From: Methylobacterium nodulans ORS 2060
GTDB lineage: Bacteria; Pseudomonadota; Alphaproteobacteria; Rhizobiales; Beijerinckiaceae
Direction of reading: 5' to 3'
Assembly (NCBI RefSeq): GCF_000022085.1
Contig: NC_011894.1
Span: 398,501 to 462,500 of the forward strand
DNA length: 64,000 nt
In this document: one piece after another, positions 1 through 64,000 of the stretch
Position numbering within the stretch: the stretch's first letter is position 1
Layout of the letters: each line of letters starts with the position of its first letter
The notes under the pieces: generated by a model
Seen by the model: only the letters and a program-made list of their open reading frames with translations
Told to the model about the DNA's origin: nothing
Databases searched by the model: none
Translations under genes and position numbers: made by a program

Positions 1-71
1 CGCGCCTCGCCGAGGAAGGCCGCGACGGCGGCCTCGCCGGTCGGGACGGGAGGAACGGAGCGCTCGCCCAT
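1..71 (-). CDS. 5' end of an unidentified CDS (runs off the left edge)
   Basis: An ATG at 71 on the minus strand is preceded by a very good ribosome binding site (AGGAGG about 5 bases upstream), and the frame stays open to the window edge, giving about 23 codons. It lies 15 bases downstream of the egtD stop on the same strand, so it is probably the next gene of an egtB-egtD operon. The visible residues (starting MGERSVPPVPTGEAA) are too few to assign a family. Confidence 0.5.
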   Translation of the reverse strand, partial: MGERSVPPVPTGEAAVAAFLGEA

Positions 72-86
72 GGCCCCTCCTCGGCC

Positions 87-1079
87 TCAGTGGCGCCGGA
101 TCGAGGTGGCGGTGAGCGCGTGGATGGAGAACAGCCCGTCCGGATCGGTCCAGACCGCCCTCCCCTCCCAGCCGGCGGATCGGGCCAGGGCGCGGAAGCC
201 CTCGACGGTGAACTTATAGCTGTTCTCCGTGTGGATTGTCTCGCCGGCCGCGAAGGTGATCGGCACATTGGCCACCGTGACGCGCTGGGCTTGCCGGCTG
301 ACGAGGTGCATCTCGATCCGGGACAAAGCGGTGTCGAAGAAGGCGCGATGCGCGAAGGCGGCGAGGTCGAAATCCGCCCCGACCTCGCGGTTGATCCGGG
401 CGAGCAGGTTCAGGTTGAAGGCCGCCGTGACGCCGGCCGCGTCGTCATAGGCGGCATCGAGCACCGCCTTGTCCTTCACGAGATCGACACCGACGATCAG
501 CGTCGCCTGCGGCCCGAGCGTCGCCCCGAAGTGCCGCAGCAAGGCGGCGGCGGCCTCGGGCTCGAAATTGCCGATAGTGGAGCCGGGAAAGAAGCCCGCC
601 CGCGCCGCCGCGCCTAAGGCTTCCGGCGGCAGGGCGAAGAGCTGCGTGAAATCCGCCGCCACCGGCGCCACGCGGAGCGCCGGGAAGTCGCGGCCGAGAT
701 CCTCCGCCTCGCTGCGCAGGAACTCCTCCGAGACGTCGACCGGCACGTAGGCGGCGAGGTCGCGCAGATGCGGCAGCAGGCGGCGCAGCTTCTGGGTCGA
801 GCCGCTGCCGAACTCGACCAGGGCGGCACCGGGCGGCAGGGCGGAGGCGATCTCGGCCCCGTGGCGGGCGAGGATGCCGAGCTCGGTGCGGGTCGGATAA
901 TATTCCGGCAGGCGCGTGATCGCCTCGAACAGGGCGGATCCCTGCTGGTCGTAGAAGTACTTCGCGGCAAGGTGCTTGCGCGGCGCCGTGAGGCCCGCGA
1001 GCACATCCTCGGCGAAGCGCCGGCTCGCCGGCTCGGCGGGCGGCGCGGCGGGGGGCAGGTGGGGACGCGGTGCGGTCAC
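87..1079 (-). CDS. egtD: L-histidine N(alpha)-methyltransferase EgtD
   Basis: EgtD trimethylates the alpha-amino group of histidine with SAM to give hercynine, the first committed step of ergothioneine synthesis in the cytosol. The protein of about 330 residues matches the usual family length (about 320-330). A SAM-binding glycine motif (EFGSGSTQKLRRLL) is visible in the N-terminal third, and the region around GSTIGNFEP is typical of the family. I prefer the GTG at 1079 because GGAG lies 6 bases before it; an in-frame TTG at 1085 is the alternative. It sits 41 bases downstream of egtB on the same strand, so the two are probably cotranscribed. Family assignment is firm; the exact start is not. 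Confidence 0.9.
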   Translation of the reverse strand: MTAPRPHLPPAAPPAEPASRRFAEDVLAGLTAPRKHLAAKYFYDQQGSALFEAITRLPEYYPTRTELGILARHGAEIASALPPGAALVEFGSGSTQKLRRLLPHLRDLAAYVPVDVSEEFLRSEAEDLGRDFPALRVAPVAADFTQLFALPPEALGAAARAGFFPGSTIGNFEPEAAAALLRHFGATLGPQATLIVGVDLVKDKAVLDAAYDDAAGVTAAFNLNLLARINREVGADFDLAAFAHRAFFDTALSRIEMHLVSRQAQRVTVANVPITFAAGETIHTENSYKFTVEGFRALARSAGWEGRAVWTDPDGLFSIHALTATSIRRH

Positions 1080-1120
1080 GGGCAACTCCGGGGCGTCGAC
1101 GCGGTGGATCGCAAGTCGCC

Positions 1121-2377
1121 TCAGGCTCGACCGTGAGATAGTCTGAGGCCCGTGAACTGCCAGCGCTGGTGGGGATAGAAGAAGTTCCGGTAGGTCGCGC
1201 GGCTATGGCCGGCCGGCGTCGCCACCGACGAGCCGCGCAGCACGAACTGATTGACCATGAACTTGCCATTGTACTCGCCGAGCGCGCCGGGCACCGGGCG
1301 GTAGCCCGGATAGGCGGAGTAGCTGCTGCGGGTCCATTGCCAGACATGCCCGAAGGCTCCGTCGAGCCCGGCCCGGGCGGCCGCCTCCCATTCCGCCTCG
1401 GTCGGCAGGTCGCATCCCGCCCAGCGGGCGAAGGCATCGGCCTCGTAGTAGCTCACATGCGTGACCGGCAGCGCGGGATCGATGGCTTTCAGCCCCGCGA
1501 GCGTCATGCCGGACCAGACGCCATCCCCGGCCTGCCGCCAGTAGCCGGGCGCTTCCCAGCCTTCGGTCTGCGCCGTGGCCCAGCCGTCCGAGAGCCAGAG
1601 TTCCGGCCGCGCGTAGCCGCCATCCTGCATGAAGTCGAGCCACTCGCCGTTCGTCACGAGAGCCCGGTCGAGGGCGACGGGCTGCAGCAGGACCTCGTGG
1701 CGGGGCAGTTCGTTGTCGAAGCTGAAGCCGCCGCCCGCATGCCCGATCGGGACGATCCCGCCGTCGAGCCACAGCGTCCCCCCGGCCGGCGGCGCGGGGA
1801 AGCGCCAACCGGAATCGTAGGCGGGCGACAGCGGGTTCTGCGCGAAGGCATGCAGGATGTCGGTGAGCAGGAGTTCCTGGTGCTGCTGCTCGTGGTGGAG
1901 GCCGATCTCCAGGATGGCGAGCACCTCCGCCAGCGCCGCGTCGGGAGCGGTCTCGATGAGCGTGCAGACGGCGCCGTCGACATGGTCCCGATAGGCCGCG
2001 ACCTCCTCGCAGGTCGGACGGGTGACGAGGCCGCGGCTGACCCGTGGCGCCCGCGGCCCGGCCGCCACGTAGTAGGAATTGAACAGGTAGAGGAACCGCT
2101 CGTCGAAGATCCGGTAGCCGTGCGCGCGGTCCTTCAGCAGGAACTGCTCGAAGAACCAGGTCGTATGGGCGCGGTGCCACTTGGTCGGGCTCGCGTCCGG
2201 CATGGACTGGATCTGCTGGTCCTCGGGGGAGAGCGGGGCGGCGCGGCGCTCGGTCTCATCGCGTACGTGCCGGAAAGCAGCGATCCAGGCGGACCGATCG
2301 ACGGGCCGGGCCGAGACGTCCGGGGGCGGAAAGGCGGGGCGCATGTCCGTCGCCTGCGCGGTCGCAGTCGCTGCCAT
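1121..2377 (-). CDS. egtB: Ergothioneine biosynthesis sulfoxide synthase EgtB
   Basis: EgtB is a non-haem iron enzyme that joins hercynine to a cysteine-containing thiol with oxygen, forming the sulfoxide intermediate of ergothioneine. The N-terminal DinB-like half carries the iron-binding HxxxHxE motif (HHEQQHQE, near residue 155), and an upstream [13 protein letters not shown] supplies the third histidine. The C-terminal half is a formylglycine-generating-enzyme-like domain ending in the typical [17 protein letters not shown] stretch. Length (418 aa) is normal. The start is ATG 2377 or the GTG just before it, behind AGGGA. No egtC or egtE is visible, so whether the thiol donor is cysteine or gamma-glutamylcysteine cannot be read from here. 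Confidence 0.92.
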
Positions 2378-2569
2378 CACGAGGGTCCCTTGCGCATAGA
2401 TTTATTGCGCACCGACAACGCGGCCGGATGGAATTCGTTTCTCCACCGCGACGGCGCGGCGCAGGTTTTACATCTCGCGGGGCCCTGCGGATTGGCGCGG
2501 CCTTTTTGCCGCCCCAGTGACCGCGCCTTAACGATCGGCCGGAGATTTTCAGCGGTGCGGTTCGAGGGA

Positions 2570-3493
2570 ATGCCCGTGCAGCAGCACGGGCGCGCCCGCC
2601 CCAACGAGTTGATGCGCATGCGATTCGATCTTCTGGCCGGTGCCGGCGCGGCGCCGCTCGCGCCCGCCATGCGGGCGCCGGCCGTGCTGGTGTTCGATTC
2701 CGGCCTCGGCGGCCTCACGGTGCTGGCGGAGGTGCGGCGGGCCCGACCCGACGCGCGGGTCGTCTATGCGGCCGACGACGCGGCCTTCCCGTATGGCGAC
2801 CTGTCGGAGCCGGCCCTGGTGGCGCGGGTGGTCGCCGTGATGGAGCGCCTGATCGCCCTGCACGCCCCCGACCTCGTGGTGGTCGCCTGCAACACCGCGA
2901 CGACGCTGGTGCTGCCTGCCCTGCGGGCGCGCTTTGCGATTCCGTTCGTCGGCACGGTTCCGGCGATCAAGCCGGCCGCCGCCGCGACGCGCTCGGGGCT
3001 GATCAGCGTCCTCGCCACCCCGGGCACGGTGCGGCGCGACTATACCCGCGAGCTGATCGACGCCTATGCGGGTGCCTACGCCGTCACCCTCGTCGGGGCG
3101 ACGCGGCTTGCCGCCTTCGCGGAGGCGGAACTGGCCGGCACGCCGGTGGGCGACGACCTTCTGCGGGAGGAGATCGCCCCCTGCTTCGTCGGCGCGGGCG
3201 AGAGCCGCACCGACGTGGTGGTGCTCGGCTGCACGCATTATCCGTTGCTGCTGCGGCGCTTCGAGCGGCTCGTCCCCTGGCCCGTCACCTGGATCGACCC
3301 CGCCCCGGCCATCGCCCGGCGGATGGCCCAGCTTCTCGGCCCGGCGCCGCACCCGGCGCCGCCGGAGGATGCGGCGCCGGTGGCGGCGGTGTTCACCGGC
3401 GGCGAGCGCATCACGCCGTCCTTACGCGACGCGCTCGCCGCACGGGGGATGGGGTCCATCGCGGTCGAGGCGATGCCGCTCGCCCGGCAGTGA
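2570..3493 (+). CDS. murI: Glutamate racemase MurI
   Basis: Glutamate racemase interconverts L- and D-glutamate for peptidoglycan precursors. The diagnostic elements are present: FDSGLGGLTVL near the N terminus, the first catalytic cysteine in ACNTATT and the second in LGCTHYPLL, placed as in the two-base mechanism. The reading frame stays open far upstream, but that part is antisense to egtB. I chose ATG 2570 (307 aa); in-frame ATGs at 2612, 2618 and 2669 are also possible, and the last would begin right before the conserved region. The stop overlaps the GTG of the following hydrolase (GTGA), suggesting translational coupling. Confidence 0.9.
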   Translation: MPVQQHGRARPNELMRMRFDLLAGAGAAPLAPAMRAPAVLVFDSGLGGLTVLAEVRRARPDARVVYAADDAAFPYGDLSEPALVARVVAVMERLIALHAPDLVVVACNTATTLVLPALRARFAIPFVGTVPAIKPAAAATRSGLISVLATPGTVRRDYTRELIDAYAGAYAVTLVGATRLAAFAEAELAGTPVGDDLLREEIAPCFVGAGESRTDVVVLGCTHYPLLLRRFERLVPWPVTWIDPAPAIARRMAQLLGPAPHPAPPEDAAPVAAVFTGGERITPSLRDALAARGMGSIAVEAMPLARQ

Positions 3494-4317
3494 GGGCGCG
3501 CCGCGTGCTGCTGGGCCTCCTGCTCGCTCCGGTCGCGCTCTATGGCGCGGTCGGGGCGGCGCTCTGGGCGCTGCAGCGCGACCTCATCTATCCGGGCGCG
3601 CGCGGCCTCCTGCACGGGCGCCGGGATCCGCCGCCCGGCGTCGAGACGATCAGCATCCGCACGGCGGATGGCGAGACGCTGCGCGCCCTCTGGCGGGCGC
3701 CCGCGCCGGGATGCGGCATCGTCGTGAGCTTCCACGGCAATGCCTCGATGCCGGAGATGCATGCCGAGCGCTTCGTGCGCGACCCCTGGGCGGCCCATGG
3801 CTGGGGCCTCATCGCCATCGCGTATCGCGGCTATCCGGGCTCGACCGGCCGCCCGAGCGAGAGCGGGCTCATCGCCGACGGGCTCGCGGCCCTCGCGGAA
3901 GCCGGGCGCCGCGCCCCCGGCACGCCCGCGCTGCTGCACGGGCATTCCCTCGGCACGGCGGTGGCGGTCGCGGTGGCCGCCGAGCACCCGCCGCTCGGCC
4001 TCTATCTCGAAGCACCCTTCGATTCCATGACCGCGATGGCGCGGATGCGCTTCCCGTTCCTGCCCACGGCGCTCCTGCGCGATCCCTACCGCTCGGACCG
4101 GCGCATCGGCGCGGTGACGGGCCCGATCGTGATCGTCCACGGCGACGACGATCCGGTGATCCCGACGAAGTTCGGCCTCCGTCTCGCGCGGGCCGCGCCC
4201 GCCGGCACGCGATTCGAGGTGGTGGAGGGCGACCACGTCACGCTGCTCGGGCGGAAGGACGCGGAGGCGGAGGCGCTGTTCCGGGCCAAGCTCCCGGCGG
4301 GTTGCGTCGCCGGCTGA
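3490..4317 (+). CDS. Alpha/beta hydrolase (BEM46/ABHD13-like)
   Basis: A 275-aa alpha/beta-fold hydrolase with an N-terminal hydrophobic anchor (residues ~5-28). The nucleophile serine is in GHSLG, the acid in HGDDDPVIP and the histidine in EGDHVTLLG, so the triad is complete. This arrangement resembles the BEM46/ABHD13 group of membrane-anchored serine hydrolases. Substrate is unknown. It starts with GTG overlapping the murI stop, and a hairpin terminator lies about 50 bases after its stop, so murI and this gene form a two-gene unit. Confidence 0.8.
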   Translation: MRARRVLLGLLLAPVALYGAVGAALWALQRDLIYPGARGLLHGRRDPPPGVETISIRTADGETLRALWRAPAPGCGIVVSFHGNASMPEMHAERFVRDPWAAHGWGLIAIAYRGYPGSTGRPSESGLIADGLAALAEAGRRAPGTPALLHGHSLGTAVAVAVAAEHPPLGLYLEAPFDSMTAMARMRFPFLPTALLRDPYRSDRRIGAVTGPIVIVHGDDDPVIPTKFGLRLARAAPAGTRFEVVEGDHVTLLGRKDAEAEALFRAKLPAGCVAG

Positions 4318-4364
4318 GGAAAGGCTTGACGCCGTCCCCATTCCCGCGTACCAGCGCCCGGCTT

Positions 4365-4394
4365 GCGGGGTCCTTCGGGGCCCCGCGGCTTTTT
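4365..4394 (+). terminator. Intrinsic terminator after the murI-hydrolase unit
   Basis: A 9-bp GC-rich stem with one wobble pair (4365-4373 with 4378-4386), a 4-base loop and a run of five T at 4390-4394 form a classic factor-independent terminator. It lies between the hydrolase stop and rpsD. Confidence 0.7.
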
Positions 4395-4494
4395 CAGCGC
4401 ACCCGTGAACGGCTTACCCGGCCGGTCTGTCATCCCGCAAGGGAGGAGGAGGGCGCGTTCCTCGCAAAGTCGATCGGTTTCCTGAGGACACGCG

Positions 4495-5112
4495 ATGTCG
4501 AAACGCATCCAGGCGAAGCACAAGCTCGATCGCCGCATGGGCCAGAACATCTGGGGCCGCCCGAAGAGCCCCGTCAACCGCCGCGAATACGGCCCCGGAC
4601 AGCACGGACAGCGCCGCAAGGGCAAGCTGTCCGACTTCGGCACGCAGCTGCGCGCGAAGCAGAAGCTGAAGGGCTACTACGCCAACATCACCGAGAAGCA
4701 GTTCCGCCGCTACTACGCCGAGGCGATCCGCCTGCGCGGCGATTCCGGCGAGAACCTGATCGGCCTCTTGGAGCGCCGCCTGGACGCCGTCATCTACCGG
4801 GCGAAGTTCGTGGCGACCCCCTTCGCGGCGCGCCAGTTCGTGAACCACGGCCACATCAAGGTGAACGGCCAGCGGGTCAATATCCCGAGCTTCCTCGTCA
4901 AGCCGGGCGACGTGATCGAGGTCAAGGAATCCTCCAAGCAGCTCGAGATCGTGGTCGTGGCCTCCCAGCTCGCCGAGCGCGACGTGCCGGACTACATCGA
5001 GGTCGATCACGGCAAGATGACCGCGCGCTTCACCCGCGTGCCGACCCTCTCCGAGGTGCCCTATCCGGTGCACATGGAGCCGAACCAGGTCATCGAGTTC
5101 TATTCGCGCTGA
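4495..5112 (+). CDS. rpsD: 30S ribosomal protein S4
   Basis: Primary 16S rRNA-binding protein of the small subunit body. The 205-residue length and the sequence are standard: an N-terminal S4 domain beginning [14 protein letters not shown], an S4 RNA-binding motif around residues 90-155 ([28 protein letters not shown]), and the conserved C-terminal NQVIEFYSR. It stands alone, outside a ribosomal operon, as is usual in Alphaproteobacteria. GAGGA lies a suitable distance before the ATG. A strong terminator follows. Confidence 0.97.
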
Positions 5113-5140
5113 TCGCAGGCGAGAGAATTCGCGGAACCAA

Positions 5141-5170
5141 GGCGGGCGCTTGCAGGCGCCCGCCTTTTTT
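5141..5170 (+). terminator. Intrinsic terminator of rpsD
   Basis: A perfect 9-bp stem (5141-5149 with 5156-5164), a 6-base loop and six T (5165-5170), starting 28 bases after the rpsD stop. Confidence 0.9.
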
Positions 5171-5227
5171 GTGCCGGTCATCCCTCCGCCGGCTCGCCCC
5201 TTCCCGGGGCTCGGCGCTCATGCTCCG

Positions 5228-5974
5228 TTATTCCGGCAGCGTCCGATACAGGTCCGGGAAGCGCCTTCCCTTCGCCATCGCCTCGACCAGACGGCCCACG
5301 GCTGACGCGCCGCCATTCGCCTCCGTCCAGCGCAGCACGCGGCAGGCCGCACGGGCGTAGATGGTGTTGTCCACCGCCCCGGAATGGCGCCAGTCCCGGC
5401 CGTCGGCGGGGAGCGGCCCGCCCGGCTCGACCCGGCAGCGCGAGACGGCCGTGCCTTCAGGCAACAGGTCGCGCGGGTCGTTCGAGACGAGCACGGCCAC
5501 GCCCTCGTCGAACCAAGCCGGCATATCGTTGGATAGGCTACGGATGAGCCCGAGCTGCGCCACCATTTCGGCGTGGGATAGCTCGTGCAGCACGGTCACC
5601 CGGTCCAGCCCGCGCGGGGAGAGCCGCAGCCCGTAGGAGCCGTAGGCGACCCCGCGCGCGCCACCGGCACCGATCCGCTGCTGGCAGGCCTCGTCCGAGC
5701 AGGCGAGGACCCGCGGCGCGGAGACCGGGCTGCCATAAAAATGCGCGAGCCGACGCGGTGCTTCGGCAACGGCCTCGAGGAGCGCCGCCCGGGTCTCGGC
5801 CGGCATCGCCGGATCCACGTAGACGCGGCCAGCCAAGTGCTCGAAGCCGTAGCAGCCCGGGCAGGCCAGCGCTGCGATGGCAGGCTGCGTCAGGGCCAAA
5901 GCGCCGGCAGCGCACATCATCAGCAGACCAAGGACGCCCAGTCCCCGCAAAAGCCACGATTGCGCCTTGCCCAT
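5228..5974 (-). CDS. Secreted putative zinc metallopeptidase-like protein (HExxH)
   Basis: A 248-aa protein with an N-terminal signal peptide or anchor (hydrophobic residues ~8-35). It has an HExxH zinc motif (HELSH, about residue 130) followed about 20 residues later by PAWFDEGVAV, the spacing and context of a gluzincin of the peptidase-MA-like type, in which the Glu of the second motif is the third zinc ligand. Four cysteines after the leader (LACPGC, LACSDEAC) may form disulfides in the periplasm. GGAG lies 8 bases before the ATG. The substrate is unknown; peptidase activity is inferred from the motif only. Confidence 0.65.
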   Translation of the reverse strand: MGKAQSWLLRGLGVLGLLMMCAAGALALTQPAIAALACPGCYGFEHLAGRVYVDPAMPAETRAALLEAVAEAPRRLAHFYGSPVSAPRVLACSDEACQQRIGAGGARGVAYGSYGLRLSPRGLDRVTVLHELSHAEMVAQLGLIRSLSNDMPAWFDEGVAVLVSNDPRDLLPEGTAVSRCRVEPGGPLPADGRDWRHSGAVDNTIYARAACRVLRWTEANGGASAVGRLVEAMAKGRRFPDLYRTLPE

Positions 5975-6130
5975 CTTGGCTACTCCGAAACAGGTGCTCC
6001 GAACGTCCGGCGGAGGTGCGGCGAAGGGGGCGATCCTCAGACTGGCCGTGTTGCGCCTCTCACCCCGGGTCAGGCGTCAGCCTCTTCGGGAATCACAGCC
6101 ATCCTGGCCTCAATCTGACGTAAGGGCAAG

Positions 6131-6158
6131 CCGCCACGCTCCTCATGCTGAGGTGCTG
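6131..6158. repeat. Dispersed repeat, single arm (family A)
   Basis: The stretch CCGCCACGCTCCTCATGCTG followed by AGGTGCTG matches one arm of the larger repeat copies at 18105-18265 and 29713-29970. Here only the left arm is recognisable, between the HExxH gene and the CysQ-like gene. Confidence 0.55.
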
Positions 6159-6176
6159 CGTCTACGGGACAGGCCC

Positions 6177-6989
6177 TCAGCGCATCGCCGCAAGCAGGGT
6201 CTCCTGCACGGCGCGCGGGGCGGCGACGAGTTCGCCGTGGACCGGCTCCCGGCGGTTATAGGCCGGGGCACGGCCGGCGAGGTCGAGCACCACGCCGCCC
6301 GCCTCGCGCAGGATGAGGTCGGCGCCGGCGAGATCCCAGTCCCGCGCGTCGGACGAGATCAGCCCCACATCGACCAGACCTTCGGCGACGCGGGCGACCC
6401 GCAGCGCCAGGGACGGAATCCGCCGCAGCCGGATCAGCGCGTCGGGGGTGCCGCCGAGGCCGAGATTCCGCTCCAGATGGTCGACCATCGGCTTGGGCCC
6501 GGCAACGCGGGCACCCGCCAGGCTCTCCGGCGCGGTGACCCGGATCGGCTCCCCGTTCTTGCGCGCGCCCTGCCCGACCACCGCCTCGTAGACGAGGCCC
6601 GTCACCGGGGCGGCCACGATGCCGAGCACCGGCTCTCCCCCGGACAGGAGCGCGATGGCGATCGACCAGTCGGGATCGCCCGACAGGAAGGCCCGCGTGC
6701 CGTCGATCGGATCCACGATCCAGACGAGGTCGTGGTCGAGCCGCACGGGATCGTCGCGGGTCTCCTCCGAGAGCCACGCCGCCCCCGGCGCGAGTTCGCT
6801 GAGGCGGATCTTCAGGAAGGTGTCGACCGCGACATCCGCCTCGGTCACCGGAGAGCCGCCGGACTTGCTCCAGACCCGGGCGCTCGTGCGCTCGCCCACA
6901 TTGAAGAAGGGCAGAGCGAGCAGGGCCGCCTCGCGGACCGTGGCACGGACCTGGGGAAGCAGCGCTCGCGCGTCGACGGAGGAGGGCAT
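6177..6989 (-). CDS. cysQ: Inositol monophosphatase-family phosphatase, CysQ-like
   Basis: A 270-aa member of the lithium-sensitive phosphatase family. The metal-binding signatures are all present: the acidic WLSEET, DPIDGT (in VWIVDPIDGTRAF) and the C-terminal DWDLAGADLILREAGG. By analogy with CysQ it would hydrolyse 3'-phosphoadenosine 5'-phosphate, recycling the by-product of sulfate assimilation; inositol- or histidinol-phosphate activity cannot be excluded from sequence. The frame is open further upstream to 7172, but the conserved fold begins just after ATG 6989, and the upstream part contains low-complexity repeats, so I chose 6989. Confidence 0.75.
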   Translation of the reverse strand: MPSSVDARALLPQVRATVREAALLALPFFNVGERTSARVWSKSGGSPVTEADVAVDTFLKIRLSELAPGAAWLSEETRDDPVRLDHDLVWIVDPIDGTRAFLSGDPDWSIAIALLSGGEPVLGIVAAPVTGLVYEAVVGQGARKNGEPIRVTAPESLAGARVAGPKPMVDHLERNLGLGGTPDALIRLRRIPSLALRVARVAEGLVDVGLISSDARDWDLAGADLILREAGGVVLDLAGRAPAYNRREPVHGELVAAPRAVQETLLAAMR

Positions 6990-7347
6990 GACCGACGGGG
7001 ACCGTATGGTTGGGACAGGGGGCAGCCCGCGCCGACCGGGCCCGGAGGGGAGCGTACGGAACGCGGGCCCCGTTGTAGGCCCGGCTTTGCGGCCCCACAA
7101 GGATGGCCCCGCCGATCGTCGCGATCGCCCGCGATCGCCGTGATCCCGCGATCGCCGTGATGATGAAGACAAAATGACGTCGGTCCGGACAAGGAAATAT
7201 TGAGCATCCGGAGCAGGAAGCAGCCGCGAACCATCGCTTAACGCTGCGCCTTAAGGCGTTCTGAGCCGGCGAGAGGCATTCTGCCCCCAACAGCGGACGG
7301 CCCGTCAGAGGCCGCCGCCTCACGCGGACAGGGCGTCGAGCAGAACC
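6990..7347. other. Intergenic region between divergent genes
   Basis: About 360 bases between the divergent CysQ-like gene and the next plus-strand gene. It contains the tandem GCGATCGCC repeats described separately. The AT-richer stretch 7164-7240 is the likeliest place for promoters, but I see no convincing -35/-10 pair. Confidence 0.5.
7121..7163. repeat. Tandem GCGATCGCC repeats
   Basis: GCGATCGCC occurs at 7121, 7131 and 7148. The last two sit inside a 17-bp unit (CGCGATCGCCGTGATCC) repeated head to tail at 7130-7146 and 7147-7163 with a change only in the last two bases. Confidence 0.75.
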
Positions 7348-7869
7348 ATGGTCACGAGAATTCACAGCACGAATCGGCAGACCGACTCACGCAAGGGTGA
7401 CGGCCTGCTGCCCATCCTCCACCGCGGTCCCGTCCAGGTCGAGCCGTCCCCGCTGCCGATCGTCGGCCGGATGCCGGGCGCGGGCCGCGCAGCCAGCGTG
7501 GCGCTCTGCCTCGATGCCGAGGCGAGCGACGCGGCCGGCGAGGACCGCTTCGCGCTCCTGCTCCTCGACAAGGACGGCGACCCGCTGATGCAGCTCGGCA
7601 CCTACGGGGATGCCGACGTCGTGGCCGTCTGGCGGCGCCTCGGGGCCGAGACCGGCCTGCCGCTTCTGGTGATCCAGGAGGACGGCGCGGTCACCCCGTT
7701 GGGCGCGCAGCTCGGGCGGGTCAAGCTCGGCGCCGTGCGCATCCGCCGTCGGCACGGGCTCCTCAGCGGACGCCGGCCGCGCTTCCTCTGCCGCCGCAAG
7801 ACCGGCCGGCTGCCGCTGCGCCCGGCCGTGCACCGGGACGAGGACCCGCTGACCGACCACGGCCTCTGA
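7348..7869 (+). CDS. Conserved hypothetical protein (DUF6101-like)
   Basis: A 173-aa soluble protein without signal peptide. The N-terminal half is mixed alpha/beta; the C-terminal third is very arginine-rich (RIRRRHGLLSGRRPRFLCRRK), suggesting contact with nucleic acid or membrane. It looks like the DUF6101 family of unknown function found in Rhizobiales, but that match is from memory and weak. It converges with ubiA, 5 bases from its stop. Confidence 0.6.
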   Translation: MVTRIHSTNRQTDSRKGDGLLPILHRGPVQVEPSPLPIVGRMPGAGRAASVALCLDAEASDAAGEDRFALLLLDKDGDPLMQLGTYGDADVVAVWRRLGAETGLPLLVIQEDGAVTPLGAQLGRVKLGAVRIRRRHGLLSGRRPRFLCRRKTGRLPLRPAVHRDEDPLTDHGL

Positions 7870-7874
7870 CGCCC

Positions 7875-8849
7875 TCAGGCGAGGCCCTGCCAGAGCGCGT
7901 CGAGGGCGAGGCCGGCGAACAGGATCAGGCCGGCATCCCGGTTCGACCGGAACAGGCGCAGGGCCGCGGCCCCGTTGCGGGGATCGAGGCGGCGCACCTG
8001 CCAGCCGAGATGCGCGCCGAACAGGGCAAGGCCCAGGAAACCCGGGAGTCCTGCCCCCGCCAGAGCCAGCGCGATGGCGATGCACCCGACGGCCGCCACG
8101 AAACAGGCGGCCACCGCCCCGCGGACCTGGGATCCGAAGAAGCGGGCCGAGGATTTGATGCCGGCGATCTCATCGTCCTCGATGTCCTGCACGGCGTAGA
8201 TCGTGTCGTAGCCGATCACCCAGGCGATGGCGCCCGCATAGAGCCACAGGGCCGGCGCATCGAGGCGGCCGATCAGGGCCGCCCAGCCCATCAGCGCCCC
8301 CCAGGCGAAGGCGAGCCCCAGGACGAGCTGCGGCACCGGCATCACCCGCTTCATGAAGGGGTAGATCGCCACCGGCGCGAGCGAAAACAGCCCGACCACG
8401 ACCGCGAAGCGGTTGAACTGCAGCAGCACCGCCAGTCCGATCAGGGCCTGGGCCACCAGGAAGGCGAGGGCGTGGCGCACCCGCAGACGTCCGGAGGGGA
8501 GCGGGCGCAGGCGCGTGCGCTCGACGCGGGCGTCGAGATCGCGGTCGGCGATGTCGTTGTAGGTCGAGCCGGCGCCGCGCATGGCCACCGCGCCGATCAG
8601 GAACAGGCCGAGATGCCAGAGATCGGGCCCGACCCGGCCCGCCGCGATGGCGGCGAGGGAGGCCGACCACCAGCAGGGCAGGAGCAGGAGCCACCAGCCG
8701 ATCGGACGCTCGATCCGCGCGAGGCGCAGGTAGGGGCGCCAGCTCGCCGGCGCATGCCGGTCGACCCAATGGCCGCTCACCGCGTCGGCGACCGGCCGAT
8801 CGGGCCCTCCCGTCGCCTTCCTACCCGTCGCTTTGGGCAGGATCCTCAC
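7875..8849 (-). CDS. ubiA: 4-hydroxybenzoate polyprenyltransferase UbiA
   Basis: An integral membrane prenyltransferase that attaches the polyprenyl tail to 4-hydroxybenzoate in ubiquinone synthesis. Both aspartate-rich motifs that bind Mg-diphosphate are visible: NDIADRDLDARVERT and the later YAVQDIEDDEIAGIK, with the multiple hydrophobic helices of the family (324 aa). I place the start at GTG 8849, whose bases overlap the stop of the upstream secreted-protein gene (GTGA); the longer frame upstream of it is a shadow of that gene. Confidence 0.88.
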   Translation of the reverse strand: MRILPKATGRKATGGPDRPVADAVSGHWVDRHAPASWRPYLRLARIERPIGWWLLLLPCWWSASLAAIAAGRVGPDLWHLGLFLIGAVAMRGAGSTYNDIADRDLDARVERTRLRPLPSGRLRVRHALAFLVAQALIGLAVLLQFNRFAVVVGLFSLAPVAIYPFMKRVMPVPQLVLGLAFAWGALMGWAALIGRLDAPALWLYAGAIAWVIGYDTIYAVQDIEDDEIAGIKSSARFFGSQVRGAVAACFVAAVGCIAIALALAGAGLPGFLGLALFGAHLGWQVRRLDPRNGAAALRLFRSNRDAGLILFAGLALDALWQGLA

Positions 8850-9325
8850 AGGGCTCCCTGCGGCAGCTTGTAGCTGCCGGACAGGCCGGGCCCGCCGAGG
8901 AGACCGCCACCGCCACCGCCGCCATTCTGGGCCTGCGCGCGGGCGCGCTTCTCCAGCACGGCCTGCTGCTGAGCCGCATGACAGATCTTGCCGCGCAGGC
9001 CGATCACCTTCGTGTGGTCGGCCTTGAACCCCTCGGCGAAGGAATCCGGGATCGAGCACCAATCCTTGTTGGCCGAGATCCACTTGAGGCCCTCGGCGCC
9101 GTTCGCCTGAAGCCTCGTGAAGAGCGAGCAGGCCTGGGCCGGGGTGAGCTTGTTCTTGCTCTTCGAGGCCGAGTTGACCTTCGCGACGATGTCCTTGCGT
9201 TCGGTCAGGGTCTTCTGGATCGCGGTGCAATCCGTGCTCTGGGCCCGGGCAGCCCCACCGATCGACACGGCTCCCACCAAGCCTGCGGCCAGCACCGCCA
9301 CGGCGCGCTTGTTCATGCGAACCAT
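8846..9325 (-). CDS. Small secreted protein, conserved hypothetical
   Basis: About 159 aa with a clear Sec signal peptide (MNKRAVAVLAAGLVGAVSIG followed by a GAARA-type cleavage site). The mature part has three cysteines (TDCTAIQ, QACSLF, DWCSIPD) plus a fourth in GKICHAA, enough for two disulfides, and a C-terminal tail with an uninterrupted run of glycines before LLGGPGLSG. Starts at 9325 or 9316 both have a purine-rich site. Its stop overlaps the ubiA GTG, so ubiA may be translationally coupled to it. Function unknown. Confidence 0.7.
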   Translation of the reverse strand: MVRMNKRAVAVLAAGLVGAVSIGGAARAQSTDCTAIQKTLTERKDIVAKVNSASKSKNKLTPAQACSLFTRLQANGAEGLKWISANKDWCSIPDSFAEGFKADHTKVIGLRGKICHAAQQQAVLEKRARAQAQNGGGGGGGLLGGPGLSGSYKLPQGAL

Positions 9326-9543
9326 TCCCTGAATCCCCTCGCCGGCTCTATCATCACCGCCCGGGCAGCGCGAGACGCGGCGGCCGGGTCGGACCCGACC
9401 GTCCCCAAACAGATCCTTGCCGCAAGCGGCCATTGCGCCGGTTCTGCACAGGATTGTGGCGGCTTTCGTGCGGCCGGCCGCGACTCAAAGCCCGGCCATC
9501 CCGGGGAATTGACAGGCACGGCCTTGCTCGGCGAGCAGGGCGC

Positions 9544-10347
9544 ATGGCGGCCTACGACTTCAGCGCTCCGCGCCTGTTCCTCGACCTGCCGATGCGGGAG
9601 GGCATGCGGCACAGCCTCGACCGTGCCCAGGCGAACTACCTGCTCGGCGTGCTGCGCCGGGGCGAGGGCGACGGGGTTCTCGTGTTCAACGGGCGGGACG
9701 GCGAGTGGCGGGCGGAGATCCAGCCGACCGGGCGCAAGGCCGGCGACCTCATCCTGCGCGAGCAGACCCGGCCCCAGACGCCGCCCGGCAACCTCCACTA
9801 CCTCTTCGCCCCCCTCAAAGCGGCCCGCCTCGACTACGTGGCCCAGAAGGCGGTGGAGATGGGGGCGAGCCTGATCCGGCCCGTCATCACCCGCCGCACG
9901 CAGGGCGACCGCATCAAGCTCGACCGGCTCCGCGCCAACGCCATCGAGGCCGCCGAGCAATGCGGCATCCTGACGATCCCGGAGATCGCCGAGGCCGCGC
10001 CGCTCCCCGCCGCCCTGTCGGCGCTGGAGGCGGAGCGCCTGCTCGTCTTCTGCGACGAGGATGCGCCCGTGGCGGATCCGATCATGACCCTGCGGCAGGC
10101 GGGCGCGGGCCGGGAGGGGAACGGGGGGCTGCCGCTCGCCGTTGTGATCGGGCCCGAGGGGGGTTTCACGCCGGAGGAGCGCGCCCTCATCCTGGATCGC
10201 CCCAACACCGTCCGCCTCTCCCTCGGCCCGCGGATCCTGCGCGCCGACACGGCTGCGGTCGCCGTTCTCGCGCTGGTGCAGGCCGTCCTCGGCGACGGCC
10301 GCGGCAGCGGGGCCGATGGCCGCGACATCACGGCGCCGGTCGCCTGA
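9544..10347 (+). CDS. rsmE: 16S rRNA (uracil(1498)-N(3))-methyltransferase RsmE
   Basis: A SPOUT-class methyltransferase that makes m3U1498 in the 30S decoding region. It has an N-terminal PUA-like segment (LFLDLPMREG, NYLLGVLRRGEGD) and the trefoil-knot SAM site with IGPEGGFTPEE and LGPRILRADTAAVA, both diagnostic. The 267-aa length is slightly above the common 240-250. The start at ATG 9544 has GAGCAGGG upstream; the frame extends further up but without family similarity. Confidence 0.92.
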   Translation: MAAYDFSAPRLFLDLPMREGMRHSLDRAQANYLLGVLRRGEGDGVLVFNGRDGEWRAEIQPTGRKAGDLILREQTRPQTPPGNLHYLFAPLKAARLDYVAQKAVEMGASLIRPVITRRTQGDRIKLDRLRANAIEAAEQCGILTIPEIAEAAPLPAALSALEAERLLVFCDEDAPVADPIMTLRQAGAGREGNGGLPLAVVIGPEGGFTPEERALILDRPNTVRLSLGPRILRADTAAVAVLALVQAVLGDGRGSGADGRDITAPVA

Positions 10348-10429
10348 GGCGCCCTAAAACGCCCCCATCCATCCGACAGAATCACAGCGATGCGGGCCCC
10401 GCGCGGCCCGGCATCCCGGAGAGACGCGC

Positions 10430-11563
10430 ATGCATGCGGATTTCGCATTCTGCATCGAAGAGGATGTCTTTCTCAACGACGCCCAGAAGCGCGACGCCGC
10501 CCGCGCCCGCGTGCGGGACTTCCTCGCGGTCTGCCGCCGCGACTTCCCGGCGGCCCGCCACGACCTGATCGAGCCCCGCCTGATCTGGACGACGCCGCCG
10601 CTCGCCGATCTCGCGCAGGCGCGCCGGGTGCTCGCGGAGCTGCGGGGCGGAATCGGGGCGCTCGCCGCCACGCAGGGCCTCGCCGTGATGGCGGCGGGGA
10701 CCCATCCGATCGCGCTCTGGAGCAGGGTGCGCCCGCGGGATACGGGCGCGCGCGACCGCGTGCAGCGCGACCTGCAGATGGTGGGGAGCCGCACGGTGGT
10801 GTGCGGGCTCTCGATCCGCGTCGGACTGCCCGACGGCGTGTCGCGCATCGACGTGATGAACCGGATCCAGCCCTTCCTCCCGCTCCTCCTTGCCCTGTCC
10901 ACCTCCTCGCCCTTCTGGCAGGCGCAGCGCACGGGCCTGCTCGGCTACCGGCTCGCGGCCTCGCGCGAGCTGCCCCGCAGCGGCCTGCCACCCTATTTCG
11001 CGGATGAGGCCGATCACGCCCGCTATCTCGACGCGCTGATGCGGGCGGGCGCGATCGACGACCTCGGGCATGTCTGGTGGGTGATCCGGCCGGCCCCGCA
11101 GGGGAACGCCCTCGACCTGCGGATCGCGGATAGCTGCACGCGCCTCGACGACACGCTCGCCATCGCGGCGCTCACCCGCTGCCTCGTGAGGCGGCTCGCG
11201 CGCGATCCGGCCCTCAACCGGGACCTCACGGGCGCCACCCATGCGATCACCGCCGAGAATTGCTGGCGGGCGCAGCGCTACGGCATCCATGGCAGCTTCA
11301 TGGCCGAGGAGGAGGCGGCCATGCCCGTGAAGGAGGTGCTCGCCCGCACCCTGGCGCTCCTGGCCGAGGACGCCGCCGCCCTCGGCTGCACGGCCGAACT
11401 CGACCTCGCCCGCTGGATCGTCGCCCGCGGCACCAGCGCCGACCGGCAGCTCGCCCTGTTCACGGAGGCGCAGGGGCGCGGCCTGACGCAGCGCGAGGCG
11501 CTCTGCACCGTGGTCGACTGGCTCTCCGCCGAGACGGTCGGCGCAGCCCCGACCCGGCACTGA
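10430..11563 (+). CDS. GCS2-family carboxylate-amine ligase (YbdK-like)
   Basis: A 377-aa ATP-dependent ligase of the glutamate-cysteine ligase GCS2/YbdK type. Family features seen are the N-terminal EED segment (CIEEDVFL), AAGTHPIALWS in place of the GTHP motif, VCGLSIRVGLPD corresponding to the family H-V motif, and the C-terminal ITAENCWRAQRYGI. YbdK proteins have weak gamma-glutamyl-cysteine ligase activity, and the physiological substrate is usually unknown. A link to the ergothioneine genes 8 kb away is only a guess. GGAGAGACGCGC precedes the ATG. Confidence 0.8.
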   Translation: MHADFAFCIEEDVFLNDAQKRDAARARVRDFLAVCRRDFPAARHDLIEPRLIWTTPPLADLAQARRVLAELRGGIGALAATQGLAVMAAGTHPIALWSRVRPRDTGARDRVQRDLQMVGSRTVVCGLSIRVGLPDGVSRIDVMNRIQPFLPLLLALSTSSPFWQAQRTGLLGYRLAASRELPRSGLPPYFADEADHARYLDALMRAGAIDDLGHVWWVIRPAPQGNALDLRIADSCTRLDDTLAIAALTRCLVRRLARDPALNRDLTGATHAITAENCWRAQRYGIHGSFMAEEEAAMPVKEVLARTLALLAEDAAALGCTAELDLARWIVARGTSADRQLALFTEAQGRGLTQREALCTVVDWLSAETVGAAPTRH

Positions 11564-11825
11564 GCGGATGCCGCTGTCGACGATCGCGTTCGCCGGACCC
11601 GGTCCGAAGGCTCTTCCGAGATCCGATCGGCGGCTTCGCCAGGCGGATGTCGGTTTCACTCGGGTGGGCGCGGAGCTCTGCTCCGTCCTTTCCCGGATTC
11701 TCCACCCCCTTGCATGTTTGAGGAGCCGACTCAGTGCAAGGGGGGAGCGGGCGACAGGAAGGCCGGCGAGCCGATCCTCGATCGTCTCCGAACGCGTCGG
11801 GCGGACGGCGTCGCGCGGGCTCGAT

Positions 11826-11862
11826 GAGATCGTCTCCGGATGATCAGTTCGGAGACGGTCTC
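11826..11862. terminator. Hairpin at the 3' end of the DUF3775 gene
   Basis: A 13-bp stem with one wobble pair (11826-11838 with 11850-11862) overlaps the stop of the minus-strand gene. The loop side contains TGATCAGTTCGGAGAC, a relative of the TGATCTGTTCGGAGAC element found in the repeats at 23800 and 52709. It could act as a terminator for the gene that ends here, although no T run follows. Confidence 0.45.
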
Positions 11863-12250
11863 ACACCTCGCACCGCAATCCCATCGCCTCCAGCCCCTCC
11901 GCGAGGAGATCGCCGACATTCGGGATGCCGAGGAGGTAATCGGCCGTGCTCGTGCCCGCTGCCTCGCGCTCGCGGGCGAGGCGCACGGCATCCGCGAACT
12001 CTCCGGGCTCCATGTCGCCGCGACCGACATAGAGGAGCGCGACGAGCTCCGCCCGCTCGTCGTCATTGAGCCCGGCGATCACCTCGCGCAGCTCGTCCTC
12101 GGTCGCGTCGTCCGGATCCTCGTTCAGGACGTCGCGGGAGCCGTCGTCGGTCGGGTTCGAGCCCGAATCCGGGTCGGTGGGGCCTTCCTTCACGTCGAGC
12201 GCCCGCACCCGCAGGATGAATTCACAGACCTTCTCGACGGCGATGTCCAT
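11861..12250 (-). CDS. DUF3775 domain protein
   Basis: A 129-aa acidic protein. The opening MDIAVEKVCEFILRVRALDVKE and the later DDERAELVALLYVGRGDMEPGEF region match the small DUF3775 family of Alphaproteobacteria, function unknown. An AGGAG sits 6 bases before ATG 12250, which decides the start over the longer frame. It is divergent from the EI24-like membrane gene. Confidence 0.72.
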   Translation of the reverse strand: MDIAVEKVCEFILRVRALDVKEGPTDPDSGSNPTDDGSRDVLNEDPDDATEDELREVIAGLNDDERAELVALLYVGRGDMEPGEFADAVRLAREREAAGTSTADYLLGIPNVGDLLAEGLEAMGLRCEV

Positions 12251-12373
12251 GCGTATCTCCTGCCTCGCAGCACCGCTTCCCATCGGCGGCTGCCCCTTCA
12301 ACCCGCGAGGCGCAGGTCGGGTCCACCCGGGTTCCCGGTCCCGAAGCGGCTTGTCCCATCACGCGAGGTCACG

Positions 12374-13090
12374 ATGCTCATCTCCGCCGCCTTCGCGGCC
12401 CTGCGGCAGGTGCTCTCCCCGCCCCTGCGGCGCATCCTGTGGAAGTCGCTCGGCCTGACCGTCGGGCTTCTGGTGCTGGTCTGGTTCGCCCTCACCCGGC
12501 TGATCGACACCCTCCTGATCGGCCACCCGATCTCGGCGCAATACCCGATCGTCAACAGCTTCGCGTTCTTCCTGGCGGGCGCCGGGCTGTTCGTGGCGCT
12601 GGCCTACATCCTGCCGCCGGTCTCGATCCTGGTGGCGGGCTACTTCCTCGATGATGCCGCGGAGGTGGTCGAGCGCACCGACTTTCCGGATGAGGTGCCG
12701 GGGCGGGCCATGGCGCTCGGCCAAGCGCTCCTCTACTCGCTGCGCTTCGCCGGGCTCGCGCTCGTCGTGAACCTCGTGGCGCTGGCGCTCTTCTTCGTGC
12801 CGGGCGTGAACCTGATCGCCTTCTTCGGCGCCAACACCTACCTGCTCGGCCGGGAGTATTTCGAGATGGCTGCCGCGCGCTTCCGGCCGCTGCCGGAGGC
12901 GCAGGCCATGCGCCGCCACTATTCCGCAACCGTGATGGCCGCGGGCGCGCTGCTCGCCGGCCTGATGGTGGTGCCGGTGCTGAACCTGCTCACGCCGCTC
13001 TTCGGCATCGCCCTCATGGTGCATGTCCACAAGGGTCTGAGCCGCGAGCGGCTGCTCGCGGCCCCGCAGGCGCGGCCACCGATCCGCTGA
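12374..13090 (+). CDS. EI24/CysZ-like membrane protein
   Basis: A 238-aa integral membrane protein with about four long hydrophobic segments (near residues 28-45, 62-92, 120-150, 192-222) and the hallmark FFGANTYLLGREYFEMAAARF, which matches the EI24 domain family that includes the sulfate permease CysZ. Alphaproteobacterial members lack proven sulfate transport, so I leave the substrate open. The start at ATG 12374 has GAGGTCACG upstream. Confidence 0.7.
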   Translation: MLISAAFAALRQVLSPPLRRILWKSLGLTVGLLVLVWFALTRLIDTLLIGHPISAQYPIVNSFAFFLAGAGLFVALAYILPPVSILVAGYFLDDAAEVVERTDFPDEVPGRAMALGQALLYSLRFAGLALVVNLVALALFFVPGVNLIAFFGANTYLLGREYFEMAAARFRPLPEAQAMRRHYSATVMAAGALLAGLMVVPVLNLLTPLFGIALMVHVHKGLSRERLLAAPQARPPIR

Positions 13091-13105
13091 AGCGCCTGAC
13101 AGCCC

Positions 13106-14251
13106 CTAATGCATGCCGGGCGCCTGATCGGTGCCCGCACCCTTCTGGCCGACCGCCGGGCCGCCCGCCTCGTCCGGATGGTGGGCCGAGTGCTCGTCCA
13201 TCGGGTTCGGTGCGATGACGTCGGGCACGGCGGCCATGCCGGGGCTGCCGCGCCCGGTGGAGAACTGGCCCGCCTTGCGGAAGCGCCAGAGATAGCCGGG
13301 CACCACGGCCTCGACGGCCGTCGGCACAAGCCCGAGCGCCTCGAAGCTGCGCCCCTCCGCCTTCGCCGCCTCGGAGACGACGTTGTCGCGCTCCAGGAGG
13401 ATCACCTGGTCGCGGGTGAGCTTGAGGCTGTCGGGCAGGAGCCCGAGGGTGAGCGTGTCGGCGATCTCGAGCGCCCGTGCCTGGAGGCGTGCCGCCGGAC
13501 CGGGCAGAGGCAGGACGATGCGCCGGCGCTTCGTGACCTGCAGCGTGTACTCGACGAGCTGCTGCAGGGTCAGGATCTCGGGGCCGCCGAGTTCGTAGAT
13601 CGTGCCCGGCTTCGCCTTGCCGTCGACCGTGCGAGCGATCGCCTCCGCGACGTCGCCGACGAAGACGGGCTGCATGCGGGTCCCGGCCCCGGCGAGCGGC
13701 AGCACCGGCATCAGGCGCGCCAGTCCGGCGAAGCGGTTGAAGAAGCTGTCGCCCGGGCCGAAGATGATCGACGGGCGGAAGATCACCGCCTCCGGGCAGG
13801 CGGCCAGGACCTTCGCCTCGCCGGCCGCCTTCGTGCGCGCATAGGCGGAGGGCGACTCGGGATCGGCGCCGATCGCCGAGACATGGATCATCCGGGCCCC
13901 GATGGCCGTCGCCGCGCGCGCGACCAGCCCCGCCCCGTCCGCCTGGAGGCGTTGGAAGCTCTGGTTCCCGCTCTCCTGCAGGATGCCCACGAGGTTGATG
14001 ACGACATCCGCATGCTCGACCGCGCGGGTGACCGAGGCAGCGTCGCGCAGGTTCGCCTGCACGGCGACGATCTGGCCGACGCGCCCGAGGGGCTGGAGGA
14101 ACTGCGCGAGGTCGGGCCGGCGCACCGCGACCCGGATGCGGTAGCCGCGCTTGGCGAGCGCCCGCACCACGTGGCGTCCCAGGAAGCCGGAGCCGCCGAA
14201 CACGGTCACGAGCTGCGAAGCGGGCCGGGTCGGGCCGACGGGGTCGGGCAT
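13106..14251 (-). CDS. NDUFA9-like NAD(P)-binding SDR protein
   Basis: An atypical short-chain dehydrogenase/reductase of the complex-I NDUFA9 subgroup (381 aa). The Rossmann fingerprint is GGSGFLGRHVVRAL, followed by IRVAVRRP, NLVGILQESG and the FRPSIIFGPGD segment typical of this subgroup. The classic SDR YxxxK is represented by YARTKAAGE. In bacteria these proteins have been proposed to affect quinone or complex I function. AGGA lies 9 bases before ATG 14251. The C-terminal ~45 residues are hydrophilic and histidine-rich. Confidence 0.8.
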   Translation of the reverse strand: MPDPVGPTRPASQLVTVFGGSGFLGRHVVRALAKRGYRIRVAVRRPDLAQFLQPLGRVGQIVAVQANLRDAASVTRAVEHADVVINLVGILQESGNQSFQRLQADGAGLVARAATAIGARMIHVSAIGADPESPSAYARTKAAGEAKVLAACPEAVIFRPSIIFGPGDSFFNRFAGLARLMPVLPLAGAGTRMQPVFVGDVAEAIARTVDGKAKPGTIYELGGPEILTLQQLVEYTLQVTKRRRIVLPLPGPAARLQARALEIADTLTLGLLPDSLKLTRDQVILLERDNVVSEAAKAEGRSFEALGLVPTAVEAVVPGYLWRFRKAGQFSTGRGSPGMAAVPDVIAPNPMDEHSAHHPDEAGGPAVGQKGAGTDQAPGMH

Positions 14252-14405
14252 GATCGGAATCCTGTGCGGAACGCGTTCCGGCTCCTTAGTCAAAGGCGCC
14301 GGAGCTGTGAAGCTCCCGCGGGGCCTTGCGGCCGGCCCGGTCTAAGCAGGTTTCGGACAAGTGCCTCGCGGTTTTCCGGCAAAAACCTGCGGCAGACCAA
14401 AACCC

Positions 14406-14445
14406 TTAGCAGGCTTGCGTTGGCACGCCAATGCAAGCCTGCTTA
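14406..14445 (-). terminator. Hairpin terminator of the GDYxxLxY/DUF2157 unit
   Basis: A near-perfect 18-bp stem (14406-14423 with 14428-14445, 4-base loop) overlaps the TAA of the minus-strand gene and is followed on that strand by GGGTTTTGG. It probably ends the two-gene transcript. Confidence 0.6.
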
Positions 14446-15078
14446 GAGCCGCGGCGTGCGAGCGACCTCGCGGCCGTCGACGAGGAGTGCGTCGAGGATA
14501 GCCGTCCCCTCGCCATCCACCCGGGCCCGGATGCGGATCCGGCCGCGGTCGAGCCGGTCGAGATCGGCCGGCACACCCTGCGGCCCGTACCAGCGCTCCA
14601 GGCCGTAATCGACAGCGCCGGAGAAGCAGAGGCCGGCGCAGGGCGAGCGCCCACCGTCGCGGGTCAGGCTCCCGAACCGGACGGTGCCGCGCAGGAACGG
14701 GTTGGTCCCGGTGGGCTTGGTGGCGGCGATCGCCGCGGCATGGTGCAGGCCGTCCGCCCCCTCAGTGAGCGTGACATAGACCGTCATGCCGCCGGGCAGA
14801 CGGCATCCCGGCTCCGGCCCGCAGGCCCGGGCGAGATCCTCGGAGGCCGAAAGGCCCGCGGGCTGACCCGCCTCGTAGCTCAGCACGCTGTACTCGCCGC
14901 GAAACAGATCCCGGGGGTCTCGGGTGGCAGCCGCGAGGAGCACGGCGCGGCCGGCTTCGAGCCGCCTCGACTGGTCGAGCGCGACTTTCACCGCGGGGGC
15001 CGCCTGCACGACGAACAGGAGGGCGAAGGCCACGGCGGCCAGGGCGCCGCCGGCACGAGGGAGGGCGAGGCGGGTCAT
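14443..15078 (-). CDS. GDYxxLxY-type membrane-anchored protein
   Basis: A 211-aa protein with one N-terminal transmembrane helix (residues ~8-30) and a periplasmic domain containing FRGEYSVLSYE, a variant of the GDYxxLxY motif that names the family. Such genes regularly follow a DUF2157 membrane protein gene, as here; the two overlap by ATGA. Four cysteines in the domain may pair. The function of the pair is unknown. Confidence 0.75.
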   Translation of the reverse strand: MTRLALPRAGGALAAVAFALLFVVQAAPAVKVALDQSRRLEAGRAVLLAAATRDPRDLFRGEYSVLSYEAGQPAGLSASEDLARACGPEPGCRLPGGMTVYVTLTEGADGLHHAAAIAATKPTGTNPFLRGTVRFGSLTRDGGRSPCAGLCFSGAVDYGLERWYGPQGVPADLDRLDRGRIRIRARVDGEGTAILDALLVDGREVARTPRL

Positions 15079-16385
15079 GGCCAGCTCGGGGCAGCATGGC
15101 GCGGGAGACGGCGGATCGCCGCCACGGCGAGCGCCGCGAGAGCGCCCGCGACGAGGAGATGGAGCGACACGCCGATCAGGTTGTCGGCGAGCATCATCAG
15201 CGCGAGGGCGATGACCAGGCAGGCCGCGAGGCTGCCGGCATAGAGGGTCCGCCGATGATCGAGCCGGGCCGCCACCGCGACCGCGAGGATCGGCAGCAGC
15301 ACGGTCCAGACCGCCCAGCCGGCCTCGCCGAGGATGGGCGGCGCCGGGCCGCCGAGGCACAACGGGACGAGCGCCGCCGCCGCGAGGATCAGGAGGCCGA
15401 CCGGCAGGGGCTCGCCACGCAACCGCGGCGGCAGCAGGACGAGCCCGATCCACACCGCCATGAGGAGCAGGCGGGGTGCCGAGGGGGTGGCGGTCGCGGA
15501 GGGCCATCCCGTCACGCCGGCGGCGCGGATCAGCAGCCCGATGAGCAGCAGCCCGGCTGCGGCGCCTGCGAGGCGGCTAAGGCGGCTCGCGACCCGGTCG
15601 GGCAGGGCCGGCACGAGCCGGAGGACCTGCGCCAGCGCGATCACCCCGAAGGCGAGGAGCACGAGCCGGCCGGCATCGACCCTCGGCTCGCCGTCGCCCA
15701 CCACCGCGATCTCGGTCGCGACCGGGATCAGCAGGACGAGGAAGCCCGCGCTCCGGGCGGGGATCCAGCCGGAGAGCTGCCCGGCGGCGAGAAGCCCCAG
15801 GCAGGCCCAGCCGGGCCAGGAGACGGCGCGGGCCGGTCCGAATTCGTCGAGATCGGGCCAGGCCGTGACCACCAGGGCCGCGGCGGCGATCCCCGCCGCG
15901 CCGCCCGAGCGGGCGACGAGGGCAGTCACCGTGCCGACCACCGCCACCGTGAGCGCGAAGCCGGAGAGGTCCGCGGGCAGGTGGAAGGTCTGGCCCATCA
16001 GCGCGAGCGCGGCCGCCGAGACCGCGACCGAGAGCGCCGCGAGGGCATCGGCGATGTGGCGCAGGGTCGGATCGCCGCTGGCCCGCTGGCGGAAAGCCGC
16101 CAAGCCGGCGAGCCCGACCACCAGCGCGTCGGCCGCGATCAGCAGCAGGAGCCGTGCGAAGGGCGGCATCGCCGCCCAGTTCGAGGCCACGAAGGCGAGC
16201 GCGGCTGTGCCGACGAGGAGCGCGGCAGCGATGCCGAGCGCCACCTGAAGGCCCCCGAGATCCGAGCCGCGCCGCACCTCCTCCTCCAGGCGGCGCTGCT
16301 GGGCGAGGTCGATCAGCCCCCGGGCCGCCCAGGACCGGATGTCCCGCAGGACGCGCTCGCGATAGCTGAACGGCATGTCGGTCAC
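15075..16385 (-). CDS. DUF2157 multi-pass membrane protein
   Basis: A 436-aa protein: a cytoplasmic N-terminal helical segment of about 55 residues (RDIRSWAARGLIDLAQQRRLEEEV), then about twelve hydrophobic helices. The N-terminal helical module followed by SNWAAMPPFARL is characteristic of DUF2157. I take GTG 16385 as start because GAGGGA lies 5 bases upstream; ATG 16376 is the alternative. It is coupled to the GDYxxLxY gene downstream (ATGA overlap). Confidence 0.8.
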   Translation of the reverse strand: MTDMPFSYRERVLRDIRSWAARGLIDLAQQRRLEEEVRRGSDLGGLQVALGIAAALLVGTAALAFVASNWAAMPPFARLLLLIAADALVVGLAGLAAFRQRASGDPTLRHIADALAALSVAVSAAALALMGQTFHLPADLSGFALTVAVVGTVTALVARSGGAAGIAAAALVVTAWPDLDEFGPARAVSWPGWACLGLLAAGQLSGWIPARSAGFLVLLIPVATEIAVVGDGEPRVDAGRLVLLAFGVIALAQVLRLVPALPDRVASRLSRLAGAAAGLLLIGLLIRAAGVTGWPSATATPSAPRLLLMAVWIGLVLLPPRLRGEPLPVGLLILAAAALVPLCLGGPAPPILGEAGWAVWTVLLPILAVAVAARLDHRRTLYAGSLAACLVIALALMMLADNLIGVSLHLLVAGALAALAVAAIRRLPRHAAPSWP

Positions 16386-16438
16386 TGAAGTCCCTCGCTC
16401 CGAGGCAGGCCGGAGGGGGCCACCCGGCGCCGCGCAGG

Positions 16439-16615
16439 CCGACGATCGCCGGCTTCCTCAATGGGATCGTTCTGCACCAGATGCCGCAATGTCACCACAT
16501 GCGAAAGAGCTGGGACCCGATCACCTCGCGCGGAGCCCTGGACCACGCGCGGCGGGACGGGATCGTCCACCGCACGACCGACGTGTTCGGCGTGCCGGGG
16601 CCGTTCCTTCCGTAG
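16439..16615 (+). pseudogene. Decayed DUF2243 membrane protein remnant
   Basis: An open frame with no good start, ending at TAG 16615, encodes AGFLNGIVLHQMPQCHHM and then, after a shortened linker, RRDGIVHRTTDVFGVPG. DUF2243 proteins carry the pattern GGFxDGIxLHQxLQWHHM followed by a WDGLFHxxTW segment, so both conserved blocks can be lined up with losses between them. I read it as a 3' fragment of such a gene that has lost its N terminus and is decaying beside the insertion sequence. The match is by eye only. Confidence 0.4.
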
Positions 16616-16756
16616 CGGCGGCGCATCGGGGCCGCCTGCACTTAGCAGCACCCGACAGATGGGGTGATTGGGGTCTTAGCCGAGGGTGGCTGCTCCGTTC
16701 GGGATGTTGGAACGTGGTCCGTGTTGAGCGGCCACAAGCATCGGGAAGGAGCAGCC

Positions 16757-17803
16757 GTGAAGTATTATGCCGGACTGGACGTTTCGCTGGAAGAGACCGC
16801 GATCTGCGTTGTCGACGATACGGGTCGGATCGTGCGGGAGGCGCGGGCGGCGAGTGAGCCTGGCGCGCTGGTGCAGGCGCTGAACCAGATCGGCCTGCCC
16901 CTGGAGCGCATCGGCCTGGAAGCGTGCTCGCTGACGGCCTGGCTGCACGACGGCCTGCGCGAGGCGGGCTTGCCGGCGATCTGCATCGAGACGCGCCAGG
17001 CCAATGCCGCGATGAAGACGATGCCCAACAAGACCGACCGCAACGACGCACGCGCCCTGGCGCAGATCATGCGGACGGGCTGGTTCCGGCAGGTCCATGT
17101 CAAGAGCCGTCAGTGCCGGCTGTGGCGTTCGCTGCTGGTGGCGCGCCGCACGGTGCTCAACGAGATGCGTTCGATCGAGAACGTGGTGCGGGGGATCCTG
17201 CGCGAAGCCGGGCTCAAGCTCGGCACGCCTGGCCGTGCAGCCTTCGCCGGCCGCGTACGCGAACTGGCCGAGGGCGTGCCCCTGATGACGCAGCTCGTCG
17301 AACCGCTCCTGGAGGTGCTGGCCAGCATGCTGACCGCACTCGCCGGCTTGACGAAGCAGGTCATGGATCTCGTCAAGAAAGAGGCGGTCTGCCAGCGGCT
17401 GATGAGCGTGCCGGGCGTCGGCCCCATCACCGCGCTTGCCTTCCGGGCGACGATCGACCGGCCCGACCGGTTCAGGCGCTCGCGCGACGTCGGCGCCCAT
17501 CTCGGTCTGACGCCGGCGCGCTACCAGTCCGGCGAGACCGACATCCAGGGCAAGATCAGCCGTTGCGGCGACGAACTCGCGCGCACCGCGCTCTACGAGG
17601 CGGCGCATACGCTGCTGGTGCGGAGCCAGAAATGGTCGAGCCTGCGCGCCTGGGGGATGAAGATCGCCAGGCGTCGCGGCATGGCCCGCGCCCGCGTCGC
17701 GGTCGCCCGCAAGCTCGCCGTCATCCTCCATCGCATGTGGAGCGACGGCACCGCGTTCCGCTGGGGTAAGGAGCCCGCAGAGGGTGCCACGCTCGCAGGA
17801 TGA
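16757..17803 (+). CDS. IS110-family transposase (DEDD recombinase)
   Basis: A 348-aa transposase. The RuvC-like DEDD tetrad is intact: D8 (GLDVS), E55 (GLEAC), D94 and D97 (TDRNDARALAQ). A helical linker leads to the C-terminal Tnp domain with the helix-hairpin-like VPGVGPITALAF and the QSGE motif, whose serine (S258) is the expected second active-site nucleophile. The protein therefore looks functional. The start is GTG 16757, with AGGAGCA just upstream. IS110 enzymes recombine DNA using a structured RNA made from the element's own non-coding end. Confidence 0.93.
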   Translation: MKYYAGLDVSLEETAICVVDDTGRIVREARAASEPGALVQALNQIGLPLERIGLEACSLTAWLHDGLREAGLPAICIETRQANAAMKTMPNKTDRNDARALAQIMRTGWFRQVHVKSRQCRLWRSLLVARRTVLNEMRSIENVVRGILREAGLKLGTPGRAAFAGRVRELAEGVPLMTQLVEPLLEVLASMLTALAGLTKQVMDLVKKEAVCQRLMSVPGVGPITALAFRATIDRPDRFRRSRDVGAHLGLTPARYQSGETDIQGKISRCGDELARTALYEAAHTLLVRSQKWSSLRAWGMKIARRRGMARARVAVARKLAVILHRMWSDGTAFRWGKEPAEGATLAG

Positions 17804-18069
17804 CGCCGTCACCGCGAAACAGGAGGGCAAAACACCACGCATGAACCCGAAAGGGTGAACCGGATCGTTCCCGTGGGGACGATGGGCCTGGCGATCTCGT
17901 TGAGAGTCCAGAACCTGCGGGTGCAAACCCGCAAGGTCGTGAAACAGATTGAGACGCCTCGCCCTCCTGACCCCATCATGCGGCGGCCAAGCGCCGACCG
18001 CGAAGAGAAGCGTGTGACCCACGGGGCGACACAAGCCGGAGAAACCACAACGAGCAGCTTGACCTAAAC
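17804..18069 (+). ncRNA. Candidate bridge/seeker RNA of the IS110-family element
   Basis: The right non-coding end holds a row of hairpins: ACCC-GAAA-GGGT at 17845-17856 (GNRA tetraloop), an 8-bp stem with one wobble at 17864-17883, and a 10-bp bulged stem with a GCAA tetraloop at 17913-17937. Structured RNAs of this kind, encoded at the right end in IS1111-type elements, guide target and donor recognition by the transposase. Position, length and structure fit; the target- and donor-binding loops were not assigned, and transcript ends are unknown. Confidence 0.45.
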
Positions 18070-18104
18070 GACCCCAATCAGAGAAGAGAAGACTCTCAGC
18101 CGAA

Positions 18105-18265
18105 ATAGAACCTGACCTGCGTGGCAGCCGCCAAGGCCCTCATGCTGAGGTGCTGGCGATCTGTGATCGCCAGCACCTCAGCATGAGGGCCTTGGCGGCT
18201 GCCATCGGAGGGGGCGTCCATGCGGCTGGTTTCATCCGTCAGAGGCAGCCCGGCCGGAGAAGAGA
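18105..18265. repeat. Dispersed repeat copy (family A) with long palindrome
   Basis: Starts with TAGAACCTGACCTGCGTGGC and continues through a palindromic core to CGGCTGGTTTCATCC and a CAGCCCGGCC tail. The same order of blocks, with substitutions, is found at 29713-29970, where the two arms are separated by about 110 bases instead of 3. Confidence 0.75.
18122..18204. repeat. Perfect 40-bp inverted repeat, 3-base loop
   Basis: Positions 18122-18161 are exactly complementary to 18165-18204, leaving only TGT (18162-18164) unpaired. The arms include CTCATGCTGAGGTGCTGG, the family A core. It lies just right of the insertion sequence and downstream of the minus-strand UGM-like gene, where it could also stop transcription. 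Confidence 0.9.
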
Positions 18266-18294
18266 CGCCCGCTTCTCCTGGACGGACCTGGGAG

Positions 18295-19797
18295 CTACGC
18301 CACCTTGCGCGGCACCAGCCGCTCGCTCCGGAGCGCCTCGCGCGCCCCCGACAGGCCCGCCTCGGCGTATTCGGCGTCCTCGTTCACGCTCCAGACGTCG
18401 TAGAGGCGCTGGCCCGCCAGGATGTTCCGCACGGTGAGCATCGCGGTCATCATGGCGTGGTCCTGGTTGTTGTACTTGTGCATGCCGTTGCGGCCGACGA
18501 GGTGGAGCGTCGGGTAGGTGGTCTCCAGGTCGCGGCGGATCGCCGCCACGTTGTCCCGGTAGGCCTCGTCATAGACCGGATAGGCCTTGGGCTGGCGCAC
18601 CACGCAGGCATCGACCACATCCTCCGGCCGGATCAGCCCGATCTGCGCGATCTCGCGCTTGGCGAGGTCGACGAGCTCGGAATCCGCCGCATTCCACAGC
18701 CCGTCGCCCTCGAAGCAGAAATATTCCAGCCCGAGGCAGGTATAGGTCGGGTCCGGCACCATCTCGGGCGACCAGGAGCGGAAGTTCTGCACCCGCCCCA
18801 CCTTCACGCTCGGATCGTGGATGTAGATCCAGTTGTCGAGGAAATCCTCGGCGCCGCGGGCGATGAGCGCCACGGTGATGAAATCCCGGTAGCCGAGGGC
18901 GCGGGCGTGGAAGGTGCTGAGCGGGGCGGGCCGGAGGGCCGCCACCAGATCCTGGATCGCCGCCGAGGAGACGACATGGCGGGCCGTGAAGGTCTCCCGG
19001 GAGCCGTCCTGCCGGCGGGCGCCGATGGTCCAGAGGCCGCAGCCAGGGTCGAAGGACAGGCTCTCGACCCCTAGGCCGAGGAGCACCCGGCCGCCGCCGT
19101 CGCGCACCGCCGCCGCGGCGGCCTCCCACATCATGCCGGGGCCCCGCCGCGGATAGCGGAAGGATTCGATGAGGGTCTTGATCACCGGCTCGCCGGCCTT
19201 CGGCCTACCGCGCAGACCGAGCGAGCGGGTCAGCGCATCGCGGATCGCGGCACCGAGATCGAGGCCCTTGATGCGCTGGGCCGCCCAATCGGCCGAGATC
19301 GCATCGCAGGATAGGCCCCACACCTTCTCGGTGTAGGTCTTGAAGAAGATCGAGAACAGGCGCTCGCCGAACTGGTTGCGCACCCAGTCGTGGAAGCTCC
19401 TCGGCTCCCGCACAGGCCGGGCGCGGGCGTAGAGGTAGGAGGCGATGCAGGCCGCGCTCTGCCACAGGCCGAGGTTGCGCAGAGCCTCGAACGCCTTGAG
19501 CGGATAGGCGTAGTACCGGCCCTTGTAGTAGATCCGGGACAGGCGCGGCCGCTCGATGAAGTCGTCCGGCAGGATCTCGTTCCAGAGGTCCACCACTTCC
19601 TTCGATTTCGAGAAGAAACGGTGACCGCCGATGTCGAAGAGATAGCCGTTGTATTCGACCGTGCGGCTGATACCGCCGACGCGCAGCGGATCACGTTCCA
19701 ACACGGTGACCTGACGCCCGGCCTTTGCCAAGAGATAGGCGGCAGTCAAACCAGCCGGTCCGGCGCCGATGATCAGCGTCTCGGTGTGCAGGCTCAT
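18295..19797 (-). CDS. FAD-dependent oxidoreductase, UDP-galactopyranose mutase-like
   Basis: A 500-aa flavoprotein with an N-terminal FAD-binding signature (LIIGAGPAGLTAAYLL, ERDPLRVGGISRT) and NGYLFDIGGHRFFSK, YTEKVWG and HLVGRNGMHKYNNQDHAM, the pattern of the amine-oxidase-like group that contains UDP-galactopyranose mutases and carotenoid or protoporphyrinogen oxidases. The YTEKVWG and MHKYNNQDHAM pieces are typical of the UGM-like branch linked to polysaccharide synthesis. Start ATG 19797 is chosen because homology begins right there. It is divergent from a GT-C-type membrane protein gene, which supports a glycoconjugate role, but the substrate is not established. Confidence 0.75.
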   Translation of the reverse strand: MSLHTETLIIGAGPAGLTAAYLLAKAGRQVTVLERDPLRVGGISRTVEYNGYLFDIGGHRFFSKSKEVVDLWNEILPDDFIERPRLSRIYYKGRYYAYPLKAFEALRNLGLWQSAACIASYLYARARPVREPRSFHDWVRNQFGERLFSIFFKTYTEKVWGLSCDAISADWAAQRIKGLDLGAAIRDALTRSLGLRGRPKAGEPVIKTLIESFRYPRRGPGMMWEAAAAAVRDGGGRVLLGLGVESLSFDPGCGLWTIGARRQDGSRETFTARHVVSSAAIQDLVAALRPAPLSTFHARALGYRDFITVALIARGAEDFLDNWIYIHDPSVKVGRVQNFRSWSPEMVPDPTYTCLGLEYFCFEGDGLWNAADSELVDLAKREIAQIGLIRPEDVVDACVVRQPKAYPVYDEAYRDNVAAIRRDLETTYPTLHLVGRNGMHKYNNQDHAMMTAMLTVRNILAGQRLYDVWSVNEDAEYAEAGLSGAREALRSERLVPRKVA

Positions 19798-19945
19798 CAG
19801 GTCGGGCTCCGGTGCGCGCTCCATGCGGGCGACATTACTGAGAGAAGGGTAAACAACCCTTCACCCCGGCACCGTCGTCCGGCGCCGTAACCGTGGGGTA
19901 AGGCCGGCATGCGATTCCGGGACGAGCTGTCCCGGGGACGCCACG

Positions 19946-21760
19946 ATGCCGAGCACTGCCCTCCTCGCCGCGGGGCCAAGTCCTGCCCCGCGCTCCCTGT
20001 TCGAGAGCCGGCCGGTGCTATGGGGCCTGGTGGCTTTGGGGCTCGCCGGGGCCTTCGGGCTGTCGCACATGCTGCCGGTGCTGCGCGACCTCGTCCTGCC
20101 CGACACCGACGACGCCATGCGCCTCGTGCAGGTGCGCGATCTCCTCGCCGGGCAATCGTGGTTCGATGTCGGCCAGCACCGCCTGCTGCCCCCCGGCGGG
20201 TCCTCGATGCACTGGTCCCGCCTCGTCGATCTGCCCATCGCCGCGCTGATCCTCATCCTGCGGCCATTCGCCGGGGCACAGGCGGATGCCGTCGCGGCCG
20301 CGCTCTGGCCGCCCCTCCTGTTCGGCCTCTACTCCGCCATGCTGTTCGTCGGCGCGCGCCGGCTGTCCGGCGAGCGGGCTGCCCTCCTCGCCCTGTTCGC
20401 CGCCACCCAGACCCCGCTGCTGACCTCCCTGTTCGCGCCGGGCCGCATCGACCACCACAACGTGCAGGTCTGCGCCGTGCTCGGCCTCGCCCTCTGCCTG
20501 ATGCGCCCGGCTCCGGGCTGGCGCGAGGGCGCCGCCGCGGGTGCGCTCGCCGCGCTCTCCCTGGCGGTCGGTCTGGAGACGCTGCCGTTCATCGCCGCGG
20601 CGGGATTGCTCGTCACCGGGGCCTGGATCCTGTCCGGGGAGCGCGCTCTCGGGGCGTTCCTGGGCTTCGCGGCCGCGCTGGCGGCCGGCAGCGCCGCCCT
20701 GTTCGGGCTCGGGACGACGCCGGCCCATTGGGGCGCGCCGGCCTGCGATGCGCTGTCGCCGCCCTGGCTCTGGGTCGCCGGCAGCGCCGGCGCCACGGCG
20801 CTTGCGGCCGCGGGGCTGCGCCGGCGCCTTCTCCGCCCGGAGACCCGGCTCGCCCTGGCCGCCCTCGGCGGCCTTGCGATCGCGGGCGGATTCGCCGCGA
20901 TCGCCCCGGCCTGTCTCGACGGCCCCTTCGCGGGCATGCCCGAGACAATCCGCCAGGGCTGGCTCCTCAAAGTCCGCGAGATGCTGCCGCTGTGGCGGAA
21001 CCTGCCCGAGTTCCCGGGCGAGATCCTGTCCGCCTTCATGCCGCTCCTCGTCGGGGCGCTGGCCGCGACCGTCCTCGCCCTGCGCGGACCGGCCGCGCAG
21101 CGCCGGCCTCAAGGGATCCTGGCGGCGGCGCTCTGGCTCGGCGTGGGTCTCGGCACCCTGCAGTTCCGCGGCCTCTACGTTGCCTCAGGCTTCGTCGCGC
21201 TCGCCGCCGGCGCGGTGCTGGATCGGGGGCTGGCGATGCTGCGGACGCCGGGAGCGGGTCACGCCGCGCGGGCCGCGACCCTGGCCGCAGGATTGGGGCT
21301 GATCGGCAAGCTCTGGCTCGCGGGCGCCGCCGTGCCGAGCCTCCCGAGCCCCACCAAGCCCCAAGCGGGGAATGGCGAGTCCACCTGGTCGCACTGCACC
21401 GGCCGCTCCGCCATGGCGGCCTTGGCCGCGCAGCCGCCCGGAACCGTGCTGGCGCCGATCGATCTCGGCCCGTTCCTCCTGCTCCACACGCCGCACGGCG
21501 TCGTGGCAGCCCCGTACCATCGCAACACCGTCGGGCTCGCGGCGGCGCTCGAGGGATTTCGCGACGCGGCGGCGCTGCGCCGGGTGGCAGCGGAGCGGCA
21601 GGTCGCCTACATCGCGGTCTGCCCGCCATCCGAGGGTGCGGATGGCGGCGCGCCGCTCATCGGCGACCTTGCCCGCCGCAAGGTTGCGCCGTCCTGGCTG
21701 GAGCCGATCCCGATGCCTGACTCCCCCCTCAAGATCTGGCGCGTCCGCCCGCAGCCGTGA
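19946..21760 (+). CDS. GT-C-type integral membrane protein, putative glycosyltransferase
   Basis: A 604-aa protein with roughly 10-12 transmembrane helices. It begins with a first luminal loop bearing DTDDAMRLVQVRDLLAG and later GRIDHHNVQ. An acidic motif in the first loop plus RIDHHN is seen in STT3/AglB-like oligosaccharyltransferases and related GT-C enzymes that use lipid-linked sugars. The C-terminal ~130 residues form a soluble periplasmic domain. It heads a coupled three-gene unit: its TGA overlaps the GTG of the DUF1499 gene. Substrate unknown. Confidence 0.68.
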   Translation: MPSTALLAAGPSPAPRSLFESRPVLWGLVALGLAGAFGLSHMLPVLRDLVLPDTDDAMRLVQVRDLLAGQSWFDVGQHRLLPPGGSSMHWSRLVDLPIAALILILRPFAGAQADAVAAALWPPLLFGLYSAMLFVGARRLSGERAALLALFAATQTPLLTSLFAPGRIDHHNVQVCAVLGLALCLMRPAPGWREGAAAGALAALSLAVGLETLPFIAAAGLLVTGAWILSGERALGAFLGFAAALAAGSAALFGLGTTPAHWGAPACDALSPPWLWVAGSAGATALAAAGLRRRLLRPETRLALAALGGLAIAGGFAAIAPACLDGPFAGMPETIRQGWLLKVREMLPLWRNLPEFPGEILSAFMPLLVGALAATVLALRGPAAQRRPQGILAAALWLGVGLGTLQFRGLYVASGFVALAAGAVLDRGLAMLRTPGAGHAARAATLAAGLGLIGKLWLAGAAVPSLPSPTKPQAGNGESTWSHCTGRSAMAALAAQPPGTVLAPIDLGPFLLLHTPHGVVAAPYHRNTVGLAAALEGFRDAAALRRVAAERQVAYIAVCPPSEGADGGAPLIGDLARRKVAPSWLEPIPMPDSPLKIWRVRPQP

Positions 21761-22290
21761 GGCAGCGGGCGCCGATCGCCATCCTTCTGGCCGCGCTCGG
21801 CCTCACCCTCCTGGCGCTGGGCGGGCTCGTCGTGGCGAGGGGGGCGGAGCCCGGCGGCATCGAGGAGGCCTGGATGCTGCTGTTCGGCGCGCCCGATCTC
21901 GGGCCGGTCGATTTCGAACACCTGCGCCGCTCCGGCGCCGACGGCCTCGCCTGTCCCCCGGACATCTGCCCCGGCGCACACGCGGATATCGTGCCGCCGA
22001 CCTTACCCATCGCGGGCGCGCGCCTGCGCGAGATCGTGCGCCGCGTCGCCCAGGGCGAGCCGGACACCGTCCTGGTCTTCTCGGACCGCTGGGGGGAGCA
22101 GGACCGCTACGTGGCGCGATCCCGAATCATGCGATTTCCCGATACGGTGACGGTCGAGATCGTCGGGCGCGGCGAGGGCGCCTCCACCCTCGCGCTCTAT
22201 TCCCGCAGCCAGATCGGCGCCGGCCTGTTCAGCGACAACCGCGCCCGCCTTGCCCGCTGGCTGGACGGCGTGAAGGATGCGGCACGATGA
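21757..22290 (+). CDS. DUF1499 family protein
   Basis: A 177-aa protein with an N-terminal transmembrane helix (residues ~7-28) and a soluble domain with FPDTVTVEIVG and LALYSRSQIGAGLFSDNRARLARWL, matching the C-terminal signature of DUF1499 (RS-S-R-G-D-N-R pattern). The function of the family is unknown. It starts at GTG overlapping the stop of the GT-C-type gene and ends overlapping the ATG of the amine oxidase gene, so all three are probably translated together. Confidence 0.75.
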   Translation: MRQRAPIAILLAALGLTLLALGGLVVARGAEPGGIEEAWMLLFGAPDLGPVDFEHLRRSGADGLACPPDICPGAHADIVPPTLPIAGARLREIVRRVAQGEPDTVLVFSDRWGEQDRYVARSRIMRFPDTVTVEIVGRGEGASTLALYSRSQIGAGLFSDNRARLARWLDGVKDAAR

Positions 22291-23660
22291 GAGCACCGGA
22301 TCACGCGCGGTTTCGCCCGCACACCGTCCCGCCGCTGGCCCCGCTGCCGCGCGAGCCCGACGTGGTGGTGGTGGGGGCGGGCGCCGCGGGCATTGCGGCG
22401 GCGCGGCGGCTGCGCGCGCGCGGCCTTTCGGTCGCCGTGCTGGAGGCCCGCGACCGCGTCGGCGGGCGAACCTTCACCACGACCCTGCGCGGGCACGCGG
22501 TCGATCTCGGCGCCCATTGGCTCCATGCCGGGCCGATCAATCCCCTGGTGGCGTTCGGCGTCGCGCGGGGCGAGCCGCTGCGGCGCGCCGCCCAGGAGAG
22601 CCACCTGATGGTGGGGCGGCGCAAGGGGCGGCCCGACGAGGCGGCGGCCTACGGGAGGGCCTTCGCGCTGGCCGACCGGGCCATGACGGGCGGCGCCGGA
22701 CGGGACGGCCCCGATCGCCCCGCCGCCTTCGCCCTGCCGCCGGGTCTCGGGCCGTGGGGACGGCGCGTTGCCCTGGTGCACGGGCTCGTCTCGGGCCGGC
22801 CGCTCGCGGAGGTGAGCCTGCACGACTTCCCCAGCATGGAGTACGGGGACAATTTCTTCATCGCGGGTGGCTACGGCGCCTATCTGGCGCGCCTGGCCCG
22901 GGCGCTTCCGATCACGCTTGGCGCGCCCGTCCGGGTCATCGACTGGTCGGGAGCCGGGGTCGCGGTGGATGTTGGCGGCCGGGGCCGGATCCGGGCGCGC
23001 GCCGTCCTCGTCACGGCGCCCATGATGGTGCTGCAGGACGAGGCCGCCTTCCGCTTCTCCCCTCCCCTGCCACCGGGCATCCGAGCGGCGATCGACGGTT
23101 TCCTGCCCGGCATCTACGAGCACGTGGTGCTGCATTGGCCCTCGGCGCCCTTCCGCGGGCGCGATCGGCTCGCGGGCCTCACGGGCGGGCGGCGCCAGCC
23201 CCCGGGCCTCCTCACCCGCGTCGACGGCACGGCCTTCCACTATTTCGAGCTCGACCGGCCGATGACTGCGGCGCTCGATGCGGCCGGGGCGGGGCCGGAC
23301 GGCGCGCGACGCCTCACCCGCGCCGTCCTGACCGATCATGTCGGCTCCGGCCGCCTCGGCGACCTCGCCATCCCGGCCGTCAGCGAGTGGCGCCTCGATC
23401 CCTGGTCGCGCGGGTCCTGGGCCGTGGTGCCGCCGGGCCACGCCCCCGCGCGCGACGCCCTCAAGGAGCCGGTGGGCGAGCGGATCTGGTTTGCCGGCGA
23501 GGCCCTGTCGCGTCGGCAATGGGGCACGGCGGGCGGCGCCTACGAGGAGGGCGAGCGGGCCGCCGAGGCGATCGCCGCGGCCCTGGCCGGGAGCCGGGCC
23601 GGAGAGGCGAAGAGGGCGCGGGAACCGCGGGATCCCCTCTCCCGTGCGGGAGAGGGGTAG
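22287..23660 (+). CDS. Flavin monoamine oxidase family protein
   Basis: A 457-aa FAD enzyme: dinucleotide-binding VVVGAGAAGIAAARRL at residues ~28-43, ARDRVGGRTFTT, LGAHWLHAG, and the C-terminal FAD-contact block IWFAGEALSRRQWGTAGGAYEEG. No signal peptide or membrane helix is obvious. The substrate amine is unknown; an oxidase or desaturase role are both possible. The ATG overlaps the DUF1499 stop (ATGA). The last ~16 codons (KRAREPRDPLSRAGEG, then stop) are encoded by a copy of the dispersed palindromic repeat at 23624-23657, so the natural C terminus has been replaced or extended by repeat DNA. Confidence 0.82.
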   Translation: MRAPDHARFRPHTVPPLAPLPREPDVVVVGAGAAGIAAARRLRARGLSVAVLEARDRVGGRTFTTTLRGHAVDLGAHWLHAGPINPLVAFGVARGEPLRRAAQESHLMVGRRKGRPDEAAAYGRAFALADRAMTGGAGRDGPDRPAAFALPPGLGPWGRRVALVHGLVSGRPLAEVSLHDFPSMEYGDNFFIAGGYGAYLARLARALPITLGAPVRVIDWSGAGVAVDVGGRGRIRARAVLVTAPMMVLQDEAAFRFSPPLPPGIRAAIDGFLPGIYEHVVLHWPSAPFRGRDRLAGLTGGRRQPPGLLTRVDGTAFHYFELDRPMTAALDAAGAGPDGARRLTRAVLTDHVGSGRLGDLAIPAVSEWRLDPWSRGSWAVVPPGHAPARDALKEPVGERIWFAGEALSRRQWGTAGGAYEEGERAAEAIAAALAGSRAGEAKRAREPRDPLSRAGEG

Positions 23661-23822
23661 GGGTGAGGGTCCCGGACCCTTTAGAATAAAACCAAGACGG
23701 CGGTGCTGGCAGCGGCCCGGTTCAGTCTTCTTGCCGAACCACCTGGGCCCTCACCCCTGCCCCTCTCCCGTGCGGGAGAGGGGATCCCCGCGCGAACTCG
23801 TCTCCGAACAGATCAACCGGAA
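23624..23822. repeat. Inverted pair of palindromic repeats (family B)
   Basis: Two copies of an 11-bp-stem palindrome, CCCCTCTCCCG-TG-CGGGAGAGGGG, at 23634-23657 and 23760-23783. They face each other: GGGGTAGGGGTGAGGG follows the first and CCCTCACCCCTGCCCC precedes the second. The second is followed at 23800-23820 by GTCTCCGAACAGATCAACCG. Relatives occur at 39083, 47443 and 52748. The pair lies between two convergent genes. Confidence 0.85.
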
Positions 23823-23828
23823 GATGTA

Positions 23829-24833
23829 TCAGAGCATGCTCGGCAGCACCCGGTCCGGCGGCCGGTGCCCGTCCATGAAGGTCTTGATGTTGATGATGAC
23901 CTTCTCGCCCATGTCGATGCGGCTCTCGTGCGTGGCCGAGCCCATATGCGGCAGCAGCACCACCTTGCCGGCCTTGGCGAGCTTCACCAGGCGCGGGCTC
24001 ACCGCCGGCTCCTGCTCGAACACGTCGAGACCCGCCCCCGCGATGTCCCCGACCTCGATGAGGCGCGCGAGCGCGGTCTCGTCGATCACCTCGCCGCGGG
24101 CGGTGTTCACCACCACCGCCTCGGGCTTGAGGAGCTTGAGGCGGCGCGCCGAGAGCAGATGGTAGGTCGCGGGCGTATGCGGGCAGTTCACCGACACGAT
24201 GTCGACCCGCGCGAGCATCTGGTCGAGGGATTCCCAGTAGGTCGCTTCGAGCTCGGCCTCGGTGCGGGCCGAGACGCGGCGACGGTTGTGATAGTGAATC
24301 GAGAGTCCGAAGGCCCTGGCGCGGCGCGCCAGCGCTTGGCCGATGCGGCCCATGCCGACGATGCCGAGGCGCTTGCCGGTGATCCGCCGCCCCAGCATCC
24401 AGGTCGGCGACCAGCCGGTGGTCCAGGACTCCTCCGGGATGATTCGCGCGCCCTCGGTGATCCGGCGGGCCACCGCGAGGATCAGCGCCATCGTCATGTC
24501 GGCCGTGTCCTCGGTCAGCACGCCCGGCGTGTTCGTGACCGTGATGCCGCGCTGGAGGGCGCTGTCGACGTCGATGTGATCGACGCCGTTGCCGAAATTG
24601 GCGATCAGCCGGAGCTGCGGGCCGGCCTGGGCCAGCAGGGAGGCGTCGATCTCGTCCGTCAGGGTGGGGACGAGCACGTCCGCCTCCTGCACGGCCTGCA
24701 CGAGGGCGGCGGGCGAGAGGGGCTTGTCGTCGTGGTTGAGGCGCGTGTCGAAGAGCTCGCGCATGCGCGTCTCCACCACGTCCGGCAGGCGCCGGGTCAC
24801 CACCACGAGCGGCTTGCGCTTCAACGACGACAT
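23829..24833 (-). CDS. D-2-hydroxyacid dehydrogenase (glyoxylate/hydroxypyruvate reductase type)
   Basis: A 334-aa NAD(P)-dependent D-isomer-specific dehydrogenase. The Rossmann fingerprint is GMGRIGQALARRARAFG. The catalytic arginine lies in NTARGEVIDE, the glutamate in DVFEQEP and the histidine in LPHMGSATHESR. The NFGNGVDHIDVD and TPGVLTEDTADM segments resemble the glyoxylate reductase/GyaR branch. In a methylotroph such an enzyme could serve glyoxylate or hydroxypyruvate reduction, but the true serine-cycle enzyme HprA cannot be distinguished here. The start is ATG 24833. Confidence 0.82.
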   Translation of the reverse strand: MSSLKRKPLVVVTRRLPDVVETRMRELFDTRLNHDDKPLSPAALVQAVQEADVLVPTLTDEIDASLLAQAGPQLRLIANFGNGVDHIDVDSALQRGITVTNTPGVLTEDTADMTMALILAVARRITEGARIIPEESWTTGWSPTWMLGRRITGKRLGIVGMGRIGQALARRARAFGLSIHYHNRRRVSARTEAELEATYWESLDQMLARVDIVSVNCPHTPATYHLLSARRLKLLKPEAVVVNTARGEVIDETALARLIEVGDIAGAGLDVFEQEPAVSPRLVKLAKAGKVVLLPHMGSATHESRIDMGEKVIINIKTFMDGHRPPDRVLPSML

Positions 24834-25122
24834 CTACTCTTCCCCTCCCCGACCCGCGCCGATGCACGCCCGGCAGCCCTTGTCCCAGCCTGCTCAAGCC
24901 TCACGATAGGCGATGGCGCGCCCCGGCGGGAAGCCCCACCTCGGACCGTCCGCGCTACACTCCGTTAACCCTCTTTCGGCCACACACGAAGGCGAGAAGC
25001 CGAGCCGGGCACGGGGCCGAGCGACAACCGCCGGTTTCTCTACGCATCAATCGCGGCAGTGGCTACCGCCTCGCCTCGAGAAAGCGATGCGTCCCGAATC
25101 TTGATGATGGAGACGAGATCCG

Positions 25123-25686
25123 ATGCCCCTTGCGCGCGCCGGTGCCCTCCTGATCGCGCTCATGGCTGCCTGGGCGGCTCTGGCCAGCCTGCCCGCATCC
25201 GCCGCCCCGAAGCTGCCGGAGACCGGTCTCGGGCCGGTGAGCGGGCTGCCGATGCCCCGCTACGTCAGCCTCAAGACCGACCGCGTGAACCTGCGCGAGG
25301 GCCCCTCCAAGGATCACCGGACCCTCTGGGTGTTCCAGCGGGCGGGGCTGCCGGTCGAGATCGTGTCGGAATTCGAGACCTGGCGGCGCATCCGCGACTC
25401 GGAGGGCACCGAGGGCTGGGTGCTGCACTCCCTGCTCTCCGGCCGGCGCACGGCCGTGGTGCTGGCGCAGGGGGACAAGGCGGCGCCGGTCCCGCTCTAC
25501 GCGGAGCCGGAGGGCCGCGGCGGCGTCGTGGCCCAGCTCCAGGCGGGGGTGATCGGCAGCATCAAGTCCTGCAGCGGAACGTGGTGCCGCCTCATCGTCG
25601 CCCTGCCGCAGAAGCGGGGCGACGTGGACGGCTACCTGCGCCAGGATCGCCTGTGGGGCGTCTACCCGAACGAGAAGGTGGAGTAG
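25123..25686 (+). CDS. Secreted SH3-domain protein
   Basis: A 187-aa exported protein: Sec signal peptide (residues 1-28, cleavage near ASA-AP), then a bacterial SH3 domain starting YVSLKTDRVNLREGPSKDH (residues ~46-110), and a second SH3-like repeat (residues ~120-187) with CSGTWCRLIV, whose two cysteines may pair. Family members bind or sense cell-wall components. GAGACGAGATCCG precedes the ATG. It is 17 bases upstream of the DUF2267 gene. Confidence 0.8.
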   Translation: MPLARAGALLIALMAAWAALASLPASAAPKLPETGLGPVSGLPMPRYVSLKTDRVNLREGPSKDHRTLWVFQRAGLPVEIVSEFETWRRIRDSEGTEGWVLHSLLSGRRTAVVLAQGDKAAPVPLYAEPEGRGGVVAQLQAGVIGSIKSCSGTWCRLIVALPQKRGDVDGYLRQDRLWGVYPNEKVE

Positions 25687-25703
25687 GCGCGGAGGCGAGA
25701 GCG

Positions 25704-26129
25704 ATGACGGTCCCGCAGGAATACGTGCAGGCGTCCCGCGACTTCGAGCGCTTCCTGCTGGCCGCCCGCGATGCGCTCGGCCACGCGACGACCCATCGGA
25801 CCTACGCGACAATCTACAGCGTGCTCCTCGTCTTCCGCCGGCACGTGAGCGTGCGCGACGGGCTCCGGTTCGCCACCGTGCTGCCGCCCGTGCTGCGGGC
25901 CATCTTCGTTTCCGACTGGGATCCGGCGGAGCCGGTCCGGGACTTCGCGGATCGCGAGACCCTCACGGCCGAGATGCTGAGCGTGCGGGGAAACCATAAC
26001 GTCTCCCCGGCCGATGCCATCGCGGTCGTGGCGCGGGTGCTCCGCGACCATGTCGACCAGGAAGCCTACGACCGGGTGCTCGCCACCCTGCCCGAGCCGG
26101 CCCGGGACTACTGGCGCGACGCCATGTGA
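25704..26129 (+). CDS. DUF2267 family protein
   Basis: A 141-aa all-helical protein. The order DFERFLLAARDALG, TYATIYSVLLVFRRHVSV, GLRFATVLPPVLRAIFVSDWDP and VLATLPEPARDYW follows the two-repeat DUF2267 pattern; function unknown. An AGGCGAGAGCG lies before ATG 25704. It converges with irr across a terminator. Confidence 0.75.
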   Translation: MTVPQEYVQASRDFERFLLAARDALGHATTHRTYATIYSVLLVFRRHVSVRDGLRFATVLPPVLRAIFVSDWDPAEPVRDFADRETLTAEMLSVRGNHNVSPADAIAVVARVLRDHVDQEAYDRVLATLPEPARDYWRDAM

Positions 26130-26167
26130 GGGCGCTCGCGGCGCAGGAGCACAGGCACCCCGCCCGC

Positions 26168-26196
26168 AAAAAAGCCGCCGTCTCGCGACGGCGGCT
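26168..26196 (-). terminator. Intrinsic terminator of irr
   Basis: A perfect 10-bp stem (26173-26182 with 26187-26196, TCGC loop). On the minus strand it is followed by a run of six T (26173-26168). It lies 25 bases past the irr stop. Confidence 0.88.
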
Positions 26197-26220
26197 CTCT
26201 TCAGATCCGGAGTTCGGGCG

Positions 26221-26715
26221 TCAGGTCCGCCGGCGGAGCCGCACGATCACCTCGACGCCCGCGATCTCCATGCCCTCGGGCGGCTGCGGCAGCGCGTCGA
26301 CCGTGATGCCGCAATCGGGCATGTCGAGCACCTGCCCCTCCTCCTCCAGGAAGAAATGGTGGTGCTCGCTCGGGTTGGTGTCGAAATAGGCCTTGGAGCC
26401 GTCGAGGGCGAGCTGGCGCAGGAGCCCGGCCTCGGTGAACTGGTGGAGCGTGTTGTAGACGGTCGCCAGCGACACCGGGACCTTGGCCCGCATCGCCTCG
26501 TCGTAGAGCATTTCGGCGGTCAGGTGCCGGTCTCCCTTGCCGAACAGCAGCCAGCCGAGGGAGAGGCGCTGGCGGGTCGGGCGCAGCCCGGCGCGGCGCA
26601 GCCGGTCACGCAGCTCCGACAGCGGGCAGCCGCGGCGCTGCCCCGCCGCACCATCGGCGTGGATGGCCGGGGTGCGTGCGCTGAGCACGGCATGCAGAGG
26701 CGACAGGTCGTTCAT
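26221..26715 (-). CDS. irr: Iron response regulator Irr (Fur family)
   Basis: A 164-aa Fur-family DNA-binding regulator. The stretches GLRPTRQRLSLGWLLFGKGDRH, MLYDEAMRAKVPVSLATVYN and TLHQFTEAGLLRQLAL are characteristic of the Irr branch, as is the EHHHFFLEEEGQVLD block holding the HHH haem/metal motif. In rhizobia Irr controls haem synthesis and iron uptake and is degraded or inactivated by haem. Here a Cys-Pro (GCPLSELR) is kept at the N-terminal haem regulatory position, although the tryptophan of the GCPW form is missing. It is divergent from fabA, sharing a ~240-base control region. Confidence 0.88.
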   Translation of the reverse strand: MNDLSPLHAVLSARTPAIHADGAAGQRRGCPLSELRDRLRRAGLRPTRQRLSLGWLLFGKGDRHLTAEMLYDEAMRAKVPVSLATVYNTLHQFTEAGLLRQLALDGSKAYFDTNPSEHHHFFLEEEGQVLDMPDCGITVDALPQPPEGMEIAGVEVIVRLRRRT

Positions 26716-26953
26716 CGGCCAGACTTATCAGCGTGAGGAGCGAAAGCTTGATCCCTTCCGGTTATAGGGATTGCGCCGCAGCGCTGCAACCCGAACGGGG
26801 CGATGCAGCGTAGATCAGAAATGTTATAGTTCACGTCTGGCCCTTCGGCCTTCCGGACGGCTTTGAACCCCTGGGCGCGCTATGCTACAGGCGCCGCTCT
26901 GCGGGCCATGTGCCCATCCCGAACCGCCAGCCGACGAGGATTGCGCCGTCTCC
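26716..26953. promoter_or_regulatory. irr-fabA divergent control region
   Basis: This is the AT-richest intergenic space nearby. A loose dyad around 26815-26832 (ATCAGAA-ATG-TTATAGT) shares 5 of 7 and 4 of 7 bases with the iron-control element half-sites (TTTAGAA / TTCTAAA) bound by Irr, which is too weak to call a site. TATAG elements occur at 26763 and 26826. No confident promoter can be drawn. Confidence 0.25.
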
Positions 26954-27505
26954 ATGTCCGCCGACACGCCCGCCACCGACGCCCAGACCCGGCCCTCGCA
27001 GTTCTCCTACGAGGATCTGCTCGCCTGCGGGCGCGGCGAGATGTTCGGCCCCGGAAACGCGCAGCTTCCGCTCCCGCCCATGCTGATGTTCGACCGCATC
27101 GTCTCGATCGGCCGGGACGGCGGCGCCCACGGCAAGGGGCATGTGCGGGCGGAACTCGACGTGCGGCCGGACCTCTGGTTCTTTCCCTGCCATTTCCAGG
27201 GCGATCCGGTGATGCCGGGCTGCCTCGGGCTCGACGCGCTCTGGCAGATGGTCGGGTTCTTCCTCGGCTGGCTCGGCTCTCCGGGCCGCGGCCGGGCGCT
27301 CGGCGTCGGCGAGGTGAAGTTCACCGACCAGGTGCTGCCGAGCGTCCGCAAGGTGGTCTACGGCGTCGACCTCAAGCGCGTACGCCAGGGCCGGCTCGTG
27401 CTCGGGATCGCGGATGGCTGGCTTGAGGCGGATGGCCGCCGCATCTACGAAGCCCAGGACCTGCGGGTGGGCCTGTTCCAGGCTGCCGCCCCCGCGGGCG
27501 GTTGA
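26954..27505 (+). CDS. fabA: 3-hydroxydecanoyl-ACP dehydratase/isomerase FabA
   Basis: A bifunctional enzyme that dehydrates 3-hydroxydecanoyl-ACP and isomerises the product to cis-3-decenoyl-ACP, the branch point to unsaturated fatty acids without oxygen. The 183-aa sequence has the active-site histidine in [18 protein letters not shown] and the aspartate in the [15 protein letters not shown] helix. The start ATG 26954 (MSADTPATD) fits the family; an earlier in-frame ATG at 26882 would add 24 unlikely residues. It forms the fabA-fabB-fabI order common in Rhizobiales. Confidence 0.93.
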
Positions 27506-27577
27506 GATCGGGCCGACACGGTCCTAGGTGACAACGAGACGGCGCTTCACACGCCGCGCAGGAGGGCTGCGATCGTC

Positions 27578-28804
27578 ATGAGGCGCGTCGCGATCACCGG
27601 GATGGGCATCGTCTCGTCCATCGGCAACAACACGCAGGAAGTGCTGGCGAGCCTGCGCGAGGCACGATCCGGCATCACCCATGCCGAGTCCTTCGCGGCC
27701 CACGGCTTCCGCTGTCAGGTGCAGGGGGCGCCGACCCTCGACCCGGAGAGCGTGGTCGACCGGCGCGCCATGCGCTTCCACGGCGGCGGCACCGCCTGGA
27801 ATCACGTGGCGATGGAGCAGGCGATCCGCGATGCCGGCCTCGAGGAGCGCGAGGTCTCGCACGAGCGCACCGGCATCATCATGGGCTCGGGCGGGCCCTC
27901 GACCCGCGCCATCGTCGAAGCCGCGGACATCGCCCGCGCCAAGGGCCCGAAGCGCGTCGGCCCCTTCGCGGTGCCGAAGGCGATGTGCTCGACGGCCTCG
28001 GCCACGCTCGCCACGTGGTTCAAGATCAAGGGCGTGAACTACTCGATCTCCTCCGCCTGCGCGACCTCGAACCATTGCATCGGCAACGCCGCCGAGATCA
28101 TCCAGGCGGGCCGGCAGGACATCATCTTCGCGGGCGGCTGCGAGGAACTCGACTGGACCCTCTCGGTCCTGTTCGACGCGATGGGCGCCATGTCGGCCAA
28201 GTACAACGACACCCCGGCCCGGGCCTCGCGGGCCTACGACGCGGGCCGCGACGGCTTCGTGATCGCGGGCGGCGCGGGCGTGCTGGTGCTCGAGGAGTTG
28301 GAGCACGCCAAGGCGCGCGGCGCGCGGATCTACGGCGAGATCGCCGGCTACGGGGCGACCTCGGACGGGCACGACATGGTGGCGCCCTCGGGCGAGGGCG
28401 CGGTGCGCTGCATGCGCCAGGCGCTCGCCGGCCTCAAGGGCGTGACGATCGACTACATCAACCCGCACGCCACCTCGACGCCGGTCGGCGACGACAAGGA
28501 GATCGAGGCGATCCGCGAGGTGTTCGGCACCGGCGATTCCTGCCCGCCGATCTCCGCCACCAAGTCCCTCACCGGCCACTCGCTCGGGGCCACCGGCGTG
28601 CAGGAGGCGATCTACTCGCTCCTGATGATGAACAACGGCTTCATCTGCGAGAGCGCCCATATCGACGAGCTCGACCCGGCCTTCGCGGACATGCCGATCC
28701 TGCGCCGCCGCGTGGACGACGCCCGGCTCGGCCATGTGCTGTCGAATTCCTTCGGCTTCGGCGGCACCAATGCGACATTGATCCTGAAGCACGTCGACGC
28801 CTGA
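27578..28804 (+). CDS. fabB: 3-oxoacyl-ACP synthase I FabB
   Basis: A 408-aa condensing enzyme that elongates cis-3-decenoyl-ACP. The catalytic cysteine is in [11 protein letters not shown], the first histidine in [11 protein letters not shown] and the second in [11 protein letters not shown], giving the Cys-His-His triad; [12 protein letters not shown] closes the fold. Cys-His-His plus the neighbouring fabA identifies FabB rather than FabF. The ATG at 27578 has AGGAGGG about 12 bases upstream. It is 72 bases after fabA. Confidence 0.94.
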
Positions 28805-28843
28805 CGGGACCGAGACGGCACGGATAGGACGGGGAGAGCGGGC

Positions 28844-29671
28844 GTGACGGGTCTGATGGCAGGCAAGCGCGGCCTCATCATGGGGGTCGCGAACGACCAT
28901 TCCATCGCCTGGGGCGTCGCCAAGGCCCTCGCGGCCCAGGGGGCCGAGCTGGCCTTCACCTATCAGGGCGAGGCACTGGGGCGCCGGGTGACGCCGCTCG
29001 CCGCCTCGCTCGGCTCGCGGATCGTGCTGCCCTGCGACGTGGAGGATCTGGGAAGCGTCGATGCGGTCTTCACGGCGCTGGGCGACGCTTGGCCGGACGG
29101 CTTCGACTTCGTGGTCCACGCCATCGGCTATTCCGACAAGACACAGCTCAAGGGACGCTACGTCGACGCGACCACGCGCGAGAACTTTTCCCGCACGATG
29201 GTGATCTCCTGCTTCTCCTTCACGGAGGTGGCGCAGCGGGCGGCCAAGCGCCTGCGGCCGGGCGGCGCGCTGCTCACGCTGACCTTCGGGGGCGCCACCC
29301 GGGTTATGCCGAACTACAACGTGATGGGCCTCGCCAAGGCTGCCCTGGAGGCCTCGGTGCGCTATCTCGCCTCCGATCTCGGCCCGGACGGCATCCGGGT
29401 GAACGCGATCTCGGCCGGGCCCGTGCGCACCCTCGCGGGGGCGGGCATCACGGATGCGCGCCTGATGTTCAACCACCAGCGCGCCCATGCCCCGCTGCGC
29501 CGCAACGCCACCATCGAGGAGATCGGCGGGGCGGCGCTCTACCTCCTGTCCGACCTGTCGAGCGGCGTCACCGGCGAGGTCCACTTCGTGGATTGCGGCT
29601 TCAACATCATCGCGATGCCGCGCCCCGCCGTGCTGAAGGCCCAGGACGATGCCGGGGTGGTGGGCGACTGA
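28844..29671 (+). CDS. fabI: Enoyl-ACP reductase [NADH] FabI
   Basis: A 275-aa SDR-type enoyl reductase, the last step of each elongation cycle. It has the FabI-type MGVANDHSIAWGVAKAL nucleotide site and YNVMGLAKAALEASVRY with the Tyr-x6-Lys pair (the tyrosine of PNYNVMGLAK). The ISAGPVRTLAGAGI loop is the usual FabI substrate and triclosan-binding region. It begins with GTG 28844 after GGGGAGAGCGGGC. It is the third gene of fabA-fabB-fabI; a repeat region follows. Confidence 0.92.
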   Translation: MTGLMAGKRGLIMGVANDHSIAWGVAKALAAQGAELAFTYQGEALGRRVTPLAASLGSRIVLPCDVEDLGSVDAVFTALGDAWPDGFDFVVHAIGYSDKTQLKGRYVDATTRENFSRTMVISCFSFTEVAQRAAKRLRPGGALLTLTFGGATRVMPNYNVMGLAKAALEASVRYLASDLGPDGIRVNAISAGPVRTLAGAGITDARLMFNHQRAHAPLRRNATIEEIGGAALYLLSDLSSGVTGEVHFVDCGFNIIAMPRPAVLKAQDDAGVVGD

Positions 29672-29712
29672 ACCGCCGGCAGGCCGGCGCCTGAACGTGG
29701 CGCCGATCTAGC

Positions 29713-29970
29713 TAGAAACTGACCTGGGTGGCAGCCGCCCCGCTCCTCATGCCGAGGTGCTGGCGATCGAAGATCGCACCGGAGCGAGCCTCTGGCCGGC
29801 ATCAGCCGGCACGCACGCCGGACCGGTGCTCCCATCCACCAGAGCCTTGGACCAGCGGTCAGGCGTGCTTCGAGGCTGCTACGCAGCACCTCAGCATGAG
29901 GGCCGGGGTTGGCTGCCGTGAGCGGGAGCGCTCAGTCAGCCGGTTTCATCCCCCAGGGGCGGCCCGGCCA
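29713..29970. repeat. Dispersed repeat copy (family A), split palindrome
   Basis: The left arm (29713-29770, TAGAAACTGACCTGGGTGGC then CTCATGCCGAGGTGCTGGCG) and the right arm (29883-29918, GCAGCACCTCAGCATGAGGG) are separated by about 110 bases of unrelated DNA. The tail CGGTTTCATCCCCCAGGGGC at 29941 matches the tail of the copy at 18105-18265. The whole 29672-30045 gap between fabI and ade holds no gene. Confidence 0.75.
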
Positions 29971-30045
29971 GTGGCAACTGATTGATCTGGCGCCGCTCCG
30001 GCGGCTCTGCGAAGCTGGCGCTCTGCCAGCGCCAGGAGCCCGCCC

Positions 30046-31743
30046 ATGCCCGCTGAGATCGCCCGCCGGATCGCACAGGGCGCCGGCCGCGAACCGGCCG
30101 ACCTCGTGATCCGCGGAGCGCGCCTCCTCGATCTCGTCACCGGCGAACTCGTGCCGACCGACATCGCCGTCTGCGGCGAGGTCGTCGTCGGCACCTACGG
30201 GGAGTACGAGGGCGCGCGGGTGATCGAGGCGGCGAGCCGGATCGCGGTGCCGGGCTTCATCGACACCCATCTCCACATCGAATCATCGCTCATCACGCCG
30301 CACGAATTCGACCGGTGCGTGCTGCCGCACGGGGTCACGACGGCGATCTGGGATCCGCACGAGCTCGCCAACGTGCTCGGCACGGCGGCTTTCGACTACG
30401 CCCTCCAGGCTTCGACCGAGACGGCCATGGACATCCGGGTGCAGCTCTCCTCCTGCGTGCCCGCCACGGATCTCGAGAGCGCCGGCGCCCGGATCGAGGC
30501 CGCGGACCTCCTCCCCTACCGGGACCATCCGCGCTCGCTGGGGATCGCCGAATTCATGAATTTCCCGGGCGTGGTCCAAGCCGATCCCGGCTGCCTCGCC
30601 AAGCTCGCGGCCTTCGCCGGCCGCCATGTCGACGGCCACGCGCCGCTGCTCTCCGGATCCGGCCTCAACGCCTATGCGGCGGCGGGCATCCGCACCGACC
30701 ACGAGGCCACCGGCGCCGCGGAGGCGCTGGAGAAGATCCGCAAGGGCATGACGGTACTGATCCGGGAAGGGTCGGTCTCGAAAGACCTGGCGGCGCTGGC
30801 GCCCCTCCTCACGGTCGCGACCTCGCCCTTCCTCGCCTTCTGCACCGATGACCGCAACCCGCTCGACATCGCCGAGGAGGGCCATCTCGACCACCTCATC
30901 CGCACGGCGATCAGGCTCGGCGTTCCGCCGCTCGCGGCCTACCGGGCGGCCTCGCTCAGCGCCGCGACGGCCTTCGGCCTCACCGACCGGGGCATGATCG
31001 CTCCCGGGCGGCGGGCGGATATCGTGCTCCTCGACGATCTCGAAGCCTGCGCGGTCGCCCGCGTGATCGCGGGCGGGCGAGCGGTCGAGGAGGCGCTCTT
31101 CGCCGGCCGCGCCCGCACCCCCGCGCCTGGCCGCGGCAGCGTCAAGGCCGCTCCGGTCGCCGCGGAGGACTTCCGCATCCCCGGCGCCGATGGGGCCGAG
31201 ACCTCGGTGATCGGCGTCGTGCCGGGGCGCATCATCACCGAGCACCGCCGTCTGGAGCTCCCGGCCGCGAACGGATGCGCGGGCTGCGACCTCGACCAGG
31301 ACGTGGTGAAGGTCGCGGTGATCGCCCGGCACGGCAGGCCGGGAATGGGGCGCGGCTTCGTGCAGGGCTTCGGGCTGCGGCGCGGCGCCATCGCCTCGTC
31401 GGTCGGCCATGACAGCCACAATCTCTGCGTGGTCGGGGCGGACGATGCCGACATGGCAGTGGCGATCAACCGGCTGATCGCCCTCCAGGGCGGCTTCGTG
31501 GTGGCGGCGGGCGGCACCGTGCTCGCCGAGCTGGCGCTGCCCATCGCCGGGCTGATGAGCGACCTGCCCTTCGAGGCGGTGCGCGACGCCCTCCATCCCC
31601 TGCGGGAGGCCGCCCGCACCCTCGGCTGCACGCTGCCGGAGCCCTTCCTCCAGGTGGCGTTCCTTCCGCTCCCGGTGATCCCGCACCTGAAGATCACCGA
31701 TCGCGGCCTCGTCGACGTCGACCGCATGAGGCTGCTGGGCTGA
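30046..31743 (+). CDS. ade: Adenine deaminase
   Basis: A 565-aa amidohydrolase converting adenine to hypoxanthine in purine salvage. Metal-binding residues are seen in [12 protein letters not shown], the family-specific [20 protein letters not shown] and [10 protein letters not shown], and the later [11 protein letters not shown]. The C-terminal domain contains GLMSDLPFE, also typical of the ade family and absent from adenosine deaminases. Length is normal. AGGAGCCCGCCC precedes the ATG. It stands alone. Confidence 0.9.
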
Positions 31744-31846
31744 CCCTTGCGCTGAACCTCGGGGAAAGGCCGTTGCCTTTTGGCGTCCGCCCTTCTAACT
31801 CGGGGCTGCCAGGCATTGCTGCGGCGCAGCATGAGAGGTGGGAGCG

Positions 31847-32752
31847 ATGGCGGATACGCGCGTGAAGCCCAGGCCGGACGAGGTCCCGATCCTCGATGGC
31901 ATCGCCGATCTCGCGCCGCGCTTCGACGTGATTCTCTGCGACGTCTGGGGCGTGCTGCATGACGGCGTGCGCGCCCACGCGGCCGCGGGCGACGCGCTGA
32001 CGCGGTTCCGTGCTCTGCCCGGCGAGCGCCCGCGGCGGGTGGTACTGGTCTCGAACGCACCGCGGCCGGGCTCGGCCATCCAGGTGCAGCTCGACGGGTT
32101 CGGCCTGCCGCGCTCGGCCTACGATGCCATCGTGACCTCCGGCGACCTCACCCGCGCCCTGATCGCCGCCAGGGGCGACGCGCCGCTCTACCATCTCGGC
32201 CCCGACCGGGACCTGCCGATCTTCGAGGGGCTGCCGGCGCGGCGCGTGCCGCCCGATGAGGCCGAGCACGTGGTCTGCACCGGGCTGTTCGACGACGACG
32301 TCGAGACGGCGGAGGATTACCGCCCCTCCCTGGCTCCCCTGAAGGAGCGCGGGCTGCCGATGATCTGCGCCAATCCCGACCTCGTGGTCGAGCGCGGGGC
32401 GCGGCTCATTCCCTGCGCGGGGGCGATCGCGAGCCTCTACGAGGCGATGGGCGGCGAGGTGATCTATGCCGGCAAGCCGCACAGGCCGGTCTATGAGGCG
32501 GCCGTCGAGGCCGCGGCCGCCCTCGACGGGCTGCCGCCGGCACCGTCCGGGCGGGTGCTCGCCATCGGCGACGCGATCCGCACCGATATCGCCGGAGCCC
32601 ATGGCTTCGGTATCGCCTCCGTGCTGGTGGCGCGGGGCATCCACGCCGAAGAGCTCGGCTGCGCGGCCGGCGCCCCGCTCGCCGAGGTGGCGCATTGGCT
32701 GGAAGCCCAGCCGGTGCACCCGGATGCGGTCATCGAGGTGCTGCGCTGGTGA
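31847..32752 (+). CDS. HAD-superfamily class IIA hydrolase (TIGR01459-like)
   Basis: A 301-aa HAD protein. The nucleophile aspartate is in ILCDVWGVLHDG; the residue two positions later, usually the Asp acid/base of HAD phosphatases, is tryptophan, which is the rule for this subfamily (DVWG). Motif II is VSNAPRP, the lysine is in YAGKPHRPVYE and the metal acids are in AIGDAIRTDIAGA. The IIA cap lies between. The substrate is unknown. The start is ATG 31847 with GGAG upstream. Its stop lies directly against the cheZ stop (convergent). Confidence 0.82.
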   Translation: MADTRVKPRPDEVPILDGIADLAPRFDVILCDVWGVLHDGVRAHAAAGDALTRFRALPGERPRRVVLVSNAPRPGSAIQVQLDGFGLPRSAYDAIVTSGDLTRALIAARGDAPLYHLGPDRDLPIFEGLPARRVPPDEAEHVVCTGLFDDDVETAEDYRPSLAPLKERGLPMICANPDLVVERGARLIPCAGAIASLYEAMGGEVIYAGKPHRPVYEAAVEAAAALDGLPPAPSGRVLAIGDAIRTDIAGAHGFGIASVLVARGIHAEELGCAAGAPLAEVAHWLEAQPVHPDAVIEVLRW

Positions 32753-33442
32753 TCAGGCGAAGAGTGCGTCGATCGCGTCCTGCGGCGTCTCGGGCCCCTT
32801 GAGCTGCGGGCCATTCAGGAGGAGTTCCTCGCGCCGCGCCTTGCGACGGGCCTCCTCCGGGTCGACCTCGCCGTCGCTGACCTTCACGACAGACGCGAAG
32901 TGGGTCAGGCGCTCCTCGACCTGACCCAGCGCGTCGACGACCTTGGCGATGCGCTGCCCGGTGATGTCCTGGAAGGTGCAGGCCTCGAAGATCTGGAAGA
33001 TCCCCGCCTCGACCTTGGCGCGGTAGCCCTCGAGCGTGTCGTCCTCGATCGACAGGATGCCTTCCGCAACCTCCATGATGCGGTTGGTCGCGCTCGCGGT
33101 GGCGGAAACGACGCTGCCGAGTTCGTCATGCGCCATGGGCAGGCGGTCGCAACGCAGCTCGTTCGCCCGCAGGTGGGCGATCGCCTGCTTGAGCCGCTTG
33201 ATGTAATCCGCGATCTCGATGAGATCCTGCACGATCGTGCCGGCATCGATGGTGTCGGCCGTGGGCGCCGCCGACGCGGATGGCCCGTCGGTCCTCTTTC
33301 GCATCAGCATGGTGACCAGCCGGACCATTCTGTCCCCGAGCAAGGCACGGCTCCCTCTCCGGCCCGCCGCGCTCCGATCCCGGAGCGAGGCGACGTCGAG
33401 CTGTTGCATCGCGCCGCTGAGCCGAAACGGGGTGTGAGGCAT
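32753..33442 (-). CDS. cheZ: CheY-phosphate phosphatase CheZ
   Basis: CheZ removes the phosphate from CheY-P in flagellar chemotaxis. The protein is helical; the catalytic helix carries ACTFQDITGQRI, with the Asp and Gln spaced as in the D-x3-Q motif of CheZ, and the C terminus ends IDALFA, like the CheY-docking tail. Two starts are possible: ATG 33442 (229 aa) or ATG 33328 (191 aa), the latter preceded by GGGGACAGA. It is 42 bases downstream of cheY. Confidence 0.8.
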   Translation of the reverse strand: MPHTPFRLSGAMQQLDVASLRDRSAAGRRGSRALLGDRMVRLVTMLMRKRTDGPSASAAPTADTIDAGTIVQDLIEIADYIKRLKQAIAHLRANELRCDRLPMAHDELGSVVSATASATNRIMEVAEGILSIEDDTLEGYRAKVEAGIFQIFEACTFQDITGQRIAKVVDALGQVEERLTHFASVVKVSDGEVDPEEARRKARREELLLNGPQLKGPETPQDAIDALFA

Positions 33443-33484
33443 CCCCCGCGGCCCGGGCCGCGGAGCGGCGATCAGCGCCGCCGG

Positions 33485-33868
33485 TCAGGCGCCGCAAACC
33501 GCCTCGATCTTGGTCTTCAGCGTCTGCGCGTTGAACGGCTTGACGATGTAGTTGTTCACCCCGGCCTTCTTGGCCGCGATGACGTTCTCGGTCTTCGATT
33601 CCGCCGTCACCATGATGAAGGGCGTCGTGCGCAGCGCGTCGTCGGCCCGCACGTGCCGCAGCAGCTCGTAGCCCGTCATCGGCTCCATGTTCCAGTCGGA
33701 GATCACGAGGCCGTATTTCTTCTGCTTCAGCTTCGCGAGCGCGCCGGTGCCGTCGGACGCATCGTCGACTTCCTCGAAACCGAGCTGCTTGAGCAGGTTG
33801 CGGATGATGCGGACCATCGTCTGGTAGTCGTCTACCACGAGGATCGGCATGCTGAGGTCGAGGGCCAT
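33485..33868 (-). CDS. cheY: Chemotaxis response regulator CheY
   Basis: A single-domain receiver (127 aa). The acidic pocket is VVDD, the phosphorylated aspartate is in VISDWNMEPMTGYELL, the switch Thr in MVTAES and the Lys in YIVKPFNAQTL. The DWNM and NYIVKPFNAQTLK segments are typical CheY. Start ATG 33868 has GGAG upstream; the longer frame to 33910 is not supported. Paired with cheZ here, without cheA, cheW or receptors nearby. Confidence 0.88.
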   Translation of the reverse strand: MALDLSMPILVVDDYQTMVRIIRNLLKQLGFEEVDDASDGTGALAKLKQKKYGLVISDWNMEPMTGYELLRHVRADDALRTTPFIMVTAESKTENVIAAKKAGVNNYIVKPFNAQTLKTKIEAVCGA

Positions 33869-34311
33869 CAGTCCGGCTCCATTGGCGGGCAAGGCGCATT
33901 CGGCGCACACCGGGGCCCGCAGCGATGATGAGGGGAAGCACCGGGCGGCGCTTCTGACCTCTACGTGTAGTCCCGCCCCGTTGCGAAGCGGTTAATCGGG
34001 TATCCGACCAATCGAACCCGGTCGGTGGCCTCCCTGCCGTTGTGCGGAATCACTGGCCGCTCAATGCGGTGCACCGCTTGGCCGGACCCTTGAGGCGATC
34101 TGTCCGAGAGTGACTCTGCGGCCGCCGGCCGCTGCACGCAGCCGCCCAGCCGGAGGACGCCGCGTGCCTCCCGGCGATCCGTGGCGGGCGGGCTTGCGCC
34201 GGCTTGACCCGTCGGGCGCTTTTCGACAGGGTCGCGCCGCCTCGGCCCGAGGCGTCCCGGCCTCCGGCCGCGGAGTGACCGCAACTGCCGCGCAGACACG
34301 ATCGGATCCCC
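33869..34311. other. Intergenic region upstream of cheY and ribF
   Basis: About 440 bases between divergent cheY and ribF with no supportable gene. I saw no FMN riboswitch consensus and no strong terminator. It should hold both promoters; none is clear enough to mark. Confidence 0.4.
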
Positions 34312-35328
34312 ATGCCGCCGAGCGACGAGACCGCCGCGACAGGTTCCGCGGCGTCCGCCCCGCCGCGTTCCGTGCTGATCGTCAACCGAGACGGCGAACC
34401 GGTGCCCGAGGGCCTGCGCGGCGCGGTCGCGGCGATCGGCAATTTCGACGGCCTGCATCGGGGGCATCGCGCCCTGATTGCGGCCGTGCGGGAGATCGCC
34501 GCTGCCGCCGGCCGCCCGAGCGCCGTGCTGACCTTCGAGCCGCATCCGCGCGAGTTCTTCGCGCCCGACGTCGGCATGTTCCGGCTGACCGACGAGGGCG
34601 CGAAACTCGCCGTGCTGGCGCGGCTCGGCATCGACGGCGTCTTCGTGCGCCGCTTCGACGCGGCGCTCGCCGGCACCAGCGCGGCCGCTTTCGTGGGGCG
34701 GCTCCTCAAGGACGAGCTCGGCCTCACCGGAGTGGTGATCGGGCACGACTTCCACTTCGGGCGGGGGCGGGAGGGAACGCCCGCGGTGCTGCAGGCCCTC
34801 TGCGCGGAGCATGGCCTCACCTGCCGGGTGATCGAGCCGGTCGCGGCCGAGTGCGGCGAGGTGCCGGTCTCGTCGAGCGCCATCCGGGCGGCCCTGGAGG
34901 CGGGCGACGTGGCCGGGGCCAACCGTCTGCTCGGCTTCCGCTGGTTCGTGCAGGGGGTGGTGCGCCACGGCGACAAGCGCGGGCGCACCCTCGGCTTCCC
35001 GACCGCCAACGTGGCGCTGCCGGCCTGCGGCCTGGCCCACGGCATCTATGCGGTGCGGGTGCGCCTCGCGGACGGCGCCCTGCGCGAGGGTGTGGCAAGC
35101 TACGGGCGGCGCCCGACCTTCGACAACGGTGCTCCCCTCCTCGAGACGACCCTGTTCGACTTCTCGGGCGACCTCTACGGGCAGAGGATCGCCGTGGAGT
35201 TCGTCGGCTTCCTCCGCGGCGAGGCCCGCTTCGATAGCGCCGAGGCGCTGGTTGCGCAGATGCACGAGGACGCGGCGCAGGCCCGTGCCCTGCTGGCGCG
35301 CGACGAGGTTCCGTCGATGCTCGGCTAA
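34312..35328 (+). CDS. ribF: Bifunctional riboflavin kinase / FAD synthetase RibF
   Basis: Phosphorylates riboflavin to FMN and adenylates FMN to FAD. The N-terminal nucleotidyltransferase half has AAIGNFDGLHRGHRALI and the C-terminal kinase half has LGFPTANVAL and GVASYGRRPTFD, with YGQRIAVEFVGFLR near the end. 338 aa. The first ~35 residues before the conserved start are alanine-rich and may not all be translated. In Methylobacterium ribF heads the run leading through ileS and lspA to the PQQ protease genes, as here. Confidence 0.92.
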   Translation: MPPSDETAATGSAASAPPRSVLIVNRDGEPVPEGLRGAVAAIGNFDGLHRGHRALIAAVREIAAAAGRPSAVLTFEPHPREFFAPDVGMFRLTDEGAKLAVLARLGIDGVFVRRFDAALAGTSAAAFVGRLLKDELGLTGVVIGHDFHFGRGREGTPAVLQALCAEHGLTCRVIEPVAAECGEVPVSSSAIRAALEAGDVAGANRLLGFRWFVQGVVRHGDKRGRTLGFPTANVALPACGLAHGIYAVRVRLADGALREGVASYGRRPTFDNGAPLLETTLFDFSGDLYGQRIAVEFVGFLRGEARFDSAEALVAQMHEDAAQARALLARDEVPSMLG

Positions 35329-35329
35329 T

Positions 35330-35464
35330 ACCAACGGTCATTTTCATGTGACCGTTGGTTCCGCTCTCGCATTGTCGCCAAGCCTGTGGCTTGATATCGA
35401 CAATTCGAGGTGGGTCAACGGCCCGATGCGTCAGCGCCTGTTGCGTCAGCAGCCTGGGCCGTTG
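35330..35464. repeat. Two hairpins behind ribF
   Basis: An 11-bp perfect stem (35330-35340 with 35349-35359, loop TTTTCATG) starts just after the ribF stop. A second 9-bp pair CAACGGCCC / GGGCCGTTG lies at 35416-35424 and 35456-35464. The first could end the ribF transcript, although no T run follows it. Confidence 0.55.
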
Positions 35465-35480
35465 GGATCATGTCCGCTCC

Positions 35481-35756
35481 CTATTCCGGAATGAACTCGC
35501 GCAGCGCCCGCTCGGTCTCGTCGCGGCGCGGCCGGTCGACATCGATCTCGGGCCCGTCGTAATCCGGGATCAGGATCGGGTCGGTCGGTCCCACGCTGCC
35601 GGTGGCGTCGATGTCGTCGTAGGGCGTTCCGACCTGGGGCGATCCGCTATAGGGCGCTGCGGCCCGCGGCTGCACGGCCGAGCCCCTGGCCTCGGCGGCG
35701 AGCGCCGGGGCGCTCAGTGACACCGCGAGGACGAGGATGGGGACGAGGGTGCGCAT
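35481..35756 (-). CDS. Small secreted hypothetical protein
   Basis: A 91-aa protein: signal peptide MRTLVPILVLAVSLSAPALA with AXA-type cleavage, then a proline- and aspartate-rich mature chain of about 70 residues (DATGSVGPTDPILIPDYDGP) with no cysteine and little predicted structure. It is on the opposite strand between ribF and ileS. Not recognised. Confidence 0.6.
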   Translation of the reverse strand: MRTLVPILVLAVSLSAPALAAEARGSAVQPRAAAPYSGSPQVGTPYDDIDATGSVGPTDPILIPDYDGPEIDVDRPRRDETERALREFIPE

Positions 35757-36088
35757 GACGGCCTCCTTCGGTCCGAATGGAGCCTCCGCAGCGTCAAGTC
35801 GCGAGACCGGCCGGCGTTCCCCGGTGCGCCCGGGACGGCAGGCCGCGACGCGGCCTGCGCATGCGCCGGATGGCGGGAGCGCTTCCCCCGCCGCCCCGCC
35901 CCTGCTAAGAGGGTCGGATGTCCGAATCGCGTCACCGGCCGAGCCCTCTGCGGCGAATTACGAGCCCGGCTTCCGCCTGAGGGCCGCGACGGCGGCCCTG
36001 CGGGGGTCGGGATGCCGTTCGCTGACCGATTGCACGACAAGGGCCCCGGCCTTGAAGCCCGCGGCGCCCGCCACACGAGCCCTCGACC
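35757..36088. other. Intergenic region upstream of ileS
   Basis: About 330 bases between a minus-strand small gene and ileS. One perfect 9-bp stem with a single-base loop lies at 35839-35857 (CAGGCCGCG / CGCGGCCTG). No T-box leader is recognisable and I see no gene here. Confidence 0.4.
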
Positions 36089-39058
36089 ATGACCGAGACC
36101 AAGCCCGCCTCCGGGCGCGACTATTCCGAGACGCTGTTCCTGCCCCGCACCGACTTCCCGATGCGGGCCGGCCTGCCCGAGCGCGAGCCGGAGATCCTGA
36201 AGCGCTGGCAGGCGATCGACCTCTACGGCCGCATCCGCGCCGCCGCGGCGGGGCGCCCGAAATTCGTCCTGCACGACGGGCCGCCCTACGCCAACGGCCA
36301 CATCCATATCGGCACGGCGCTGAACAAGATCCTGAAGGACGTGGTGGTGCGGGCCGCCGGCCTGCTCGGCACCGACGCCAACTACGTCCCGGGCTGGGAC
36401 TGCCACGGCCTGCCGATCGAGTGGAAGATCGAGGAGCAGTACCGGGCCAAGGGGCGCAACAAGGACGAGGTGCCGGTCATCGAGTTCCGCCGCGAGTGCC
36501 GCGCCTTCGCGGAGCATTGGCTGTCGGTGCAGCGCGAGGAGTTCAAGCGGCTCGGCGTCACCGGCGACTGGGACCATCCCTACTCGACCATGGCCTATCC
36601 GGCCGAGGCGCAGATCGCCCGCGAGCTGATGACCTTCGCGATGACCGGCCAGCTCTATCGCGGCTCCAAGCCGGTGATGTGGTCGGTGGTCGAGAAGACC
36701 GCGCTCGCCGAGGCCGAGGTCGAGTACGAGGACATCGTCAGTGACGCGATCTGGGCCGCCTTCCCGGTCGTGACCTCCGCCGACCCGGCCCTCGCCGGCG
36801 CCCACGTCGTCATCTGGACCACCACCCCTTGGACCATCCCGGCCAACCGGGCCGTGGCCTATTCCCGCAAGATTTCGTACGGACTTTATCGTGTTTCCGC
36901 CGCTCCTGAAGAGAACTGGGTCCAACCTGATTTTCGTTGCATTGTTGCTGACGAACTCGCGGGCGACGTCTTCAAGGCTGCTCGGGTCGATGCTGTGGAG
37001 CGCTTGGCCGACGTGGCGCCCGAGGCGCTGGCGGGGCTGACGCTCGCGCATCCGCTCGGCGGGTGGAACGAGGGCTACCGCTTCCCGGTGCCGATGCTGG
37101 AGGGCGAGCACGTGACCGACGAGGCCGGCACGGGCTTCGTCCACACGGCGCCGAGCCACGGCCGCGAGGACTTCGAGGTCTGGATGGCGAACAGCCGCGC
37201 CCTGCGCGAGCGCGGCATCGATGTCAGGATCCCCTACACGGTCGACGCGGACGGCGTGCTGACCGTCGAGGCGCCGGGCTTCACCGGCCGGCGGGTGCTG
37301 ACCGAGAAGGGCGAGAAGGGCGATGCCAACAAGGCGGTGATCGCGGCCCTCGCCGAGGCCGGCACGCTTGTCGCGCGCGGCACGCTGAAGCACAGCTACC
37401 CGCATTCCTGGCGCTCGAAGAAGCGCGTCATCTTCCGCAACACGCCGCAATGGTTCATCGCCCTCGACGCCCCCGTGGCGTCGCTCGGGTCGAAGACCCT
37501 GCGCGAGGTGGCTCTGCGCGAGATCGCCGCCACCGAATGGGTGCCGCCGCAGGGGCAGAACCGCATCACCGGCATGATCGCCAACCGGCCGGACTGGGTG
37601 GTGTCCCGCCAGCGCGCCTGGGGCGTGCCGATCACGGTCTTCGTGAAGAAGGGCACGAGCGAGATCCTGCGCGACGAGCGGGTCAATGCCCGCATCGTCG
37701 CGGCCTTCGCGGAAGAGGGCGCGGATGCATGGTTCGCCGATCCGGACGGCGCCCGCTTCCTCGCCCCCGACCACGACCCGGCCGCCTACGAGAAGGTCAC
37801 GGACGTCCTCGACGTCTGGTTCGATTCGGGCTCGACCCATGCCTTCACGCTGGAGGATCCGGTCGCCTTCCCGGGGCTCGCCGGCATCCGCCGCCGCCGC
37901 GACGGCGGCGACGACACGGTGATGTACCTGGAGGGCTCGGACCAGCACCGCGGCTGGTTCCATTCCTCGCTGCTCGAATCCTGCGGCACCCGCGGCCGCG
38001 CGCCCTACGACGTGGTGCTCACCCACGGCTTCGTCCTCGACCCCAAGGGCGAGAAGATGTCGAAGTCGCGCGGCAACGTGGTCGCCCCGCAGGACGTGAT
38101 CGCGGCCTCGGGCGCCGACATCCTGCGCCTGTGGGTGGCCGCCTCCGACTACACGGACGACCTGCGCATCGGCCCGCCGATCATCAAGACCTTCTCGGAG
38201 ACCTACCGGAAGCTGCGCAATTCCTTACGCTGGATGCTCGGCACGCTCGCCCATCACCGGCCGGAGGACCGCGTCGCGCCGCAGGCCATGCCGGAGCTGG
38301 AGCGCTTCATCCTGCACCGGCTCGCCGAGCTCGACGGGGAGATCCGCGAGGCCTACCGGACCTACGATTTCAAGCGGGTCGTGGCGCTCCTCAACGGCTT
38401 CATGACCGGCGATCTCTCCTCGTTCTACTTCGACGTGCGCAAGGACGCGCTCTACTGCGATCCGCTCTCCAGCACAGTGCGCCGGGCCGCGCTCACGGTG
38501 GTGGACGAGACCTTCCGGCGCGTGGTGGTCTGGCTCGCCCCCGTCCTCGCCTTCACGGCCGAGGAGGCGTGGCTGTCGCGCTATCCCTCCGAGGACGGCT
38601 CGGTCCATCTGCAGACCCTGCCGGACACGCCGTCGGACTGGCGCGACGAGGCGCTGGCGGCCCGCTGGGCGAGGATCCGGCGCGTGCGCCGGGTGGTGAC
38701 CGGGGCGCTGGAGATCGAGCGCGCGAAGAAGCGCATCGGTGCGAGCCTGGAGGCGGCCCCAATCGTCTACTTGGCGGATCCCGATCTGCAGGCGGCGCTC
38801 GACGGCATCGACTTCGCGGAGATCTGCATCACCTCGGATATCCGGATCGAGGCGGGCGAGGGCCCGCAGGACGCCTTCCGGCTCGACGACGTCGGCGGCG
38901 TCGCCGTGGTCCCGGCCCTGGCCGAGGGCCGCAAATGCGCCCGCTCGTGGAAGGTGCTGCCGAGCGTCGGCAGCGATCCGGACTATCCGGACGTGACGCC
39001 CCGCGACGCGCAGGCCCTGCGCGAGTGGGATGCCCTGCACGCCAAGGCCGCGGAATGA
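36089..39058 (+). CDS. ileS: Isoleucyl-tRNA synthetase
   Basis: A class Ia aminoacyl-tRNA synthetase, 989 aa. The signatures are [15 protein letters not shown] (HIGH motif, ~residue 68), the CP1 editing region with [15 protein letters not shown] (~residues 248-263), and [11 protein letters not shown] (KMSKS, ~residue 650). The C-terminal anticodon domain has EEAWLSRYP. Length is typical for Alphaproteobacteria. A stretch of about 90 bases (36871-36960) inside the editing domain is only about half GC and uses many T- and A-ending codons, unlike the rest of the gene. Confidence 0.95.
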
Positions 39059-39074
39059 CCTCATTTCCGAGGCG

Positions 39075-39112
39075 GGGCCTCTCTCCCGAGCGGGAGCGGG
39101 GCCCCGCCGGGC
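39075..39112. repeat. Family B-like palindrome
   Basis: CTCCCG-AG-CGGGAG at 39083-39096, flanked by the outer pair GGCGGGGCC / GGCCCCGCC, sits between the ileS stop and lspA. A degenerate relative of the CCCCTCTCCCG-CGGGAGAGGGG palindromes. Confidence 0.5.
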
Positions 39113-39126
39113 ATCCGGATCCCCGC

Positions 39127-39627
<501 letters not shown>

Positions 39628-39768
39628 GCGCAGGCGCGAACGTTTGTGTGTTTCGCCCGACACAGGGCCGGCGCGCCGTTGCGTCACACACCTGCGGCGC
39701 CATACCTTCGCCCGAAACCGCGCCCAGGCCGGACCGACCGTCGAGCCGGCGGGTTTCGGGGAGACAGC

Positions 39769-40431
39769 ATGAGAAACCAGCGCACGATCCTCGCCCTCAC
39801 GGCGATCCTCTGCGGCGCGGCGCCGGGCGCCCAGGCGGAGGACGGCGTGTTCATGAAGAAGGCGCTGTCGTCCATCGGGCTGATCGAGCCGGAGCGGCCG
39901 ACCATCACCTACCGCGAGCGGGCCCCCCTCGTGCTGCCGCCGAAGATGGACAAGGCCGCGCTGCCGCCGCCGGTGCCGCGCAGCGCCGTGCGGGAGGTGG
40001 CCCCGCAATGGCCGACCGATCCCGAGGCCGTCGCCCGCGCGCGCCGGGCCGAGGACGACCGCAAGCCGCGGGGCATGCGCGGCGAGCAGGGCCGCATGAG
40101 CGACAACAACACCACGCTGTCGATCCACGAGATGCGGGGAGGCCGCCGCGAGGGCGCCGGCATCCCGAAGGAGCCGGTCTACAAGCCGGGCGACAACGTG
40201 CGCGAGGCGACCTGGCTCAGCCCCCTGGAGCTGTTCAAGGGCCGCAAGGACGAGGACGCGACGCCCTCGGACGTTGAGCCGAGCCGCGACATGCTGACCG
40301 ATCCGCCCACCGGCTACCGCGCGCCGCCGGGCGGCAGGCTCGTCCGCTCGGATAGCGGCCCCAAGGGCATGCCGATCAGCGACCGCGAAGAGGCCGATCC
40401 GCGCGCCTACTTGCGCTCGCGGCAGCAGTGA
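39769..40431 (+). CDS. Secreted/periplasmic hypothetical protein
   Basis: A 220-aa protein with a signal peptide (MRNQRTILALTAILCGAAPG, cleavage near AQA-ED). The mature chain is hydrophilic, rich in Pro, Arg and Asp, and low in predicted structure; the conserved-looking part is SSIGLIEPERPTITYRERAP. It lies between lspA and the M16 peptidase pair on the same strand, in the place where Methylobacterium genomes carry a hypothetical gene in this cluster. Start ATG 39769 follows GGGGAGACAGC. Function unknown. Confidence 0.65.
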   Translation: MRNQRTILALTAILCGAAPGAQAEDGVFMKKALSSIGLIEPERPTITYRERAPLVLPPKMDKAALPPPVPRSAVREVAPQWPTDPEAVARARRAEDDRKPRGMRGEQGRMSDNNTTLSIHEMRGGRREGAGIPKEPVYKPGDNVREATWLSPLELFKGRKDEDATPSDVEPSRDMLTDPPTGYRAPPGGRLVRSDSGPKGMPISDREEADPRAYLRSRQQ

Positions 40432-40500
40432 CGCTGCGCTCCGGTCGCGGGCCAAGGGTCGCGGCAAGTGCGGGCCAAGCTTCGACCCGCGCCGAACCTT

Positions 40501-40540
40501 CGCCGCAGGCCGAAAAGCTTCGCGGCAGGCCGAAAAGATT
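40501..40540. repeat. 20-bp tandem direct repeat
   Basis: CGCCGCAGGCCGAAAAGCTT is followed at once by CGCGGCAGGCCGAAAAGATT, two units with two mismatches, just before a TTGACT and a terminator-like hairpin, upstream of the pqqF-like gene. Confidence 0.7.
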
Positions 40541-40551
40541 GACTCAAAACG

Positions 40552-40579
40552 GGCGGAGGGAGGCCCTCCGCCTTAAAAT
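40552..40579 (+). terminator. Hairpin between the hypothetical gene and the pqqF-like gene
   Basis: A perfect 9-bp stem (40552-40560 with 40564-40572, AGG loop) followed by TTAAAAT. A short T/A run makes it a moderate terminator; it may separate the lspA transcript from a new one reading into pqqF. Confidence 0.55.
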
Positions 40580-40717
40580 GTTCTAGAAACGCATGTTCAA
40601 CCGCCCCACATCCGGATGCAGACCCGCGCGGCGCGCGGGCCTGGAGGGCTTCCGTTAACGGGGGCGGTCCACCATCATCGCGGTCGGTTCCGGCGGCCCT
40701 GCTTCAAGGAAATCAGC

Positions 40718-42097
40718 ATGCATTCCAGGACGCGCCCTCTCCTCCGCCCGACCGACAGACCCGGCCCCGCCCTGCGCCTCGATGCGGCGCCGTACGGGCG
40801 GGCCGAGGCGGGCGGGCCCGAGGTCGCGTCCTTCACCCTCGACAACGGCCTCGACGTGGTCGTCATCCCCGACCACCGGGCGCCCGTCGCCACCCACATG
40901 ATCTGGTACCGCAACGGCTCGGCCGATGATCCGCTCGGCCAGTCCGGCATCGCGCATTTCCTCGAGCACCTGATGTTCAAGGGCACCGCGAAGCACCCGG
41001 CGGGCGCCTTCTCGAAGGCGGTGTCGAGCCTGGGCGGCCAGGAGAATGCCTTCACGTCTTTCGACTACACGGCCTATTTCCAGCGCGTCGCCCGCGACAA
41101 CCTGAAGACCATGATGGAATTCGAGGCCGACCGGATGACCGGCCTCGTCCTCGACGACGCCGTGGTGGCGCCCGAGCGCGACGTGGTGCTGGAGGAGCGC
41201 CGCATGCGGGTCGAGACCGACCCGAGCGCGCAGCTCTCCGAGGCCATGGCCGCCTCGCTCTTCGTCCACCACCCCTACGGCATCCCGATCATCGGCTGGA
41301 TGCACGAGATCGAGGAGCTGAACCGCACCCATGCGCTCGCCTATTACCAGCGCTTCTACACCCCCGAGAACGCGATCCTGGTGGTTGCCGGCGACGTGAC
41401 CGGCGACGAGGTGCGGCGCCTCGCCGAGGCGACCTACGGGCAGGTCGCGCCCCGCGGCGAGCGGCCGGTGCGCCTGCGGCCCCGCGAGCCGGAGCCCCGC
41501 GCGGCCCGGCGGCTCAGCGTCGCGGATCCGAAGGTCGAGCAGCCGACGCTCCAGCGCCTCTACCTCACCCCGTCCTGCATCACCGCAAAGGACGGCGAGG
41601 GTCACGCGCTCGAACTCCTCGCCGAGGTGATGGGCGGCGGCCCGACCTCCTATCTCTACCGCTCGCTGGTGATGGAGCAGGGCGTCGCGGTGAATGCCGG
41701 GGCCTGGTACATGGGCTCGGCCATGGACGACACCCGCTTCTCGGTCTACGCCGTGCCGGCCGAGGGCGTGTCCCTCGAGAGGCTGGAGGAGGCGCTCGAC
41801 CGGGCGCTGCGGCGCCTGCCCGCCGAGGCGCTGGCCCCCGAGGCGGTGGAGCGCGCCAAGACCCGGCTCGTCGCCGAGACGGTCTATTCCTCGGACAGCC
41901 AGTCCTCGCTCGCCCGCATCTACGGCTCGGCGCTCGCCATCGGCGAGAGCATCGAGGAGGTGCGCCGCTGGCCCGCCGACATCGAGGCCGTGGAGGCGGA
42001 CCGGCTCGCGACTGCGGCCGAGCGCTATCTCACCCCGGCCCGCTCCGTGACCGGCTATCTGACGAAGGCCCGCGAGGCCGATGCGGCCGTCGCCTGA
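40718..42097 (+). CDS. pqqF: M16 zinc protease, catalytic subunit (probable PqqF)
   Basis: A 459-aa M16B peptidase with an intact inverted zinc motif HFLEH (in GIAHFLEHLMFKGT) and the distal glutamate in the VVLEERRMRVETDP helix. It is followed directly by a second M16 protein that lacks the motif, the architecture of the two-component PqqF/PqqG protease that trims the PQQ precursor peptide in Methylorubrum extorquens. Size and position downstream of ribF, ileS and lspA agree with what I recall of that locus. Start ATG 40718 has AAGGAA upstream. General M16 function is certain; the PQQ role is inferred. Confidence 0.75.
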   Translation: MHSRTRPLLRPTDRPGPALRLDAAPYGRAEAGGPEVASFTLDNGLDVVVIPDHRAPVATHMIWYRNGSADDPLGQSGIAHFLEHLMFKGTAKHPAGAFSKAVSSLGGQENAFTSFDYTAYFQRVARDNLKTMMEFEADRMTGLVLDDAVVAPERDVVLEERRMRVETDPSAQLSEAMAASLFVHHPYGIPIIGWMHEIEELNRTHALAYYQRFYTPENAILVVAGDVTGDEVRRLAEATYGQVAPRGERPVRLRPREPEPRAARRLSVADPKVEQPTLQRLYLTPSCITAKDGEGHALELLAEVMGGGPTSYLYRSLVMEQGVAVNAGAWYMGSAMDDTRFSVYAVPAEGVSLERLEEALDRALRRLPAEALAPEAVERAKTRLVAETVYSSDSQSSLARIYGSALAIGESIEEVRRWPADIEAVEADRLATAAERYLTPARSVTGYLTKAREADAAVA

Positions 42098-42140
42098 CGG
42101 CTGCCGCCCGCCCGACCTGACACCAAGACAAGAGGTCCCC

Positions 42141-43454
42141 ATGACCCTGGCCGACGCCGCCACCCGGACCGCCGCCCTCGCCACCCCCTCCTCCCCGGCC
42201 AAGGCCCGGTCCGTGATCGCCGCGAGCGGTGTCGAGGCGTGGCACGTCGAGTCCCCCGTCGTCCCGCTGGTCGCGCTCGCCTTCACCTTCGAGGGCGGTG
42301 CCGCCCAGGACCCGGAGGGCAAGTCCGGCGCGGTGCAGATGCTGTCGCGCCTTCTCGACGAGGGCGCCGGCCCCTACGGCTCGGACGCCTTCCAGGAGCG
42401 GCTCGCGGCGCGGGCGATCGAGCTCAATTTCCATGCCGGGCCCGACGCGGTCGGCGGCTCGCTCAAGATGCTGGTCAAGCACGCGGACGAGGCGATCGAG
42501 CTTCTGGCACTCGCCCTCGCCGAGCCCCGCTTCGACGAGGCGGCGGTCGAGCGCGTGCGCGCGCAGATGCTGGCGGGGATCCGCTACCAGCAGAACGACC
42601 CCGGCGTGATGGCCTCCCGCCGCTTCTTCTCCGAGGCCTATCCGGGCCATCCCTATGGCCGCCCCTCCGGCGGCACGCTCGAGAGCGTGGCGAGCATCAC
42701 TCGCGACGACCTCGTGGCGCTGCACCGCCGGCTGATCAGCCGCGCGCGGGTCAAGGTCGCGGCGGTGGGCGCGATCGGCGAGGCGGCGCTGCAGCGCGCC
42801 CTCGACGCGGCCTTCGGGCCTCTCTCCGAGGGCGGCCCGCTCGCCGAGGTGCCGCCGACCCGGATCGCGGGCTTGGGCACCGCGGGCTCGGGCCGGCGGA
42901 TCGTGGTCGATCTCGACGTGCCGCAATCGGTGATCCGCTTCGGCGCCGACGGCGTGCCGTGGCGCGACCCGGACTTCATCCCGGCCTATGTGCTCAACCA
43001 TATCCTGGGCGGCGGCGCCTTCACGTCGCGGCTGTTCCAGGAGGTGCGCGAGAAGCGCGGCCTCGCCTATTCGGTCGGCACCTCGCTGGTGAGCCACCGC
43101 GCCGCCTCGATGGTCTGGGGCTACACGGCCACCAAGAACGAGCGCGTGGCCGAGGCGCTGTCGGTGATCGGGGAGGAGATCGCGCGGCTCACCCGCGACG
43201 GGCCCTCCGACGAGGAGCTGCAGAAGGCCAAGGACTACCTGACCGGCTCCTACGCGCTCGGCTTCGACACCTCGACGAAGATCGCCCACCAGCTCGTCCA
43301 GGTGGCCTTCGAGGGGCTCGGCATCGACTATATCAGCCGCCGCAACGGCCTGATCGCCGCCGTGACCCAGGACGACATCCGCCGCGCCGCCGCGCGCACC
43401 CTCGGCGACGGCCGCCTCCTGGTGGTGGCCGCCGGCCGGCCGACGGAGATCTGA
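42141..43454 (+). CDS. pqqG: M16-family partner subunit without zinc site (probable PqqG)
   Basis: A 437-aa M16B-like protein. Where the HxxEH motif should be it reads MLSRLLDEGAG, so it cannot bind zinc. It keeps the substrate-binding C-terminal elements, GGGAFTSRLFQEVREKRGLA followed by YSVG. That is the classic inactive half of a heterodimeric M16B protease, its partner being the gene 43 bases upstream. By analogy with M. extorquens PqqG it would form the PqqA-cleaving heterodimer. AGAGG lies before ATG 42141. Confidence 0.75.
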   Translation: MTLADAATRTAALATPSSPAKARSVIAASGVEAWHVESPVVPLVALAFTFEGGAAQDPEGKSGAVQMLSRLLDEGAGPYGSDAFQERLAARAIELNFHAGPDAVGGSLKMLVKHADEAIELLALALAEPRFDEAAVERVRAQMLAGIRYQQNDPGVMASRRFFSEAYPGHPYGRPSGGTLESVASITRDDLVALHRRLISRARVKVAAVGAIGEAALQRALDAAFGPLSEGGPLAEVPPTRIAGLGTAGSGRRIVVDLDVPQSVIRFGADGVPWRDPDFIPAYVLNHILGGGAFTSRLFQEVREKRGLAYSVGTSLVSHRAASMVWGYTATKNERVAEALSVIGEEIARLTRDGPSDEELQKAKDYLTGSYALGFDTSTKIAHQLVQVAFEGLGIDYISRRNGLIAAVTQDDIRRAAARTLGDGRLLVVAAGRPTEI

Positions 43455-43460
43455 GGGAGT

Positions 43461-43527
43461 CCAGAGGGCCGACGGCCCTCTGGCCGGGGTGCAGGGGCAG
43501 GATGCCCCTGCATCGGGCTTCGCCCGA
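43461..43527. terminator. Three-hairpin array between convergent genes
   Basis: Three consecutive perfect hairpins: a 10-bp stem at 43461-43483, a 9-bp stem at 43491-43511 and a 6-bp stem at 43513-43527. They fill the space between the convergent pqqG and cupin genes and could stop transcription from both sides; no long T run is present. Confidence 0.55.
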
Positions 43528-43579
43528 ACCCACCAAGACTCCGCCTTGGATCCGCCGAGGCCGCGGGCCCCGGACCCCA

Positions 43580-44017
43580 TCAGGCCATCGGGTCCTCACC
43601 GGCCGGCCGCACCTCGTCCAGCTCCGGCAACAGCACCACGCTCTCCTGCTCGTTCGGGTCCGTGCGCGCGATCACGGCGATGCAGGTCTCGGTGCGGCTG
43701 GCATTGTAGGGCAGGTGCGGCACGCCGGCCGGGATGTAGACGTAATCGCCGGCCCGGTTCCACATGTGATGCTCCAGGCGCGGCCCGTACCACATGCCGG
43801 CGACCCCGCTCAGCACATGCAGGGCCGTCTCGTGCCCCTCGTGCAGATGCGCCCTCGCCCGGGCGCCGGGCGGCATGGTCACGGTCTGGAGATGGATGCC
43901 GCGCGACCCGACCGATTCGGCCGAGATCCCCGGCGCATAGGTCAGGGCCTGCTTGCCCACGAACGCGTCGCCCGCGCGGACGACGCGGCAGGTGGGAGAG
44001 TCGACGACGTCGGACAT
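43580..44017 (-). CDS. Cupin-domain protein
   Basis: A 145-aa single-domain cupin. The metal motif 1 is visible as ARAHLHEGHETALHVLSG (H-x-H-x-E spacing) and motif 2 as GDYVYIPAGVPHLPYN. The RGIHLQTVTMPPGARARAH opening is common in small sugar- or signal-related cupins. The reaction is unknown. Start ATG 44017 has GGAG 8 bases upstream. It is divergent from ureD (about 95 bases), so it may share the control region with urease. Confidence 0.75.
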   Translation of the reverse strand: MSDVVDSPTCRVVRAGDAFVGKQALTYAPGISAESVGSRGIHLQTVTMPPGARARAHLHEGHETALHVLSGVAGMWYGPRLEHHMWNRAGDYVYIPAGVPHLPYNASRTETCIAVIARTDPNEQESVVLLPELDEVRPAGEDPMA

Positions 44018-44112
44018 GCGCTCGCTCCGCAAGGAAGACCCGGATTCTAGCCCGGCCGCGCCGCGGAAGCGACTTGCGCGGCGGGCCACCGCCACGCTTA
44101 AAATCAGCGGCG

Positions 44113-44955
44113 ATGTCCTCCCCTGCCCCCTGGCCGCAGCGCCAGCGCTCCGACGGCCGCGTCATGCTCGTCGCCGGCCGGATGCCGGGCGGCGCGACCC
44201 GCCTGACGGACCTCGCCGAGAGCGGCCCCTTACGCCTGCGCCTGCCGCAGATGGCGGGCGGCGCGCTCGAAGGCGTCTTCCTCAACAGCGCGGGCGGGAT
44301 CGCCTGCGGCGACCGTTTCGCCATTGCGGCGGATCTCGCCCCGGGGGCGGACCTCGTCCTCACCACCACGGCGGCGGAGAAGATCTACCGCTCGGACGGC
44401 CCCGTGACCGAGATCGCGGCGGATCTCCGGGTGGCGGAGGGCGCCCGGCTCGCATGGCTGCCGCAGGAGACGATCCTGTATGACGGCGCGCGGCTGCGGC
44501 GGCGCCTCACGGCGGAGCTTGCTCCCGGCGCGACCCTGACCCTGTTCGAGGCGCTGGTCTTCGGCCGCGCCGCCCGGGGCGAGACCGTGAGCGAGGGCCT
44601 CCTCCACGACGTCTGGCGGCTGTCCCGGGCGGGCCGCCTCGTCTATGCCGACACGCTTCGCCTGGACGGCCCCATCGCCGACCAGATGGCCCGGCCGGCG
44701 ATCGCCGGCGGGGCCCGGGCGCTCGCGACCCTGATCCATGTCGCGGCCGATGCCGAGGCGCGGCTCGAGGAGATGCGGGCGCTGATCGAGACGGCGGGAT
44801 GCGAGGGCCTCGGCATCGAGGCCGGGGCGAGCGCCTGGAACGGCCTGCTTGCGGTTCGCCTGCTCGCCCGCGGGATCGGCCCCCTGCGGCAGGCCGCGAC
44901 GCGGATCCTCGAAGGATTCCGCGGGGTTCCGCTGCCCCGCGTCTGGCAGACCTGA
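44113..44955 (+). CDS. ureD: Urease accessory protein UreD
   Basis: The scaffold chaperone that binds apo-urease and, with UreF and UreG, delivers nickel. 280 aa; the conserved features are GGIACGDRFAIAADL, TTTAAEKIYRSDG and LAWLPQETILYDGARL followed by FGRAARGE, all UreD hallmarks. I start it at ATG 44113, where family similarity begins. First gene of ureD-ureAB-ureC. The usual partners ureE, ureF and ureG are not in the window. Confidence 0.93.
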   Translation: MSSPAPWPQRQRSDGRVMLVAGRMPGGATRLTDLAESGPLRLRLPQMAGGALEGVFLNSAGGIACGDRFAIAADLAPGADLVLTTTAAEKIYRSDGPVTEIAADLRVAEGARLAWLPQETILYDGARLRRRLTAELAPGATLTLFEALVFGRAARGETVSEGLLHDVWRLSRAGRLVYADTLRLDGPIADQMARPAIAGGARALATLIHVAADAEARLEEMRALIETAGCEGLGIEAGASAWNGLLAVRLLARGIGPLRQAATRILEGFRGVPLPRVWQT

Positions 44956-45033
44956 CCCGCCCGGCGCGCTTCTTGCCTCCTGCTCAAGCCTCGTGAAGGA
45001 TGCCGGGGCTTTAAGAATCTCGAGGACGCGCCC

Positions 45034-45654
45034 GTGCTGTTGACCCCCCGCGAGAAGGACAAGCTCCTCGTCGCCATGGCGGCCCAGGTGGCCCGCAACC
45101 GTCTGGCCCGGGGCGTGAAGCTCAACTTCCCCGAGGCGGTGGCGCTCATCACCGATTTCGTGGTCGAGGGCGCCCGCGACGGGCGCACCGTGGCCGAGCT
45201 GATGCAAGCCGGCGCGCAGGTGCTCGACGCCTCCCAGGTGATGGAGGGCGTGCCGGAGATGATCCACGACATCCAGGTCGAGGCGACCTTCCCGGACGGC
45301 ACCAAGCTCGTGACGGTGCACCACCCGATCCGGGGCGCGCCTTCCGCCGAGGTGCCGGGCGCCGTGACGACGCCCCCAGGCGAGATCGTGTTCAACGCGG
45401 GCGCCCCGCGCACCGTGATCGAGGTGGCCAATACCGGCGACCGGCCGATCCAGGTCGGCTCCCACTACCATTTCTTCGAGGTGAACCCGGCGCTCCACTT
45501 CGACCGGGAGAAGGCCCGCGGCCAGCGCCTCGACATCGCGCCCGGCACGGCGGTGCGCTTCGAGCCGGGCGCGACCCGCGAGGTGACGCTGGTGCCGATG
45601 GGCGGCGCCCGGGAAGTGTACGGCTTCCGCGGCGACGTGATGGGTCAGCTCTGA
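45034..45654 (+). CDS. ureAB: Fused urease gamma/beta subunit
   Basis: Residues ~1-100 are the gamma subunit ([44 protein letters not shown]), and residues ~107-206 are the beta subunit ([20 protein letters not shown], then [15 protein letters not shown] and [10 protein letters not shown]). A natural fusion of UreA and UreB is known from several bacteria, including Methylobacterium and, in reverse use, Helicobacter. The start is GTG 45034 after CGAGGACGC. With ureC it forms the structural core of urease. Confidence 0.95.
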
Positions 45655-45687
45655 CCGCCCCCTCTGCTTCCGAAGGATTCTCTCCCC

Positions 45688-47415
45688 GTGTCCAACACGC
45701 CCAAACCCGCGAGCCTGCCCCGCGCCGCCTATGCGGGCATGTTCGGCCCGACCAAGGGCGACCGCATCCGGCTCGCCGATACCTGCCTCGTCATTGAGGT
45801 CGAGCACGACCACACCCGCTACGGCGAGGAGGTGAAGTTCGGCGGCGGCAAGGTGATCCGCGACGGAATGGGCCAGGGGCAGGCGAGCAACGCCGCCGGT
45901 GCCGTCGACACCGTGATCACCAATGCGGTCGTCCTCGATCATTGGGGCATCGTGAAATGCGATGTCGGCCTGACAGGCGGGCGCATCGCGGCGCTCGGCA
46001 AGGCCGGCAATCCGGACATTCAGGACGGCGTCACCATCGTGGTCGGGCCCGGCACCGAGGTAATCGCGGGCGAGGGCAAGATCCTCACTGCGGGCGGCTT
46101 CGACAGCCACATCCACTACATCTGCCCGCAGCAGATCGAGGAGGCACTGAATTCCGGCGTCACCACGATGCTGGGCGGCGGGACGGGCCCGGCGCATGGC
46201 ACCTTCGCCACCACCTGCACGCCCGGCCCCTGGCACATCGCCCGGATGATCGAGGCCGCCGACGCCTTCCCGATGAACCTGGCCTTCGCCGGCAAGGGAA
46301 ATGCCTCACGGCCCGAGAGCCTGGAGGAGATGATCCGGGCGGGCGCCTGCGCGCTCAAGCTGCACGAGGATTGGGGCACGACGCCCGCTGCGATCGATTG
46401 CTGCCTTACGGTCGCGGATTCCCACGACGTGCAGGTCATGATCCACACCGACACGCTCAACGAATCGGGCTTCGTCGAGGACACGATCGCGGCCTTCAAG
46501 GGCCGCACCATCCATGCCTTCCACACCGAGGGGGCCGGCGGCGGGCACGCGCCCGACATCATCAAGGTGGCGGGGCTTCCGAACGTGCTGCCCTCCTCCA
46601 CCAACCCGACCCGGCCCTACACGCGCAACACCATCGACGAGCATCTCGACATGCTGATGGTGTGCCATCACCTGTCGCCCGCGATCCCCGAGGATCTCGC
46701 CTTCGCGGAGAGCCGCATCCGCAAGGAGACGATCGCGGCCGAGGACATCCTGCACGATCTCGGCGCCCTCTCGATCATGTCCTCGGACAGCCAGGCCATG
46801 GGCCGCGTCGGCGAGGTGGTGATCCGCACATGGCAGACCGCCGACAAGATGAAGCGCCAGCGCGGCGCCCTGCCGGGCGATTCGGCCGGCAATGACAACC
46901 TGCGCGCCCGGCGCTACGTGGCGAAGTACACGATCAACCCGGCGATCGCGCACGGCGTGGCGAAGCACATCGGCTCGGTCGAGCCGGGCAAGCTCGCCGA
47001 CCTCGTCCTGTGGTCGCCCGCCTTCTTCGGCGTGAAGCCCGACCTCGTCATCAAGGGCGGCGCCATCGCGACGGCGCCGATGGGCGACCCGAACGCCTCG
47101 ATCCCGACGCCCCAGCCGGTGCATTACCGGCCGATGTTCGGCGCCTTCGGCCGGGTGCCCGCCACCACCTCCCTCACCTTCGTGTCGAAGGCGGCGGTCG
47201 AAGCGGGCCTGCGCGACCGGCTGCGCGTGCAGAAGGACCTCGTCGCGGTCGAGAACGTGCGCGGCGGCATCGGCAAGCGCAGCATGATTCTCAACGACGC
47301 CACGCCGGTGATCGAGGTCGATCCCGAGACCTACGACGTGCGGGCGGACGGGCAGCTCCTCGTCTGCGAGCCCGCCGAGGTGGTGCCGATGGCGCAGCGG
47401 TATTTTCTCTTCTGA
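45688..47415 (+). CDS. ureC: Urease alpha subunit
   Basis: The catalytic subunit, a nickel amidohydrolase splitting urea to ammonia and carbamate. 575 aa with all active-site elements: [11 protein letters not shown] (first histidines), the carbamylated lysine in [13 protein letters not shown], histidines in [10 protein letters not shown] and [13 protein letters not shown], the flap [20 protein letters not shown], and the nickel aspartate in [12 protein letters not shown]. It starts at GTG 45688, 33 bases after ureAB. Downstream lies a peptide-type ABC importer instead of ureEFG. Confidence 0.97.
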
Positions 47416-47442
47416 ACTCAGCGCGGACGACGCGCAGCGTGT

Positions 47443-47466
47443 CCCCTCTCCCGCTCGGGAGAGGGG
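47443..47466. repeat. Family B palindrome
   Basis: CCCCTCTCCCG-CT-CGGGAGAGGGG, a perfect 11-bp stem, lies 27 bases after the ureC stop, before the transporter genes. It may act as a boundary between the urease and transporter transcripts. Confidence 0.75.
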
Positions 47467-47591
47467 AGATGTCCGGCGGAAACGTCGCTCCCCCCCTGGA
47501 CACCTGCCCCGCGATCCGATCCGATGTCGGTCGGCGGTTCCTGGTCCGCCGCATGCATAGGACCACCGGCGCTTCAGCGGGGAGAACGAGG

Positions 47592-49169
47592 ATGCGGTCG
47601 GGTCTGACGAGACGGATGGCGGTTGCCTTCGGGGCGGCCCTGGTGCTGGCGGCCGGTCAGGCCGCCGCGCAGGACAAACGCGTGCTCAAGGCCGTGATGC
47701 ATTCGGGCCTGCGCATCACCGACCCGATCATCACCACCGCCTACATCGCCCGCAACCACGGCTACATGATCTACGACACGCTCTTCGCCACGGACGAGCG
47801 TTTCGAGATCAGGCCGCAGATGGTGAAGGACTATTCCGTCAGTGACGACAAGCTGACCTATACCTTCACGCTGCGCGATGGGCTGAAATTCCATGACGGC
47901 ACGCCGGTCACGGCGGAGGACTGCATCGCCTCGATCGAGCGCTGGGGCAAGCGCGACGGCATGGGCCAGAAACTCATGGAATACACCACGGCCATGAAGG
48001 CCGTGGGCGACAAGACCTTCACGCTGACCCTGAAGCAGCCCTACGGCCTCGTGCTCGCCTCGCTCGGCAAGCCGTCGTCGAACGTGCCCTTCATCATGCC
48101 CAAGCGCATCGCCGAGACGCCGGCCGACAAAAACGTGCCGGAGGAGATCGGCTCGGGGCCATTCCGCTTCGTCAAGGCCGAGTTCCAGCCCGGCCTCAAG
48201 GTCGTCTACGAGAAGAATCCCGACTACGTGCCCCGCGCCGAGCCGCCGAGCTGGCTCGCCGGCGGCAAGGTCGTCAAGCTCGACCGGGTCGAGTGGATTA
48301 ACATCCCCGACTACCAGACCGCCGTGAATGCCCTCATCAATGGCGAGATCGACTACATCGAGCAGCCGCCGCACGACTTCCTGCCGATCCTGAAGGATGC
48401 CAAGGGCATCGTCATCAACAACTACAACCCGCTCGGCTTCTCCGGCATGCTCCGGATGAACTGGCTCAACCCGCCCTTCGACAACCCGAAGATCCGGCAG
48501 GCGGTGCTCGCCGCGGTCAACCAGCAGGACTATCTCGACGCGCAGATCGGCAACCCGGACTACATGCAGCCCTGCCTGGCGATGTTCGTCTGCGGCACGC
48601 CGAACGCGACCGATGCGGGGGCGCCGAAGCTCGACCCGGCACGGGCCAAGCAGCTCCTCAAGGAGGGCGGCTATGACGGGCGGCCCATCGTGATCATGCA
48701 GCCGACGGACCTCGCCATCGTGGCGCCGCTCGGCCCGGTGACCGCGCAGGCTTTGCGCAATATCGGCATGAAGGTCGACCTGCAGTCGATGGACTGGCAG
48801 ACGCTGGTCGGGCGCCGCGCCAAGCAGGATCCGGTGGACCAGGGCGGCTGGAACATCTTCCACACCACCTGGGTCAATGCCGACATGCTCAACCCCATCG
48901 CCAATGTCGGGGTGAACGGCAAGGGCAAGCAGGGCGGCTGGTTCGGCTGGGCCGAGGACAAGGAGATCGAGGCGATGCGGGACGCCTATGCCCGCGAGAC
49001 CGATCCCGCCAAGCAGAAGCTCATCGCCGCCGACGTGCAGAAGCGGGCCTACGAGATCGGCATGTACTTCCCGACCGGGCAGTACACCTCGCCGCTCGCG
49101 GTGCGCAGCTCCCTGAAGGGCATCCTGCAGGGGCCGGCTCCGGTGTTCTGGAACATCGAGAAGCAGTGA
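47592..49169 (+). CDS. Peptide-type ABC transporter substrate-binding protein (SBP_bac_5)
   Basis: A periplasmic binding protein of the DppA/OppA/NikA superfamily, 525 aa, with a Sec signal peptide (residues 1-29, cleavage AAA-QD). Family pieces are YTFTLRDGLKFHDGTPVTAED (shown in part), EEIGSGPFRFVKAEF, MRMNWLNPPFDNPKIRQAVL and TTWVNADMLNPI. The substrate could be a peptide, opine, amino-acid derivative or nickel complex; nothing in the sequence decides. GGAGAACGAGG precedes the ATG. Start of a four-gene importer operon. Confidence 0.85.
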   Translation: MRSGLTRRMAVAFGAALVLAAGQAAAQDKRVLKAVMHSGLRITDPIITTAYIARNHGYMIYDTLFATDERFEIRPQMVKDYSVSDDKLTYTFTLRDGLKFHDGTPVTAEDCIASIERWGKRDGMGQKLMEYTTAMKAVGDKTFTLTLKQPYGLVLASLGKPSSNVPFIMPKRIAETPADKNVPEEIGSGPFRFVKAEFQPGLKVVYEKNPDYVPRAEPPSWLAGGKVVKLDRVEWINIPDYQTAVNALINGEIDYIEQPPHDFLPILKDAKGIVINNYNPLGFSGMLRMNWLNPPFDNPKIRQAVLAAVNQQDYLDAQIGNPDYMQPCLAMFVCGTPNATDAGAPKLDPARAKQLLKEGGYDGRPIVIMQPTDLAIVAPLGPVTAQALRNIGMKVDLQSMDWQTLVGRRAKQDPVDQGGWNIFHTTWVNADMLNPIANVGVNGKGKQGGWFGWAEDKEIEAMRDAYARETDPAKQKLIAADVQKRAYEIGMYFPTGQYTSPLAVRSSLKGILQGPAPVFWNIEKQ

Positions 49170-49176
49170 GGGGCCG

Positions 49177-50118
49177 ATGCTCCGCTTCGTCGCCGGACGG
49201 CTCGTCGCCACCCTCCCGGTGATGGGCGTGGTGGCGGTGGTGGTGTTCGGGTTGCTGCGGCTCGCCCCCGGGGATCCCGCGGCGATCCTCGCGGGCGACG
49301 CGGCGACCCCGGAGCAGATCGCCGCGATCCGGGCCCGGCTCGGCCTCGACGAGCCGATGCTGCAGCAATTCGTCTCCTGGCTCTGGCGCCTCCTGCATGG
49401 GGATCTTGGCACCTCGATCATCTCGAACCAGCCGGTGACGCGGCTGATCGGCGAGCGCATCGAGCCCACGCTCGCGCTCGCCACGACCACGATCCTGTTC
49501 GCGGTTCTGGTGGCGGTGCCGCTCGGGGTGGTGGCCGCATGGCGCCACGGCACGTGGATCGACCGGGCGGTGATGGCCTTCTCGGTGCTCGGCTTCTCGG
49601 TGCCGGTCTTCGTTCTGGGCTATCTCTGGATCTTCGGCGCCGCCCTCAAGCTCGGGCTTCTGCCGGTGCAAGGCTATGTCAGCATCCGCGAGGGGTTCGG
49701 CCCCTTCATCGAGCGGCTCATCCTGCCGACGCTGACCCTCTCGGTGATCTACATCGCCCTCATCGCGCGCACGACGCGGGCGAGCGTGCTGGAGGTGCTG
49801 GGGGAGGACTATATCCGCACCGCGCGGGCCAAGGGGCTGCGCGAGCGCCGGGTGCTCACCCGCCATGCGCTGCGCAACGCCGCCGTCCCGGTGATCTCGG
49901 TGATCGGCCTTGGCATCGCGCTCCTGATCAGCGGGGTCGTCGTCACCGAGAGCGTGTTCAACCTGCCGGGGCTCGGACGCCTCACCGTCGATGCGGTGCT
50001 CGCCCGCGACTACCCGGTGATCCAGGGCGTGATCCTGCTCTTCTCGGGGTTCTACGTGCTGATCAACCTCGCAATCGACCTCACCTACCTCTTCTTCGAC
50101 CCGAGGATCCGCTATTGA
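49177..50118 (+). CDS. ABC transporter permease, DppB type
   Basis: A 313-aa inner-membrane permease with six helices. The N-terminal signature MLRFVAGRLVATLPVMGVVA and the EAA loop RTTRASVLEVLGEDYIRTAR-AKGL are typical of DppB/OppB. Its stop overlaps the TTG start of the next permease (TTGA). Confidence 0.88.
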   Translation: MLRFVAGRLVATLPVMGVVAVVVFGLLRLAPGDPAAILAGDAATPEQIAAIRARLGLDEPMLQQFVSWLWRLLHGDLGTSIISNQPVTRLIGERIEPTLALATTTILFAVLVAVPLGVVAAWRHGTWIDRAVMAFSVLGFSVPVFVLGYLWIFGAALKLGLLPVQGYVSIREGFGPFIERLILPTLTLSVIYIALIARTTRASVLEVLGEDYIRTARAKGLRERRVLTRHALRNAAVPVISVIGLGIALLISGVVVTESVFNLPGLGRLTVDAVLARDYPVIQGVILLFSGFYVLINLAIDLTYLFFDPRIRY

Positions 50119-50987
50119 GCGCGTCGATCGCGGCAGCCCCCCGCCCCCGCCGCCTCCCGCCGGCCCTGCGCCATCCGGGCGTGCTGTTCGGCCTCGCGGT
50201 GCTCCTCCTGGTGCTGGTGGCGGCCCTCGCCGCCCCCTGGCTCGGCACGGTCGACCCGATCCAGCTCCGCCCCCGCCTGCGCCTGCGCCCGCCCTCCGCC
50301 GCCGCCTGGCTCGGCACCGACGCCTTCGGGCGCGACGTCTACAGCCGGGTCGTCTACGGAGCGCGGGTCTCCCTCGCCATCGGGGGCGCGGTGGCGGCGA
50401 TCGCGGTGGCGGCGGGCCTCGCGATCGGGCTCGTCGCCGGCTACATCCGCTGGCTCGACGCCGTGGTGATGCGGGTGATGGACGGCGTCATGGCGATCCC
50501 GTCGATCCTGCTCGCCATCGCGCTCGTCACCCTGTCGGGCGCAGGGATCGGCACGGTGATCGTCGCCATCACCATCCCGGAGATCCCCCGCGTCGCGCGG
50601 CTGGTGCGCGGCGTGGTGCTCACCGTGCGGGAGGAGCCCTATGTCGAGGCGGCGATCGGGGCCGGCACCCGGCTGCCGCTCCTGCTCCTGCGCCACGTCC
50701 TCCCGAACACCGTCGCGCCGCTGATCGTCCAGGGCACCTATGTCTGCGCCTCGGCGATCCTCACGGAGGCGATCCTGAGCTTCCTCGGGGCCGGCATCCC
50801 CACCGAGGTGCCGAGCTGGGGCAACATCATGGCGGAGGGGCGCCAGGCCTTCCAGCTCGCCCCCTGGGTGATCCTGTTCCCGGGCCTCTGCGTCGCCGCG
50901 ACGGTGCTCGCGGTCAACATCCTGGGCGACGGCCTGCGCGACGCCCTCGACCCGCGCCTCGCCCGCCGTCTCGGAGGCGTCCGATGA
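50115..50987 (+). CDS. ABC transporter permease, DppC type
   Basis: A 290-aa partner permease: a short cytoplasmic N terminus, LLLVLVAALAAPWLGTVDP, LGTDAFGRDVYSRVVYGARV, and the EAA loop VREEPYVEAAIGAGTRLP. I start it at TTG 50115, overlapping the previous stop; the frame is open further upstream only as a shadow. A TTG start suggests translation mainly by coupling. It ends overlapping the ATPase start. Confidence 0.87.
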   Translation: MSASIAAAPRPRRLPPALRHPGVLFGLAVLLLVLVAALAAPWLGTVDPIQLRPRLRLRPPSAAAWLGTDAFGRDVYSRVVYGARVSLAIGGAVAAIAVAAGLAIGLVAGYIRWLDAVVMRVMDGVMAIPSILLAIALVTLSGAGIGTVIVAITIPEIPRVARLVRGVVLTVREEPYVEAAIGAGTRLPLLLLRHVLPNTVAPLIVQGTYVCASAILTEAILSFLGAGIPTEVPSWGNIMAEGRQAFQLAPWVILFPGLCVAATVLAVNILGDGLRDALDPRLARRLGGVR

Positions 50988-52636
50988 CCGCGCCCGTGCT
51001 GGAGATCCGGGATCTGGCCATCCCGCTGCCGCTGCGCGCCGACCGGGCCTACGCGGTCGAGGGCGTCTCGCTCGCGGTCGCCCCGGGCGAGATCCTCTGC
51101 GTCGTCGGCGAGTCGGGCTCAGGCAAGTCGGTCACGGCCCATGCGGTGATGGGCCTGCTGCCGCCCGTCCTGAAACCATCGCGGGGGGAGATCCTGCTGC
51201 AGGGCGAGGACGTGCTGAAGGCCACGCCCGCCCGCCTGCGGGGCCTGCGCGGCGGCCGGATGGCGATGGTGTTCCAGGAGCCGATGACGGCGCTGAACCC
51301 GGTGCTGACCGTGGGGGCGCAGATCGACGAGATCCTGGAGGCCCATGCCGACCGGCTCGGGGCGGCCGAGCGCCGGGCGCGGGTGATCGCGCTCATGCGC
51401 GACGTGCACCTGCCCGATCCCGAGCGGATGGCCGGCGCCTATCCGCACCAGCTCTCGGGCGGGCAGCGCCAGCGGGTGATGATCGCCATGGCGCTCGCCA
51501 ACGATCCGGCGCTGATCATCGCGGACGAGCCGACGACCGCCCTCGACGTGACGACCCAGGCCCAGATCCTGCGCCTCCTGCGCGAGCTGCAGGCGCGGCG
51601 CGAGGCCGGGATCCTGTTCATCACCCACGATTTCGGGGTGGTGGCGGAGATCGCCGACCGGGTCGCCGTGATGCAGGGCGGGCGCCTCGTCGAGGCGGGG
51701 CCGGCCCGCGAGGTGCTGCATCACCCGCAGGATCCCTATACCCGCATGCTGATCGCCGCGGTGCCCTCCGCGACGCCGCCCCCGCCGCGCCAGCGCCCCG
51801 CCGCCCAGGCGCCCGTTCTCACCGTCCGCGACCTGGAGAAGACCTATGGCGGCAGCCTGTTCTCGCGGGCGGGGCGCCATGTGCGCGCCCTCGACGGGGT
51901 CAGCCTCGCGCTGAAGCCCGGGGAGACGCTCGGGATCGTGGGCGAATCCGGCTCCGGCAAGTCGACGCTCGCCCGCTGCATCGCCCGCTTCGTCGATCCC
52001 AGCTCCGGGGAGATCCGCCTCGACGGCACCGATATCGCCCGGCTGTCGGACCGGGCCCTGCATCCCTACCGGCGGCGCGTGCAGGTGATCTTCCAGGATC
52101 CCTACCGCTCGCTGAACCCGCGGCGCACGGTCGGCCAATCGATCACCGAGGGGCCGCGCAACTACGGCATGGCGCGCGACGAGGCCCTGGCCCGCGCCCG
52201 CCGGCTGATCGGCCTCGTCGGGCTCGATGCCGACGCACTCGACCGCTTCCCGCACGAATTCTCGGGCGGACAGCGCCAGCGCATCGCCATCGCGCGGGCG
52301 CTCGCCATGGAGCCGGACCTGCTCATTGCCGACGAGGCGGTCTCGGCACTGGACGTCTCGGTGCAGGCCCAGGTGCTCGACCTCTTGGAGGAGGTGCGCG
52401 AGCGGCTGAACCTCGCGATCCTGTTCATCACCCACGACCTGCGCGTGGCTGCGCGCCTCTGCGACCACCTGATCGTCATGCTGAACGGCCGCGTGGTCGA
52501 GGAGGGCGAGACCGCCGCGCTCTTTTCCGATCCGCGCCACGACTACACGAAGGCGCTCTTCGCCGCCGCGCCGGGCGCGAGCGCCCTTCGGCCAGAGGCG
52601 GGCCCGCGCGCCGCGAACGCGGCGCCGCCGCAATAG
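50984..52636 (+). CDS. Fused dual ATPase of the peptide-type ABC transporter (DppD-DppF)
   Basis: A 550-aa protein with two complete ABC domains. Domain 1 (residues ~1-265) has Walker [13 protein letters not shown], signature [15 protein letters not shown] and Walker [13 protein letters not shown]. Domain 2 (residues ~275-540) has [28 protein letters not shown] and [12 protein letters not shown]. So both DppD- and DppF-like ATPases are on one chain. ATGA overlap with the preceding permease. Last gene of the importer unit; a family B repeat follows. Confidence 0.9.
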
Positions 52637-52691
52637 GCCGCCTCAAGGAGGGCCACGGAGGCATTCGTCGCCGCTTTCGCAGCCGGCCGAG

Positions 52692-52771
52692 TGATCCGGT
52701 TTCCGGTTGATCTGTTCGGAGACAAGAGGGCGCGGGAACCGTGGGATCCCCTCTCCCGCACGGGAGAGGGG
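52692..52771. repeat. Family B composite repeat
   Basis: GATCCGGTTTCCGG, TTGATCTGTTCGGAGACAAG (52707-52726), a GAGGGCGCGGGAACCG block and the perfect palindrome CCCCTCTCCCG-CA-CGGGAGAGGGG (52748-52771). The blocks also occur around 23590-23822, in one orientation before and in the other after. Confidence 0.8.
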
Positions 52772-52813
52772 TTCCCCGCGCGTCCTCCATCTCGCCCGCA
52801 GAGCCCGTATATT

Positions 52814-53383
52814 TTAGAGCCGCGGCTGCACCGCCCTCAGGATGGCCTGCGTGCTGTCGATAAATTGCAGAGCCTGACGCGTCTTGGCCGCGGAGAGCGG
52901 ATAGCGGGCACATTGGTCCGAGAGTTCGCCGAGGCGCCGCCGCTCGATGTCGAGAATCTTGAGCGCGTTCTCCACGGCAAAGCGCAGCACGCTCTTGAGC
53001 GTCGCGTCGTCGCCGAAATCGACGAGCTCGCCCTCGATGGTGATCAGCGACTCGTAGCCCTTCAGCTCCTCGGAGATCTGCAGCAGGGCGCGCAGGGTGG
53101 AGCGGAGGCAGTCGCTGTCGGCGCCCGAGAGGTCCGCGCGCTGCGCGGATTGCGACACGTCGTTCAGCACGTCGACGAAGAGCGGCTTGATCCGCGCGAC
53201 GCTCGCGAGATCGCCGTCGCTGAGCACCCGGGCCGGCGCGGAGCCGGGCGGAACCGTCAGCAGCGCCAGTGCGATCAGGATCGCGGACCGGTGCCGGACG
53301 AATCGGAGCCCGTGCGGCACGCGCGAGGTGCGCCGGCCGCGAGCGCCCTCGACAGGGGGGTGCGCACCAGATCCCGTCCGCAT
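52814..53383 (-). CDS. Exported helical protein of unknown function
   Basis: About 189 aa if started at ATG 53383 (GGGGG 7 bases upstream); a start at an internal GTG (VPHGLRFVRH) would give a more ordinary signal peptide. One hydrophobic segment (HRSAILIALALLTV) is followed by PGSAPA, fitting export. The mature part is predicted mainly helical with two cysteines (DSDCLRS, SDQCARY), LLQISEELKGYESLITIEGE and QALQFIDSTQAILRA. It is divergent from the NHLP-type export genes, with a shared ~190-base control region. Not recognised. Confidence 0.55.
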   Translation of the reverse strand: MRTGSGAHPPVEGARGRRTSRVPHGLRFVRHRSAILIALALLTVPPGSAPARVLSDGDLASVARIKPLFVDVLNDVSQSAQRADLSGADSDCLRSTLRALLQISEELKGYESLITIEGELVDFGDDATLKSVLRFAVENALKILDIERRRLGELSDQCARYPLSAAKTRQALQFIDSTQAILRAVQPRL

Positions 53384-53576
53384 CGCAGGCCCCCGTCCTC
53401 TCGTGAGCGTCAGTCCGGCCGGATCCGGGCAAGGTTTCCGCTGGTCATGCGGCGAAATCCTACTACACTCAAGCCCGGCTGTGCCAATCGACACGACGGG
53501 GTCCGGCACCGCGCCGGCGTCGGAACCGCGCGGGATCTGTCGATGGCCGAACGAGGTGCGGTCCGGGCGAGACGTC

Positions 53577-54845
53577 ATGAGTCCATCCCCGCAGCGGACC
53601 TTCCGGGCGATTTCGCTGGAACGTGCCTCGTCGCCCGAACAGCTCGATCATCTTGTCCGCATCACCAAGCCCGCCGACTGGATCCTGGGCGCGGTCATCG
53701 CCCTTCTGCTCACGACGGCCCTGACCTGGAGCGTCGTCGGGCGTATCCCGACCCGCGCGGCGGGCGAGGGCATTCTCGTGAGCGTGGGCGGGCGAGTGGT
53801 CGATGCGGTCTCGGCCACGGCAGGCCGCCTCGCGACGATCGAGGTCGCGGTCGGCGACCGCGTCGCACAGGGCCAGACGGTCGCCCGCATCGCCCAGACC
53901 GAGATCGAGCAGCGCTACCGCAACGCCGTGGAGGTCCACCGCGAGCGTGAGCGCGAGCACACCACGCTCAAGGCCAAGACCGAGAGCGAGCTCGCCGCCA
54001 AGGCACGCAACTTCGCCAAGCTGGAGGAGGCCTTCACCCAGATCGTCCAGGCCACGGAGCAGCGCATCGACTATCTGGCCGGCGAGGTGAAGAACCTGGA
54101 GATGCTGCTCTCCAAGGGCATCACCACCCGCCGGATCGTCGAGGACCGGCGGCGCGAGCTCACCGACGCGCGCCAGCGCCGCCAGGACGCCCAGAACGAG
54201 GTGCTCAAGCTGCGCTCGCAGAAGGCCGACCTCGAAACCCAGCGCGAGCGCGACATCCAAGATTCGGAGTTCCGCCTCAACGAGGCGCGCCGCCAGATGG
54301 AGCAGCTTGCCGGCGAACTCGGGCGCAACACGCAGGTGACGAGCCCGATCGAGGGACGCGTCCTCGAGATCAAGGTCTCGCCGGGCTCGGTCCTCTCCGT
54401 CGGCACGCCGGTGATCGCGGTCGAGACCGAGGGCAAGGCGCTGGAGGCCGTGATCTACATCCCGGCCGACAAGGGCAAGGCCGTGAAGCCCGGCATGGAG
54501 ACCCGCCTCGAGCCGAGCACGGTCAAGCGGGAGGAGTTCGGAACCCTCGTCGGGACGGTGGTGTCGATCTCCGACTTCCCGATCACGCCACAGGGCATGG
54601 CCGCGGTGCTGCACAACGACAGCCTAGTCACCCGCTTCTCGCAGGAGGGGGCGCCCTACGCCGCTCTCGTGCGCCTCCAGCCGGATCCGGGCACAGCGAG
54701 CGGCTACCGCTGGGCGGTCGGCAAGGGGCCGGACCTGCGGCTCACCAGCGGCACGCTCACCAAGGCCGAGATCACCACCCGCGAGCAGCGCCCCCTCGAT
54801 CTCGTGGTGCCGATGCTCAAGCGCCTGACCGGCCTCGCCGGGTAG
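53577..54845 (+). CDS. HlyD-like secretion adaptor of NHLP/NHLM export system
   Basis: A 422-aa membrane-fusion protein: a cytoplasmic N terminus of ~35 residues, one transmembrane helix (WILGAVIALLLTTALTWSVV), a first lipoyl half (AGRLATIEVAVGDRVAQGQTVA), a long coiled coil (residues ~118-260), the second lipoyl half (VTSPIEGRVLEIKVSPGSVL) and a C-terminal barrel. Its position just before two ABC transporters fits the secretion protein of NHLM bacteriocin systems. The frame is open far upstream, but ATG 53577 is where similarity starts. Confidence 0.8.
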   Translation: MSPSPQRTFRAISLERASSPEQLDHLVRITKPADWILGAVIALLLTTALTWSVVGRIPTRAAGEGILVSVGGRVVDAVSATAGRLATIEVAVGDRVAQGQTVARIAQTEIEQRYRNAVEVHREREREHTTLKAKTESELAAKARNFAKLEEAFTQIVQATEQRIDYLAGEVKNLEMLLSKGITTRRIVEDRRRELTDARQRRQDAQNEVLKLRSQKADLETQRERDIQDSEFRLNEARRQMEQLAGELGRNTQVTSPIEGRVLEIKVSPGSVLSVGTPVIAVETEGKALEAVIYIPADKGKAVKPGMETRLEPSTVKREEFGTLVGTVVSISDFPITPQGMAAVLHNDSLVTRFSQEGAPYAALVRLQPDPGTASGYRWAVGKGPDLRLTSGTLTKAEITTREQRPLDLVVPMLKRLTGLAG

Positions 54846-54851
54846 CCTCCC

Positions 54852-57029
54852 ATGCGCCTCGCCGGCCTCCTCCGCAGCCTCGGCGCCCGGGCGTCCGTCA
54901 AGGCGACCCCGACCGTGCTGCAGATGGAGGCCGTCGAGTGTGGAGCGGCGGCCCTCGCCATGGTCCTCGCCCATCACGGGGCCTGGGTGCCGCTCGAACA
55001 GCTGCGGATCGCCTGCGGGGTCTCCCGCGACGGCAGCAAGGCCAGCAACATCGTCAAGGCGGCGCGGCGCTTCGGCCTCGCCGCCAAGGGTTTTCGCAAA
55101 GAGCCCGCGACCCTGCACGAGCTGCCGATGCCGTGCATCCTGCATTGGAACTTCAACCACTTCGTGGTCCTCGAAGGCATCCGGGGGGATCACGCCTTCA
55201 TCAACGACCCGGCCATGGGCCGCCGCCGCATCACCATGACGGAGCTCGACCTCGCCTTCACGGGCGTCGCCCTGGCGATGGAGCCGACGGACGAGTTCCG
55301 CAGGCTCGGACGCAAGCCGCAGGGCCTGCTGCTGCTGCTGCGGGAGCTGCGCTTCTCGCGCGCAGCCGTCGGCCTCGTGGTCGGCGTGAGCCTTGCGCTG
55401 ATCGTTCCTGGCATCCTCATCCCGGGCTTCACCAAGGTCTTCGTCGACGAGGTGCTGATCCAGAACTCGAAGGGCTGGCTCGTGCCGCTCCTCATCGGCA
55501 TGGGGCTCACCGCCCTGTTCCGGGCCGGCGTGACGGCGCTGCAGCTCTCGCTGACCCTGCGGCTGCAGACCAAGCTCGCGGTGGTGATGACGAGCCGATT
55601 CCTGTGGCACGTCCTGGCACTGCCGATGGAGTTCTTCGCCCAGCGCCACGCGGGCGACATCGCCAACCGGGTCGCCACCAACGAAGAGATCGCCCGCCTG
55701 CTCTCGGGCGGCGTGGTGAGCAACGCGCTCAGCCTCACCTCGCTGGTGTTCTTCGCCGCCGCCATGGCGGTCTACGACGGGCTGCTTGCCGCGATCGGCG
55801 TGACCCTCTCGCTCCTCAACGTCCTGGCGCTGCGGCTGATCGCGGGGCGCCGAGAGGATCTGAGCCGCAGCCTCGCCCTCGAACGCGGCAAGCTCCTCGG
55901 CAGCACGATCAGCGCGGTGCGCACCATCGAGACCCTCAAGGCGAGCGGCCTGGAGGACGAGGCCTTCGCCCAGTGGGCGGGGATCCAGGCCAAGGCCCTC
56001 AACGCCGAGCAGGAACTCGGCGCGGCCTCGACCCTGCTCGAGGCGGTCCCGACCCTCATCTCCGGGCTGACCCTCGCGGCGATCCTCGGCATCGGCGGCC
56101 TGAGGGTGATCGAGGGCTCGTTGACCCTCGGCGGCCTCGTGGCCTTCCAGTCCCTGATGGCGAGCTTCTCCGAGCCGATCACCGCGCTCGTCAACCAGAT
56201 CGGCAGCATCCAGACCATCAAGGGCGGTCTGGAGCGGCTGGAGGACGTCTACAACTATCCGGTGGACCACCCGGCACCGGAGCCGGAATCCGAGCCGCTG
56301 CCGCCCAAGCTCGTCGGCCGCGTGGAGCTGCGGGACGTCTCCTTCGGCTACGCGATCCTGGAGCCGCCGCTGCTTGCGGATCTCTCGATCACCATCGAGC
56401 CCGGCACCCGGCTTGCCCTGGTCGGCCTGTCGGGCAGCGGGAAATCCACCCTCGGGCGCCTGATCTGCGGCCTGCTCAAGCCCTGGTCGGGCGAGGTGCG
56501 GATCGACGGCCGCCGGCTCGATGCCATCCCGCCGGAGGTCTTCGCGAATTCGGTGGCCTATGTCGACCAGGACGTCGTCCTGTTCGAGGGCACGGCGCGG
56601 GACAATCTCACCCTGTGGGATCCCACCGTGGCGGAGCCCGACCTGTCCCTCGCCCTCAAGGACGCGGCGATCCACGGGGAGATCGCGACGCGGCCGGGCA
56701 ACTACGATTGCCGGGTGGTGGAGGGCGGCACCAATTTCAGCGGCGGCCAGCGTCAGCGCATCGAGATCGCCCGTGCCCTCGTCGCGAACCCGTCGGTGAT
56801 CGTGCTCGACGAGGCGACCGCCGCCCTCGACCCGGTGACCGAGAAGGCCATCGACGACAACCTGCGGCGGCGGGGCTGCACCTGCATCATCATCGCCCAC
56901 CGCCTGAGCACGATCCGGGATTGCGACGAGATCATCGTGCTGGAGCAGGGCCGGATCGTCGAGCGGGGGACGCACGAGCAGCTCATCGCCCGCGCGGGCG
57001 CCTACGCCCATCTGGTGGCCCAGCAATGA
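54852..57029 (+). CDS. NHLP-type export ABC transporter with C39 peptidase
   Basis: A 725-aa exporter in three parts. (1) An N-terminal C39 peptidase (~1-140) with C30 in QMEAVECGAAALAM, H102 in NFNHFVVLEG and D118 in FINDPAMG, a complete triad for cutting leader peptides after a double-glycine-type site. (2) Six transmembrane helices (~160-450). (3) An ABC ATPase with [31 protein letters not shown] and VIVLDEATAALD. This is the layout of the first transporter of NHLM microcin-type systems. It is 6 bases after the HlyD gene and overlaps the next ABC gene (ATGA). Confidence 0.88.
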   Translation: MRLAGLLRSLGARASVKATPTVLQMEAVECGAAALAMVLAHHGAWVPLEQLRIACGVSRDGSKASNIVKAARRFGLAAKGFRKEPATLHELPMPCILHWNFNHFVVLEGIRGDHAFINDPAMGRRRITMTELDLAFTGVALAMEPTDEFRRLGRKPQGLLLLLRELRFSRAAVGLVVGVSLALIVPGILIPGFTKVFVDEVLIQNSKGWLVPLLIGMGLTALFRAGVTALQLSLTLRLQTKLAVVMTSRFLWHVLALPMEFFAQRHAGDIANRVATNEEIARLLSGGVVSNALSLTSLVFFAAAMAVYDGLLAAIGVTLSLLNVLALRLIAGRREDLSRSLALERGKLLGSTISAVRTIETLKASGLEDEAFAQWAGIQAKALNAEQELGAASTLLEAVPTLISGLTLAAILGIGGLRVIEGSLTLGGLVAFQSLMASFSEPITALVNQIGSIQTIKGGLERLEDVYNYPVDHPAPEPESEPLPPKLVGRVELRDVSFGYAILEPPLLADLSITIEPGTRLALVGLSGSGKSTLGRLICGLLKPWSGEVRIDGRRLDAIPPEVFANSVAYVDQDVVLFEGTARDNLTLWDPTVAEPDLSLALKDAAIHGEIATRPGNYDCRVVEGGTNFSGGQRQRIEIARALVANPSVIVLDEATAALDPVTEKAIDDNLRRRGCTCIIIAHRLSTIRDCDEIIVLEQGRIVERGTHEQLIARAGAYAHLVAQQ

Positions 57030-59920
57030 CCGAGGCGCGGACGCGGCAGCCGGGCGGGCTCGCCCTGGTGGAGGAGGCGCTGCCCCCCCCGCAGGTCATC
57101 CTCGATGGCCGGCATCCGGTGCGGCTCGGCCGCGCGGACAGGCTGCTGCAGGTCGTCTTAGGCCATGCCGACCTCTTCGCCGTCCGGCACGCGGCAGGGG
57201 GCGTGGCCGGCCCGCGCCGTCACCTCCTGCGGATCGAGAGCGGCGGCCTCATCCCGCCTATCCCCGAGGCGGCCGGAGAGGGGGGCGAGCGCCTCGAAAT
57301 CATCGCCGTGGGCACGCCCGGCACCGAGGCTCGCATCGTCGCGCGCGAAGCCTGGGCGCGCCGGGACCTCGTCGAGGCCTGGATCGCGCGTCTTGCCGGC
57401 GTGATCGCCGGGTCGCATCCGAGCTGGGACATCCGCGAGGCGGAAGGCGGGGCCGAGGCGCTGGAGCCAGGCGAGCGGCGGCGCGGGCCGGCCCGCGCGC
57501 TGCGCTGGGTCGCGGTCGAGGCCGGAACCGGGCGCCTCCTCGGTCGCGAGCCGGCCCTCGGTCCCGGCGGCCTGCCCCTGCCCCTCGCCGCGGGCCTGTG
57601 GATCGAGGCCGGCCCCGACGGATGCCGCCTTGCCGCGAGCGCAGGCCCGGAGGATGACCGGCTCTGGGAGGCGCTCGACTGCTTCCACCATTGCGCGGTC
57701 GCCGCCCTGCACGAGGCCGCAACGGGCGAGGAGGCCCGCGAGGCGCAACGCCTCGCCCGCCGGTCCGAGCTCGACGCGGTGCGCTCGGCCGAGCTGTTCG
57801 GGCGCTTGAGCGGAATCGTGGCGCGCCGCCCCGAGCAAAGCCGCCCCTCCGTCGATCCGGACGATCCGCTTCTGTCCGCCTGCACCATCCTGGCCGAGAC
57901 GATCCCCGCTCCGATCGTGCGCCCGCCCGGCCGCCGCAGGACTGCGCAGGACTTCGTCGCCGTGGTCGAGATCGCCCGCGCGTCGCGGCTGCGCGTGCGC
58001 CGCACCCTGCTGCGTGGCACGTGGTGGCGCGAGGATGTCGGGCCGCTGCTCGGATGGCACGGCGAGGCAGGCGATCCGGTGGCGCTGGTCCGCGACCGCC
58101 GGGGCTACGTGATGACGAATCCGGCCGCGGGGACGCGGCGGCGCGTCGATGCGGCCCTCGCTGCGGAACTCGCCGTCGAGGCGGCGAGCTTCTATCCGAC
58201 CCTGCCCGCCCGGGCCCTCACCCTGCGCGACCTCCTCGCCTTCGCGCTGCGGCGCGCGCGCGGCACCATCGCGGGCATCGTCCTGCCGGCCGTGGTGCTG
58301 GGCCTCCTCGCCCTCGTCTCGCCGCTCATCACCCAGGCTCTCGTCAATTCCGCCATTCCCCGCAGCGAGCTCGACCAGCTCACGGTCTGCGCCATCGCGC
58401 TCGCCGTGACGGCGATCGCCGCCGCCGCCGTGCAGGCGCTGGAGGGGCTCGCCGTGCTGCGCCTCGAAGGCCTGATCGACTGGACGCTCCAGGCCGCCAT
58501 GATCGACCGCCTGCTGCGGCTGCGCGCCGGGCTTTTTCGCGACTACACGGTCGGCGACCTCGTCGACCGGGCGATGGGGATCGACGCGGTGCGGCGCCTG
58601 CTCACGGGGCGGACCCTGCGCAGCCTGCTCGCGGGCGTCTTCTGCTGGTTCAGCATCGGGCTGATGCTGGTCTACGACGTGACGCTCGCGCTCATCGCGG
58701 TGGCGCTCGCCCTCCTGCGGGGCCTCCTCATCCTGGCGGCGAGTGCGCTGCGCCTCTATCACGAGAGCCGGCATTTCGACGGCCAGGGCCGGGTGGCGGG
58801 CTTCGTGCTCCAGCTCTTTGCAGGGATCGGCAAGCTGCGGGTCGCGCATGCGGGCGTCCGGGCGCTCGCGGTCTGGTCGCAGCTCTTCGCCACGCAGAAG
58901 GGTCACTTCCTGGCCGCCCAGCGGATCGGCAACGGGCTCGCCGTCGTCGAGACCGCCTTCCCGACCTTCGCCACCCTGGCGATCTTCGCCGCAGCCTCGG
59001 CGCTGGGCAGCACGCTGACGCAGAATCTCGGCGCCTTCCTCGCCTTCTTCGCCGCCTTCGGCCAGACCATGGCGGGGATCGGCCTGTGGGCCTCGGGGAT
59101 CAGCGAGGCCCTGGTGGCGATCCCGCACGTCACCCGCATGCGCCCGCTCGTCGCCGCGGAGGCGGAGATCGCGGACGACCGCAAGCCGCCGGGGGAGCTG
59201 GCGGGCGCGATCGAGCTCTCGCGCGTCACCTTCCGGTACGCCCCCTTCGGGCCGCCCGTCCTCGACACCGTCTCCTTGCGCATCGCGCCCGGCGAATACG
59301 TGGCGATCGTGGGGCCCTCGGGGAGCGGCAAGTCCTCGCTGTTCCGCCTGCTCCTCGGCTTCGAGACGCCGGAATCCGGCGCGGTCTTCTATGACGGGAA
59401 GGCGCTCGACACCCTCGACGTCAGCGCATTGCGCCGCCAGCTCGGGGTCGTGCTGCAGAACGGGCGGCTCGCCACCGGCAGCCTGTACGAGAACATCTGC
59501 GGGGGTGTCCCCCTGCCGCTGGATCAGGCCTGGGAGGCCGCCCGGCTGGCGGGGCTCGAAGCCGACATCCGGGCGATGCCGATGGGCCTGCAGACCGTCG
59601 TGGCCGAGGGGGTGAACACCCTGTCGGGAGGCCAGCGGCAGCGCGTGCTGATCGCGCGCGCAATCGCCCGCCGGCCCCGGATCCTGCTGCTCGACGAGGC
59701 GACGAGCGCCCTCGACAACCGGTCGCAGGCGGTGGTGAGCGCGTCCCTCGGGGCCCTCAACGTGACCCGCCTCGTCATCGCGCACCGGCTGAGCACCGTG
59801 CGGGAGGCCGACCGCATCGTCGTGCTCGCCGAGGGGCGCATCGTCCAGACCGGCACGTTCGACGAACTCATCGCGGCGCCCGGCCTGTTCGCCGAGTTCG
59901 CGCAGCGGCAGCTCTTGTAG
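57026..59920 (+). CDS. Second NHLP-type export ABC transporter (long N-terminal domain)
   Basis: A 964-aa protein: an N-terminal cytoplasmic region of ~400 residues that starts with a cyclic-nucleotide-domain-like fold (QVILDGRHPVRLGRADRLLQ) and lacks a C39 peptidase, then six transmembrane helices (~405-690) and an ABC ATPase with [35 protein letters not shown] and ILLLDEATSALD. This matches the second, peptidase-less transporter of NHLM systems, thought to pair with the C39 one. ATG 57026 overlaps the previous stop; the longer upstream frame is a shadow of the first transporter. Confidence 0.86.
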   Translation: MTEARTRQPGGLALVEEALPPPQVILDGRHPVRLGRADRLLQVVLGHADLFAVRHAAGGVAGPRRHLLRIESGGLIPPIPEAAGEGGERLEIIAVGTPGTEARIVAREAWARRDLVEAWIARLAGVIAGSHPSWDIREAEGGAEALEPGERRRGPARALRWVAVEAGTGRLLGREPALGPGGLPLPLAAGLWIEAGPDGCRLAASAGPEDDRLWEALDCFHHCAVAALHEAATGEEAREAQRLARRSELDAVRSAELFGRLSGIVARRPEQSRPSVDPDDPLLSACTILAETIPAPIVRPPGRRRTAQDFVAVVEIARASRLRVRRTLLRGTWWREDVGPLLGWHGEAGDPVALVRDRRGYVMTNPAAGTRRRVDAALAAELAVEAASFYPTLPARALTLRDLLAFALRRARGTIAGIVLPAVVLGLLALVSPLITQALVNSAIPRSELDQLTVCAIALAVTAIAAAAVQALEGLAVLRLEGLIDWTLQAAMIDRLLRLRAGLFRDYTVGDLVDRAMGIDAVRRLLTGRTLRSLLAGVFCWFSIGLMLVYDVTLALIAVALALLRGLLILAASALRLYHESRHFDGQGRVAGFVLQLFAGIGKLRVAHAGVRALAVWSQLFATQKGHFLAAQRIGNGLAVVETAFPTFATLAIFAAASALGSTLTQNLGAFLAFFAAFGQTMAGIGLWASGISEALVAIPHVTRMRPLVAAEAEIADDRKPPGELAGAIELSRVTFRYAPFGPPVLDTVSLRIAPGEYVAIVGPSGSGKSSLFRLLLGFETPESGAVFYDGKALDTLDVSALRRQLGVVLQNGRLATGSLYENICGGVPLPLDQAWEAARLAGLEADIRAMPMGLQTVVAEGVNTLSGGQRQRVLIARAIARRPRILLLDEATSALDNRSQAVVSASLGALNVTRLVIAHRLSTVREADRIVVLAEGRIVQTGTFDELIAAPGLFAEFAQRQLL

Positions 59921-60352
59921 GGCGAAGGACGGGACCGAAATGCTCCCGGCCTGACGGATGAAGCCTCAGGATGAGCCATAGGGATCGGCGCACCCCAAGC
60001 TGGTGCGTTGTCGATCGAGACCGCGTCAGCCCAGGCGAGGATGTCCGCTCCCCCCTATCCCGGGCGCATGCAGCGAAAGCGGAATGCGACCCGGGACTTA
60101 AGCCGAGAAGTCGCGCAGCGCCCGCTTGTCGGCCACGGTGGAGGCAACCGGCGCCGCTTCGCGGCAACTCACCGTGCTGGGTCCCGGATCTCCTTCCGCT
60201 GGCGCTGTGGTCGTCCGGGAAAAGGCGCGGCGATCCTGTCTGCGAACCGACCGTCCGGAAACCGCATCTTCCATATCGGCCACCGCGGGCCGGGAGAGGC
60301 GCGACTGGCCGTGCGCGGCCGGAGAGCCGGAATCCGGCTCTCCGAGGGCTTC
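59921..60352. other. Intergenic region between the export cassette and ackA
   Basis: About 430 bases between convergent genes. It holds an imperfect hairpin TCCCGGG...CCCGGGA (60058-60096) and a perfect 10-bp stem with AAT loop (60321-60343) ten bases after the ackA stop, without a T run. A 61-codon minus-strand frame (60098-60283) begins with GATGCGGTTTCCGG, which resembles the family B block GATCCGGTTTCCGG, so I do not call it a gene. No precursor peptide gene was recognised. Confidence 0.5.
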
Positions 60353-61522
60353 CTAACCGGCGCCCAGGACCAGCCGCGCGGCGGCCCGCGCGATCGGCAG
60401 TTCCTCGTTCGCCGGCACGACATAGACTGCCACCGGGGATCCGTCGCGGCTGATGCGGCCTCGCCCGGCCGCGTTGCGCTCCTCGTCGAGCTCCACCCCC
60501 GCGAAGGACAGGCCGGCGGCGATCGCGGCCCGGACCCGCGGCGCGTGCTCGCCGATGCCGGCCGTGAAAACGATGAGGTCGAGGCCGCCGAGCGCCGCCA
60601 TGAGAGAGCCGGCCTCGCGCACCGCCCGGTAGGCGAAGAGGTCGAGCGCTTCCGCGGCCCGCGGGTCGCCGGATTCCTGGAGCACCCGCACGTCGTCGCT
60701 GAGTTCGGAGACGCCGAGGAGGCCGGAGCGGTTGTTGAGGAGGTCGGCCACCGCGGCCGGATCCAGGCCGCGCTCGCGGATGAGGTGAAGCACCAGCCCC
60801 GGATCGACGGCACCGGAGCGGGTGCCCATCATCAGCCCGTCGAGGGCCGTGAAGCCCATCGTGGAGGCGATGCTCCGCCGCGCCCGCATGGCGCAGAGGC
60901 TGGCCCCGTGCCCGAGATGGGCCACGATCACGCGGCCCTCCGCCCGCTCGCCCGCGACCTCCGGCAGCGTCTCGGCGACATGCTGGTAGGAGAGTCCATG
61001 GAAGCCGTAGCGGAGGATGCCCGCGTCGGTGAGCGCCCGCGGGATCGGGAAGAGCTGCGCCAACCGCGGCTGCGTGCGGTGGAAGGCCGTGTCGAAGCAG
61101 GCGACCTGCGGCAGGTTCGGCCAGGCCGCCGCCACCGCCCGGATGGCCGCGAGGTTGTGGGGCTGATGCGCCGGGGCGAGGGGCACGAGCCGCTCGAGCG
61201 CATCGAGGACCGCGCCGTCGATCAGGACGGGGGCGGCGTAGTCCCGCCCGCCATGCACGACCCGGTGTCCCGCCGCCCGCAGGACGAGGTCCGGCATGCG
61301 CCGGACCGCATCGAGGAGCCACGCGATGGCGGTCGCGTGGTTGCTGCCCGCCGGCGGTGGGGCCCCGGTCGCGAGCGGCACCGGACCCGACGCCTCCACG
61401 GCGACCGGGCCGCCGAGACCGGAGACGCCGCCCCGGCACAGCAGCGCCAGCGAGCCGGCCGCGTAGAGGGCGAATTTCAGGCTCGACGAGCCCGCATTGA
61501 TCGCCAGGATCGCATCGCTCAT
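60353..61522 (-). CDS. ackA: Acetate/propionate kinase AckA
   Basis: A 389-aa acyl-phosphate kinase interconverting acyl-phosphate + ADP and acid + ATP. The signatures are AINAGSSSLKFALY at the N terminus, HRVVHGG, ACFDTAFHRT (catalytic aspartate), YGFHGLSYQH, HLGHGAS and GGLDLIVFTAGIGEHAPRVR. It starts at ATG 61522 overlapping the stop of the MaoC-Pta gene (ATGA). The much longer frame running to 63184 is a shadow of the genes upstream. Confidence 0.92.
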   Translation of the reverse strand: MSDAILAINAGSSSLKFALYAAGSLALLCRGGVSGLGGPVAVEASGPVPLATGAPPPAGSNHATAIAWLLDAVRRMPDLVLRAAGHRVVHGGRDYAAPVLIDGAVLDALERLVPLAPAHQPHNLAAIRAVAAAWPNLPQVACFDTAFHRTQPRLAQLFPIPRALTDAGILRYGFHGLSYQHVAETLPEVAGERAEGRVIVAHLGHGASLCAMRARRSIASTMGFTALDGLMMGTRSGAVDPGLVLHLIRERGLDPAAVADLLNNRSGLLGVSELSDDVRVLQESGDPRAAEALDLFAYRAVREAGSLMAALGGLDLIVFTAGIGEHAPRVRAAIAAGLSFAGVELDEERNAAGRGRISRDGSPVAVYVVPANEELPIARAAARLVLGAG

Positions 61523-62961
61523 ACGGCGGCTCCTACGGGACCCGCGGCGGCTCCTGCCGGCGCCGCGGCGGCACCGGCCCGGTGCACGAAGAGCTGGGCG
61601 AGCGCACAGGAGGCCTCGCGCACCTCGGCACTGTCGGATCGGCTCGTCAGGATGATCGGCACCCGCGCCCCGAGGATCAACCCGGCCGCATCCGCCCCCG
61701 CGAGATGGATCAACTGCTTGGCCAGCATGTTGCCGGAGACGAGATCGGGCGCCACCAGGATGTCGGCATCCCCCGCCACCGCCGAGGCGAGCCCCTTCGT
61801 GGCGGCGGCCTCCCGCGAGACGGCGTTGTCGAAGGCGAGCGGCCCGTCGACGATCCCGCCGGTGATCTGGCCGCGCTCGGCCATCTTGCAGAGCGCCGCC
61901 GCATCGAGGGTGGAGCCGAGCTTCATCGACACCGTCTCCACCGCCGAGAGGATCGCCGCCTTCGGCTGCGCGAGGCCGAGCGCCCGGCACAGATCGATGG
62001 CGTTCTGCACGATGTCGCGCTTCTCTTCGAGCGTCGGCGCGATGTTGACCGCCGCATCCGTGATGAAGAGCGGCTTGGGGTAGTGCGGCACGTCGAGGGC
62101 GTAGACGTGGCTCATGCGCCGCTCGGTGCGCAGGCCCGTCTCCTTGCGCACGGCCGCTGCCAGGATCTCGTCGGTATGGAGCGCCCCCTTCATCAGGGCC
62201 GCCACGGTTCCGGCCCGGGCCAGCGCCACCGCCCGCTCTGCGGCGGCGTGGCTGTGGGGTGCATCGACGATCTCCAGCCCGTCGAGGGAGAGGCCGGCAG
62301 CCTCGGCCGCCGCCGCGATCTTGCCCCGCGGCCCGACCAGCACCGGAGCGATGAGGCCAGCTTGGGCCCCCGCGAGAGCGCCCCGGAGCGAGACCGCATC
62401 GCATGGATGCACCACGGCCGTGCGGATCGGGGCGAGCCCCTGCGCCGCCGCGATCAGGCGCCGCCACTGCGCGCCCCGCTCGTGCAGGTGGACCTCCGGC
62501 AGGAGGACGCGGGGGCGGCGCACCTTCTCGGTCGGGGCGAGCACCTCGGCCTCGCCGGTGATGACCGCCTCGCCCTGCGCGTTGAGGCAGGTGCAGTCGA
62601 GGATGAGCCGCGCGCGGGCCGCATCCTTCTCGCGCACGGTGACGCGCGCCGTGATGGCGTCGCCGACCCGCACCGGCCGCAGGAAGCGCAGCGACTGGCC
62701 GAGATAGATCGTGCCCGGCCCCGGCAGCTCGGTGCCGAGCACGGCCGAGATCAGCGAGCCGCCCCACAGCCCATGCGCGATGACGCCATGGAAGCGATCG
62801 GCCTCGGCGTAGTCCTTGTCGAGATGGGCCGGGTTCACCTCGCCGGAGACGACCGCGAACAGGCTGATGTCCTGCGGCTTCAGCGTCCGGGTGAGGCTCG
62901 CCGTGTCGCCGACCCGGATCTCCGCCAGGGTGCGGTTCTCGATGTACTGGAGGGGTTCCAT
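61519..62961 (-). CDS. MaoC dehydratase / phosphotransacetylase fusion
   Basis: A 480-aa fusion. Residues ~1-150 form a MaoC-like hot-dog domain with the hydratase motif (FAVVSGEVNPAHLDKDYAEA, then FHGVIAHGLWGGSLIS). Residues ~160-465 form a phosphate acetyl/butyryltransferase domain (HPCDAVSLRGALAGAQ, GIVDGPLAFDNAVS, GNMLAKQLIHLAGADAAG). The predicted reactions are enoyl-CoA hydration and acyl-CoA to acyl-phosphate exchange, feeding AckA. The C terminus is an Ala/Gly/Pro tail. The start codon touches the stop of the 31-codon ORF (TGAATG). Confidence 0.9.
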   Translation of the reverse strand: MEPLQYIENRTLAEIRVGDTASLTRTLKPQDISLFAVVSGEVNPAHLDKDYAEADRFHGVIAHGLWGGSLISAVLGTELPGPGTIYLGQSLRFLRPVRVGDAITARVTVREKDAARARLILDCTCLNAQGEAVITGEAEVLAPTEKVRRPRVLLPEVHLHERGAQWRRLIAAAQGLAPIRTAVVHPCDAVSLRGALAGAQAGLIAPVLVGPRGKIAAAAEAAGLSLDGLEIVDAPHSHAAAERAVALARAGTVAALMKGALHTDEILAAAVRKETGLRTERRMSHVYALDVPHYPKPLFITDAAVNIAPTLEEKRDIVQNAIDLCRALGLAQPKAAILSAVETVSMKLGSTLDAAALCKMAERGQITGGIVDGPLAFDNAVSREAAATKGLASAVAGDADILVAPDLVSGNMLAKQLIHLAGADAAGLILGARVPIILTSRSDSAEVREASCALAQLFVHRAGAAAAPAGAAAGPVGAAV

Positions 62962-63057
62962 TCAGGCCACCGCGTGCAAGCCGCTTTCTAGGATGGGGAC
63001 GATGCGGGCGCCGAGGCGGGCGGCCGGGCCGCCGCGCTCCGCGATCGGAGATGCCAT
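62962..63057 (-). CDS. Candidate 31-residue small protein
   Basis: ATG 63057 has GGGAGG 8 bases upstream (inside the 3' end of the PHA synthase gene), lies 3 bases after that gene's stop, and its frame ends in TGA directly against the ATG of the MaoC-Pta gene. It fills the gap exactly. The product begins MASPIAERGGPAARLGARIV and could form one amphipathic helix. It could be a real small protein or a leader that couples translation of the next gene. Unrecognised. Confidence 0.45.
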   Translation of the reverse strand: MASPIAERGGPAARLGARIVPILESGLHAVA

Positions 63058-63060
63058 GGA

Positions 63061-64000
63061 TTAGCCCTCCCGCACGTAGGTACCGGGCGCCGGGCCCAGA
63101 TCCTGGCTGCCAGACGCCCCCATCCGCGGCGGGGGGCCAGGCGGCCCGGAGCGCGCGGCGAGCCACGCAGTCCATTCCGGCCACCAGGATCCCTGTTCGA
63201 GCCGGGCGGCCTGCAGCCAGGTCTCCGGGTCGAGGTAGCGGTCGGTGGCGCGATGCGTGTGCACGCGGAAATGGCGGTGGGGACGGCCGGGCTCGGACAC
63301 GATCCCGGCATTGTGGCCGCCGCTCGCGAGCAGGAAGGTCACTTCGGTATCGGAAAGCAGGATGAGCTTGAACACCGAGTGCCAGGGCGCGACGTGGTCG
63401 CGCTCGGTGCCGACCGCGAAGACCGGCGCACGGATGTCGGTGAGCGCCACCGGCCGGCCGCCGACCGCGAAACGGCCCTCCGCGAGATCGTTGTCGTGGA
63501 AGAGGCTGCGCAGGTACTCGGCATGCATCCGTGCCGGCATCCGGGTCGCGTCGGCGTTCCAGGCCATCAGGTCGGTCATCGCCTCGCGCCGGCCGAGGAG
63601 ATAGCTGTTCACCATGCGCGACCAGATCAGGTCGTTCGAGCGCAGCAGCTGGAAGGCGCCGGCCATCTGCTTCGCGTCGAGGGTCCCGTCGCTCTGCATC
63701 AGGCTCTCGAGGAAGCTGATCTCGCTCTCGTTGATGAACAGGGTGAGTTCGCCGGCCTCGGTGAAGTCGACCTGCGCGGCGAAGAGGGTGAGCGAGGCGA
63801 GCCGCGCGTCGCCGTCGCGCGCCATGGCGGCGGCGGCGATCGAGAGCAGCGTGCCGCCGAGGCAGTAGCCCGCTGCATGCACCGGCCGGTCCGGAACGAT
63901 CGCCGCGATCGCGTCGAGCGCCGCCATGATGCCGAGGCGCCGGTAATCGTCGAACGAGATATTTCGGTCCTCCGGACCCGGATTGCGCCAGGAGATCATG
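63061..64000 (-). CDS. Poly(3-hydroxyalkanoate) synthase-family protein, 5' end missing
   Basis: The C-terminal ~313 residues of a PhaC-type alpha/beta hydrolase; the frame runs off the right edge. It has ISWRNPGP, the lipase-like box with catalytic cysteine AAGYCLGGT, the aspartate in VFAVGTERDHVAPWHS and the histidine in LLASGGHNAGIVSEPG. Full-length family members have about 580-600 residues, so roughly half is missing. It leads the operon with the small ORF, MaoC-Pta and ackA, which suggests a role at the junction of PHA and short-chain acyl-CoA metabolism. Class (I, or a PhaC-like paralogue) is not decided. Confidence 0.87.
   Translation of the reverse strand, partial: MISWRNPGPEDRNISFDDYRRLGIMAALDAIAAIVPDRPVHAAGYCLGGTLLSIAAAAMARDGDARLASLTLFAAQVDFTEAGELTLFINESEISFLESLMQSDGTLDAKQMAGAFQLLRSNDLIWSRMVNSYLLGRREAMTDLMAWNADATRMPARMHAEYLRSLFHDNDLAEGRFAVGGRPVALTDIRAPVFAVGTERDHVAPWHSVFKLILLSDTEVTFLLASGGHNAGIVSEPGRPHRHFRVHTHRATDRYLDPETWLQAARLEQGSWWPEWTAWLAARSGPPGPPPRMGASGSQDLGPAPGTYVREG

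Follow-up and report, generated by a model that had tools for sequence, protein, structure and literature searches.

The window, meaning the whole 64,000-nucleotide stretch of Methylobacterium nodulans ORS 2060 analysed here, carries at 16657-18089 an insertion sequence of the IS110 family, IS1111 group, of which the genome holds six near-identical copies in total. Three copies are identical, L002 and L005 carry one substitution each, and L006 has two, one of them internal and the other at the right repeat's edge. The same genome also holds L007, a relative with 75% identity. The protein-coding and terminal features are as follows.

16657-16664, plus strand: left end (LE) extension AG-ATGGGG, core AG plus right-donor half ATGGGG; in 6/6 copies, with RNA 17970-17977 complementary to GATGGGGT
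16665-16675, plus strand: left sub-terminal inverted repeat TGATTGGGGTC; from copy comparison
16757-17803, plus strand: IS110-family (IS1111 group) DEDD transposase, 348 aa, GTG start; PF01548 and PF02371, NF033542, IS621 alignment
18058-18063, plus strand: CTTGAC, possible -35 box of a promoter that would form at the circle junction; 24 of 31 right-end rows, by eye
18070-18080, plus strand: right sub-terminal inverted repeat GACCCCAATCA; from copy comparison
18080-18091, plus strand: right end AGAGA AGAGA and core AG, the AGAGA unit being doubled in the window copy
18092-18099, plus strand: right target half ACTCTCAG, flank rather than element; 7 Watson-Crick pairs and 1 G-U of 8 with the T guide

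The transposase matches the NCBIfam model NF033542 ('IS110 family RNA-guided transposase') with 260 bits against a cut-off of 140. Among the traits that place the element in the IS110 family, IS1111 group, a DEDD RuvC-like N-terminal domain is joined to a Transposase_20 domain with the conserved serine, and the non-coding region is longer downstream of the gene than upstream. The right end counts 266 bases, close to the roughly 270 given in the first-pass annotation of this DNA, and 92 bases separate the start of the left repeat from the gene. The DEDD tetrad and the serine that the annotation had read in the protein are indeed kept, as D8, E55, D94, D97 and S258 align with the acidic residues and serine of IS621, which we take to be its catalytic residues. 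In copy L005, a TAG stop interrupts the transposase gene at the place of window position 17090, so this copy is probably mobile only in trans. The left end reads AGATGGGG-TGATTGGGGTC from 16657, and the sub-terminal inverted repeats claimed earlier were found to be perfect over 11/11 bp; in the IS1111 group such repeats usually span 11-13 bp, according to sections of PMC11187229.

A conserved structured RNA of about 173 nt (17861-18033) lies within the right end. Its consensus fold was derived from 31 distinct right ends (the window, L007 and 29 from other genomes), whose transposases are 73-89% identical in the best segment.

17845-17856, plus strand: upstream GAAA-loop hairpin ACCC-GAAA-GGGT; alignment columns 126-137, 2/4 pairs changed on both sides
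17861-18033, plus strand: putative seekRNA/bridge RNA body, match to covariance model R1; 200.9 bits, as a training member
17917-17932, plus strand: apical hairpin of the target loop, GCGGGU-GCAA-ACCCGC; helix 3, 4/8 pairs changed on both sides
17980-18001, plus strand: donor-half hairpin GCGGCGGC...GCCGACCGC, inside the multiloop; helix 4, 100% of cells paired, 0 two-sided changes

Two parts are enclosed by an outer stem: the target arm at 17884-17964, whose apical hairpin is variable and which contains an internal loop, and the multiloop hairpin at 17980-18001. Both GNRA hairpins named in the first-pass annotation are present, with the GAAA loop at 17849-17852 and the GCAA loop at 17923-17926 on the stem GCGGGT/ACCCGC. 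The 42 consensus pairs are formed in 97.2% of cells (30 sequences, 29 distinct), and pairing falls to 37-45% when the partner is slid by 1-3 columns. Two-sided changes occur at 10 pairs and in 39 cells, compared with 5.1 and 14.6 in shuffles, 0/500 of which reached as high; covariation among homologous elements, whose absence the first-pass annotation had named as one of the refuting results, is therefore found. The donor hairpin lacks two-sided changes, so covariation gives no test of it. The strand 17846-18044 also folds better than its shuffles (z -2.67; 2/200 as stable). At the gathering thresholds of Rfam 15, 0 families match the right end; elsewhere in the window, 5_ureB_sRNA (RF02514) matches 45857-46142 on the minus strand with 88 bits. 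Model R1, built from the aligned right ends, was run on 43 loci that had not been used in training: it matches 37 at E < 0.01, from 165 down to 21 bits, a few of these being one place fetched twice, and finds no match in L064, L081, L100, L108, L134 and L157. Within the own genome it marks 14 places. Seven are accounted for by the six copies and L007, and the rest by a broken relative, two weak places and another IS110 element that is present four times. Those four copies (C7:268117, 2367567, 6252858; C5:344190) carry a divergent R1 RNA of 61 bits.

G+C-rich strands fold readily, and the right end might be a mere stable 3' untranslated region or terminator whose guide matches arise by chance. 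The two-sided changes argue against this, and so does the agreement between two segments of the target loop and the DNA flanking the insertions.

17900-17909, plus strand: T guide UUGAGAGUCC, pairs with the top strand of the right target flank GGACTCTNAG; from flank pairing, shuffles and covariation
17939-17947, plus strand: B guide GUGAAACAG, sense of the left target flank ...AAACAG, pairs with the bottom strand; from flank comparison and covariation

The six copies lie in different surroundings, and their flanks share only ..ACAG on the left and an RCTCTNAG-like stretch on the right, where they read GGACTCTCAG or nearly so. To a right flank of this type, UUGAGAGUCC at 17900 is complementary, with its last base as G-U. 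At the window copy, the right flank pairs 8/8 including 1 G-U, and the left flank matches the B guide at 2/7 positions outside the core. The computed order, with the top-strand match 5' of the bottom-strand match, is that described for IS1111 seekRNAs in parts of Siddiquee et al. 2024 (PMC11187229). Among 2000 dinucleotide shuffles of the right end, 16 reach a 9/10 match to GGACTCTCAG and 121 hold GAAACAG, and 0 do both.

The close family follows three target programs. In program A the right flank is RCTCTNAG and the target reads ..C-NG-RCTCTNAG; in program B (Mesorhizobium) the right flank is CCTGCTAG, the guide UUAGCAGG and the left flank UUCAACAG; in program C (Jiella) an AATYG-like right flank goes with the guide CRAUUCU. 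The program B targets (L043, L047, L055 and L072, Mesorhizobium) read TTCAACAG/CCTGCTAG. Program C insertions (L056-L062 and L083, Jiella) follow GAAACAG or similar, and a GTTTCA arm 15-20 bases on in 5/8, seen by eye, makes an imperfect palindromic target.

Guides and flanks change together beyond shuffled pairings, although the permutation tests correct only partly for relatedness. Over 38 copies of the close family, the T guide matches its flank at 5.5/8 positions versus 4.5 in shuffled pairings (p 5e-5) and the B guide at 4.3/7 versus 3.8 (p 1e-4). This set leaves out L006, which has no GAGA unit after the repeat; repeat sightings of a copy (L010, L011, L046, L048, L050, L067); L074, whose flanks equal those of L068; L042, at a contig end with N; and distant loci with false repeats (score < 10 against the consensus). 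L003, L007 and L043, whose registers are shifted by right-end slips, were counted as misses. With one row per distinct guide, the close-family signal holds for T (p 0.0013, 13 guides) and is weak for B (p 0.06, 8 guides). In fixed model columns over 21 elements, T matches 6.2/8 versus 4.1 shuffled and B 5.1/7 versus 2.1, each with p 1e-5, the smallest value obtainable from 100,000 shuffles; most of the 21 have distinct guides. The own guide is best or tied for the own flank in 14/21 elements for T, placed within the T segment, and in 19/21 for B. The 21 come from 35 aligned RNAs after removal of the near-copies L113 and L078 and of 12 RNAs lacking located ends, and represent the close family by one RNA per program (window, L043, L056). 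The 'window' row used the L002 flanks, which go with the same RNA and give a left match of 3/7 versus 2/7 for the window copy. Given this covariation in both sets (n = 38 and n = 21), the failure of all 2000 shuffles to give both guide matches and the 0/500 shuffles with as many two-sided changes, the untranslated-region or terminator explanation is hardly credible.

Judged from the flanking sequences, the element appears to target the ends of IS5-family insertion sequences. One end of an IS5-family element (PF13340/PF01609, NF033580) makes up the left flank of L003; the genome has 18 near-identical copies of that end (L003's and 17 others; L121-L126; G000), and by match length only the end at L003 carries an IS1111 element there. 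All five inspected uninterrupted copies, out of the 17, read CCCAAC|GGACTCTNAG at the empty site; the L003 insertion thus lies between C and G, and the AG on the left and AATCAGAGAA on the right belong to the element. Target duplication is absent in this one case, as the L003 flanks abut just as in uninterrupted copies. The extensions past the repeats measure 8 + 4 bp, a count that yields the expected IS5 end for the most frequent arrangement, with one additional base on the right of L003; the IS1111 group has 7 + 3 in the parts of PMC11187229 that describe it.

Of the 24 program A copies flanked by 800 bases or more, 16 have an IS5-family gene in the left flank, in 15 of them no more than 300 bp from the junction, compared with 2/24 within 300 bp of the right junction (Fisher p 2e-4 versus left). 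The profile used was built in rounds from the L003-flank transposase and hits in the same flanks. It detects no IS5-family gene beside 8/24 copies, namely the window copy, L002, L004, L006 and four relatives, and none in the left flank of the 11 program B and C copies (0/11; p 5e-4). IS5-type elements duplicate CTNAG or TNA at their targets. A simple pattern located the other terminus of the interrupted IS5 element in 6 of 23 copies with a recognised right pattern. As such a duplication would give, TNA is identical at both IS5 ends in five of them (L003, L012, L013, L051, L073); it differs in L016. In copies with both ends of the interrupted element identified, the site is the IS5 terminal repeat plus the TNA duplication. 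It is on the IS5 genes beside 15/24 copies, together with the terminal repeat and TNA at the site, that the apparent insertion into IS5-family ends is based.

The window copy is possibly an off-pattern insertion. When the own genome was searched for uninterrupted CAGGACTCTNAG, one site came up, which was uninformative, and the empty site came from the IS5-element copies instead. Insertion of the window copy inside the downstream repeat family was also considered and found no support, as ten repeat-family copies were compared and did not share GACTCTCAG. That family, which contains a long palindrome made of CTCATGCTGAGGTGCTGGCGATC and the inverted sequence, occupies 18100-18240 of the window after the element and recurs at more than 20 other loci of the genome.

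A preference for IS5 ends could also come from the protein, through a liking for palindromic ends or a tolerance of insertions there, rather than from the RNA. IS1111 elements are indeed described in potentially folded sites, ISPa11 in REP and ISKpn4 in attC, in sections of PMC11187229. However, the relatives of programs B and C, which have different guides, occupy different sites, and these agree with the guides concerned. By the same profile, 0/11 of their left flanks hold an IS5-family gene, although at L047 (program B) an ORF 341 bp away matches IS5-/IS1182-type NCBIfam models below their cut-offs. Choice by the protein is thus a distinctly improbable account, and choice by the RNA guides is preferred.

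The second loop of the RNA matches the ends of the element itself, and the donor-loop layout equals the target-loop layout, guide 1 going with the left end and guide 2 with the right end.

17970-17977, plus strand: donor guide 1 ACCCCAUC, complementary to LE GATGGGGT; from pairing, slid controls and the near-fixed-register test
18004-18010, plus strand: donor guide 2 AGAGAAG, sense of the right end AGAGA-AG and forming with the preceding bases a 5-nt repeat GAAGA-GAAG; from identity

Because the donor half hardly varies in the close family, no donor-guide test was possible within it. The left ends of distant relatives read ATACTG, ATAGCG, CATGCG, ATAGTA, ATGGTG and others, and over 11 donor types donor guide 1 gives 73 matches to the left end versus 64.1 in shuffled pairings (p 6e-4). 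Placement was free in that comparison, in which another element's RNA matched better in 6/11 rows and L134 was a miss (5/9). Slid-DNA controls gave p > 0.1 in 8/9 cases, and the neighbouring 3-base slide gave p 0.026. In a near-fixed register, that is, an 8-nt query inside an 11-12-nt window, nine types show 60 matches versus 47.8 shuffled (p 1.2e-4), and the own RNA came first in 4, shared first place in 4 and lost to another in 1; the weak types L100 and L134 fall outside the nine because model R1 found no RNA there. The 3' donor guide was located by pattern, and 3/57 elements without the pattern were left out. RNA and left end also share the core, AG or, in some distant relatives, AC, and agree in 52/54 elements. 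We dropped this agreement as independent evidence, since it amounts to essentially one change on the tree; the second change counted is L053, whose left end was misread.

The RNA may instead seek the target only, the downstream half being a binding or processing scaffold and the donor being recognised by the transposase via the sub-terminal repeats. This would fit the nearly invariant donor half of the close family and the donor matches that are partly common to several types. In the parts of Siddiquee et al. 2024 (PMC11187229) bearing on this point, an 82-nt RNA is sufficient for ISEc11, and the specifics of movement are not to be assumed alike in both families. Against it, the donor guide of distant relatives varies with the left end beyond shuffled pairings, and the slid controls are flat except for the neighbouring slide. 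We therefore regard a target-only RNA as rather unlikely, and favour separate donor guides complementary to the junction that a circular form would have, guide 1 from pairing and also covariation, guide 2 from identity.

The two 2024 papers, in the sections that concern this question, take different views of whether an RNA of the IS1111 type sets the donor in addition to the target (PMC11187229, PMC11208160). In the present family the target guides have been naturally reprogrammed many times and the donor guide several times, so that a test of compensatory change can settle the dispute. Open-licence papers yielded no statistical donor-guide test for the IS1111 group.

Since the guides match the flanks and covary with them, and the second loop matches the element's own ends, the right end very probably encodes an IS1111-type seekRNA/bridge RNA. 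This bears out the first-pass annotation, which had proposed a candidate bridge (seeker) RNA here and a comparison of its loops with the junctions: structural covariation supports the RNA, and loop sequences complementary to the target and donor junctions change along with these from relative to relative. By analogy with the published mechanism, the DEDD transposase would bind the right-end RNA and excise the element as a circle with the junction ..AATCAGAGA-AG-ATGGGG.., and strand exchange between circle and target would take place at the core dinucleotide.

Right ends vary in their register at this junction. Compared with the common form ..AATCAGAGA-NG.., L001 and L002 carry an additional AGAGA unit and L006 is without the unit, and the offsets are +1 base in L003, -1 base in L007 and +3 bases in L043. 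The near-identical copies L001-L006 thus differ by whole units, having 0, 1 or 2. A doubled unit was counted in 4 of 64 distinct parsed junctions, those of L001, L002, L075 and the distant L076; L080, the sister of L076, has a single AGAGA unit, and the second AGAGA of L075 fits that element's own T guide and is therefore preferably taken as target. L002 and L006 share a substitution absent from L001, so the extra unit was not simply inherited with one lineage. The GAAGA-GAAG repeat in the donor guide makes slipped pairing a natural candidate cause of the unit changes.

The same or nearly the same T guide occurs in relatives from Methylobacterium, Mesorhizobium, Nitrobacter, Bosea, Ensifer and Azospirillum. 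As a tentative proposal, possible but on balance doubtful, the RNA program would be a natural guide against insertion sequences that reads the conserved IS5 terminal repeat, and the element would spread by capping, and presumably disarming, other transposons, with the GAAGA-GAAG repeat letting recombination slip by one unit to give 0, 1 or 2 AGAGA.

The RNA kind and its scaffold are already known. The first-pass annotation had raised a new RNA scaffold, which does not stand: relatives carry the same scaffold, including L187 of Azospirillum sp. B510, an ISAzs32-family element by annotation and, at a very short distance, the closest described relative. The Extended Data Fig. 10 legend of Durrant et al. 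2024 (PMC11208160), the part of that paper concerned, names ISAzs32 as one of six elements for which bridge RNAs were predicted. The transposase of L187 is 73% identical to that of the window element, its RNA matches model R1 with 173 bits and bears the same T guide UUGAGAGUCC, and its left end, GGACAGATGGGGTGATTGGGG, is counted as a further likeness. Its B guide is GCCAGACAG rather than GUGAAACAG, and no right sub-terminal repeat was seen by eye in 2630-3000 of the locus, unlike the window element. As far as the relevant sections of PMC11187229 describe them, the IS1111-group seekRNAs of ISEc11, ISPa11 and ISKpn4 lie in a downstream non-coding region of elements with sub-terminal repeats, have the T guide 5' of B and leave no duplicated bases, as here (L003); the target differs, appearing to be an IS5-family end in the window element. 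The IS621 bridge RNA has, in the parts of Durrant et al. 2024 (PMC11208160) that present it, a target and a donor loop with two guide strands each and a shared core, as found here. In contrast to IS621, the RNA lies at the right rather than the left end, the donor nucleotides stand in a multiloop, and the T/B order differs, an order reported to be reversed between the IS1111 and IS110 types.

The closest parallel in target choice is that of IS4321/IS5075, IS1111 elements which, in the parts of PMC8269217 concerned, target the terminal inverted repeats of Tn21 and relatives. Like them, the window element appears specialised on the terminal repeats of another transposon, with the IS5 family interrupted here and the Tn3 family there. 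The choice of IS5-family ends may be new, as no description of an IS1111 element targeting them was found in open-licence papers. If true, it would be a second class of transposon ends, after Tn21, for RNA-guided specialisation, and it gives a short, predictable site.

In one Methylobacterium genome (L022), the RNA occurs twice, at 125-296 and 2421-2592 of the locus, about 2.3 kb apart, apparently in tandem elements.
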